Made by a program: the position numbers and the translations under genes | NCBI GenBank assembly: GCA_017431255.1 | Contig: JAFRLI010000334.1 | Location: 1 to 33,906, forward strand | DNA from: Victivallales bacterium | GTDB lineage: Bacteria > Verrucomicrobiota > Lentisphaeria > Oligosphaerales > Oligosphaeraceae | Reading direction: 5' to 3' | Length of the DNA stretch: 33,906 nt | In this document: positions 1 to 33,906 of the stretch, in pieces | Position numbering within the stretch: position 1 is the first letter of the stretch | Layout: each line of letters begins with the position of its first letter | The notes under the pieces: generated by a model | Databases searched by the model: none | Told to the model about the DNA's origin: nothing | The model's input: the letters and a program-made list of their open reading frames with translations, nothing else

Positions 1-216
1 CCCGCTTCTCCTGCGAAAACCGTGAAAGCGGAGGCAAAGCCCGCTTCTGCAAAAACCGCAGCAAAGCCTGCAAAAACGGAAGCAAAGCCCGTTGCTACTG
101 CAAAGCCCGTGAAGCCCGCAGCAAAGCCAGCAAAAACGGAAGCAAAGCCCGTGAAGCCCGCAGCAAAACCCGCTCCTGCAAAGGTGGAGAAAAAAACTCC
201 CCCTAAGAAAAAATAA
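1..216 (+). CDS. Lys/Ala/Pro-rich C-terminal tail of a truncated gene
   Basis: The frame is open from the left edge of the window to the TAA at 214-216, so only the C-terminal 71 residues are visible and the true start lies outside. A GTG at 22 is in frame but is probably internal. The tail is low complexity, built from AKPA, TEAKP and VKPAAKP units and ending in KKTPPKKK, with no acidic cluster and no hydrophobic segment. Such basic Ala/Pro/Lys tails occur on histone H1-like and HU-type DNA-binding proteins and on some RNA-binding proteins. A nucleic-acid-binding tail is therefore plausible, but the folded domain is missing and no family can be named. A CTAG-repeat hairpin begins five bases after the stop. 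Confidence 0.6.
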   Translation, partial: PASPAKTVKAEAKPASAKTAAKPAKTEAKPVATAKPVKPAAKPAKTEAKPVKPAAKPAPAKVEKKTPPKKK

Positions 217-220
217 CCCC

Positions 221-280
221 GCTAGATGCTCTAGAACCTCTAGAACCTCTAGAATCTCTAGAACTTCTAGAGCATCTAGC
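221..280. repeat. CTAG nonamer array 1 forming a hairpin
   Basis: Six 9-bp units of the form NCTAGANNN run through this stretch (for example TCTAGAACC at 230-238 and 239-247). The two ends are a perfect 16-bp inverted repeat: GCTAGATGCTCTAGAA at 221-236 against its complement at 265-280. It sits immediately after the stop codon of the upstream gene and 33 bp before alaS, where a transcription terminator or mRNA 3'-end hairpin would be expected. There is no T-tract, so rho-independent termination is not clear. Related arrays lie at 10901-10930 and 26542-26586. Confidence 0.85.
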
Positions 281-312
281 CCCCAAGAGAGAAATCGAAA
301 AGGATCCAACTG

Positions 313-2127
313 ATGATTCAGAAAATGACGGCGGCGGAGTTGCGTCGCAAGTACATTGAGTTTTTCAAGGCGCATGGTCATGCCGAAATCAAGAGTGCGT
401 CGTTGATACCGGAGAATGACCCGACATGTCTGTTCACGACTGCGGGAATGCACCCACTGGTGCCGTATCTGTTGGGAGCGAAGCATCCTTCGGGAACGCG
501 TCTGGTGGATGTGCAGAAATGCCTCCGCACAGGCGATATCGACGAAGTGGGCGACCCGTTCCACCTCACGTTCTTCGAAATGCTCGGCAACTGGTCTCTG
601 GGAGACTATTTCAAGAAAGAAGCCATCTCAATGAGTTTCGAGTTCCTCACGAAGGAATTGGGATTCCGTCCCGAGGAAATCAAGGTCACCTGCTTTGCTG
701 GCGATGAAAATGCTCCTCGTGACACGGAAGCCGCCGCCATCTGGATGTCCCTCGGCATCCTCGAAAAGAACGTCTATTACCTTCCCAAGGAGGACAACTG
801 GTGGGGACCAGCCGGTCAGACGGGTCCCTGCGGTCCCGATACCGAAATCTTTGTCCCCATTGACAAACCGGACTGCGGTCCCGATTGCGGTCCCGCCTGC
901 GGCTGCGGCAAATGGGTCGAAATCTGGAACAACGTCTTCATGCAGTACAACAAGCAGGCCGACGGTACTCTCGCTCCGCTGGGAAAGCCCAATGTGGACA
1001 CGGGAATGGGCGTCGAACGCGTCACGGCTTTCATGCAAGGTGTCAAAAGTGCCTATGAAACGGAACTGTTCTCGGGCATCTTTGCCAAGATTCAAGAACT
1101 ATCCAAGAACGCCGAGGCCAATGCGCAAAACCGTTCTGCGCGTGTTGTCGCCGAGCATCTGCGTGCGTCCACGTTCCTGATTGCGGACGGGGTCAAGCCC
1201 TCCAACGTCGACCAGGGTTACGTACTGCGCCGCCTCATTCGCCGCGCCATTCGCGAGGCCCGAAAACTCGGCATCACGGAACGCTTCACCAGCAAAGTCG
1301 CCGATGTCGTCATCGCGGAATACTCCCCGTTCTATCCGGAACTCAAACAGAACGAGAAACTCATCCACGATGAACTGGACCGTGAGGAGGAACAGTTCGC
1401 CAAGGCCCTCGAAAACGGCTCGCGCGAGTTCTACAAGGTCATTGAACACTTCCCGCCGCAGGTCCAAAAGAAGGTCATCAGCGGACGCAAGGCATTCGAT
1501 CTCTACGAAACCTACGGATTCCCGCTCGAACTCACTGAGGAGATGGCGCGCGAAAACGGATTCACCGTCGATGTCGAAGGATTCAAAGCCGCATATGCCA
1601 AGCACCAGGAACAGTCCCGCGCTGGTGCCGAACAGAAGTTCAAGGGCGGTCTCGCAGACCACTCCGAGGCAACGGCAGCCCTCCACACGGCAACCCACCT
1701 CCTCCACAAGGCCCTCCGCCTCGTCCTCCAATACCAGTGCGAACAATCTGGCTCCAACATCACCGCAGAACGTCTGCGCTTTGACTTTACCTACGACCAA
1801 AAGATGACACCGGAGCAAATCAAGGCGGTCGAGGACCTCGTCAACGAGCAGATTCAGAAGGACCTGAAAGTCACTTGCGAGGAAGTTCCGCTGGAGGAAG
1901 CACACAAGCGCGGGGCCATTGGATTGTTCGGAAGCAAGTACGGCGAAGTCGTCAAACTCTACGGCATCGGGGACTTCTCGCTGGAAATCTGCGGTGGACC
2001 GCATGTCACGCACACGGGTTGCATGGGACACTTCAAGATTCTGAAAGAGGAATCCAGTTCCCGCGGCATCCGTCGCATCAAGGCCATTCTGGAGCGTCCA
2101 GAAGGCACCAAAATCGAATACAAATAA
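313..2127 (+). CDS. alaS: alanyl-tRNA synthetase, compact form
   Basis: Charges tRNA-Ala with alanine in the cytoplasm. The N-terminal class II catalytic core is clear (LIPENDPTCLFTTAGM near residue 31, FFEMLGNWSLGDYFKKEA near 89), followed by EIWNNVFMQYN. The editing domain keeps its zinc site: HTATH around residue 458 and CGGPH at 560-564. At 604 residues it is much shorter than the usual ~870. It stops about 40 residues after CGGPH, so the DHHA1/C-Ala domain is missing. The stretch before HTATH is also short, suggesting loss of the beta-barrel part of the editing region. A Cys-rich insert (CGPDCGPACGCG, ~187-199) may bind a second metal. The start at 313 is chosen because AAGGA lies 8 bases upstream; M5 is an alternative. 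Similar short forms are known in some uncultured bacterial lineages (from memory). Confidence 0.93.
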   Translation: MIQKMTAAELRRKYIEFFKAHGHAEIKSASLIPENDPTCLFTTAGMHPLVPYLLGAKHPSGTRLVDVQKCLRTGDIDEVGDPFHLTFFEMLGNWSLGDYFKKEAISMSFEFLTKELGFRPEEIKVTCFAGDENAPRDTEAAAIWMSLGILEKNVYYLPKEDNWWGPAGQTGPCGPDTEIFVPIDKPDCGPDCGPACGCGKWVEIWNNVFMQYNKQADGTLAPLGKPNVDTGMGVERVTAFMQGVKSAYETELFSGIFAKIQELSKNAEANAQNRSARVVAEHLRASTFLIADGVKPSNVDQGYVLRRLIRRAIREARKLGITERFTSKVADVVIAEYSPFYPELKQNEKLIHDELDREEEQFAKALENGSREFYKVIEHFPPQVQKKVISGRKAFDLYETYGFPLELTEEMARENGFTVDVEGFKAAYAKHQEQSRAGAEQKFKGGLADHSEATAALHTATHLLHKALRLVLQYQCEQSGSNITAERLRFDFTYDQKMTPEQIKAVEDLVNEQIQKDLKVTCEEVPLEEAHKRGAIGLFGSKYGEVVKLYGIGDFSLEICGGPHVTHTGCMGHFKILKEESSSRGIRRIKAILERPEGTKIEYK

Positions 2128-2202
2128 GTTTCCAAGATACCGTGCGGCAAACGTGTCGCACGGAGAATCCGTCCACCCTCCAACTATAAAAAGGGAAACA
2201 CC

Positions 2203-3060
2203 ATGGCAGTACCGTTCAAAGTTGATCTTAGTGGGAAAGTCGCAGTCGTCACCGGTGGTGGTGGCATTCTTTGCAGCGTGATGGCCGAAGCCATCGCGGA
2301 ATGCGGTGCAAAAGTCGCCATCCTCGACCTCCGCGAAGAAGCGGCAAAGAAAGTCGCGGAGAAAATCAACCAGGCCGGCGGCGAAGCCATCGGCGTCGCA
2401 TGCAACGTTCTCGACAAGTTGAACCTCAAGGTCGCCCTCGCCATCGTCACCAACAAACTCGGTCCCTGCGACATCCTCATCAACGGCGCCGGTGGCAACA
2501 ACCCCAAAGGCACCACCGCGGGCGAAGTCATGTCCAAGGAAGACCTCACCAGCCAGGATCCCGACAAGCGCAACTTCTTCACCCTCGATCCCGACGGCAT
2601 CCAGTTCGTCTTCGACCTGAACGTCATCAGTGCCATCCTCACCTCCCAGGTCTTCTCCAAGGCGATGTGCGAAAAAGGCAAGGGCGTCATCATCAACGTC
2701 TCCTCGATGAATGCGTTCCGCCCGCTCACCAAGATTCCCGCATACAGCGCCGCCAAGGCCGCCGTCAGCAACTTCACGCAGTGGCTCGCCGTCCACATGG
2801 CACCGATGGGCATCCGCGTCAACGCCATCGCCCCTGGATTCTTCCTGACCGACCAGAACCGCTCTCTCCTCACCAACCCCGACGGCTCCCTCACGCCGCG
2901 CTCTCACAAGATTCTCAACGGCACGCCGATGAACAAGTTCGGCAAACCCGAAGACCTCCTCGGCGCACTCCTCTGGCTCCTCTCCGATGAGGGCGCAGGA
3001 TTCGTCACCGGAACCGTCATCCCGATTGACGGCGGCTTCTCCGCATACTCCGGAGTCTAA
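2203..3060 (+). CDS. SDR-family oxidoreductase, D-mannonate/D-fructuronate type
   Basis: A 285-residue short-chain dehydrogenase/reductase. The nucleotide-binding glycine motif TGGGGILC lies near residue 18, NGAGGNNP near 88, and the catalytic Ser of NVSSMN near 167 pairs with YSAAK (Tyr181, Lys185). The large insert between residues ~95 and 125 and the C-terminal IPIDGGFSAYSGV are typical of the SDR group annotated as D-mannonate oxidoreductase (fructuronate reductase, NAD(P)-dependent interconversion of D-fructuronate and D-mannonate). That would place it in hexuronate catabolism, though no uxuA or uxaC is seen in the window. AAGGG lies 10 bases before the ATG. A strong hairpin terminator follows, so the gene is either single or co-transcribed with alaS 75 bases upstream. 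The SDR call is firm; the substrate is inference. Confidence 0.88.
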   Translation: MAVPFKVDLSGKVAVVTGGGGILCSVMAEAIAECGAKVAILDLREEAAKKVAEKINQAGGEAIGVACNVLDKLNLKVALAIVTNKLGPCDILINGAGGNNPKGTTAGEVMSKEDLTSQDPDKRNFFTLDPDGIQFVFDLNVISAILTSQVFSKAMCEKGKGVIINVSSMNAFRPLTKIPAYSAAKAAVSNFTQWLAVHMAPMGIRVNAIAPGFFLTDQNRSLLTNPDGSLTPRSHKILNGTPMNKFGKPEDLLGALLWLLSDEGAGFVTGTVIPIDGGFSAYSGV

Positions 3061-3073
3061 TCCTCCCCAACCC

Positions 3074-3112
3074 TGGCGGGCGGCGCATCACCGCCCGCCA
3101 ATGTCCTTTTTT
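3074..3112 (+). terminator. rho-independent terminator after the SDR gene
   Basis: A perfect 10-bp stem, TGGCGGGCGG (3074-3083) and CCGCCCGCCA (3091-3100), with a 7-base loop is followed after six bases by six T residues (3107-3112). It starts 13 bases after the SDR stop codon. Confidence 0.9.
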
Positions 3113-3163
3113 GATTCCATACAACCAATACTTGGTGTTCATTTTCTATAATTGGAGTTGAAA

Positions 3164-3577
3164 ATGCGTTTCTCATCAATAAGATTAATTGTTTTCTTAT
3201 TATCTCTCTTATTATTTGTCGGTTGTGTATCAATGCCATCGCAACAAGAGTTAGACAAGTTAGATTATGGAACTCCTCTAACTCCTGCAGATAATTATGA
3301 AGCAAAAATCAAACTTTATTTTTCTAAACGTTTGTACGATCCTTATTCTGCACATTATGAAATTGGTTTTCCTCAACAATATTGGTATAAAGCTTCACCT
3401 CTTATGGGGGGGAAACTATATGCCGGATATATGGTTTTTGTTGATGTAAATGCTAAAAATTTATATGGTGCTTACACTGGAACGGACACTTATGGTTTTA
3501 TATTCAAAAATGGTGATATAATTAAAGTTTTGTCCCCAGGAGAAGTAAAAAATACGAAAAATCCCTACTCTTTATAA
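3164..3577 (+). CDS. small lipoprotein of unknown function, AT-rich
   Basis: A 137-residue protein with an N-terminal lysine/arginine patch, a hydrophobic stretch and a lipobox LFVGC (Cys at about residue 21), so probably a lipid-anchored envelope protein. The start is set to ATG 3164 because GGAG at 3154-3157 is 6 bases upstream; a TTG at 3152 is in frame but lies before that site. The mature part has a DPYSAHYE motif and VDVNAKNLYGAYTG, a pattern I associate with small secreted or phage-borne proteins that carry a DPxSA ... NAKNxYGxYxG signature; no function is known to me. The gene is visibly AT-rich with A/T-ending codons, unlike the GC-rich genes on both sides, which suggests acquisition by transfer. 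It has its own terminator upstream and only 19 bases separate it from the next gene. Confidence 0.82.
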   Translation: MRFSSIRLIVFLLSLLLFVGCVSMPSQQELDKLDYGTPLTPADNYEAKIKLYFSKRLYDPYSAHYEIGFPQQYWYKASPLMGGKLYAGYMVFVDVNAKNLYGAYTGTDTYGFIFKNGDIIKVLSPGEVKNTKNPYSL

Positions 3578-3596
3578 TCATCTATACATACATTCC

Positions 3597-5276
3597 ATGA
3601 TGGCAGACCAATTGCAATCTGCACTGAAACAAGACTGGCGCTACCTGCCGAACCGCCGCGTCATTATCGGCGATGGCTATGCGGATCAGCCATATCTGCT
3701 GAAAACCGATGATGGTGCCTGGCTCTGCTGTGTCACAGTCTCTGGCAAAACAGAAGGCGCGGCTGACCAGCATGTCCAGACGTTGCGTTCCCTGGACCAG
3801 GGACGGACCTGGGCCCCCCCTGTCCGCGTGGAACCCAACGAAGGACTGGAAAACAGTTACGCCGTCATGCTGAAGACCTCCACGGGGCGTATCTTCCTCT
3901 TCTACAACCACAATACCGACAACGTCCGCGAAATCCTCTCCCACGACCGCAAGCAAACCTTCCAACGCGTGGATTCCTTGGGACATTACGTCTTCCGCTA
4001 CAGTGACGACCACGGAAAATCCTGGAGCGCAAAACGCTACGAAATCCCTGTCCGCGAGTTCGCCTGCGACCGTGACAATGTCTATGGCGGCAAAATCCGA
4101 TTCTTCTGGAATGTCGGGAAACCCTTCTTCCGCAACGGAACGGCCTATGTGACCCTGCACAAAATCGGTCAGATGGGTAACGGTTTCTACCAGCAATCCG
4201 AGGGAGTTCTGCTGGCCAGCCGCAACCTGGATACCGAACCAGATCCGGAAAAGATTGTCTGGGACACCTTGCCCGATGGTGACATCGGTCTCCGTGCGCC
4301 CAAAGGCGGCGGTCTCATCGCCGAAGAGCAGAACTGCGTTGTCCTGAGCGATGGCTCCATCTGCTGCTCCTATCGCGGCATAGATGGCTACGGTGTAGAG
4401 GCTTACAGCAGGGATGGAGGGCATTCCTTCGAGGTTCCGCATTGGAAACTCCATTACGACGGCTCGCCCCTCAAGCACCCCCGCGCCTGCAATACGGTCT
4501 GGAAATACGCACCAGGCAAGTACATCTACTGGTTCCATAACCACGGTGGTCCCTTCATCCCGCCGCTGGTCAAGACGCCCGGCCCCAATCACGAATCTCC
4601 CTATTCAGGACGCAATCCAGCCTGGCTTTGCGGTGGCACCGAAGTACAAACACCCAACGGGCTTGAACTCCGCTGGGGTAATCCCAAAATCCTCCTTTAT
4701 GATACAAATCCCGATACCCGTATGAGTTATCCCGATTTTCTGGAGGACGATGGGCATTTCTTTGTCACCGAAACCGAAAAGACCACCGCCGGCGTTCACG
4801 AAATCCCCAAGGATTTCCTGGACAGCCTCTTCCAGGATTCCCATACTCTCCTGGTCTCTCTGCCTGCAACTGACAATGTCTTCCCCCCTGCCCTCTCACC
4901 CAGTCAGGCATTCTCCTTCCAATTCACTCTGAAGCAAGACCTGCCTGGCATTTGGGCTTTGTTTTCCAAACCAGACGGTTCCCGTTGCGAGTTGGGAATG
5001 ACTCCCGAAAGGCAACTTTTTCTCCGCTGGTTGACTCCCCAGAAATCCATCATCTTCCGCAGCGAACGTCTCCCCGCCCCGCTGCATGACGCGCAGTTCA
5101 CCCTGGATCCACTCCCATCCATCCTCTCCTTCTACGCCAACGGCAGGTTCTGCGACGGCGGCACCGAACTTCAATACGGCTGGCTCCGATTCCCTCGCGA
5201 ACTCCTTTCATCCCTCTTCTCCTCCTCGATTACCCTCTCCCCCACTCTCGTCACAAAACTGGAACTCTTCAGATAA
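3597..5276 (+). CDS. sialidase-superfamily (Asp-box) protein
   Basis: A 559-residue beta-propeller protein of the sialidase/neuraminidase superfamily. Three Asp-boxes are visible: SLDQGRTW near residue 64, SDDHGKSW near 136 and SRDGGHSF near 271. A C-terminal segment from about residue 430 looks like a beta-sandwich module (FSFQFTLKQDLPGIWALFSK). There is no signal peptide, so it probably acts in the cytoplasm or on imported glycans. The canonical Arg-Ile-Pro motif of GH33 is not obvious near the N-terminus, so hydrolysis of sialosides is not assured; an inactive or differently specific propeller is possible. There are two adjacent ATGs (3597, 3600) and no clear ribosome-binding site. An OppF-like ATPase and a sialate O-acetylesterase follow on the same strand, which fits a role in acylated sugar use, by inference. 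Confidence 0.85.
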   Translation: MMADQLQSALKQDWRYLPNRRVIIGDGYADQPYLLKTDDGAWLCCVTVSGKTEGAADQHVQTLRSLDQGRTWAPPVRVEPNEGLENSYAVMLKTSTGRIFLFYNHNTDNVREILSHDRKQTFQRVDSLGHYVFRYSDDHGKSWSAKRYEIPVREFACDRDNVYGGKIRFFWNVGKPFFRNGTAYVTLHKIGQMGNGFYQQSEGVLLASRNLDTEPDPEKIVWDTLPDGDIGLRAPKGGGLIAEEQNCVVLSDGSICCSYRGIDGYGVEAYSRDGGHSFEVPHWKLHYDGSPLKHPRACNTVWKYAPGKYIYWFHNHGGPFIPPLVKTPGPNHESPYSGRNPAWLCGGTEVQTPNGLELRWGNPKILLYDTNPDTRMSYPDFLEDDGHFFVTETEKTTAGVHEIPKDFLDSLFQDSHTLLVSLPATDNVFPPALSPSQAFSFQFTLKQDLPGIWALFSKPDGSRCELGMTPERQLFLRWLTPQKSIIFRSERLPAPLHDAQFTLDPLPSILSFYANGRFCDGGTELQYGWLRFPRELLSSLFSSSITLSPTLVTKLELFR

Positions 5277-5296
5277 TTGCAACCCCCCTTTGGGAA

Positions 5297-5434
5297 TCCA
5301 CAGAACACACAGAATACACAGAAGTGCCTGTCCGCGCTGACGCGCGTCCAATCACTTGATATAAAACAAAATACAAAGTGCAAGCCGCCGCGATGCGGCG
5401 GATTGCATTCTGTGTATTCTGTGTGTTCTGTGGA
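5297..5434. repeat. CACAGAA nonamer array, perfect 27-bp inverted repeat
   Basis: Three 9-bp units of form NNCACAGAA at 5297-5323 (TCCACAGAA, CACACAGAA, TACACAGAA) are matched exactly by their reverse complement at 5408-5434. The 84-base interior contains a GCCGC/GCGGC mini-hairpin near 5389-5404. It fills the 176-base gap between the sialidase-like gene and the OppF-like gene, and its right arm is in frame with the latter. I see no promoter or other gene in this gap. Confidence 0.9.
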
Positions 5435-5452
5435 CTCAAAACAGCAGCCACC

Positions 5453-6430
5453 GTGGACATTTTGAGCATCCAGAACCTGAAAGTATGGTTTCCGATTCGG
5501 AAGGGGATTCTGAATCGGGTGGTTGGCTATGTCCGTGCAGTGGATGGGGTAAGCCTGCAAGTTGCTCCGGGGGAGACGTTGGCGCTTGTGGGAGAATCGG
5601 GGTGCGGGAAGACCACCTTGGGGCGCGCGATTTTGGGGCTTGTTCCCGTTACCTCGGGGGAAATCGCATTCGAGGGACGTTCACTGGAAGGTCTCTCCTC
5701 GCGGGAACTGCGCAAACTGCGGCGGCACTGCCAAATGGTCTTCCAAGACCCCTTCTCTTCCCTCAATCCCCGCATGACCATCCTCGATATTTTAACCGAA
5801 GCCATGGTCTACCACGGACTCGTCCCCGCCGCAAAGCGCGAAGAAGCCGCTATCAGCCTGCTCGCCGAAGTCGGTCTCGGTCCCGATGTTCTGCACCGCT
5901 ATCCCCATGAGTTTTCTGGTGGACAACGGCAGCGCATCAGCATCGCACGCGCACTCTCCCTGCAACCATCCTTCCTCATCTGCGACGAACCCGTCAGCGC
6001 GCTGGATGTCTCCGTCCAGGCACAGGTCATCAATTTGCTGATGGATTTGCGGGAAAAGCGGCATCTGGCCTATCTATTTATCTCGCATGACCTCAGCGTG
6101 GTACGTCTCATAGCACAGCGCATTGCCGTGATGTACCTGGGGCGCATCGTCGAAACAGGACCGGCAAAGGAAGTGATGGAATCTCCGTTGCATCCCTACA
6201 CGCAGGCATTGCTGGCGGCGGTTCCGAAGCCAGGTCGTCCCCGTGGGGAGATGCGTCCACTGGAAGGGGAGCAGCCCTCTCCAGCGAACCCTCCCGCTGG
6301 CTGCCCGTTCCATCCACGTTGCCCACATGCCACGCCAGAATGCGCGCGTGAATGTCCATCCCTCCAAGGATTTTCTCATCAAGTTGCATGCCTCCATATC
6401 CAAACTCCAACCCAAAGGACAAATCCATGA
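5453..6430 (+). CDS. oligopeptide/dipeptide-type ABC transporter ATPase (OppF-like)
   Basis: Energises uptake of peptides or short glycans through an Opp/Dpp-type importer. From GTG 5453 it is 325 residues: Walker A GESGCGKTT near residue 47, Q-loop FQDPFSS, signature FSGGQRQR near 154, Walker B LICDEPVSALD near 175, and H-loop FISHDLS. The Opp/Dpp C-terminal region follows, with GCPFHPRCPHATPEC near 282, a Cys pattern that in this family has been linked to an iron-sulfur cluster. The frame extends up to 5378, but those codons (AFCVFCVFCG) are the CACAGAA repeat and not protein-like; I chose GTG 5453, with TTG 5462 possible. No clear ribosome-binding site is seen. No binding protein, permease or OppD lies nearby, so it is an orphan ATPase. 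Its TGA overlaps the next ATG (ATGA, 6427-6430). Confidence 0.9.
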   Translation: MDILSIQNLKVWFPIRKGILNRVVGYVRAVDGVSLQVAPGETLALVGESGCGKTTLGRAILGLVPVTSGEIAFEGRSLEGLSSRELRKLRRHCQMVFQDPFSSLNPRMTILDILTEAMVYHGLVPAAKREEAAISLLAEVGLGPDVLHRYPHEFSGGQRQRISIARALSLQPSFLICDEPVSALDVSVQAQVINLLMDLREKRHLAYLFISHDLSVVRLIAQRIAVMYLGRIVETGPAKEVMESPLHPYTQALLAAVPKPGRPRGEMRPLEGEQPSPANPPAGCPFHPRCPHATPECARECPSLQGFSHQVACLHIQTPTQRTNP

Positions 6431-8625
6431 ACTGGAAACGCTTCGCAACCTTCGGCGCCATGCTGGCCATTCCTGCATTGGCAAATGTCTCCCTACCAAC
6501 CATTTTCACCAACAACATGGTCCTGCAGCGCGACATGCCCGTGAAACTTTGGGGCAAAGCTGACAACGGCGAGAAAGTCACCGTCAAGTTCCAGAACCAA
6601 ACGAAGGCAACCACTGCGGAGGACGGGCGTTGGAGCGTCACCCTGGATCCGTTGAAGGAAGATGCGCAAGGCGCGACGCTCATCGTCGCAGGTAATAACA
6701 CCGTCTCTCTGGAGAATGTTCTCGTCGGGGACGTCTGGCTGTTGTCGGGTCAATCCAACATGGAAATGCCGGTCATGACCGACCGCGGTTTGAAGGCCTG
6801 GCACGTCGACAATGCGGAAGAAGAGGTGAAGAACGCCAACTATCCCAACATTCGCCTCTACAGAGGAAACAACTACAAACCGCAACAGGAACCGCAGCAG
6901 GACAATCCGGGACGCGAGTGGAAGGTCTGCAATCCCGCAAACATCGTCGGCTTCTCTGCTGCCGGCTACTTCTTTGGGCGCAAGGTCATGCAGGAACTCA
7001 ACGTCCCCATCGGACTGATCAGCATCAACTGGGGCGGCACCCGCATTGAACCGTGGACCAGCCCGCTCGCGTTCCGAAAGTTCCCGTCCCTTAAGCACAT
7101 CTCCATCCCTGTAGACGCGAAAATTCCTGGCACTGAAGTCTATCAAAAACTCACGAGCGAGGTCATCTCCAACACGGAAAAATGGCTCGCCGAAGCCAAG
7201 GCCGCCGTCGCCGCCGGCAAACCCATCCCCGTCCAGAAGCCATTCCCCTCAGAGTTCACGCCCTTCACGGACCGTCAGAATCCGACCGTTCTCTACAACT
7301 CCATGGTCGCCCCCCTGCGCGGCCTCGCCTGCAAAGGCGTTCTCTGGTACCAGGGCGAATCCAACCGACGTGACGGTGCTCTCTACATCGACAAGATGGC
7401 CGCGATGACCTACAGTTTCCGCGAAGCCATGGGGCAGCCTGAACTCCCCCTCTATTTCGTCCAACTCGCTCCCTACAACTATGGCAATGACACCGAACTG
7501 CCCATCATCTGGGAAGCACAGCAGAAATATGCAGATTCCGACAAGAACGTCGGCATGATCGTCACCACCGACATCGGCAACTTCAAGGACATCCATCCGT
7601 TGAACAAGCAGGACGTCGGTCTGCGTCTGGCGCTTCTCGCGCTCAAGTATACCTACGGCAAGGACATTGTCGCCGATTCCCCGTTCTTCGAATCCTGGAA
7701 AGCAGACGGTGCCAAAGCCGTCGTCACCTTCCGCAACGCCGTCACGCTCAAGAGCAAGGACGGCAAGCCCATCCGTTATTTCGAGCTGGCAGGACCCAAT
7801 GGTGTCTATTACGATGCGGAAGTGCAACTCGACGGCAACCGCGCCATCCTCACCTCTCCCAATGTCACCGAACCCAAGGCGGTCCGCTTCGGATGGCACG
7901 CCGACATTACGGTCAACCTCGTCAACGAGGCAGGTCTCCCCGCCGGCTCCTTCCGCGATGGCGAAATCGATCTTGCTGACATGGTCACGGAAACCATCCC
8001 CGAAGCCAAGGGATTCTCCCCGCTCTATCAGTTCAATCCCGCCGCTGCCACAAAAGACGGTGGCAAGGCTCCCAACTACACCCGCGACAACTCCGCCGCC
8101 TTCAAGGGACGCAAGGTCCGCAAATACGGCTACTACATGCAACTCATCGGCAAAGACAACAAAACACAGTACGTATTCGTTGCCTGCGACGCGTTCACCC
8201 AGGACCTCACCAAAGCCGGTCTCCCCACGGTGTCCACCAAGACCATGTTCGCGCAAAAGGTGAAGGGGCTCGTCGTCAACAGCAATGTTCCCACCGTCAA
8301 GAACGGCTCCTTCCCTGAAGGCAACATCGAGTTCTGGCCCCACAACTACGGCAAGGAAAACGGGAGCAACATCCCAGGCGCCGATGGAAACAAATACGAC
8401 TTCGGCGACAAGACGTCCACTCCTGAACTTGGCTACGGCTCCATGCAAATCCATAACTTTGCACTCAAGCAGACCATCTTCGCCTTCAACAACTTCCGCA
8501 CCACAGCCCCTGACATCGGCATCGGCAACAATCCCAACCCCTCGGCTCAGCCCGACTGGACCTTCTCCAAGAGTCTCTTGAACTTCCAGAAGGCAGACAT
8601 TCTCGTCTTCGCGCTCTTCGAGTAG
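6427..8625 (+). CDS. secreted sialate O-acetylesterase (SASA family) with C-terminal extension
   Basis: Removes O-acetyl groups from sialic acid or other acetylated sugars outside the cytoplasm. Start ATG 6427 overlaps the upstream stop as ATGA and gives a signal peptide (MNWKRFATFGAMLAIPALA, cut near residue 19-20); an upstream ATG at 6352 has no such context. The protein is 732 residues. The nucleophile motif LLSGQSNMEMP (Ser near residue 110), GGTRIEPW near 205, VLWYQGESN near 305 and DIHPLNKQDVG near 387 are those of SASA enzymes. From about residue 540 an extra domain follows, rich in Gly/Asn (EFWPHNYGKENG, YGSMQIHN, IGIGNNPN, DWTF). It looks like a separate beta-rich module, perhaps glycan-binding; I do not recognise it firmly. 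Translational coupling links expression to the OppF-like ATPase. Confidence 0.9.
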   Translation: MNWKRFATFGAMLAIPALANVSLPTIFTNNMVLQRDMPVKLWGKADNGEKVTVKFQNQTKATTAEDGRWSVTLDPLKEDAQGATLIVAGNNTVSLENVLVGDVWLLSGQSNMEMPVMTDRGLKAWHVDNAEEEVKNANYPNIRLYRGNNYKPQQEPQQDNPGREWKVCNPANIVGFSAAGYFFGRKVMQELNVPIGLISINWGGTRIEPWTSPLAFRKFPSLKHISIPVDAKIPGTEVYQKLTSEVISNTEKWLAEAKAAVAAGKPIPVQKPFPSEFTPFTDRQNPTVLYNSMVAPLRGLACKGVLWYQGESNRRDGALYIDKMAAMTYSFREAMGQPELPLYFVQLAPYNYGNDTELPIIWEAQQKYADSDKNVGMIVTTDIGNFKDIHPLNKQDVGLRLALLALKYTYGKDIVADSPFFESWKADGAKAVVTFRNAVTLKSKDGKPIRYFELAGPNGVYYDAEVQLDGNRAILTSPNVTEPKAVRFGWHADITVNLVNEAGLPAGSFRDGEIDLADMVTETIPEAKGFSPLYQFNPAAATKDGGKAPNYTRDNSAAFKGRKVRKYGYYMQLIGKDNKTQYVFVACDAFTQDLTKAGLPTVSTKTMFAQKVKGLVVNSNVPTVKNGSFPEGNIEFWPHNYGKENGSNIPGADGNKYDFGDKTSTPELGYGSMQIHNFALKQTIFAFNNFRTTAPDIGIGNNPNPSAQPDWTFSKSLLNFQKADILVFALFE

Positions 8626-8654
8626 TCCTTCTCCCCGGAAGGGGTTTCCCTGAA

Positions 8655-8694
8655 ATAGGCCTCGGTTCCATTCGCGGGACTGAGGCCTATTTTT
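8655..8694. terminator. bidirectional terminator between acetylesterase and rhomboid genes
   Basis: The stem ATAGGCCTCGGTTCC with its near-complement GGACTGAGGCCTAT (8677-8690) has a short loop and is followed by TTTT to 8694 on the plus strand. The complementary strand has A/T-rich flanks as well. It lies 29 bases after the acetylesterase stop and overlaps the rhomboid stop codon (8687-8689). Confidence 0.85.
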
Positions 8695-9817
8695 CGAGTT
8701 CCTCCAGACGGTTCTGGACTTGCTGCCGGAACAAGAACCCGGCGGCCAAACCGAAGAGTGCACCGCCGATGTGTGCGCCGAAGGCGACCCCCGTCGCCAA
8801 ACTCAGGCTAATGAGGGCCATGACAGCCTGGTAGGCAATCCAGAGCGCGAACGCGCCCCAGGCAGGCAGGGACACCCACCGCCATAGGGGCATCATCCTC
8901 CAGCCTCCAATACGCCAGCAGAACAGGATGCGGACCGACGGGAAGAAGACCGCATACGCCGCTATAATGCCCGAAATGAATCCGCTCGCACCGATGCACG
9001 GAACCATGGAATGCGGGAAGAACGCAAGGTGCAGCAGCCCCGCCGACAGACCCGACAGCAGTATCAGAAGCAGATACGTGGGGACGCCCAGGCAATCTTC
9101 CACATTGTCCCCGAAGAGCAACAGGAAATAGAGGTTCCCCACCAGATGAAAGATGTCCGCATGCAGGAACATTGAGGTGAGGAAAGTCATGCCGCCGTCG
9201 CGCCAGCAATCCGACGGAATCAGTCCGAACTCCTGGGAAAACTGCTTGGAACCGCCCAAAGCCCACTCCAAGCAGAACACTACGACACACAGCGCGGCGA
9301 TGGTCCATGTGCACCAGGGAAGGAAGGAGCGGATTGGTGCACCCTGCTCCACGGGGAACCCGAAAAAGCCCACTACTTTTTCCCAGTCCGACTCTGGCTG
9401 CGCCTCCCCCTTCTCGGTTTTCATGTTCTCGATGGCGTGCATCGCCAGGATTTCCCTTGCCTTGGCGGGAAGTTCTTTCTTCGGCGGAGGTGGCGGAGGC
9501 TTCGGCAGCGTCTCCAGTTCGGTCGGGTCAAACCACAATTCCTGGCAATGGCAACAAATATCCAGTTCCAACTCCTGCTCCCCTATCGGCAGACGCAGCA
9601 AAGACATCGGACGCCCGCAAATCGGACAAGGTGCCCCACACCCATTCGGTGATTCCATCGCCTTGTGCCACAACATGTTCACGAAGGTCGGCTGACCGCA
9701 CAATGCACGCACTGCAGACAGCGTCACCGCACATCCATGCCCCTCAGGACACGAATACGATATCTTCCCCTCATAAAAGGTCCTCTGCAAAGACTGACCG
9801 CAACGTGGACAATTCAT
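8687..9817 (-). CDS. rhomboid intramembrane serine protease with N-terminal zinc ribbons
   Basis: A 376-residue membrane protein. Two Cys clusters form the N-terminal part: CPRC (3-6) with CPEGHGC (23-29), and CPIC (64-67) with CCHC (88-91) followed by ELWFD, like small zinc-ribbon domains. A polyproline stretch (KPPPPPPKK, ~105) and an acidic linker lead to about six transmembrane segments from residue ~165. Rhomboid signatures are present: LHADIFHLVGN, the catalytic Ser in GASG (Ser278) and the catalytic His in GAHIGG (His349). It cleaves membrane proteins within the bilayer; the zinc domains probably bind a partner or substrate on the cytoplasmic side. Start ATG 9817 has only a weak GAGAG upstream. 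Repeat element E1 begins 25 bases upstream, so it lies between the gene and any more distant promoter. Confidence 0.92.
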   Translation of the reverse strand: MNCPRCGQSLQRTFYEGKISYSCPEGHGCAVTLSAVRALCGQPTFVNMLWHKAMESPNGCGAPCPICGRPMSLLRLPIGEQELELDICCHCQELWFDPTELETLPKPPPPPPKKELPAKAREILAMHAIENMKTEKGEAQPESDWEKVVGFFGFPVEQGAPIRSFLPWCTWTIAALCVVVFCLEWALGGSKQFSQEFGLIPSDCWRDGGMTFLTSMFLHADIFHLVGNLYFLLLFGDNVEDCLGVPTYLLLILLSGLSAGLLHLAFFPHSMVPCIGASGFISGIIAAYAVFFPSVRILFCWRIGGWRMMPLWRWVSLPAWGAFALWIAYQAVMALISLSLATGVAFGAHIGGALFGLAAGFLFRQQVQNRLEELEK

Positions 9818-9841
9818 CTTTCAACTCTCACGCTAACATAG

Positions 9842-9993
9842 GAGGGAATTGCAAAACTCTCATCCCAACCGCCTTCACCGCGCGGCGCAATGGCTTCATC
9901 GTCCAAACTCGGTATGGTCATCACACCGAGTCTTCGCTCTTCGCCCTCGCTTGCAACGCTTTGGCGGTTGGGCGGTAGATTTGCAATTACCTC
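9842..9993 (+). repeat. 152-bp palindromic element, copy E1
   Basis: Full copy. The left end is GAGGGAATTGCAAA and the right end TTTGCAATTACCTC, with a second inverted pair inside (CCCAACCGCC near 9865 and GGCGGTTGGG near 9963). A central hairpin has arms reading CTCGGT and ACCGAG (near 9908-9930). It is free of stop codons when read in codons starting from its first GAG. There is no convincing target duplication (ATAG left, TAAT right). It lies upstream of both the minus-strand rhomboid gene and the plus-strand hicA. Confidence 0.9.
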
Positions 9994-10060
9994 TAATTCC
10001 TGATCACTTTGCAATAATGTATCTCTCTCCTCCCACTTTTCCACCACCCCTATAATATTT

Positions 10061-10088
10061 TATCCTTCGCAGCAAAATATCAAGGATA
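10061..10088. promoter_or_regulatory. possible HicB operator (inverted repeat)
   Basis: TATCCTT (10061-10067) and AAGGATA (10082-10088) form a 7-bp inverted repeat with a 14-base spacer just upstream of the predicted hicA promoter. HicB antitoxins commonly bind palindromes in their own promoter, so this is a candidate operator. A TATAAT at 10051-10056 could be an alternative -10 box. This is inference from position only. Confidence 0.35.
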
Positions 10089-10092
10089 GGAT

Positions 10093-10120
10093 TTGATAAT
10101 GGATATTTCAAATGTATATT
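10093..10120 (+). promoter_or_regulatory. sigma70-like promoter for hicAB
   Basis: TTGATA (10093-10098), a 16-base spacer and TATATT (10115-10120) precede hicA. The ribosome-binding site AAGGA (10129-10133) lies 3 bases before ATG 10137, giving a short leader. Confidence 0.5.
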
Positions 10121-10136
10121 AATTCAAAAAGGATTT

Positions 10137-10322
10137 ATGAAGAGAACCGACCTACTCAGAATCATCACACAAAATGGTGCAGTCTTCCTTCGGAACGGCG
10201 GCAACCATGACATATACTTGAAGAACAACATCACCCTAGTTATCCCTAGGCACAGTGAAATCCCGGAACTCCTTGCGAGGTCCATCATCAAGAAATCTCA
10301 ACAACCAGGAGATGCCAAATGA
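10137..10322 (+). CDS. hicA: HicA-type mRNA interferase toxin
   Basis: A 61-residue HicA toxin with a double-stranded-RNA-binding-like fold that cleaves mRNA and is neutralised by HicB. The active-site His lies in RNGGNHDIY (His24), and the C-terminal IPRHSEIPELLARSIIK is the usual HicA end. The length is typical. The ATGA at 10319-10322 overlaps the hicB start, so toxin and antitoxin are translationally coupled with the toxin first, the normal hicAB order. The pair is less GC-rich than neighbouring genes and is flanked by repeat elements E1 and E2, consistent with a mobile module. Confidence 0.93.
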   Translation: MKRTDLLRIITQNGAVFLRNGGNHDIYLKNNITLVIPRHSEIPELLARSIIKKSQQPGDAK

Positions 10323-10747
10323 AGTTCACTTACTGCGCTCTGATACACCAGACCGATAACGAACTTATCGTCATCTTCCCAGACTTCAACTCCTGCATGA
10401 CATTCGGGAAAGACATCCAAGACGCAACTTCTATGGCAGAGGACGCACTATCGCTCGTCATTCAAACTATGCTTGAAAAGAAAATACCGCTTCCCAAGCC
10501 AACACTGGACTTTCGCGCCTTGCTCCAAATGGCCGACAAGGAACTTCCCCCCGTCGCATTCATCATGCCTGTCACCGTATTCGTCGAAGCCGCCCATAAG
10601 GTAGTTCACCTTAATATTACATGCCCAGCCGAAAAAATCGACATTATCGATGAGTTCGCTCACAAATGCGGCAAGAAACGCTCAACCTTCCTTGTCGATT
10701 CAACCATGGAAAAAATAGCAAACCTCAAAGCAACTGCATATCATTAG
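10319..10747 (+). CDS. hicB: HicB-type antitoxin with C-terminal DNA-binding domain
   Basis: A 142-residue antitoxin. The N-terminal half has the partial RNase-H-like HicB fold (YCALIHQTDNELIVIFPDF, then EDALSLVIQTMLEKKIPLP). The C-terminal part, HLNITCPAEKIDIIDEFAHK followed by CGKKRSTFLVDSTMEKI, looks like a ribbon-helix-helix segment that would bind the operator upstream of hicA. The start overlaps the hicA stop. The stop codon TAG at 10745-10747 is formed at the junction with repeat element E2: TA comes from the gene side and the G is the first base of the element. The original C-terminus may therefore have been different. Confidence 0.92.
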   Translation: MKFTYCALIHQTDNELIVIFPDFNSCMTFGKDIQDATSMAEDALSLVIQTMLEKKIPLPKPTLDFRALLQMADKELPPVAFIMPVTVFVEAAHKVVHLNITCPAEKIDIIDEFAHKCGKKRSTFLVDSTMEKIANLKATAYH

Positions 10748-10870
10748 AGGTGATTGCAAAACTCTCATCCCAACCGCCTTCACGGCATGCAAAAACCGGC
10801 GGACGATGCTTGCGCGGCCTCAATGCACTGCCGACCCCTGCCGAACCGCCAAGAAGGTTTTGCATGGCCG
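10747..10870 (+). repeat. palindromic element, degenerate copy E2
   Basis: The first 40 bases (10747-10786) match the left end of the 152-bp family almost exactly (GAGGTGATTGCAAAAC, then the CAACCGCC region). After that the sequence differs: CATGCAAAAACC at 10786-10797 is mirrored by GGTTTTGCATG at 10856-10866. Imperfect direct repeats of a GCGCGG...CA(C/G)TG pattern run to about 10900. It is either a recombined copy or a composite of two elements. I see nothing else in this stretch up to the CTAG array at 10901. Confidence 0.7.
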
Positions 10871-10900
10871 CGCGACTGCGCGGTCCCAGTGCGCTGTCAG

Positions 10901-10930
10901 CTCTAGCACATCTAGCCCCTCTAGGCTAGC
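10901..10930. repeat. CTAG nonamer array 2
   Basis: Three 9-bp units with CTAG at a fixed position (CTCTAGCAC, ATCTAGCCC, CTCTAGGCT) lie between the convergent hicB and the endonuclease/phosphatase-like gene. The final unit supplies the TAG stop codon of the latter (10921-10923). Confidence 0.8.
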
Positions 10931-11724
10931 ACGACTTGGGCGATGACGGGGCAGTGGTCGGAAGCGAAGCGATTGTGTGGTTTGGTGGTATCGACGCGGA
11001 AACTGCAGACGCGGACGCCCTCGGAGACAAACACGTAATCAATGACAGCACCGGGGAAATCGGGTTCATTTCCGTCCTGGAATGCCTGGTAGGTGTAGTT
11101 TTGGGGCCCCTGAGGCGGCTGTTCGGAAAGGAAACGCGCGTCTTTGAGGACGGAAGTCGCAGCGGCGTAGGTTTCGCTGTCGGGTCTGACATTGAAGTCC
11201 CCTGTGAGAATGACGGGAAGACCGGAAGCGTGTTCCGCGATGTGCTTGAGAATGACTTTTACGCCGTTAATCATTGCCTCTTTTGACCGATGGTCCAAGT
11301 GGCAGTTGTACATGATGAACTGTTTTCCCGTTCGCTTGTCCTCCAGAAGCCCCCAAGTGGCGACACGAAGACAAGTCGCCCCCCATCCGAAGGAAGGGAC
11401 ATCGGGAGTTTCGGAAAGCCAGAAGGTCCCCGTGTCATGGAGTAGGATTCGTTCGGGGCGGTAGAAGATGGAAGAAGACTCTCCCGTGCCATCGCCCTCG
11501 CGGGGTTCTCCAAAGGGAATCAGTCCTGTATTGGCTTTCAAATCCTGGATTTGCCAAGGATACCCTTCTTGGGTGCCAAGCAAATCAAAGGCATTTGACT
11601 GAATCACTTCCGCAACGCGTGGCATGCGGGGAATCCAGTTCAATCCGCGATACTTATCCACCATTCCATTTTTACCCGAAGTACGAACATTGTACGAACC
11701 AACTGTCAGAACATTGTTATCCAT
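10921..11724 (-). CDS. endonuclease/exonuclease/phosphatase-family protein
   Basis: A 267-residue protein of the metal-dependent EEP superfamily, whose members cleave phosphoester bonds in DNA, RNA, phospholipids or sugar phosphates. The motifs are in order: SYNVR (Asn12), LLGTQEG (Glu53), YNCHLDHRS, LTGDFNVRP, IDYVF and SDHCP (Asp256, His257). No signal peptide is seen. It ends the five-gene minus-strand operon; GAGAA lies 6 bases before ATG 11724, and 11 bases separate it from the stop of the gene upstream. The stop codon lies in the CTAG array. The substrate cannot be read from the sequence; cytosolic EEP proteins of this shape are often annotated only as endonuclease/phosphatase. Confidence 0.9.
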   Translation of the reverse strand: MDNNVLTVGSYNVRTSGKNGMVDKYRGLNWIPRMPRVAEVIQSNAFDLLGTQEGYPWQIQDLKANTGLIPFGEPREGDGTGESSSIFYRPERILLHDTGTFWLSETPDVPSFGWGATCLRVATWGLLEDKRTGKQFIMYNCHLDHRSKEAMINGVKVILKHIAEHASGLPVILTGDFNVRPDSETYAAATSVLKDARFLSEQPPQGPQNYTYQAFQDGNEPDFPGAVIDYVFVSEGVRVCSFRVDTTKPHNRFASDHCPVIAQVVLA

Positions 11725-11735
11725 GTGAAGTTCTC

Positions 11736-12410
11736 CTATTCCAGCATTTGCAACGAAGCCTGGTTCTTTTGCAGAAGATCTTGCCGATACTCCTCTTCCG
11801 CCTGTTTCTGCGCCTTGCCGTCAATGAACTCCAAGACGGGAACGTAAAGCCGTTCCTCTTCCTTCTGAAGTTGTTTTCGTTCCTGGAAGAGTTGGATTTT
11901 GCACTCCTGAGGCAGACGATAACTGCATTGGTCAATGATCAGTTGCCAGGGAACGAGGAGGATTTCCTCCTCATCCTCCTCGTCGCCATCCACAACAACC
12001 TCTAAATCGTCCCCATCGTTGTCTTCCTCCTCATTATCCTCGTCCTTGTCGTCATCTTCCTCTTGTTCATTCGAAGAAGGGAGTTTGTAACGGTGTTCGA
12101 GAAGGATGGCGGCGTCCTTCAGGAGTTTGCGTCCAACCAGGACATCGCGGGGGGAAGCCTCCACGCGGATTTTCCAGACAATGCCAGTTTGCGGTGTCAG
12201 AAACACGCGTATCAGCTGGAAAGCAAGGAACTTCTTCGGAAGTTGCTCAAAGACCACGGCTTTCTCGGGAATCACGGGCTTGCCATCGGCGGTCTTTTCC
12301 AGTTTTCCATAGGGCTGCCCCAGCGTAATGCCCGCAAAACCGCCAACAGGCTCCACCGCAAACGCTACCACCGCAAAAAACACCAAAACAAAACCTAGGA
12401 ATCGTTTCAT
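11736..12410 (-). CDS. secreted protein with acidic linker, unknown function
   Basis: 224 residues from ATG 12410, chosen because AAGGAG lies 8 bases upstream and because its ATG overlaps the previous stop (ATGA, 12407-12410); an in-frame ATG at 12434 is less likely. A signal peptide is clear (MKRFLGFVLVFFAVVAFA). The mature N-terminal part (GGFAGITLGQPYGKLEKTADGKPVIPEK) begins like a small envelope domain. A run of about 30 Asp/Glu residues (EEDDDKDEDNEEEDNDGDD) follows, and the C-terminal third is charged and helical (QERKQLQKEEERLYVP). The acidic run could bind calcium or act as a spacer. I do not recognise the family. It sits within the coupled hydrolase operon. Confidence 0.78.
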   Translation of the reverse strand: MKRFLGFVLVFFAVVAFAVEPVGGFAGITLGQPYGKLEKTADGKPVIPEKAVVFEQLPKKFLAFQLIRVFLTPQTGIVWKIRVEASPRDVLVGRKLLKDAAILLEHRYKLPSSNEQEEDDDKDEDNEEEDNDGDDLEVVVDGDEEDEEEILLVPWQLIIDQCSYRLPQECKIQLFQERKQLQKEEERLYVPVLEFIDGKAQKQAEEEYRQDLLQKNQASLQMLE

Positions 12411-13378
12411 GCTTTCAGCTCCTTTTGGGTACAAAATGGAACGACAAAATCCAGGACCTGTTTTCGCCAGGCAGCCGAGGAGTAGTTGTGATTGGCGCCT
12501 GGAATCTCCTCAAAGCGGATAGGAAGGGAATGTTCTTTCACATAGGACCCGAAGTACTGAAGCGCTGCAGGCGCATCGGGGTCGCCCGTGCCGTAAATCA
12601 TTAAAGCAGGCAAATCCTTGCGCAGTCCCGTAAGGTATTTTTTCGGCGGTTCCTTGCCTGCGTCAAGACGGCTTTCGTGCGCGGAGGCCTTGGCAGTCTT
12701 CCCTGTCGGCTTGGCTGGCGCATCGCCTTCCTCGTGACGACGATTCTCCCCGCGTTTCAGGAAGGGTCGCAACAGGACTCCGAACGCGCGTCCAATGCTG
12801 GCCTCGCCACGAAAAACGCGTTTCCACGTGTCCGGGCTGCAAGCCTTGTGGAGATAGACGCCGAGGAAATGCCAGACGCGGTGGACGTCGCGCCCGAAAC
12901 TGTCCCCGTCCGAGAAAGGATAGACGGAGAGGAGTGCAAGCGCCTCGGTGGCGGGAAGGTTCTTGAGAGAGCCGATGGCAATGTTGCCGCCGGAGCACAT
13001 TCCGAAGAGCGTTGTCTTGGGCAAGCCAGTTTCCTGACGCAAGGCGGTTTCGGCTGCGCGAAGGTCTTCAGACATCGTGGCGAGCGTTGCGTGGAGACCG
13101 TCGCCCTCGCTTTCGCCGCGTCCGCGGAAGTCGAACCGCAGGCAGGCGCAGCTGGCAAAAGCAAGTGCACGAGCGATGGCGGTAAGGAGTCCGGCGGGAC
13201 CGCAGCGATGTCCGCTCCAGCCGTGCGTGAAGACCACGGCGCGTTGCGGAACGCCCGTTGCAGGCAGGGAAAGGATGCCGCAGACAGATTCCCCACACGA
13301 TTCAAAGACGAGCGGGCGCTCCTTCACACCTGGCGCAACCATTGCCTCCGATGCCAGATTCCAAGTGCCTTCGCTCAT
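12407..13378 (-). CDS. alpha/beta hydrolase
   Basis: 323 residues from ATG 13378, whose ATG overlaps the stop of the upstream gene as ATGA; the frame continues to 13447 but without support. The fold is that of an alpha/beta hydrolase: oxyanion-hole region FTHGWSGHR near residue 50, RFDFRGRGES near 81, nucleophile elbow GMCSGG (Ser129), acid in IYGTGDPDAP, and catalytic His in PGANHNYSS near the C-terminus. A charged insert (KRGENRRHEEGDAPAK) interrupts the cap region. There is no signal peptide, so it is cytosolic. The pattern resembles the first of the two hydrolases that accompany exosortase systems, but no exosortase or PEP-CTERM protein is in this window, so that link is tentative. Confidence 0.87.
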   Translation of the reverse strand: MSEGTWNLASEAMVAPGVKERPLVFESCGESVCGILSLPATGVPQRAVVFTHGWSGHRCGPAGLLTAIARALAFASCACLRFDFRGRGESEGDGLHATLATMSEDLRAAETALRQETGLPKTTLFGMCSGGNIAIGSLKNLPATEALALLSVYPFSDGDSFGRDVHRVWHFLGVYLHKACSPDTWKRVFRGEASIGRAFGVLLRPFLKRGENRRHEEGDAPAKPTGKTAKASAHESRLDAGKEPPKKYLTGLRKDLPALMIYGTGDPDAPAALQYFGSYVKEHSLPIRFEEIPGANHNYSSAAWRKQVLDFVVPFCTQKELKA

Positions 13379-14730
13379 TTGCCCACCTCCTTCTTTTTCG
13401 GCGGGAAGTGCTTCGCCAAGAAGGCGTCCTGGCGGCGACGCGCCCACTGGGCGGCCTCAGATTCCCAGTAGAGAATCGTGTTGTGGTGACCATTTGGAAT
13501 GAGGACATACTCATATGGCTTGCCCAGCCGCTTCAGTTCCGCGACCAAATCCTCGTGGCTGAGGTGGAAGACGCTGCCATCGTAGGTTTCTCCCATGAAG
13601 AGGAGCATCGGGCACTGAAGCAAATCCGCATTCTGGACGATGCTCCGTTTTTTCAGACCGTTCAATTGGTTCGCAACAGGTTGGTTGCGGAAGTCCGCCC
13701 AGGAAAGCCAATTGTTCGCAGCGCGACGCATACGATCATAGCAATAGCGTTGCGGATTGACGAGCCAGGCATCGTAACTCACGACTGCCTTCGCCTTTGC
13801 GCCAGAGCGTGCCGCCACGAGCAACCCCACGCCTGCCCCAAAACTATGTCCCACCATCGCGAACTCGTTCGGCTTCACATACGGCAGTTTCCACGCCGCG
13901 GAGAGCATCGCCAGGCAGTCATCCACCTCCCCTTCCAGATTTTCTATCTCTCCCTCGCAACGCAACACCTTCCCATTTACCATAAGCGGACGCTGGAACA
14001 AATCCTCCCCGCGCATCGCGGGCCCTGCAATGACATACCCTGTCTCCGCCAGGCCCGCCAGCCAGTCCAGAAACTCCACAGGAAGCCCAAACGCTGCACC
14101 ATGGCAATACAGCAACAAGGGATAGTTGTCTCCAGCCTTTGGCTCCTTCGGACGAATGACCACCCCGTATTGCCGCAACGTATCCACCGTCCATTCCACA
14201 ACGTCCACCATCACGCCTTCGTGTCCGCGCAGGCCATACGATGCCAGCGTTGTGAAGGTCGCATCAGGAACAGGAGGCCACTTCACAGGCGGCAGCGGCT
14301 TCAGATTCTCCAACTTCCCCGCGCCCGCCTTCCAGAAAGCCAACGCTTCCAGGCGGTTTCCCTTGACCTCGGCGAGCCGTCCGTCAAACCAGGCTTGCAG
14401 GGCATCGTGGACATCCAGTCCCGCCAGGAACGGCTCTTTGAGCGCTTCCACAAGTTGCTCCTCGGCAATCGTCATGGGGCGCTGCTCGATGTTTTCCAGC
14501 CCAGGACGCACTGTATCCCCGCAGAACGCAACCAACCCCAGAAACAAAATAGGTAATATGGAGGTAATTGCAAAACAACCGTCCAACCGCCAAAACGCCG
14601 CAAGCGAGGACGAAGAGCGAAGACTCGGTGCGGTGACCACACCAAGTTTGAGCGAGGAAGCCATCGCGCTGCGCCGTGAAGGCGGTTGGGATGAGAGTTT
14701 TGCAATTCCCTCTATCGATTTGAAGTTCAT
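13375..14730 (-). CDS. esterase/dienelactone hydrolase-like protein with in-frame repeat insertion in the signal peptide
   Basis: 451 residues. The start at 14730 is strong: GGAGG lies 7 bases upstream and the ATG overlaps the previous stop (ATGA). The catalytic part has LLLYCHGAAFGLP, nucleophile elbow GHSFGAG (Ser296), a possible acid in FMGETYDGS and a His in PNGHHNT, suggesting an esterase or peptidase-like alpha/beta hydrolase acting on an ester substrate. Residues ~7-57 are encoded by the 152-bp element E3. Removing the element and a 4-bp duplication would give MNFKSILPILFLGLVAF, a normal signal sequence, so the ancestral protein was probably exported. As it stands the hydrophobic stretch begins near residue 58. 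Whether export survives is unknown. The remaining protein and its operon overlaps look intact, so this is not an obvious pseudogene. Confidence 0.85.
   Translation of the reverse strand: MNFKSIEGIAKLSSQPPSRRSAMASSLKLGVVTAPSLRSSSSLAAFWRLDGCFAITSILPILFLGLVAFCGDTVRPGLENIEQRPMTIAEEQLVEALKEPFLAGLDVHDALQAWFDGRLAEVKGNRLEALAFWKAGAGKLENLKPLPPVKWPPVPDATFTTLASYGLRGHEGVMVDVVEWTVDTLRQYGVVIRPKEPKAGDNYPLLLYCHGAAFGLPVEFLDWLAGLAETGYVIAGPAMRGEDLFQRPLMVNGKVLRCEGEIENLEGEVDDCLAMLSAAWKLPYVKPNEFAMVGHSFGAGVGLLVAARSGAKAKAVVSYDAWLVNPQRYCYDRMRRAANNWLSWADFRNQPVANQLNGLKKRSIVQNADLLQCPMLLFMGETYDGSVFHLSHEDLVAELKRLGKPYEYVLIPNGHHNTILYWESEAAQWARRRQDAFLAKHFPPKKKEVGK
14561..14712 (-). repeat. 152-bp palindromic element, copy E3, inside a coding region
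   Basis: Full copy in the reverse orientation relative to E1. The ends are GAGGTAATTGCAAAAC at 14561 and GTTTTGCAATTCCCTC ending at 14712. Flanking tetramers TATG and TATC match at 3 of 4 bases, a possible decayed target duplication. With a 4-bp duplication the insertion adds 156 bases, exactly 52 codons, so the host gene stays in frame. It has no stop codon in the host frame. The central hairpin arms keep pairing through G-T wobble changes relative to E1. Confidence 0.92.
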
Positions 14731-15500
14731 TTCGTTTCCTCCGTTGAAGGCGCGAGAAAGTCAGCAATGGGGGTATTGACGGCATCGGATTCGAAGTAGT
14801 CCACCTGTCCCCAGAACGGCTTGTCCGCTATGATTCGCGCGTCAGAACGCGCCACAAGTCCCTCCCAGGTGCGTGGATATGTCTTTGCCCCTGTGACATG
14901 CAACAACAGGACGCGGCACGTTTCGGGTATGGACGCAGCGTCCAGCTTTGCCGTTTGCATTTCCGTAATGAGGCGTTCCGAAAGCACGAAGCCGCCGAAG
15001 TCCCGCGCACCAGGAGGCAACGTACCTTCTGCCACGGGTGCCTTGCCCATCATATCCTTGATTTTCTGGCGACGCTCCAAGTCGTTGAACAGTTCCGCAC
15101 CCGTCAGAATCGGTTCGCAAAGCACGAGTTTCGTGCACAAATTGGCGCAACCTGCGGCCAGAATGGCTCCCGCGCGGAATCCAAGGCACGTGCAGTCTGA
15201 GACCCCAGCAAGTCCTTTCAGGAAGGCAACGGCAGCGCGTGCCTCCTCCTGCCAGTCATTCCAACTTGCCGCTTCATGCACGCCAGAACTGTCCCCTGTG
15301 CCAGAAAAATCGAAGCGAAGCACGGCGACTCCACGGGAGCAGAGTTGTCGGGCAAGACGCACGAGCATCCGATAGGCGCAACGCTTTTCCTCGCCAAATG
15401 GCTCGCAGAGAACTGCCGCTGTAACTGCCTTCCCTTTCGGAAGGTATGCTGTTGCATAAAGGCTGCGTTGGTTGACTTTGAAATATCCGTGTTGTTCCAT
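14727..15500 (-). CDS. alpha/beta hydrolase-like protein lacking the catalytic Ser
   Basis: 257 residues from ATG 15500; upstream in-frame codons to 15614 come from the GGCGTCCCGC repeats and are not protein-like. It has the fold signature CEPFGEEKRCAYR (~32-44) and LRFDFSGTGDSSG (~61-73). The nucleophile elbow reads CLGFRAGA, with Arg109 where Ser is expected. That Gly-x-Arg-x-Gly form is characteristic of the exosortase-A-associated hydrolase 2 type (from memory). It is therefore probably not a classical serine hydrolase, or it uses another mechanism. No ribosome-binding site is clear. It opens the coupled operon: its TGA overlaps the next ATG. The upstream gap to the ABC exporter is 149 bases of repeats, so read-through from the exporter is possible. 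Confidence 0.8.
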   Translation of the reverse strand: MEQHGYFKVNQRSLYATAYLPKGKAVTAAVLCEPFGEEKRCAYRMLVRLARQLCSRGVAVLRFDFSGTGDSSGVHEAASWNDWQEEARAAVAFLKGLAGVSDCTCLGFRAGAILAAGCANLCTKLVLCEPILTGAELFNDLERRQKIKDMMGKAPVAEGTLPPGARDFGGFVLSERLITEMQTAKLDAASIPETCRVLLLHVTGAKTYPRTWEGLVARSDARIIADKPFWGQVDYFESDAVNTPIADFLAPSTEETK

Positions 15501-15509
15501 ATTGGTGTA

Positions 15510-15611
15510 CCGATGGCGTCCCGCTGGCGGAAGAAAAGTCCCGACGGCGTCCCGCCGGCCTCCCTGACCGTTCTCTGTACGCATTGCGTCCCGATGGCGT
15601 CCCGCCGTCGG
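15510..15611. repeat. three 21-bp GGCGTCCCGC repeats
   Basis: Units CCGATGGCGTCCCGCTGGCGG (15510), CCGACGGCGTCCCGCCGG (15541) and CCGATGGCGTCCCGCCGTCGG (15591), plus a fragment GCATTGCGTC before the last. Spacing between units is 10 and about 30 bases. Each is partly self-complementary. They fill the gap between the hydrolase operon and the ABC exporter. A diverged inverted copy lies at 22174-22194. Confidence 0.85.
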
Positions 15612-15649
15612 CAATTCGCTTTGCTAAGGAAACGCTTGTGTGAGGTGGA

Positions 15650-17572
15650 TTATTGGGTGGCTCCTGTGTTTTGAGATTGTTCCAGTCGCCAGTAGGCACC
15701 TTTGGCGGCAAGAAGTTCCTCCCGGGAACCTTGTTCGGCAATGCGTCCCTGTTCCAGGACGAGGATGGTGTCTGCGTCGCGAATGGTGGAGAGTCGGTGT
15801 GCGATAACGATGCAGGTTCGTCCTTTCATGAGGTGAATCATGGCACGCTGGACAAGGAGTTCGGTACGTGTGTCAATGGAGGAAGTGGCCTCGTCCAGGA
15901 TGAGGACAGGCGGGTCAGCAAGGACGGCGCGCGCGATACACAGCAACTGCCGTTGTCCCTGGCTGAGGTTGCCGCCGTTGTCCGTGAGAGGCGTATCGTA
16001 GCCCTGCGGGAGGCGCGAAATGAAATGGTCGGCGCCAACGGTCCGCGCGGCGGCTTCGACCTGCTCGTCCGTCGCCTCCAATCGTCCATATCGAATGTTT
16101 TCTCGGACGGTTCCCGAAAAGAGCCAGGTGTCCTGGAGGACCATGGCGATGGAGGTCCGCAGATCGGCGCGTGGAATGTCCCGCAGCGGCACACCGTCCA
16201 GACGGATTTTCCCGTGGGCGACCTCGTAGAATCGCATGAGGAGGCTGACGATCGTGGTCTTTCCGGAACCCGTCGTTCCGACCAGTGCGACCTTGCGCCC
16301 TGGTGCGACATGCAGCGTAAAGCCGTGCAGGACCGGCTCCCCTTCCTTGTATTGGAAGTCGATGTTCTCGAAGTCCAGTTCTCCACGGACGGGACGTGGC
16401 AGGCACGTTTTGCCAGCGTCCTCTTCTGGCGGTTGTTCCAGTACCTCAAACACACGTTCCGCACCGGCCAGAGCGGACTGAATGTCGTTGTACTGGTTCG
16501 CGATGTCCATCGCCGGCCGCATAAAATGCCGCGAATACTGAATGAACGCCGCAATGACGCCAACCGTGATGCTTCCCCGACTCGCCAGCCACCCGCCGAC
16601 ACCCACCAGCACCGCATACCCCAAGTTGCTCATCAGGTTCATCATCGGTCCCACACAGCCACCCATCGCACGTGCCAAAATCCCGACGCGACGCATCTCC
16701 TGGTTCAGGGCACGAAAGTCTTCCAATGCAGAAGCTTCATGATTGAAAGCCTTTACAACTCGCAATGAGGATGCGGTCTCCTCAATGTGACTGTTCAGCA
16801 ACCCCAGGATCGTCTGCTGCGACAGGAAGCACGCGCGAATGTTCCGCGCCATTACGCGGGAAACCAGGACGCAAAGCGGGATGACCAATAGCGTGACCAA
16901 CGTCAACATCGGGCTTAACCAAAGCATCGCACCAACCGCGCAAACCATCATCAGCGCATTCCCGAAAAACTGCACCAATCCACGCGAAAGCATATTCGAG
17001 ACCAACTCGACATCGTTTGTCGCACGGCTCAAAATCTCCCCTGTCGTCATTCGGTCCAGATACGACAACGGCAATTGAAGCAGATGCCGGCACAGGCGAT
17101 TGCGCAGCGCCATCAGGACGCTTTGAGCCAGACGCGACCCAAGCCATCCCTGCAAAAACGACAGCAACGCCCCCAGCGCGTAGCACACTACCAGGAAACT
17201 CAGTTCCCGAAGCAGTCCACCCGGAAGCCCCTCCCCTGTCTTCGCACCGTTCGCAATGCAGTCCACGGCACGACGGATGAACACTGGCTGAACCACCGAC
17301 AGAACCGCCCCGAACGATACCAGCGCAAACACCAATGCAATCCACATCCGGTGCTCTCCCGCAACCGCTACCACGCGCAGGAAACTCTGCCACGGCGAAC
17401 CCGCACGCTGCAAGGGCGCGGACATCCTTCCGCCAGGTCCATGATGGGCTGCGGCATTTGCACGCCCCGCATTTGCCAGGCGAGCCTCCTTGCTGCCGGG
17501 ACGATATGCCTCCATCAGGCGGCGATACCGCTGAGGCAGGTGCAATTGCAGCGATTTTGCCAGGCGTCCCAT
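15650..17572 (-). CDS. ABC exporter half-transporter, catalytically complete subunit
   Basis: 640 residues: a ~55-residue basic N-terminal extension, a six-helix type IV (exporter) membrane domain (~70-370), then an ATPase domain. Walker A GTTGSGKTT is near residue 431, Walker B VLILDEATSSID near 555 with the catalytic Glu, and the H-loop is IAHRLS. The signature is LSQGQRQ rather than LSGGQ. It forms a heterodimer with the next gene upstream in the operon: the starts and stops overlap as TGATG at 17570-17574, with GGGAGG 9 bases before the ATG. Such heterodimers (LmrCD, BmrCD, TM287/288 types) export drugs, lipids or peptides; the substrate is unknown. The degenerate signature here should pair with the degenerate Walker site of the partner, as expected. 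Confidence 0.93.
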   Translation of the reverse strand: MGRLAKSLQLHLPQRYRRLMEAYRPGSKEARLANAGRANAAAHHGPGGRMSAPLQRAGSPWQSFLRVVAVAGEHRMWIALVFALVSFGAVLSVVQPVFIRRAVDCIANGAKTGEGLPGGLLRELSFLVVCYALGALLSFLQGWLGSRLAQSVLMALRNRLCRHLLQLPLSYLDRMTTGEILSRATNDVELVSNMLSRGLVQFFGNALMMVCAVGAMLWLSPMLTLVTLLVIPLCVLVSRVMARNIRACFLSQQTILGLLNSHIEETASSLRVVKAFNHEASALEDFRALNQEMRRVGILARAMGGCVGPMMNLMSNLGYAVLVGVGGWLASRGSITVGVIAAFIQYSRHFMRPAMDIANQYNDIQSALAGAERVFEVLEQPPEEDAGKTCLPRPVRGELDFENIDFQYKEGEPVLHGFTLHVAPGRKVALVGTTGSGKTTIVSLLMRFYEVAHGKIRLDGVPLRDIPRADLRTSIAMVLQDTWLFSGTVRENIRYGRLEATDEQVEAAARTVGADHFISRLPQGYDTPLTDNGGNLSQGQRQLLCIARAVLADPPVLILDEATSSIDTRTELLVQRAMIHLMKGRTCIVIAHRLSTIRDADTILVLEQGRIAEQGSREELLAAKGAYWRLEQSQNTGATQ

Positions 17573-19314
17573 CAGTCATTCCCTCCCACGCGGTCATTTC
17601 CCGTCTGCGAAGCCACGATTTCCCGATACACCTGGCATCCAGAAAGAAGTTCTTCGTGCGTACCGATTCCTGCGACCTTTCCGTCGGCAAGGACCAAGAT
17701 GGCGTCTGCCTCGCGGACGGAGGAGATTCGTTGAGCGACGAGAAGGATGCTGGTGCCCGCCATGCGTTCCGCGATGGCATGTCTCAGGCGTGCCTCGGTG
17801 GCGGCGTCCAGAGCGGAGGCGCAGTCGTCCAGAATGAGGAGGCGTGGCTTGCGGACGAGTGCGCGGGCAATGGAGACGCGTTGCTTTTGGCCGCCCGATA
17901 GATTAAGACCGCGCTGTCCGACAATGGTATCAAGACCATCCTGGAAGCGGGAGATGAACACGGTGGCCTGCGCAATGTCAGCGGCCTCGCGGATTTCGTC
18001 CTCAGTGGCGTCGAGTTTTCCCCAGCGGATGTTTTCGCGAAGGGTTCCGCTGAAAAGGACGGCGTCCTGAAGGACGATGGCAATGTCTTCGCGAAGCGTG
18101 GCCAAGGGATAGGAACGGACATCCTTGCCATCCAAGAGGATGCTTCCTTTCGTACAATCGTGGAATCGCGGGATGAGATGCACGATGGTGCTTTTGCCAG
18201 AACCAGTCGCACCCAGGATAGCCAGGGTCTTGCCGGGGCGCAAGTGGAAACTGACGCCTTGCAAAATGGGGTCGCCAGCCGCGCCGGGATACTGGAAAAC
18301 GACATCGCGGAACTCCAAATCTACGCCAGGAATGGTTGAAGTCGTCGTATCGGTGCCCAAATCCGGGACGGAACTGGTGGCGTCCAGAACCTCGCGGATG
18401 CGGTCGGCAGAAGCCTTTGCCCTCGCAAAGTCATTGAGAATGAAAGCGACGCCCATGAAGGAGAATAGAATCTGCGTGAGGTAGTTGACCATCGCCATCA
18501 CCCCGCCAACCTCCAAATGCCCCGCCACGAACTCGCGTCCGCCCAGCCAAAGCACCGCCACGATTCCCAAGTTCATGCAGAAGAAGGTGAACGGCATCAG
18601 CGTCGAAAACAACACAGCCACCTGCACATTTCTCGCCGCCAAATCCTCGTTTGCCTCCCGAAAACGCGCCTCTTCATACGCACTCCGCTGGAATGCCTTC
18701 ACCACACGAATGCCAGACAATCCCTCCCGAAGAACCCCGTTCAACGTGTCCAGACAACGCTGGATTTTCCCGAACAAGGGACGAATCAGGCGAAACCCCG
18801 TAAATGCCATAAACAACACCAGCGGCATCAATACCACCAGGATTCCTCCCATCTTGGGATGAATCGAAAGTGCCATCACGCATCCCCCAATCACCATCAG
18901 TGGCTGCCGAACAATCATGTGCAGGAACATTTGGAAAAATCCCTGGACATTGTTCACATCCTGCGTCAGGCGAGTCACCAACGACTCCGTGCGAAAACGG
19001 TCCGCCTCCGCAAAGGACAGTCCCAGCAGGTGTGCAAACACCCCTTCCCGCAAATCTGCCCCGAAACTCTGCCCCGCCACGCTCGCAAACAGCGTGCAGC
19101 CGACACCCCCCAGAACCGCCAGCAACGATGTCAAAAGCATCTTGACACAAAGGGTCCCGATGAGAGGCAAGTCGCCGTGAGCGACTCCATCATCCACGAT
19201 TTGCGCCATGAAGCGGGGTTGCAACAAATCCATCGCAACCTCGACCGCCATGCAGGTCGGGGCTAGCATCGCCCACCATTTGTAGCGGGCCGCATATTTC
19301 ACGATGCGTCGCAT
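17572..19314 (-). CDS. ABC exporter half-transporter, degenerate-site subunit
   Basis: 580 residues with six membrane helices (~15-300) and an ATPase domain. Walker A GATGSGKST is near residue 367 and signature LSGGQKQR is intact. The Walker B region reads LLILDDCASALD (near 492), with Asp in place of the catalytic Glu, and the H-loop reads LLVAQRIS, with Gln in place of His. These are the two substitutions typical of the non-hydrolysing site in asymmetric exporters such as TM287/288. Together with the partner at 15650-17572 it makes one active and one regulatory ATP site. AGGA lies 5 bases before ATG 19314. Element E4 occupies nearly the whole gap to the amino-acid importer ATPase, so the exporter may be transcribed with the importer. 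Confidence 0.93.
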   Translation of the reverse strand: MRRIVKYAARYKWWAMLAPTCMAVEVAMDLLQPRFMAQIVDDGVAHGDLPLIGTLCVKMLLTSLLAVLGGVGCTLFASVAGQSFGADLREGVFAHLLGLSFAEADRFRTESLVTRLTQDVNNVQGFFQMFLHMIVRQPLMVIGGCVMALSIHPKMGGILVVLMPLVLFMAFTGFRLIRPLFGKIQRCLDTLNGVLREGLSGIRVVKAFQRSAYEEARFREANEDLAARNVQVAVLFSTLMPFTFFCMNLGIVAVLWLGGREFVAGHLEVGGVMAMVNYLTQILFSFMGVAFILNDFARAKASADRIREVLDATSSVPDLGTDTTTSTIPGVDLEFRDVVFQYPGAAGDPILQGVSFHLRPGKTLAILGATGSGKSTIVHLIPRFHDCTKGSILLDGKDVRSYPLATLREDIAIVLQDAVLFSGTLRENIRWGKLDATEDEIREAADIAQATVFISRFQDGLDTIVGQRGLNLSGGQKQRVSIARALVRKPRLLILDDCASALDAATEARLRHAIAERMAGTSILLVAQRISSVREADAILVLADGKVAGIGTHEELLSGCQVYREIVASQTGNDRVGGND

Positions 19315-19328
19315 GCAATCCTAAATGA

Positions 19329-19424
19329 GAGGGAATTGCAAAACTCTCATCCCAACCGTCGCGGTGCGATGGCTTCCTCGCTTGCGGCGTTTTGGCGGTT
19401 GGACGGTAATATTGCAATTACCAC
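19329..19424 (+). repeat. palindromic element, internally shortened copy E4
   Basis: Ends GAGGGAATTGCAAAAC and ATTGCAATTACCAC, with the CCCAACCG and CGGTTGGACGG inner pair retained. It is 96 bp, having lost the central hairpin region (56 bp) of the 152-bp family. It begins 15 bases upstream of the exporter start and ends one base before the importer ATPase stop codon (19426-19428), so it makes up most of the 111-base intercistronic gap. Confidence 0.88.
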
Positions 19425-19425
19425 T

Positions 19426-20169
19426 TTAGAGAACCTTTGCGAGGAAGTCATGCAACCGGGGATGCTGCGGATTCGCAAAGAATTCCTTTGGGGTGTTTTG
19501 TTCCAAAATCTTGCCGCCATCCATAAACAGGACGCGGTTGGCGACCTCACGGGCAAAGCCCATTTCGTGCGTGACGACAATCATCGTCATTCCGGCGTCG
19601 GCAAGGTCTTTCATCAGGCTGAGGACCTCCCCGACCATTTCGGGGTCCAGGGCGGAGGTCGGTTCGTCAAACAGCATCACTTCGGGATTCATCGCAAGGG
19701 CGCGCACGATGGCGACACGCTGTTTCTGACCGCCTGAAAGCATGCTGGGATAGGACGCGGCACGGTCGGCCAGACCGATACGCGTCAGCAGGGACATGGC
19801 CTTGTCCACGGCGTCCTTGCGGGACATCAGTTTGAGTTGAACAGGTGCCAGCGTAATGTTCTCCAAGATGGTCTTGTGCGGAAACAGGTTGAAGTGCTGG
19901 AACACCATTCCCATCTTCTGACGCAACAGGTCCACTTTGCAACCTTTGCGCGTGATCTCCACGCCATTCACGAAGATTCGCCCGCTGGTGGGTGTCTCCA
20001 ACAGGTTGAGACACCGCAGGAAGGTGCTTTTGCCAGAGCCGGAAGGACCTATGACCACGACCTTCTCGCCTTTTTGGATTGTCTCCGTAATCCCCGAAAG
20101 CACCTCGTGCTCCCCGAAACTCTTGTGGAGTTCCTGCACCTCGATCATTGCTTGAGTCGTCTTCTCCAT
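19426..20169 (-). CDS. glnQ: polar amino-acid ABC transporter ATPase (GlnQ/HisP type)
   Basis: 247 residues that power amino-acid uptake. Walker [11 protein letters not shown]-loop [11 protein letters not shown], signature LSGGQKQR, Walker [13 protein letters not shown] and H-loop VVTHEMGFA are all intact, and [21 protein letters not shown] is the classic polar-amino-acid ATPase end. GAGGAGG precedes ATG 20169 by 6-7 bases. It is the third gene of the binding protein-permease-ATPase order, 13 bases after the permease stop. The specific amino acid cannot be read from it; the symbol denotes the family only. Confidence 0.93.
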
Positions 20170-20182
20170 CGTTGTCCCTCCT

Positions 20183-20902
20183 CTATTTCGCCAGACGACG
20201 GTCGCTTTCCCGCAGACGCGCCTCCAGCAACCGCTGGAACTGCGTCAAGATCAGGACCATGAGCAGGTAAGTCACCGCCACGAACAACAACGGCATGAAC
20301 GCCTGGAACGTGCGCGCGCGCACCAAGTCCGCGGCCTTCGTCAAATCCACAACGGCAATATACCCCACGACGGAGGTTTCCTTGAGCAACGAAATGAGTT
20401 CGTTGCTCAAGGCAGGCAGTACATTCTTGAATGCCTGCGGCAACACGATGAAACGCATGGTCTGCCACGCACTCAATCCCAGCGAACGCCCCGCTTCCGT
20501 CTGCCCGATGTCCACCGCCATGATGCCAGCACGCGCAATCTCCGCAACATACGCTCCTGAATTCACGCCAAATGCGACAATCGCCACCAGAATCGGGTTG
20601 TTCAAACTCATGAATACCACAAAATACCAAATCATCAACTGCACCACAACGGGCGTGCCACGGAAGATGGTCAAATAACAATTCATCAGGAAATTGAGGA
20701 ACTTCATGCGTCCTGTCTGGTGGTGGTATACGCGCAGGATTGCCACAGTCGTCCCAATCAGGACACCCAGCAACAACGCACCTACCGTGATCTCCAAGGT
20801 GACACCTAGACCCGACAAGAACATCTTGTAGCGCGCGTCCGCAACAAATGTCATCTCGACGGCGTGCTTGTAATCCGTCATCAACTGTGAATACAAAGAC
20901 AT
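20183..20902 (-). CDS. polar amino-acid ABC transporter permease (HisM/GlnP type)
   Basis: 239 residues with about five membrane helices. The permease EAA loop is visible as [22 protein letters not shown], and [14 protein letters not shown] with [12 protein letters not shown] are hallmarks of the HisMQ family. A single permease gene is present, so it probably forms a homodimer. It lies between the binding protein and the ATPase. A long imperfect hairpin in the 130-base gap upstream separates it from the binding-protein gene. Start ATG 20902 has only a weak purine-rich stretch upstream. Confidence 0.92.
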
Positions 20903-20934
20903 CTCAAATCCCTAAAACGAAACAATACTCTTAA

Positions 20935-21033
20935 GGGCACGACTCGGAAGGTACTCTTGGGAAGTTCCCTAAGGAATCGTGCTCCCAAGAGTACCCATGA
21001 AACCATTCTCCGAAGAGTACCCTAGTCGTGCGC
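20935..21033. repeat. intercistronic palindrome between binding protein and permease
   Basis: The outer arms GGGCACGACT (20935-20944) and AGTCGTGCGC (21024-21033) pair, and GGTACTCTTGGGA (20950-20962) pairs with either TCCCAAGAGTACC (20983-20995) or TCCGAAGAGTACC (21009-21021), giving two competing folds. A further TACTCTT lies at 20926. It begins at the binding-protein stop codon. Such structures commonly protect the binding-protein mRNA 3' end or attenuate downstream transcription. Confidence 0.8.
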
Positions 21034-21854
21034 TATTTGTCCTGAAGTTTCCGTGCAATCTCGCTGTACTTCAGCAGGTTCACTTCCAGTTCGCCAGATT
21101 CTTTCATCTCGGTGATGGTGGCATTCAAGAGCTGCAGCAATTCCGCATTGCCTTTCTTGACAATCATCCCGAAGTCCTCATGCTCGGGTTCGGCCGTCTT
21201 GAAGAGCAACTGCACCGCCTTGGTGCCTTCGTTCTGCTTGCTCAACTCAATCGCAACCAACTTGTCGACGACAACCGCGTCAAGTTTCTTGTTCTTGAGT
21301 TCGAGAACGGCGTCCGAAGCGGTCTTGAACTGCTTGAGTTCTGCCTTGGTGTCCTTGAGTTCACCCTTGTTGATGGCGTCTTCCACCAGCAGCATACCCG
21401 TGTTGCCGACCTGACCTCCGATGGCCTTCCCGGCAAGGTCTTCAAGATACTTGTAGTTATCCTCTTCGCGGAGGATAAGATACTGATAAGAACGGTCGAA
21501 CGGAACGGTGAAGTCCACCTGCTGCTTGCGCTCGTCCGTGATGGTGAACCCCGAGGCTCCCAGATCCGCCTTGCCGCTGGCAATCGCCATAATGATGGAA
21601 TCAAACTGCGCAGGTTTCACTTCCAATTTCACACCCAATTTCGACGCAACTTTCTCCAAAATGGCGATTTCACAGCCAATGGCTTTCCCTTCTTCCCCAA
21701 TGAACTCATAAGGCGGAAAATCAGGACTGGTATACACAACCAGATTCCCATGCTTCTTGATGGACGCCACGTCTCCCGCCTTCCGGCCGCAACTCGTCAA
21801 CATCACTGCCGACAACACAGCACAAACACAACCAGACAACAATTTCTTCAACAT
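21033..21854 (-). CDS. amino-acid ABC transporter substrate-binding lipoprotein
   Basis: 273 residues, with a lipoprotein signal peptide (MLKKLLSGCVCAVLSAVMLTSC, lipidated Cys near 22) and a family 3 solute-binding fold: VVYTSPDFPPYEFIGEEGKAIG, then FDSIIMAIASGKADLGASGFTIT, DERKQQVDFTVPF and LAGKAIGGQVGNTG. It captures a polar amino acid for the permease and ATPase encoded next. AAGGAG lies 7 bases before the ATG. It is the first gene of the importer operon; the upstream 88 bases to element E5 show no clear promoter, though TAAAAT (on the minus strand near 21925) could be a weak -10 box. Confidence 0.93.
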   Translation of the reverse strand: MLKKLLSGCVCAVLSAVMLTSCGRKAGDVASIKKHGNLVVYTSPDFPPYEFIGEEGKAIGCEIAILEKVASKLGVKLEVKPAQFDSIIMAIASGKADLGASGFTITDERKQQVDFTVPFDRSYQYLILREEDNYKYLEDLAGKAIGGQVGNTGMLLVEDAINKGELKDTKAELKQFKTASDAVLELKNKKLDAVVVDKLVAIELSKQNEGTKAVQLLFKTAEPEHEDFGMIVKKGNAELLQLLNATITEMKESGELEVNLLKYSEIARKLQDK

Positions 21855-21942
21855 CTTTTCACTCCTTAACTGATTCGAGGGAAACCCTCATTTTTGTCTC
21901 ACGACACCGGGCGGCATCGCGTATTTTACAATGAATACCTAA

Positions 21943-22094
21943 GAGGCAATTGCAAAACTCTCATCCCAACCGCCTTCACGGCGCGGCGCGATGGCTTCCT
22001 CGCTCAACCTCAGCGTGGTCACCACACTTCGCGTTCGCTCTTCGCCCTCGCTGGCGGCGTTTTGCCGGTTGGCCGGTAGTTTTGCAATTGCCTC
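21943..22094 (+). repeat. 152-bp palindromic element, copy E5, with target duplication
   Basis: Full copy with near-perfect inverted ends: GAGGCAATTGCAAAAC at the left and GTTTTGCAATTGCCTC at the right are exact complements. It is flanked by CTAA on both sides (21939-21942 and 22095-22098), a perfect 4-bp target-site duplication, so this is probably a young insertion. The frame starting at its first base is stop-free. It sits between the importer operon and the 3' end of corA. The remaining bases to 22173 show no gene. Confidence 0.93.
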
Positions 22095-22173
22095 CTAATA
22101 TAGAGCAAAGTTTCCCCTTTTGCAATCCTTCAAGACATTTTTTTCTTGTGAATCTGGGAGATGGCAGGGGGAG

Positions 22174-22194
22174 CCATCGGCGAGACGCCGTCGT
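22174..22194 (-). repeat. diverged single GGCGTCCCGC-type unit
   Basis: On the minus strand it reads GACGGCGTCTCGCCGATGG, close to the 21-bp units at 15510-15611. It begins at the corA stop codon. Confidence 0.5.
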
Positions 22195-23432
22195 TACTTT
22201 CTTCTGGGATTCCGATGGGGGAGTGGAAGATGCGTTTTTTTATGGAGGCGGAGGTATTCGGATAGAGCGAGGAGGTCTTGTTGGGTTCCGCCGTTGCGCG
22301 CGGGAACCTGGACATTGCTGATGGCGGATTTCCGTTTGGTTTTCGGGGAATCTTCCGAAGGGGTTCCAATCCAGCCGAGGCGCCGAAAGGTCTGGAAGAG
22401 CGTAAATGCAAGCAAGAGCATGACGCAAAGACAGACGGGGTATCCGAGGGGACTCTTGAGTTCAGGCATGAACTGGAAATTCATGCCGTAAAGACTGGTG
22501 ATGAACGTCAAGGGGATGAAAATGGTGGAAATAACGGTCAGCACCTTCATGATTTCATTCATGCGGTTGGAAAGGATGCTGCTGTGCATTTCAATCAGTC
22601 CATTGACTGCTTCGCGTTCGTTGTCAAGGGTTTCCATAATCTGGATGATATGGTCGAGAGCGTCGCGGAAGAATGGTCTGGTGTCCGGTGAGATGTTGGG
22701 GAACTGGTCTCGGCAGAGGGAACTCAGGGCATCCCGCATTGGCCAGATGGCGCGCCGCGCGTCGCGAAGGTCGCGTTGCAATTTGAAAAAGTCGTTGACG
22801 ATGGAAGGTCGTTCCGCGCGAGTGGTGACTTGGTCTTCCAGGCTTTCCTCACGCTCTGCGAGCGCATTCAAGCAAGGGAAGCAGTTGTCCACAATATCGT
22901 CAATCATCGTCGATAGAAGATAGTCGGCGCCGCGGGTCTGGAAAAACTCGCTGCCGTTTTGGATGCGCATGCGAACGGCACCCAGGGAGTCCCCTCGCAT
23001 TTCCTGGAAGGAAACGATGGTGTTGGAGAGGAGGAAGAGGCTGATTTGCTCGGGGCGGATGCCACGTTCCGTCGCATGCGGGAGTTTCAATGCCACGAAC
23101 AGCATGTCCCCGTAGTTCTCAATCTTCGCACGTTCCGAAATATTGACGGAATCCTCGACGGCAAGCGGGTGCAGATGGAACTCCTTCGCGATGGCACCCA
23201 GCATGTCAAGGTCGCCCAGGCCGGCGATATCCACCCAAAGCAGGTCCTCCTTGTGCTCACGGGCAAACTCGATGGCGTCCTTTGCGGTGTGGAAGGTCTG
23301 CTCGGAGGTGGAATCCTGTCCAATCCGTGTGACCGTCACGCCTCCAGGGATGGCGGCATTGGAACTTTTGAGAAGTGCGCCCGGCGGGAGACCTGGCTGA
23401 TTTTGATCAATTACCGGCTCTGTGTCAGCCAT
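22194..23432 (-). CDS. corA: CorA-family magnesium/divalent metal channel
   Basis: 412 residues from ATG 23432 (AGGAGG 7 bases upstream; longer frame to 23534 lies inside dxs). A large cytoplasmic domain is followed by two C-terminal membrane helices (FIPLTFITSLYGMNFQF and YPVCLCVMLLLAFTLF). The signature YGMN is near residue 314. It is a pentameric channel for Mg2+ or related ions. After the second helix there is an unusually long basic tail of ~70 residues (SPKTKRKS ... HKKTHLPLPHRNPRRK); most CorA proteins end soon after helix 2. The start overlaps the dxs stop by eight bases (ATGGCTGA), so translation is coupled. Confidence 0.93.
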   Translation of the reverse strand: MADTEPVIDQNQPGLPPGALLKSSNAAIPGGVTVTRIGQDSTSEQTFHTAKDAIEFAREHKEDLLWVDIAGLGDLDMLGAIAKEFHLHPLAVEDSVNISERAKIENYGDMLFVALKLPHATERGIRPEQISLFLLSNTIVSFQEMRGDSLGAVRMRIQNGSEFFQTRGADYLLSTMIDDIVDNCFPCLNALAEREESLEDQVTTRAERPSIVNDFFKLQRDLRDARRAIWPMRDALSSLCRDQFPNISPDTRPFFRDALDHIIQIMETLDNEREAVNGLIEMHSSILSNRMNEIMKVLTVISTIFIPLTFITSLYGMNFQFMPELKSPLGYPVCLCVMLLLAFTLFQTFRRLGWIGTPSEDSPKTKRKSAISNVQVPARNGGTQQDLLALSEYLRLHKKTHLPLPHRNPRRK

Positions 23433-25269
23433 GGAGAGCCTCCTGGATGGAATGGGCAATCTGCTCGGGGAGCAGGCCCTGCTTTTCACGACTGGCCGCC
23501 ACACTTCCCCAGGAAGGCAGTTCCCGCCAGCCAAACTTCAAGATCGGCAACGACAATTGCGCCGACGCGAATGCTCCAAAACCACCGTCCACAACATGGT
23601 CCTCCAACGTTACCAGCAACATTCCAGAAGAGGCTTGACGACGCATCAACGCCTCGTCAAATGGACGCGTAAACCGTGCATTCACAACGGTCACGGAAAT
23701 GCCTGCATCTGCCAGGCAATCCGCCACCTTGCATGCGGTCACGCATTCGCGCCCCACCGCCCACAACGCCACACGAGTGCCTTCCCGAAGCACCTCCGCC
23801 TTCCCCCACTCCAACGGCGCATGATTCGGTACCACATTCGACGCGTCCCCCGCCGGATAGCGAAGCACAACGGGATGTTCGCGCTGAAGTGCCAGTTGGA
23901 ACATTTGACGCAATTCCTCGGCGTCGGACGGCTGCAAGACGGCAAGATTCGGGAGTGCCTGCCAGAAGGCGAAATCGAGAATCCCGTGGTGGGTTGGACC
24001 GTCCACCCCTGCGCCAGCCCGGTCGAGACAAAAGACGACGGGGAGGTTCTGGAGGCATGCATCGTGGAAGACATAGTCAAACGCGCGTTGGATGAAACTG
24101 GCGTAGATTGCGACCACGGGACGCATCCCCGCCGCAGCCAATCCCGCCGCAAAGCACGAACCGTGTCCTTCCGCGATGCCGACATCGAAAAATCCCTCGG
24201 GATATTCCTTGGCGAAACGCTTGAGACCTGTGCCATCCACCATGCCCGCCGTGATGGCAAGAATGCGGGAATCCTTCTGGCGTGCCTCACAGACGATATC
24301 GCCGAAGGTTTGCGAGAACGTGACGGCGGGGGAGGCCTTGGTGGATTTGCCCGTTGCTAGGTCGAACGGACCAGTTCCGTGGAAGAAGGACGGGTTTTGT
24401 TCCGCGAGTGGATAGCCTCGTCCCTTGGTGGTGAAGGTGTGAAGCAGGATGGGACCACGCAAGTTTTTGAGGCGGTTGAGGATGGTGATGAGGGAATCCA
24501 GATCGTGCCCATCCACGGGACCGATGTAGCGCAGTCCAAGGTCGGAGAACATCCGTCCACGCAGGAAAAGGGACTTCACAGCAAGGTCCAGGCGCGTCGC
24601 AAACTCACGCAAATGCGGCCCCACCAGCGGAATGCCTCGAATGAAATCCGAACATGCACCCTTGATGAAGTTGTAACTACGCGCCGAAATTACGTGGTTC
24701 AGAAAACGCGAAATCGCACCGACATTCGGCGCGATGGACATCTTGTTGTCATTCAGAATCAACAGGAAACGCTTCGTGGTCACGGACAAGTTGTTCAGCC
24801 CTTCGAGCGAACTGCCGCAACCCAGGGCACCATCTCCCACCAATGCGATGACATGACCGTCGTCCCCCTGGCGATCCAGTGCGCTTGCATACCCCAGGGC
24901 GGCGGAAATCGCCGTGCCGGAATGTCCTGCACCGAACGCATCTTCGCTGCTTTCGGCACGCACGGGGAAGCCCGAGCAGCCATCCGTCGCACGGAGTTTT
25001 TGGAAGGTCTGCCGCCGCCCCGTCAAGAGCTTGTGAGTGTAGCACTGGTGCCCTGTGTCAAAGAAGAGGCGGTCCTTGTGGAAGTCAAACACGGTGTGCA
25101 GTGCCAGTTCCAACTCGACCGTTCCGAGATTGGAGGCGAGGTGCCCGCCTTGCCGGGCGACAGTCTCGAGGATTTCGCGTCGAATATCGGCAGCAAGTTC
25201 GCGCAACTCGTCCAACGAGAGGTCTCGCAGGCGAGTTTCGGAAGTGAGTTGGTCCAGCGTAAAAGACAT
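23425..25269 (-). CDS. dxs: 1-deoxy-D-xylulose-5-phosphate synthase-like transketolase
   Basis: 614 residues from ATG 25269 (MSFTLDQL); further upstream codons overlap nagA. Dxs joins pyruvate and glyceraldehyde 3-phosphate to start MEP isoprenoid synthesis, using thiamine diphosphate. Family motifs are HQCYTHKLLTGR, GAGHSGTAISAALGYA, the ThDP motif GDGALGCGSSLEGLNN, GPVDGHD and DGPTHHGILD. Several usually conserved positions differ: GIAEGHGSC in place of GIAEQHA, FWQALPN in place of YLRxxPN, and RYPAGD in place of RYPRG. The last two replace Arg residues that bind the substrate phosphate in known enzymes (from memory), so substrate use may be altered. No ribosome-binding site is obvious; it lies 11 bases after nagA and overlaps corA. 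Confidence 0.9.
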   Translation of the reverse strand: MSFTLDQLTSETRLRDLSLDELRELAADIRREILETVARQGGHLASNLGTVELELALHTVFDFHKDRLFFDTGHQCYTHKLLTGRRQTFQKLRATDGCSGFPVRAESSEDAFGAGHSGTAISAALGYASALDRQGDDGHVIALVGDGALGCGSSLEGLNNLSVTTKRFLLILNDNKMSIAPNVGAISRFLNHVISARSYNFIKGACSDFIRGIPLVGPHLREFATRLDLAVKSLFLRGRMFSDLGLRYIGPVDGHDLDSLITILNRLKNLRGPILLHTFTTKGRGYPLAEQNPSFFHGTGPFDLATGKSTKASPAVTFSQTFGDIVCEARQKDSRILAITAGMVDGTGLKRFAKEYPEGFFDVGIAEGHGSCFAAGLAAAGMRPVVAIYASFIQRAFDYVFHDACLQNLPVVFCLDRAGAGVDGPTHHGILDFAFWQALPNLAVLQPSDAEELRQMFQLALQREHPVVLRYPAGDASNVVPNHAPLEWGKAEVLREGTRVALWAVGRECVTACKVADCLADAGISVTVVNARFTRPFDEALMRRQASSGMLLVTLEDHVVDGGFGAFASAQLSLPILKFGWRELPSWGSVAASREKQGLLPEQIAHSIQEALHG

Positions 25270-25280
25270 CGGGAAAGGGG

Positions 25281-26429
25281 TCAGCGTTGGAACTTGAGGG
25301 CTCCGTCCACGAAAGTGGCTTGCACGTGGAAGTTTGCATCCAACACCGTGAGATCCGCCGTGTAGCCAGCCTCGACCTTGCCGATGCCGGACAAGCCCAG
25401 GTTGCGCGCCTGATTCCATGAAGTCGTCTTGACAAGTTCCTTCAGCGGGAGCCCCGTCACCTCAAAGACATTCTGCAATGCACGATTCATCTGCAACGTG
25501 CTTCCCGCCAGTGCATTGTTGGACTTCAGGCGCGCCGCGCCGTCCTTGACCACCACCGCCAGACCGCCGAGTTGATAGTCGCCGTCGGGCAGTCCCGTGG
25601 CCTCCATGCAGTCCGTGATGAGAAGGATTTTGTCAATGTTTTTGACCTGGAAGCAGAGGCGAATCATGTCGGGAGCGAGGTGGATTTTATCGCAAATCAT
25701 TTCGATAGCGACATCAGGTTCGAGGAGTCCCGCGCCGACCATTCCGATTTCGCGGTGGTGGAGTTTGGTCATTTGGTTGCAGAAATGGGTGAGACGCGCC
25801 AGACCGTTCTTGTGGCAGGCCTGGAATTGCGCGTAGGTGGCGCTGGTATGTCCGGCGATGGGGCAAATCCCTGCTGCAAGCAGTTCCTTTGTAAATGCGT
25901 CTGCCCCAGGCATTTCAGGCGCGTAGGTAATCAGTGCCACCTTCGAAATGGCGTTCAGTGCCTTCACTTCCGCAATGTTTGGCGGACGCACGAACGCGGG
26001 ATTCTGCGCACCCAGGCATTCGGGATTGATATAGGGTCCTTCCAAGTGAATGCCGACAATCTTCGCGAACGCCTGCCTGCGCTTGTACGCCTCCATGTAA
26101 CTTAGGCTCTCCACCAGCATCTCCTGCGAAAGCGTCAGCGTGGTGGGGCACATCGAGGTTACCCCTTCCTTCAGTTTCGCCTCCGCAATGATTCCCATCG
26201 CCTCTGGCTTCGGGGTCGTCGTCTCGTAGCCCATCCCGCCATGGAAATGCGCGTCCAAAAAACCTGGCATCACATAGTTGCCGCATGCATCGTACTCCTG
26301 TTCCGCCTTCGGCAAAGCCTCTCCTTTCCGGATGACCGATTGGATTTGAGTGCCTTCCACATAGACCGCAGCCTCCGTGATATCTACATCTGGCGAAATC
26401 ACATGGGCATTCTTGAGCAAAACTGACAT
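25281..26429 (-). CDS. nagA: N-acetylglucosamine-6-phosphate deacetylase
   Basis: 382 residues from ATG 26429, chosen over ATG 26447 because GGAG lies 8 bases before it. It hydrolyses GlcNAc-6-phosphate to glucosamine-6-phosphate and acetate in amino-sugar catabolism. Amidohydrolase motifs are FLDAHFHGG (HxH metal site), GIHLEGPYIN (metal Glu), AGHTSATY (metal His), LTHFCNQM and LLITDCMEATG (catalytic Asp). The THFCNQM form replaces the more usual THLFNAM. First gene of a nagA-dxs-corA operon. Amino sugars from sialic acid breakdown would enter here, which fits the sialidase-like and acetylesterase genes at 3.6-8.6 kb. Confidence 0.93.
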   Translation of the reverse strand: MSVLLKNAHVISPDVDITEAAVYVEGTQIQSVIRKGEALPKAEQEYDACGNYVMPGFLDAHFHGGMGYETTTPKPEAMGIIAEAKLKEGVTSMCPTTLTLSQEMLVESLSYMEAYKRRQAFAKIVGIHLEGPYINPECLGAQNPAFVRPPNIAEVKALNAISKVALITYAPEMPGADAFTKELLAAGICPIAGHTSATYAQFQACHKNGLARLTHFCNQMTKLHHREIGMVGAGLLEPDVAIEMICDKIHLAPDMIRLCFQVKNIDKILLITDCMEATGLPDGDYQLGGLAVVVKDGAARLKSNNALAGSTLQMNRALQNVFEVTGLPLKELVKTTSWNQARNLGLSGIGKVEAGYTADLTVLDANFHVQATFVDGALKFQR

Positions 26430-26465
26430 CGTCCATTCTCCATTCATGATGGGTGAAAAATACTA

Positions 26466-26840
26466 CTATAACGTACTTCCTGTACCGAAAAAAACAAACC
26501 AACAACAGGGATTTTCCTCCGCTCCCGAAAGGAAAAGACGTGCTAGAGGGGCTAGAGAGGCTAGAAGTGATAGAGGTGCTAGAACCCGCATCTGAAACTC
26601 CCCCGTTCCCAAAAACTTTCCGTTGAGACGAAAGCAGCCTTTTTCACAGGTGCCACGTCCCTGCACCCCACCTTTCTGCGTAATGCTGCCATGCCAGCCA
26701 GGACGAAACTGCGTCAACTCAAACGTCATCCCGTTCACGAGCAATCTTCCATCGGGAGTGACCTCCAACCAATTGGGCAACCCAAACACACCCCCGCAAA
26801 ATACACACGCCAACAATACAAACAGCACAGCTTTTTTCAT
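26466..26840 (-). pseudogene. 5' fragment of a secreted protein gene, ending in a CTAG array
   Basis: The start region is convincing: promoter TTGAAA/TATATT at 26911-26938, GGAGT 7 bases before ATG 26840 and a signal peptide (MKKAVLFVLLACVFCGGVFG). The next ~65 residues are protein-like (LPNWLEVTPDGRLLVNGMTF, then GRGTCEKGCFRLNGKFLGTG) and look like the N-terminal strand-rich part of a longer secreted protein. From about residue 86 the frame enters the CTAG nonamer array, read as LAPLSLLASLAPLAR, and soon ends at residue 124 in sequence with no protein character (GAEENPCCWFVFFGTGSTL). Most likely a larger gene lost its 3' part at the repeat. A short intact gene remains possible. Confidence 0.6.
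26542..26586. repeat. CTAG nonamer array 3
   Basis: Five 9-bp units on the plus strand: GCTAGAGGG, GCTAGAGAG, GCTAGAAGT, GATAGAGGT and GCTAGAACC. It is the inverse orientation of arrays 1 and 2. The 9-bp period keeps the reading frame of the gene fragment on the minus strand. It lies between that fragment and nagA. Confidence 0.88.
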
Positions 26841-26910
26841 TCGAAAACTCCAGTCACAAACAATCACAGCACCACCGGCTTTGTTCCCATCCACTTGTAT
26901 TTCAAAAAAA

Positions 26911-26938
26911 ATATACAGGCAACACCTTGCTTTTCAAC
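26911..26938 (-). promoter_or_regulatory. promoter of the truncated secreted-protein gene
   Basis: On the minus strand TTGAAA (26933-26938), a 16-base spacer and TATATT (26911-26916), 70 bases before ATG 26840. It faces away from the divergent promoter at 26958. Confidence 0.6.
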
Positions 26939-26957
26939 CTTCTTTCCTGCAATCTCG

Positions 26958-26986
26958 TTGGAATTACCTGCAATCAGGCATATATT
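26958..26986 (+). promoter_or_regulatory. promoter of the esterase-GH127-phosphoesterase operon
   Basis: TTGGAA (26958-26963), a 17-base spacer and TATATT (26981-26986). The predicted leader of about 45 bases ends in AGGAG, 9 bases before ATG 27036. Confidence 0.65.
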
Positions 26987-27035
26987 AGAGATAATTTTTT
27001 TCCTCCGTTTCCATCGCAATCCAGGAGTTTATTCC

Positions 27036-28310
27036 ATGAGCATTTTTCAAAGAGTTGACCGTTCTCCCGACTGGAACCAGCTTTGCCCTGAATGGTACAT
27101 TGACTTTGACGCCCCGCAGCCGCGTCGCCGCTGGGAGTTTAACGTGAACAAGCACGATGTCGCCGTCAACGAAAAGGTGGTGTTCACAGCAAAGTTGTTT
27201 GAAGATGACTGCATTCTCGCGGGCGAACCGGTCAAATTGACGCTCACGCGTGATTTTCATGATAACGAAACCTGGGAGGCCGTCACCACGAAAGAAGGTC
27301 TTCGCGTGGAGACCTCGCTGGAGAAACCAGGCTTCCTTCGCCTGATGGCAGAAGCTAAGGGGGCTTCCCGCGCCTATGGTGCAGCCGTGGATGCCGCACA
27401 GATCGAACCGGCCCCCGAAGTGGAAGGGTTCGCAGAATACTGGAACGGACGTATTCAGGCACTTCACGGCACCCCATTGGAGGTCAAAAAATACAACCGT
27501 GTCCATCCTGCGGAAGAATCCGAATATCCTGGAACGGAGACCTATTCGGTGAGCGTCACCTGTGCGGGACCGCATCCCGTGGAAGGGCTGTTGAGCCTGC
27601 CTTCGAACGCAACGCCAGGCAGCCTGCCTGCATATCTGTTCCTGCACGGTGCGGGAATCCGACCGCCCTTCCCTCCCCTCCCCTGGGCAAAACTTGGCGC
27701 ACTTGCGTTCAACATCAGCGCCCTCGCCATCCCTTGGGAAACCACCGCAGAGGAACTCGCGCAATTCAAAAAGACCTACGCAGGATACCCTCAAATTGCC
27801 CCCGAAAACCCGTTGGACAGTCCGTTCGACGGCATGGCCCTCCGTGTCCTCCGCGCACTGGAATACCTCAAGTCGCGCCCGGAATGGGACCACAAGCACC
27901 TCGTCGTCCACGGCGGCAGCCAGGGCGGCTGGCAGTCCCTCGTCGCAACCGCGTTTGACCACGATGTCACCTATGCGCAAATCGAGGCCCCCGCGCAATG
28001 CAATGTCGCGGGTGCCCTGCAAGGACGCACCCCTTCCTGGCCAGGCTCCATCCAAAAAAACTCTGGCGACACCCCGCGCACCCGCATCCTGCGGCTGTTT
28101 GACGGGACGAGCTTCGCCCGTCACTCCGTTGCCCCCGTCGTTTTCACGAGCGGCTACTCCGATGGGGCCGCCGTACCTTCCTCCATCTATGCAACTTACA
28201 ACGCATATGCCGGCAAGCAAAAGACCTTCTGGGCCTTCCCTGACCTCGGTCACGAACTCGCCGTTTTCTGGTCCGGAGCAACCTTCATCCGCGAACATCT
28301 GGGAATCTAA
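27036..28310 (+). CDS. acetylxylan esterase-like (CE7-type) carbohydrate esterase
   Basis: 424 residues from ATG 27036 with AGGAG 9 bases upstream; the frame extends to 26691 but through the divergent promoter region. The N-terminal ~130 residues are beta-rich (WEFNVNKHDVAVNEKVVF), like an Ig-type domain. The C-terminal half is an AXE1/CE7-like alpha/beta hydrolase: AYLFLHGAGIRPPFPP, nucleophile HGGSQGGWQ (Ser295), and a C-terminal FPDLGHEL His. It probably removes acetyl groups from hemicellulose or pectin oligosaccharides. There is no signal peptide, so it works in the cytoplasm on imported sugars. Only three bases separate it from the GH127 gene, so the two are made together. Confidence 0.87.
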   Translation: MSIFQRVDRSPDWNQLCPEWYIDFDAPQPRRRWEFNVNKHDVAVNEKVVFTAKLFEDDCILAGEPVKLTLTRDFHDNETWEAVTTKEGLRVETSLEKPGFLRLMAEAKGASRAYGAAVDAAQIEPAPEVEGFAEYWNGRIQALHGTPLEVKKYNRVHPAEESEYPGTETYSVSVTCAGPHPVEGLLSLPSNATPGSLPAYLFLHGAGIRPPFPPLPWAKLGALAFNISALAIPWETTAEELAQFKKTYAGYPQIAPENPLDSPFDGMALRVLRALEYLKSRPEWDHKHLVVHGGSQGGWQSLVATAFDHDVTYAQIEAPAQCNVAGALQGRTPSWPGSIQKNSGDTPRTRILRLFDGTSFARHSVAPVVFTSGYSDGAAVPSSIYATYNAYAGKQKTFWAFPDLGHELAVFWSGATFIREHLGI

Positions 28311-28313
28311 CCT

Positions 28314-29990
28314 ATGTTGCACCAACAACCTGCCTTCCTGACACGCGCTCCCAAGTACCGCTTTTCTCATTTCCCGGCTGGCTCTGTCACCGTCGGAGGA
28401 GAAATCGGACACCACCTGGACTTGACGGTCAACAAAATCCTCCACCACACGGATGTGGAAGACAGTTTTGCGAAGCACTATGCGCATCGCCTGGAACATC
28501 CCACCGTACCAGGCGGCTTCACGGGCTACGGGTTGCTCCTGGACGCCGTCGTAAAAGCCTGCATGCACGGCATTGGCGGGGAGGAAATGCGCCTGTTCAA
28601 AGAGAAACACATCGACGAACTCCTGGCCACCCAAACACCTGACGGTCGCATCACCATCTTTGCCGACAAGGCTGGCCTCTGGGAAAACCACGACCAGGCA
28701 TACCTCCTCCAAGCACTCGTTCTGGACTACACCTATTTCCATCGCCAAAACTCCCTCGATGGCGCTCGGAAACTCACCAACTACCTCATCTCCCATAAAA
28801 CCACCATCAACCTCGGCCTCGAAACAGCCTTCTTCATGCTCTGGAAACTCACGGGAGACCAGACCATCCTCGACTATCTGGAACAAGGTCTCCACATCCA
28901 CGCCACGATGGAGGAGTACGACCACATCATCATCGTCAATACCACCCAGCATGTCTATACCTGGCTTGCCCGCGCACTGGCACAGGCGCAGTATGCACAG
29001 GAGTTCCACGAAATGGAACTGCTGGAACCCTCCAAAGAGGCCCTGCGTCGTCTCTTCGGAGGATACGCCTCCATCTCCGGCACCTGCACTGGCGGCATCA
29101 AATGGGGCGAGTTCTGGACCAAATCCCAGGTGGGACTGGGACAATGGGGCGAAACCTGCGTCTCCGCCTACTGGCTCCGTCTTCTCGCCAAACTCAGCGA
29201 GTTCACCGATGAACCACTGCTTTCCGACGCCTTCGAGCGCATCCTCTACAACGCTTTCTTTGCCGCACAGTCCGAAGACGGTCTCCACCAGCGGTACTTC
29301 ACCCCCTTCAATGAACCTGGCGAATGGTATGCCCATGACACGTACTGCTGCCCGAACAACCTGCGCCGCATGATGTTCGAATTGCCAGACAGCATCTTCC
29401 TCAAGGCAGACAACGCCGTCGCCGTCAACCTCTACCATGAAGCCACCCTGAACCAGGATGGTCTCCGCATCCAGATGCATACTGCGTATCCACAGGACGG
29501 AAACGTCTCTCTGGAAATCGAAGGCAACGGTCAGGAGTTTGATTTGCTTCTCCGAATCCCGATCTGGTGCCAATCCCCCAGCCTCGTGGTTGACGGGGAG
29601 ACGGTTCCCGTGAAGGCGGGACCTGGCTGGGCTGCCGTCCATCGCGTCTGGGCTGGCACGGTCCCCGTCCAGCTCAAACTCCCGATGGTTCCCTGTTTCG
29701 TGGAAGGTCTCAATGCCCAAATCGAACGTGCCGCTTTGATTTGCGGTCCTCTGGTCTATGCCGTCGAACAATCCCGCAATCCCTTGAACAATGGCAACGT
29801 CGAGGCACTGACCATTCAGACCGAACAACCCGTCGTTCGGACCGACGAGGGCTTCCGCGTCCCCTGCATCATCGAAGACTGCTACCACACCAAACTCGAC
29901 TGCCTCTTCACCCGCTTCTGCTCCGAACACCGCACCCAAACCTACTTCCCATACGCGGGGAAAACCCTTCCCCAAGATTTCCTCTTCTAA
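28314..29990 (+). CDS. GH127-type beta-L-arabinofuranosidase
   Basis: 558 residues with an (alpha/alpha)6-barrel N-terminal part (PGGFTGYGLLLDAVVKACMH, LWENHDQAYLLQAL) and a beta-rich C-terminus. The zinc-cysteine active site of GH127/GH146 enzymes is present: Glu280-x-Cys282 in GQWGETCVS and Cys345-Cys346 in DTYCCPNN, where one Cys is the nucleophile in characterised members. It should release terminal beta-L-arabinofuranose from plant arabinan or glycoprotein side chains; other sugar specificities exist within the DUF1680 superfamily. There is no signal peptide. It follows the esterase by three bases, which suggests the pair acts on the same acetylated arabino-oligosaccharide. Confidence 0.92.
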   Translation: MLHQQPAFLTRAPKYRFSHFPAGSVTVGGEIGHHLDLTVNKILHHTDVEDSFAKHYAHRLEHPTVPGGFTGYGLLLDAVVKACMHGIGGEEMRLFKEKHIDELLATQTPDGRITIFADKAGLWENHDQAYLLQALVLDYTYFHRQNSLDGARKLTNYLISHKTTINLGLETAFFMLWKLTGDQTILDYLEQGLHIHATMEEYDHIIIVNTTQHVYTWLARALAQAQYAQEFHEMELLEPSKEALRRLFGGYASISGTCTGGIKWGEFWTKSQVGLGQWGETCVSAYWLRLLAKLSEFTDEPLLSDAFERILYNAFFAAQSEDGLHQRYFTPFNEPGEWYAHDTYCCPNNLRRMMFELPDSIFLKADNAVAVNLYHEATLNQDGLRIQMHTAYPQDGNVSLEIEGNGQEFDLLLRIPIWCQSPSLVVDGETVPVKAGPGWAAVHRVWAGTVPVQLKLPMVPCFVEGLNAQIERAALICGPLVYAVEQSRNPLNNGNVEALTIQTEQPVVRTDEGFRVPCIIEDCYHTKLDCLFTRFCSEHRTQTYFPYAGKTLPQDFLF

Positions 29991-30035
29991 ATTCCGTCCT
30001 TTTCCTTCCTTTCACCCCAAACTGCGAAAATCGCA

Positions 30036-31715
30036 ATGGATCCTCCCACTATGAATCCTGACTTCGTAACAATCTCCTTGCCCCAACAATGGTTCCTTCT
30101 GGCGGATTCCTCCGTGACTCCCGAACGCGCCTGCGAACTCTCCTCAAAATCCATCTCGGATGCCGCCTCCGGCGCCATGCCCATTTCCCTCAATGAGGAA
30201 GGCTATGTAAACCTCGTCGAAATAACACATTTGAGCGATTCCGAATGGTCCCTCGACAAGCGCGGAAAGAAAATCCTCCAAGGGAAGCACGCCGTCCTTC
30301 TCGCCGAGGTGAACGCACCCACCGACGGCAAGGTCCTCGCCACAGGCGGCGCCGACTTCTTCTGGGCAATCTACTGCAATGGCGTCCCTTGCTTCGACCT
30401 TCTCGAGCACGGAAATGGCGGCACTCCCGTTACCGCAACGGACAAGGTTTTCTCCTTCCCCGTCCACGCCGGCAAGAACACCCTTGCGTTCTTCGTCAAA
30501 TGCGGCATGTGTGGCTGGGCTGCCGCCATCGCCTTCCCGGAACTCCTCCCGCAAAACCTGCGTCGTTTCTCTCGCAGAAGAGAGTTCCTCAACGCCTTCC
30601 CGCCCGTTCCCGAACTTCGATACGGTCCCTGGCTCACGCACGCCCGCAACGGCGAAGTCGCCGTCCGTTTCACGACACCGTCGCCGATTGCGGTCGCGGT
30701 CGAATACGCGCCCGTCGGAACGGAAGATTGGGAACGCCGCTACGAAATCTGGAACGGATACTACCGCTGGGACACCGAATACCATGCGGTCATCCTGGAC
30801 AAACTTCTCCCCGCTACTGACTACCAGTTCCGCATCCTCCTCTTCCCTGAAGACGAATCCAAGGACGGACACCTCCCAGAACCACTCCAGAAGGCACACG
30901 TCATCCCAGACCTCTACACCTTCCGCTCCGCCCCCGCTCCCGACGCTGGATTCCGCTTCTTCGTCATGAGCGACACGCATCTCCCCAACGCCTCCCGAAA
31001 GGCCATGCTCCAGCAGTATGACCACTCCTACCATCTCGCCTCCGCCGACTTTTTCGCACATCTCGGCGATTCCTCCTCCTCCCTCGAATACTTCGACGAC
31101 GAACTTCTCGGCGGTTTCACCGACTTCTTCAACAAGGACAACCGCCTACAGCCCATCTGTCTCGTCCACGGAAACCATGAATACTCCGGCCGCGAAGGAC
31201 ACCTCTGGAACCTCTGCTTCAGCGATCCCAAGACTGGACTGAGTTACTGCGCGTTCCGCTACGGCATCGCATTCTTCCTCGTCTTCGACTACTGGACTGG
31301 ACGGGAAATCGACACCCCGCCCTCCAACCGCAAGCAGCACTTCATCTCCCAGGAAGACTGGGCACGCGCCGTCATCCAATCCGAAGAATGCAAAACCGCC
31401 ACCTACCGCATCGCGCTAAACCATTGCCCGCCGCAGAACCCCTCCCGGGAACAAACCTGCGTCATCTGCGCAAACTTCTTCCAAACCCTCTTCGACACCA
31501 TCCCATTCCACCTCGTCCTCGGCGGACACCTCCACAAATACCTCCATCAAAACCTCCATGGCGTCGACATCCTTACCCTCGACGGCGGGGAACGCGCCAA
31601 AGAAGTCAACATCACTCAGGTCGACGTCACCCCGGAAGCCATCCACATCCGCTCTGGCAAGGAAGATGGTACCATCTTCGATTCCTTCGACATTCTCCCC
31701 TCCGACAAGGTCTAG
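30036..31715 (+). CDS. calcineurin-like metallophosphoesterase with N-terminal beta domains
   Basis: 559 residues (or 554 from ATG 30051; neither has a clear ribosome-binding site). The N-terminal part has a jelly-roll-like segment (GGADFFWAIYCNGVPCFDLL) and a fibronectin-III/purple-acid-phosphatase-like segment (WLTHARNGEVAVRFTTPSP). The catalytic part shows the metal ligands in order: SDTH (313-315), HLGDSS, VHGNHE (379-382), ALNHCPPQN and GGHLHKY (498-500). It hydrolyses phosphomonoesters or diesters; the substrate is unknown. No signal peptide is evident. Third gene after esterase and GH127, 45 bases on. A close paralogue lies inverted at 32512-33906. Confidence 0.9.
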   Translation: MDPPTMNPDFVTISLPQQWFLLADSSVTPERACELSSKSISDAASGAMPISLNEEGYVNLVEITHLSDSEWSLDKRGKKILQGKHAVLLAEVNAPTDGKVLATGGADFFWAIYCNGVPCFDLLEHGNGGTPVTATDKVFSFPVHAGKNTLAFFVKCGMCGWAAAIAFPELLPQNLRRFSRRREFLNAFPPVPELRYGPWLTHARNGEVAVRFTTPSPIAVAVEYAPVGTEDWERRYEIWNGYYRWDTEYHAVILDKLLPATDYQFRILLFPEDESKDGHLPEPLQKAHVIPDLYTFRSAPAPDAGFRFFVMSDTHLPNASRKAMLQQYDHSYHLASADFFAHLGDSSSSLEYFDDELLGGFTDFFNKDNRLQPICLVHGNHEYSGREGHLWNLCFSDPKTGLSYCAFRYGIAFFLVFDYWTGREIDTPPSNRKQHFISQEDWARAVIQSEECKTATYRIALNHCPPQNPSREQTCVICANFFQTLFDTIPFHLVLGGHLHKYLHQNLHGVDILTLDGGERAKEVNITQVDVTPEAIHIRSGKEDGTIFDSFDILPSDKV

Positions 31716-31767
31716 AGCCTCCTCCAGGACTGCCTCCTGAGGCACGAAGACATCCCGTAGGCAACGA

Positions 31768-31831
31768 AAAGGACAAAAAGGACGGAAAGGCGGCATCCAA
31801 GTGCCATTCCTTTCCGTCCTTTTTGTCCTTT
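31768..31831. terminator. AAAGGAC nonamer hairpin, bidirectional terminator
   Basis: A perfect 23-bp inverted repeat (31768-31790 and 31809-31831) with an 18-base spacer that itself pairs GGCA/TGCC. Each arm is a 9-bp-period array (AAAGGACAA, AAAGGACGG, AAAGG). It lies between two convergent genes, 52 bases after one stop and 27 before the other. T-rich sequence follows on both strands. Confidence 0.85.
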
Positions 31832-31857
31832 GCCTTCTTTGCCCCTGGTAGGCTCCG

Positions 31858-32451
31858 TTATGGGGTTGGGGCGGCCATCATGTCCACGGAAATCTCGTAG
31901 GTCTTCCCTTCTTCAACGGGGATTCCGAAGGAGATGCGGTTGTCAAAGTTCACCTGCATGGCGGGCTTTTCGTCCCCAGCATTCTTCACATAAATCGGCT
32001 TGCGGATGAAGTTGAATCCCGCAGGAGTTTCCAGTTTGGTTTTCTTGTTGATGTAACTCTTTTTCAGGTCGCCATTCTGCTTCCAGGAGTCCCCGTTCAC
32101 CTTGATGTTCCGCGCATACGCCCAGCCGCGTTTCTCGACTTCCTTCGCGTATCCGCTCCCGATTTGAAAATACACGGTGCCGCTCCCTTCCGCCTTGAAG
32201 GAAAACACAAAGGTTTTCCACTCCGTGGAAGAGAGTTGGTCTGGATCCTGGTACGTCACACGAAGGACACGTTCCTCCTCGTCCGCCACCCAATTCGGAT
32301 ACGAGGCTTTCACCGTTTCAGTTGCAACGGGCGACAAGCGGACCTTGGCCGTGTCGTTCTGCCCGTTCACCACGTCAAAACGCGCGACACTGCCCGCCGC
32401 AAATGCCGAAATCGAACTCACCAACAATGCCAAAAACAACTTCGATTGCAT
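31858..32451 (-). CDS. small secreted protein, unknown function
   Basis: 197 residues with a signal peptide (MQSKLFLALLVSSISAFA, cut near residue 18). The mature protein is beta-rich (RVLRVTYQDPDQLSSTEWKT, FSFKAEGSGTVYFQIGSG, FIRKPIYVKNA, YEISVDMMAA), the layout of a single carbohydrate-binding-module-like sandwich. No enzyme motif is visible and I do not recognise a family. AAAGGA lies about 10 bases before the ATG. It follows the partial metallophosphoesterase by 60 bases on the same strand and converges with the other copy across the hairpin at 31768-31831. Confidence 0.82.
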   Translation of the reverse strand: MQSKLFLALLVSSISAFAAGSVARFDVVNGQNDTAKVRLSPVATETVKASYPNWVADEEERVLRVTYQDPDQLSSTEWKTFVFSFKAEGSGTVYFQIGSGYAKEVEKRGWAYARNIKVNGDSWKQNGDLKKSYINKKTKLETPAGFNFIRKPIYVKNAGDEKPAMQVNFDNRISFGIPVEEGKTYEISVDMMAAPTP

Positions 32452-32511
32452 CTTCTTTATCCTTTGGTTTTCGTGAGGGACCGTGATTGTGTTTTCTATC
32501 TGCTCAAAAAC

Positions 32512-33906
32512 CTAACGAGGTTTTACGTCAAACTTTTCGAAAACGATGCCATCAAATCTTCCACAACTGACATGCATCACTTCCGGCGTGAGTTCGACCT
32601 GGGTGAGAGAGAGGTGATGTGCGCGTTCCCCACCACCATGGGTGACGACATTGACACCGTTGATAACCTGGTGGTTGTATCTGTGGGTATGGCCGCAAAG
32701 AACGAGGTGGAACGGAACGGTGTCAAAAAGTTTTTTGAAGAACTTTGCGCAAAGGAGACAGGTTTCATAAGTAGACGGTTCTTGCGCGGGGAAATGGTTC
32801 AAAATAATACGATAGGTGGCGGTTTTGCATTCTTCGGATTGAAGGACAGCCAAAGCCCACTCTTCCTGCGAACGAAAATGCTGCTGCCGGTTGGAAGGCG
32901 GGGTGTCGGTGTCCCGTTCGGTCCAGTAGTCGAGAACAACGAAGAACGCCATGCCGTATCGGAAGGCGTAGTAACTCAGACCTGTCTTGGGGTCGCTGAA
33001 GCAAAGATTCCAGAGATAGGCTTCGCGCCCGGCAAACTCGTGATTCCCGTGGGCGAAGCAGATGGGCTGCAGGCGGTTGTTCTTGTTGAAGTAATTGGCA
33101 AAGCCTTCCAGGAGTTCATTGTCGAAGAAGTCATAGGTGGAAGCGGCGTCGCCGATATGTGCAAAAAAGTCGGCCTTGTCGAAGTTGTAGGATTTGTCAA
33201 ACGTCTGGAGCATTGCCAATTTGGATGGACATGGCAAATGGGTATCGCTCATGGAGTAGAAACGGAAGCCTGCGTCGGGCGCGGGGGCGGAACGGAACGT
33301 GTAGAGCGTTGGGAGGACGTGCCCTTTCTTGAGCGGCAAGGGCAGTTTGCCTCCATCGGTTTCGTCTTCGGGGAAGAGGAGGATGCGGAACTGGTATTCC
33401 GTGGCAGGCAGAAGACCATCCAGCACGACTGCGTGGTATTCCGTGTCACGACGGTAGTGCCCGTTCCAAAGTTCATAGTTGCGTGTCCATTGTTCCGTAC
33501 CGACAGGTGCGTATTCGACCGCGACCGCCAGCGGCGATTGCGTCATGAAGCGCACGGCCACCTCGCCATTTCGTGCGTGCGTGAGCCAGGGACCATGACG
33601 CAGTTCAAGAACGTGCGGAAAGGCGTTGAGGATTTGCTCGCGTCGTGAAAGACGATTCCGGTTTTGCGGGATAGGTTCGGGGAAATCAATGGCGGCAGTC
33701 CAGCCAAACCTACCGCTTTTGACAAAGAAGGCGATGGTGTTTTTGCCTGCGTGGACAGGGATGACGAATGGCGTGTCCTTGGCGGTAATGGGAGTACCTC
33801 CGTTGCCGTTGTCGAACACATCCATGCAGAGATTGCCGTTGCAGAAGACCTTCCAGAAAAAGTCGGCACCGGCCGTAGCGAGAACCTGTCCGTCAGCAGG
33901 GGAATC
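32512..33906 (-). CDS. calcineurin-like metallophosphoesterase, second copy, 5' end outside window
   Basis: The frame is open to the right edge; 464 residues are visible and the N-terminus is missing. The first visible residues (PADGQVLATAGADFFWKVFC) align with residues ~90-115 of the copy at 30036-31715, so about 90 residues are cut off. Metal-ligand motifs are all kept: MSDTHLP, HIGDAAS, HGNHEF, ILNHFPA and CGHTHRY. By eye about two thirds of aligned residues are identical, with exact runs such as NLCFSDPKTGLSY and SEECKTATYRI. It is therefore a duplicate with the same likely activity. The ATG at 33825 is internal. Confidence 0.9.
   Translation of the reverse strand, partial: DSPADGQVLATAGADFFWKVFCNGNLCMDVFDNGNGGTPITAKDTPFVIPVHAGKNTIAFFVKSGRFGWTAAIDFPEPIPQNRNRLSRREQILNAFPHVLELRHGPWLTHARNGEVAVRFMTQSPLAVAVEYAPVGTEQWTRNYELWNGHYRRDTEYHAVVLDGLLPATEYQFRILLFPEDETDGGKLPLPLKKGHVLPTLYTFRSAPAPDAGFRFYSMSDTHLPCPSKLAMLQTFDKSYNFDKADFFAHIGDAASTYDFFDNELLEGFANYFNKNNRLQPICFAHGNHEFAGREAYLWNLCFSDPKTGLSYYAFRYGMAFFVVLDYWTERDTDTPPSNRQQHFRSQEEWALAVLQSEECKTATYRIILNHFPAQEPSTYETCLLCAKFFKKLFDTVPFHLVLCGHTHRYNHQVINGVNVVTHGGGERAHHLSLTQVELTPEVMHVSCGRFDGIVFEKFDVKPR

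Follow-up and report, generated by a model that had tools for sequence, protein, structure and literature searches.

E5, a 152-bp element in the window analyzed here (a stretch of 33,906 nucleotides from a Victivallales contig), is very probably a non-autonomous transposon (MITE) that was moved by a transposase encoded elsewhere and left a 4-bp target duplication as its footprint. The element is of an ordinary kind; what is unusual is the spread of its ends across phyla and its orphan transposase. Its 152 bp leave no room for a transposase gene, and its terminal inverted repeat (TIR) is complementary at 17 of 17 bases (Table 1). The sequence-only reading, which had placed a perfect CTAA duplication and 16 complementary terminal bases at 21939-22098, was correct as to the position and the CTAA on both sides and one base short as to the repeat. 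For a single element, matching 4-bp flanks arise by chance in 1 case in 256.

Table 1. Coordinates of E5, its parts and related features in the window.
Feature	Position	Strand	Remarks
E5	21943..22094	+	152-bp MITE, no own gene assigned; 9 differences from family consensus
Left target duplication CTAA	21939..21942	.	sequence read directly
E5 left TIR GAGGCAATTGCAAAACT	21943..21959	+	perfect reverse complement of 22078-22094
E5 right TIR AGTTTTGCAATTGCCTC	22078..22094	-	sequence read directly
Right target duplication CTAA	22095..22098	.	sequence read directly
Promoter-like site TTGCAA, 17, TATATT, directed through E5 to the amino-acid ABC operon	22097..22125	-	consensus match only
E1	9842..9993	+	full-length; flanks ATAG/TAAT, no duplication left
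E2	10747..10786 (end approximate)	+	left end only, right end lost
E3	14561..14712	-	full-length; flanks GATA/CATA in own orientation, 3/4 alike
E4	19329..19424	+	short-class with shared internal deletion; flanks ATGA/TTTA, 2/4 alike
Second family (elsewhere with the same ends), decayed copy, interior GTCCACAGAACACACAGAATACACAGAA	5270..5437	+	no right end; intact copy L086:1156-1346

Target duplications and natural empty sites

Within the source genome (3.54 Mb in 352 contigs), the core 23-mer TTGCAAAACTCTCATCCCAACCG occurs 124 times with up to 2 mismatches (0 for the reversed control), giving the many dispersed copies that characterize a MITE, and BLAST returned at least 41 matches (40 of 326 first-look candidates scored). 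Around the matches listed, 102 unique copies were extracted (core with up to 3 substitutions), and 84 were usable, having both ends and flanks; 17 without a recognizable right end and 1 with a short left flank were left out. Identical 4-mers flank 36 of these 84 copies, compared with a mean of 1.3 and a maximum of 9 when left and right flanks are re-paired (5000 trials), and at least three of the four flank bases are alike in 56 copies (re-paired mean 9.8, maximum 21). Assumed duplication lengths of 3 and 5-9 bp give only 0-2 full matches, and the agreement per position at 4 bp (62, 63, 61 and 59 of 84) stands against a background of about 25 at those other lengths. A perfect duplication is absent from 48 of the 84 copies. 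The duplicated 4-mers vary from copy to copy, with CTAA found once among the 36 perfect cases, so that the objection that CTAA belongs to the element itself fails.

At the 36 perfect sites, a base preference covers the four duplicated bases and four on each side and is absent beyond them, describing a loose 12-bp palindrome, WRTC-TNNA-GAYW (strands pooled; the unpooled counts trend alike). We interpret this symmetric preference as that expected of a symmetric transposase complex. These duplications bear on a comparison with REP/REPIN palindromes, which are moved by a RAYT (HUH) transposase and are not known to leave a target duplication: high copy number and palindromic hairpin repeats are common to both, and a REP/REPIN-type origin is nonetheless very unlikely, being refuted in the main by the exact 4-bp duplications and further opposed by the 17-bp TIR and the 152-bp size. 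The GTAG/CGTC tags that are named in the title of PMC3733652 are also absent from the ends of the E5 family.

Two natural empty sites, one of them in the source genome, confirm insertion. On contig C206 of that genome (locus L086), a 152-bp copy is interrupted at its right junction by a 191-bp element that belongs to a different family sharing these ends and lies between TCAT and TCAT; the interrupted copy is flanked by ATGT/ATGA, and in silico excision of the intruder together with one TCAT restores ATGT/ATGT. At locus L187, in a genome of another genus of the same family (G015), a 154-bp element flanked by CATA/CATA lies within an 81-bp relative that is itself flanked by TAGT/TAGT. The gene flanking E5 has best long DNA matches of 68% identity among 39 relatives. 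The earlier proposal of a transposase-type insertion is thus borne out by the family-wide duplication and the empty sites, while its specification as cut-and-paste goes too far, as the duplication does not tell cut-and-paste apart from copy-and-paste.

In the mechanism that we propose, a transposase encoded elsewhere would recognize the ends GAG[G/C]NAATT[G/T]CAAAACT and mobilize the element in trans, probably by DDE-type chemistry. A 4-bp staggered cut would be made at the loose 12-bp palindrome and the element joined there, and repair of the gaps would then produce the 4-bp duplication.

The suggestion that the copies differ in age is upheld by the decay of the duplications with divergence. 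In the 152-bp class (33 copies), the duplications gain mismatches as distance from the consensus grows (Spearman 0.51, p=0.002), and perfect duplications fall across bins of rising divergence from 10/14 to 3/9 and 1/10; among all 84 copies, mean TIR mismatches are 1.6 with a perfect and 2.5 with an imperfect duplication (Mann-Whitney p=0.003), both p-values being only rough because related copies are not independent. The copies in the window follow in step, with 9, 15 and 18 positions of distance from the consensus and 4, 3 and 0 matching duplication bases for E5, E3 and E1, respectively; a three-of-four match at E3 and none clear at E1 and E4 had been read from the sequence before, in agreement with the present counts. 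The description of E5 as recent does not hold in the same way: at 9/152 it ranks mid-field among the 33 copies of full length, and 8/152 positions separate it from its nearest sibling, so that E5 appears younger than E1 and E3 without being evidently recent, although near-identical copies may be missing, since they tend to break assemblies such as this one.

Size classes and fold

The family consensus is 152 bp long; of the 84 copies, 33 are exactly 152 bp long and 8 are 104 bp long, the others being scattered over 70-155 bp. Of the 22 aligned copies of up to 112 bp, 16 have in common a 48-bp internal deletion with identical breakpoints (our reading of the alignment). Copies with this deletion occupy different sites, many with duplications of their own. 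By length class, the duplication is perfect in 8 of the 17 copies measuring 95-115 bp, and the short form most likely spreads as an element in its own right.

A similar pair of classes is found in the Correia/NEMIS elements of Neisseria, described as 153-157 and 104-108 bp long in PMC2649163 and PMC2229807. The likeness extends to the want of genes and of an own transposase, to more than 100 copies, to the foldback structure, and to a long and a short class that differ by about 50 internal bp (here 152 and 104 bp). An origin from Correia/NEMIS itself has, in our view, a negligible probability: those elements target TA and have a TIR of 24-26 bp, whereas the E5 family makes a 4-bp duplication, has a 17-bp TIR and ends in GAGGNAATTGCAAAACT without a terminal TA (ends compared by description), and the differing duplication length by itself sets the two families apart. 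The host also differs, being Lentisphaerota, as does the occurrence of wholly different interiors between lineages with the same ends. The closeness of the size classes to those of Correia elements suggests that the two converged on a size and fold that work. RUP of Streptococcus pneumoniae, a MITE whose mobilization in trans is attributed to IS630-Spn1, an insertion sequence with like ends (PMC2229807), has a TA target and a proposed partner, in contrast to the 4-bp duplication and the lack of a partner found here. YPAL and ERIC, enterobacterial repeats of 127-168 bp with stem-loop transcripts and target duplications according to the same paper, differ in their termini, and the YPAL duplications are there given as 3 to 26 bp. 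No published account of this high-copy Lentisphaerota MITE family was found at the level of search results.

The consensus folds into a near full-length bulged hairpin, which favors reading the family as a structured RNA or regulatory hairpin that selection conserves, with flanks that match by chance. In the 33 full-length copies, 93.6% of paired cells are kept, and double changes number 20 compared with 8.0 in shuffles when counted as cells and 5 compared with 4.0 when counted as pairs (167 of 500 shuffles as high). They fall mainly in two apical pairs, which co-vary in 8-9 of the 33 copies, a further point in favor of that reading, and separate two sublineages. From the same 33 copies, RNAalifold predicted other, local stems in preference to the full-length hairpin, which it did not recover. 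Taken together, covariation and RNAalifold make the fold look like a property of the founders rather than the product of selection demonstrated for each copy. Selection as a structured RNA is also opposed by mismatches throughout the stems, by copies at unrelated sites with duplications and by the same ends on unrelated interiors; the window has no Rfam match at the gathering threshold, and we consider this explanation highly improbable.

Spread of the ends and search for the transposase

A search of 39 relatives with E5 gave matches in 6, belonging to three genera. With up to 2 mismatches, the pattern GAGGNAATTGCAAAACTCTCATC was counted 133 times in the source genome (0 for the reversed-pattern control). 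One other genus has 25, 18 and 6 occurrences in three of its genomes, a third genus has 3 and 2 in two genomes, and G002 has 0. Among nine further genomes of the same family, the 17-mer GAGNNAATTNCAAAACT is absent from seven, one of them a single contig, and is found 1 and 2 times in the other two. Further afield, a paired-TIR pattern over genome contigs, restricted to total lengths of 122-152 and therefore missing 154-bp elements, picked out 9 stretches, spread over six named genomes: Lentisphaerae GWF2_50_93, Victivallales RGIG6748, Syntrophaceae CG2_30_58_14, Chlamydiae nzgw621, Lentisphaera SulCav and Victivallis vadensis MiH-14oct19-33. Two such elements lie on one contig (G005:C66). Copies of the exact 17-mer GAGGNAATTNCAAAACT number 19 in the GWF2, 7 in the Syntrophaceae, 45 in the Chlamydiae, 67 in the Lentisphaera SulCav and 41 in the V. 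vadensis genome, against 0 for the reversed controls, with the proviso that these genomes are metagenome-assembled and misbinning could inflate the count of phyla. No match to the MITE was found in plasmids or phages, and the 18-mer on five viral contigs seems a chance match, with no nearby second end that has matching flanks. Palindromes of 33-35 bp with little beyond the two TIRs were also seen in G005 (L238 at about 2775-2807, L240 at 313-345 and L239 at 354-388).

For comparison, 29 elements of 73-206 bp were picked by hand, 16 of which have identical 4-bp flanks. By our own count their interiors form about 10 groups without mutual similarity at E 1e-3. With 20 bases trimmed from each end, 27 of the 29 interiors fold at least 2 SD better than dinucleotide-shuffled sequences, where members of an interior group are not independent; the exceptions are one V. 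vadensis element (0.0) and a G019 relative (-0.9), E5 standing at -2.2. In genomes of Lentisphaerota, Chlamydiae and Syntrophaceae, the same TIR delimits interiors that are unrelated in sequence and mostly hairpins. The recurrence of 152 and 154 bp in two genera with unrelated interiors raised fixed total length as a constraint, which was dropped given the 73-206 bp span. One set of ends on unrelated hairpin interiors in different phyla makes two questions testable, namely which transposase serves these ends and whether hairpin interiors are chosen. It is conceivable, although we regard it as doubtful, that one multi-phylum system, possibly with a stand-alone transposase outside the TIRs in the way that stand-alone RAYT genes serve REPs, moves TIR-bounded DNA and favors or needs hairpins, with unrelated hairpins captured repeatedly.

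Insertion sequence families that make 4-bp duplications include IS701, the IS5 groups and IS1380, which resemble the E5 family in duplication length. No transposase with these ends was obtained from four Pfam families and 20 ORFs beside unpaired TIRs; every contig searched exceeded 3 kb, and an insertion sequence with several copies, if collapsed into a short contig, could have escaped notice. PF13546 had 0 hits in 7 genomes, and the other three families had hits without these ends: none of the seven loci scanned for PF01609 (7 hits in 4 genomes) is enclosed by the TIR, the 2 weak PF13701 hits are not flanked by it, and the 2 weak PF13586 hits lie at contig ends of the source genome in loci without such a TIR. 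These last (L194 and L195, on contigs C232 and C264) consist of the end of a transposase gene followed by GGATAGGTTC and probably represent another, collapsed insertion sequence. In Lentisphaera, an IS256 fragment lies near TIRs at L208, with no convincing matching pair enclosing it; the same locus holds a MITE with GGTT/GGTT flanks (L208:3608-3753) beside a short ORF and the IS256-type fragment. The Chlamydiae genome G042 has an identical 118 bp at three contig ends (L245 1-118, L259 193-310 and L262 194-313), with the TIR at its opening and no closing TIR, and this is possibly the end of an autonomous element.

E5 and its neighbors in the window

The start of an SBP_bac_3 solute-binding protein gene (21033-21854, minus strand) lies 88 bp downstream of E5, and ABC permease and ATPase genes follow on the same strand to form an amino-acid ABC operon, with a CorA-like gene upstream of E5. 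This operon is bracketed by E4 and E5, and MITEs adjoin several genes in this genome. One promoter-like match is present at E5 compared with 0.2 expected, and, judged from its sequence, the site at 22125-22097 would carry transcription through E5 into the operon leader. As the interiors are mostly hairpins, E5, if transcribed, is predicted to add a long stem-loop to that leader. A family-wide TIR promoter was considered and rejected, since TTGCAA combined with a TATAAT-like hexamer (spacing 16-18 bp) shows no enrichment across 167 flanks; the closer matches are explained by AT-richness near the target.

The other copies also adjoin or enter reading frames. The first G of E2 is the last base of the TAG stop codon of a HicB-like ORF (10319-10747), and the ABC ATPase ORF 19426-20169(-) has E4 one base past its stop codon. 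E3 spans approximately codons 7-57 of ORF 13375-14730(-), ahead of a Peptidase_S9 match (residues 227-442), so that this ORF has either a MITE-derived N-terminus or a wrongly assigned start. Elsewhere in the window, 30324-31681 and 32537-33894 make up a large inverted duplication with 74% complementarity over 1096 and 251 nt; it covers two long ORFs on opposite strands.
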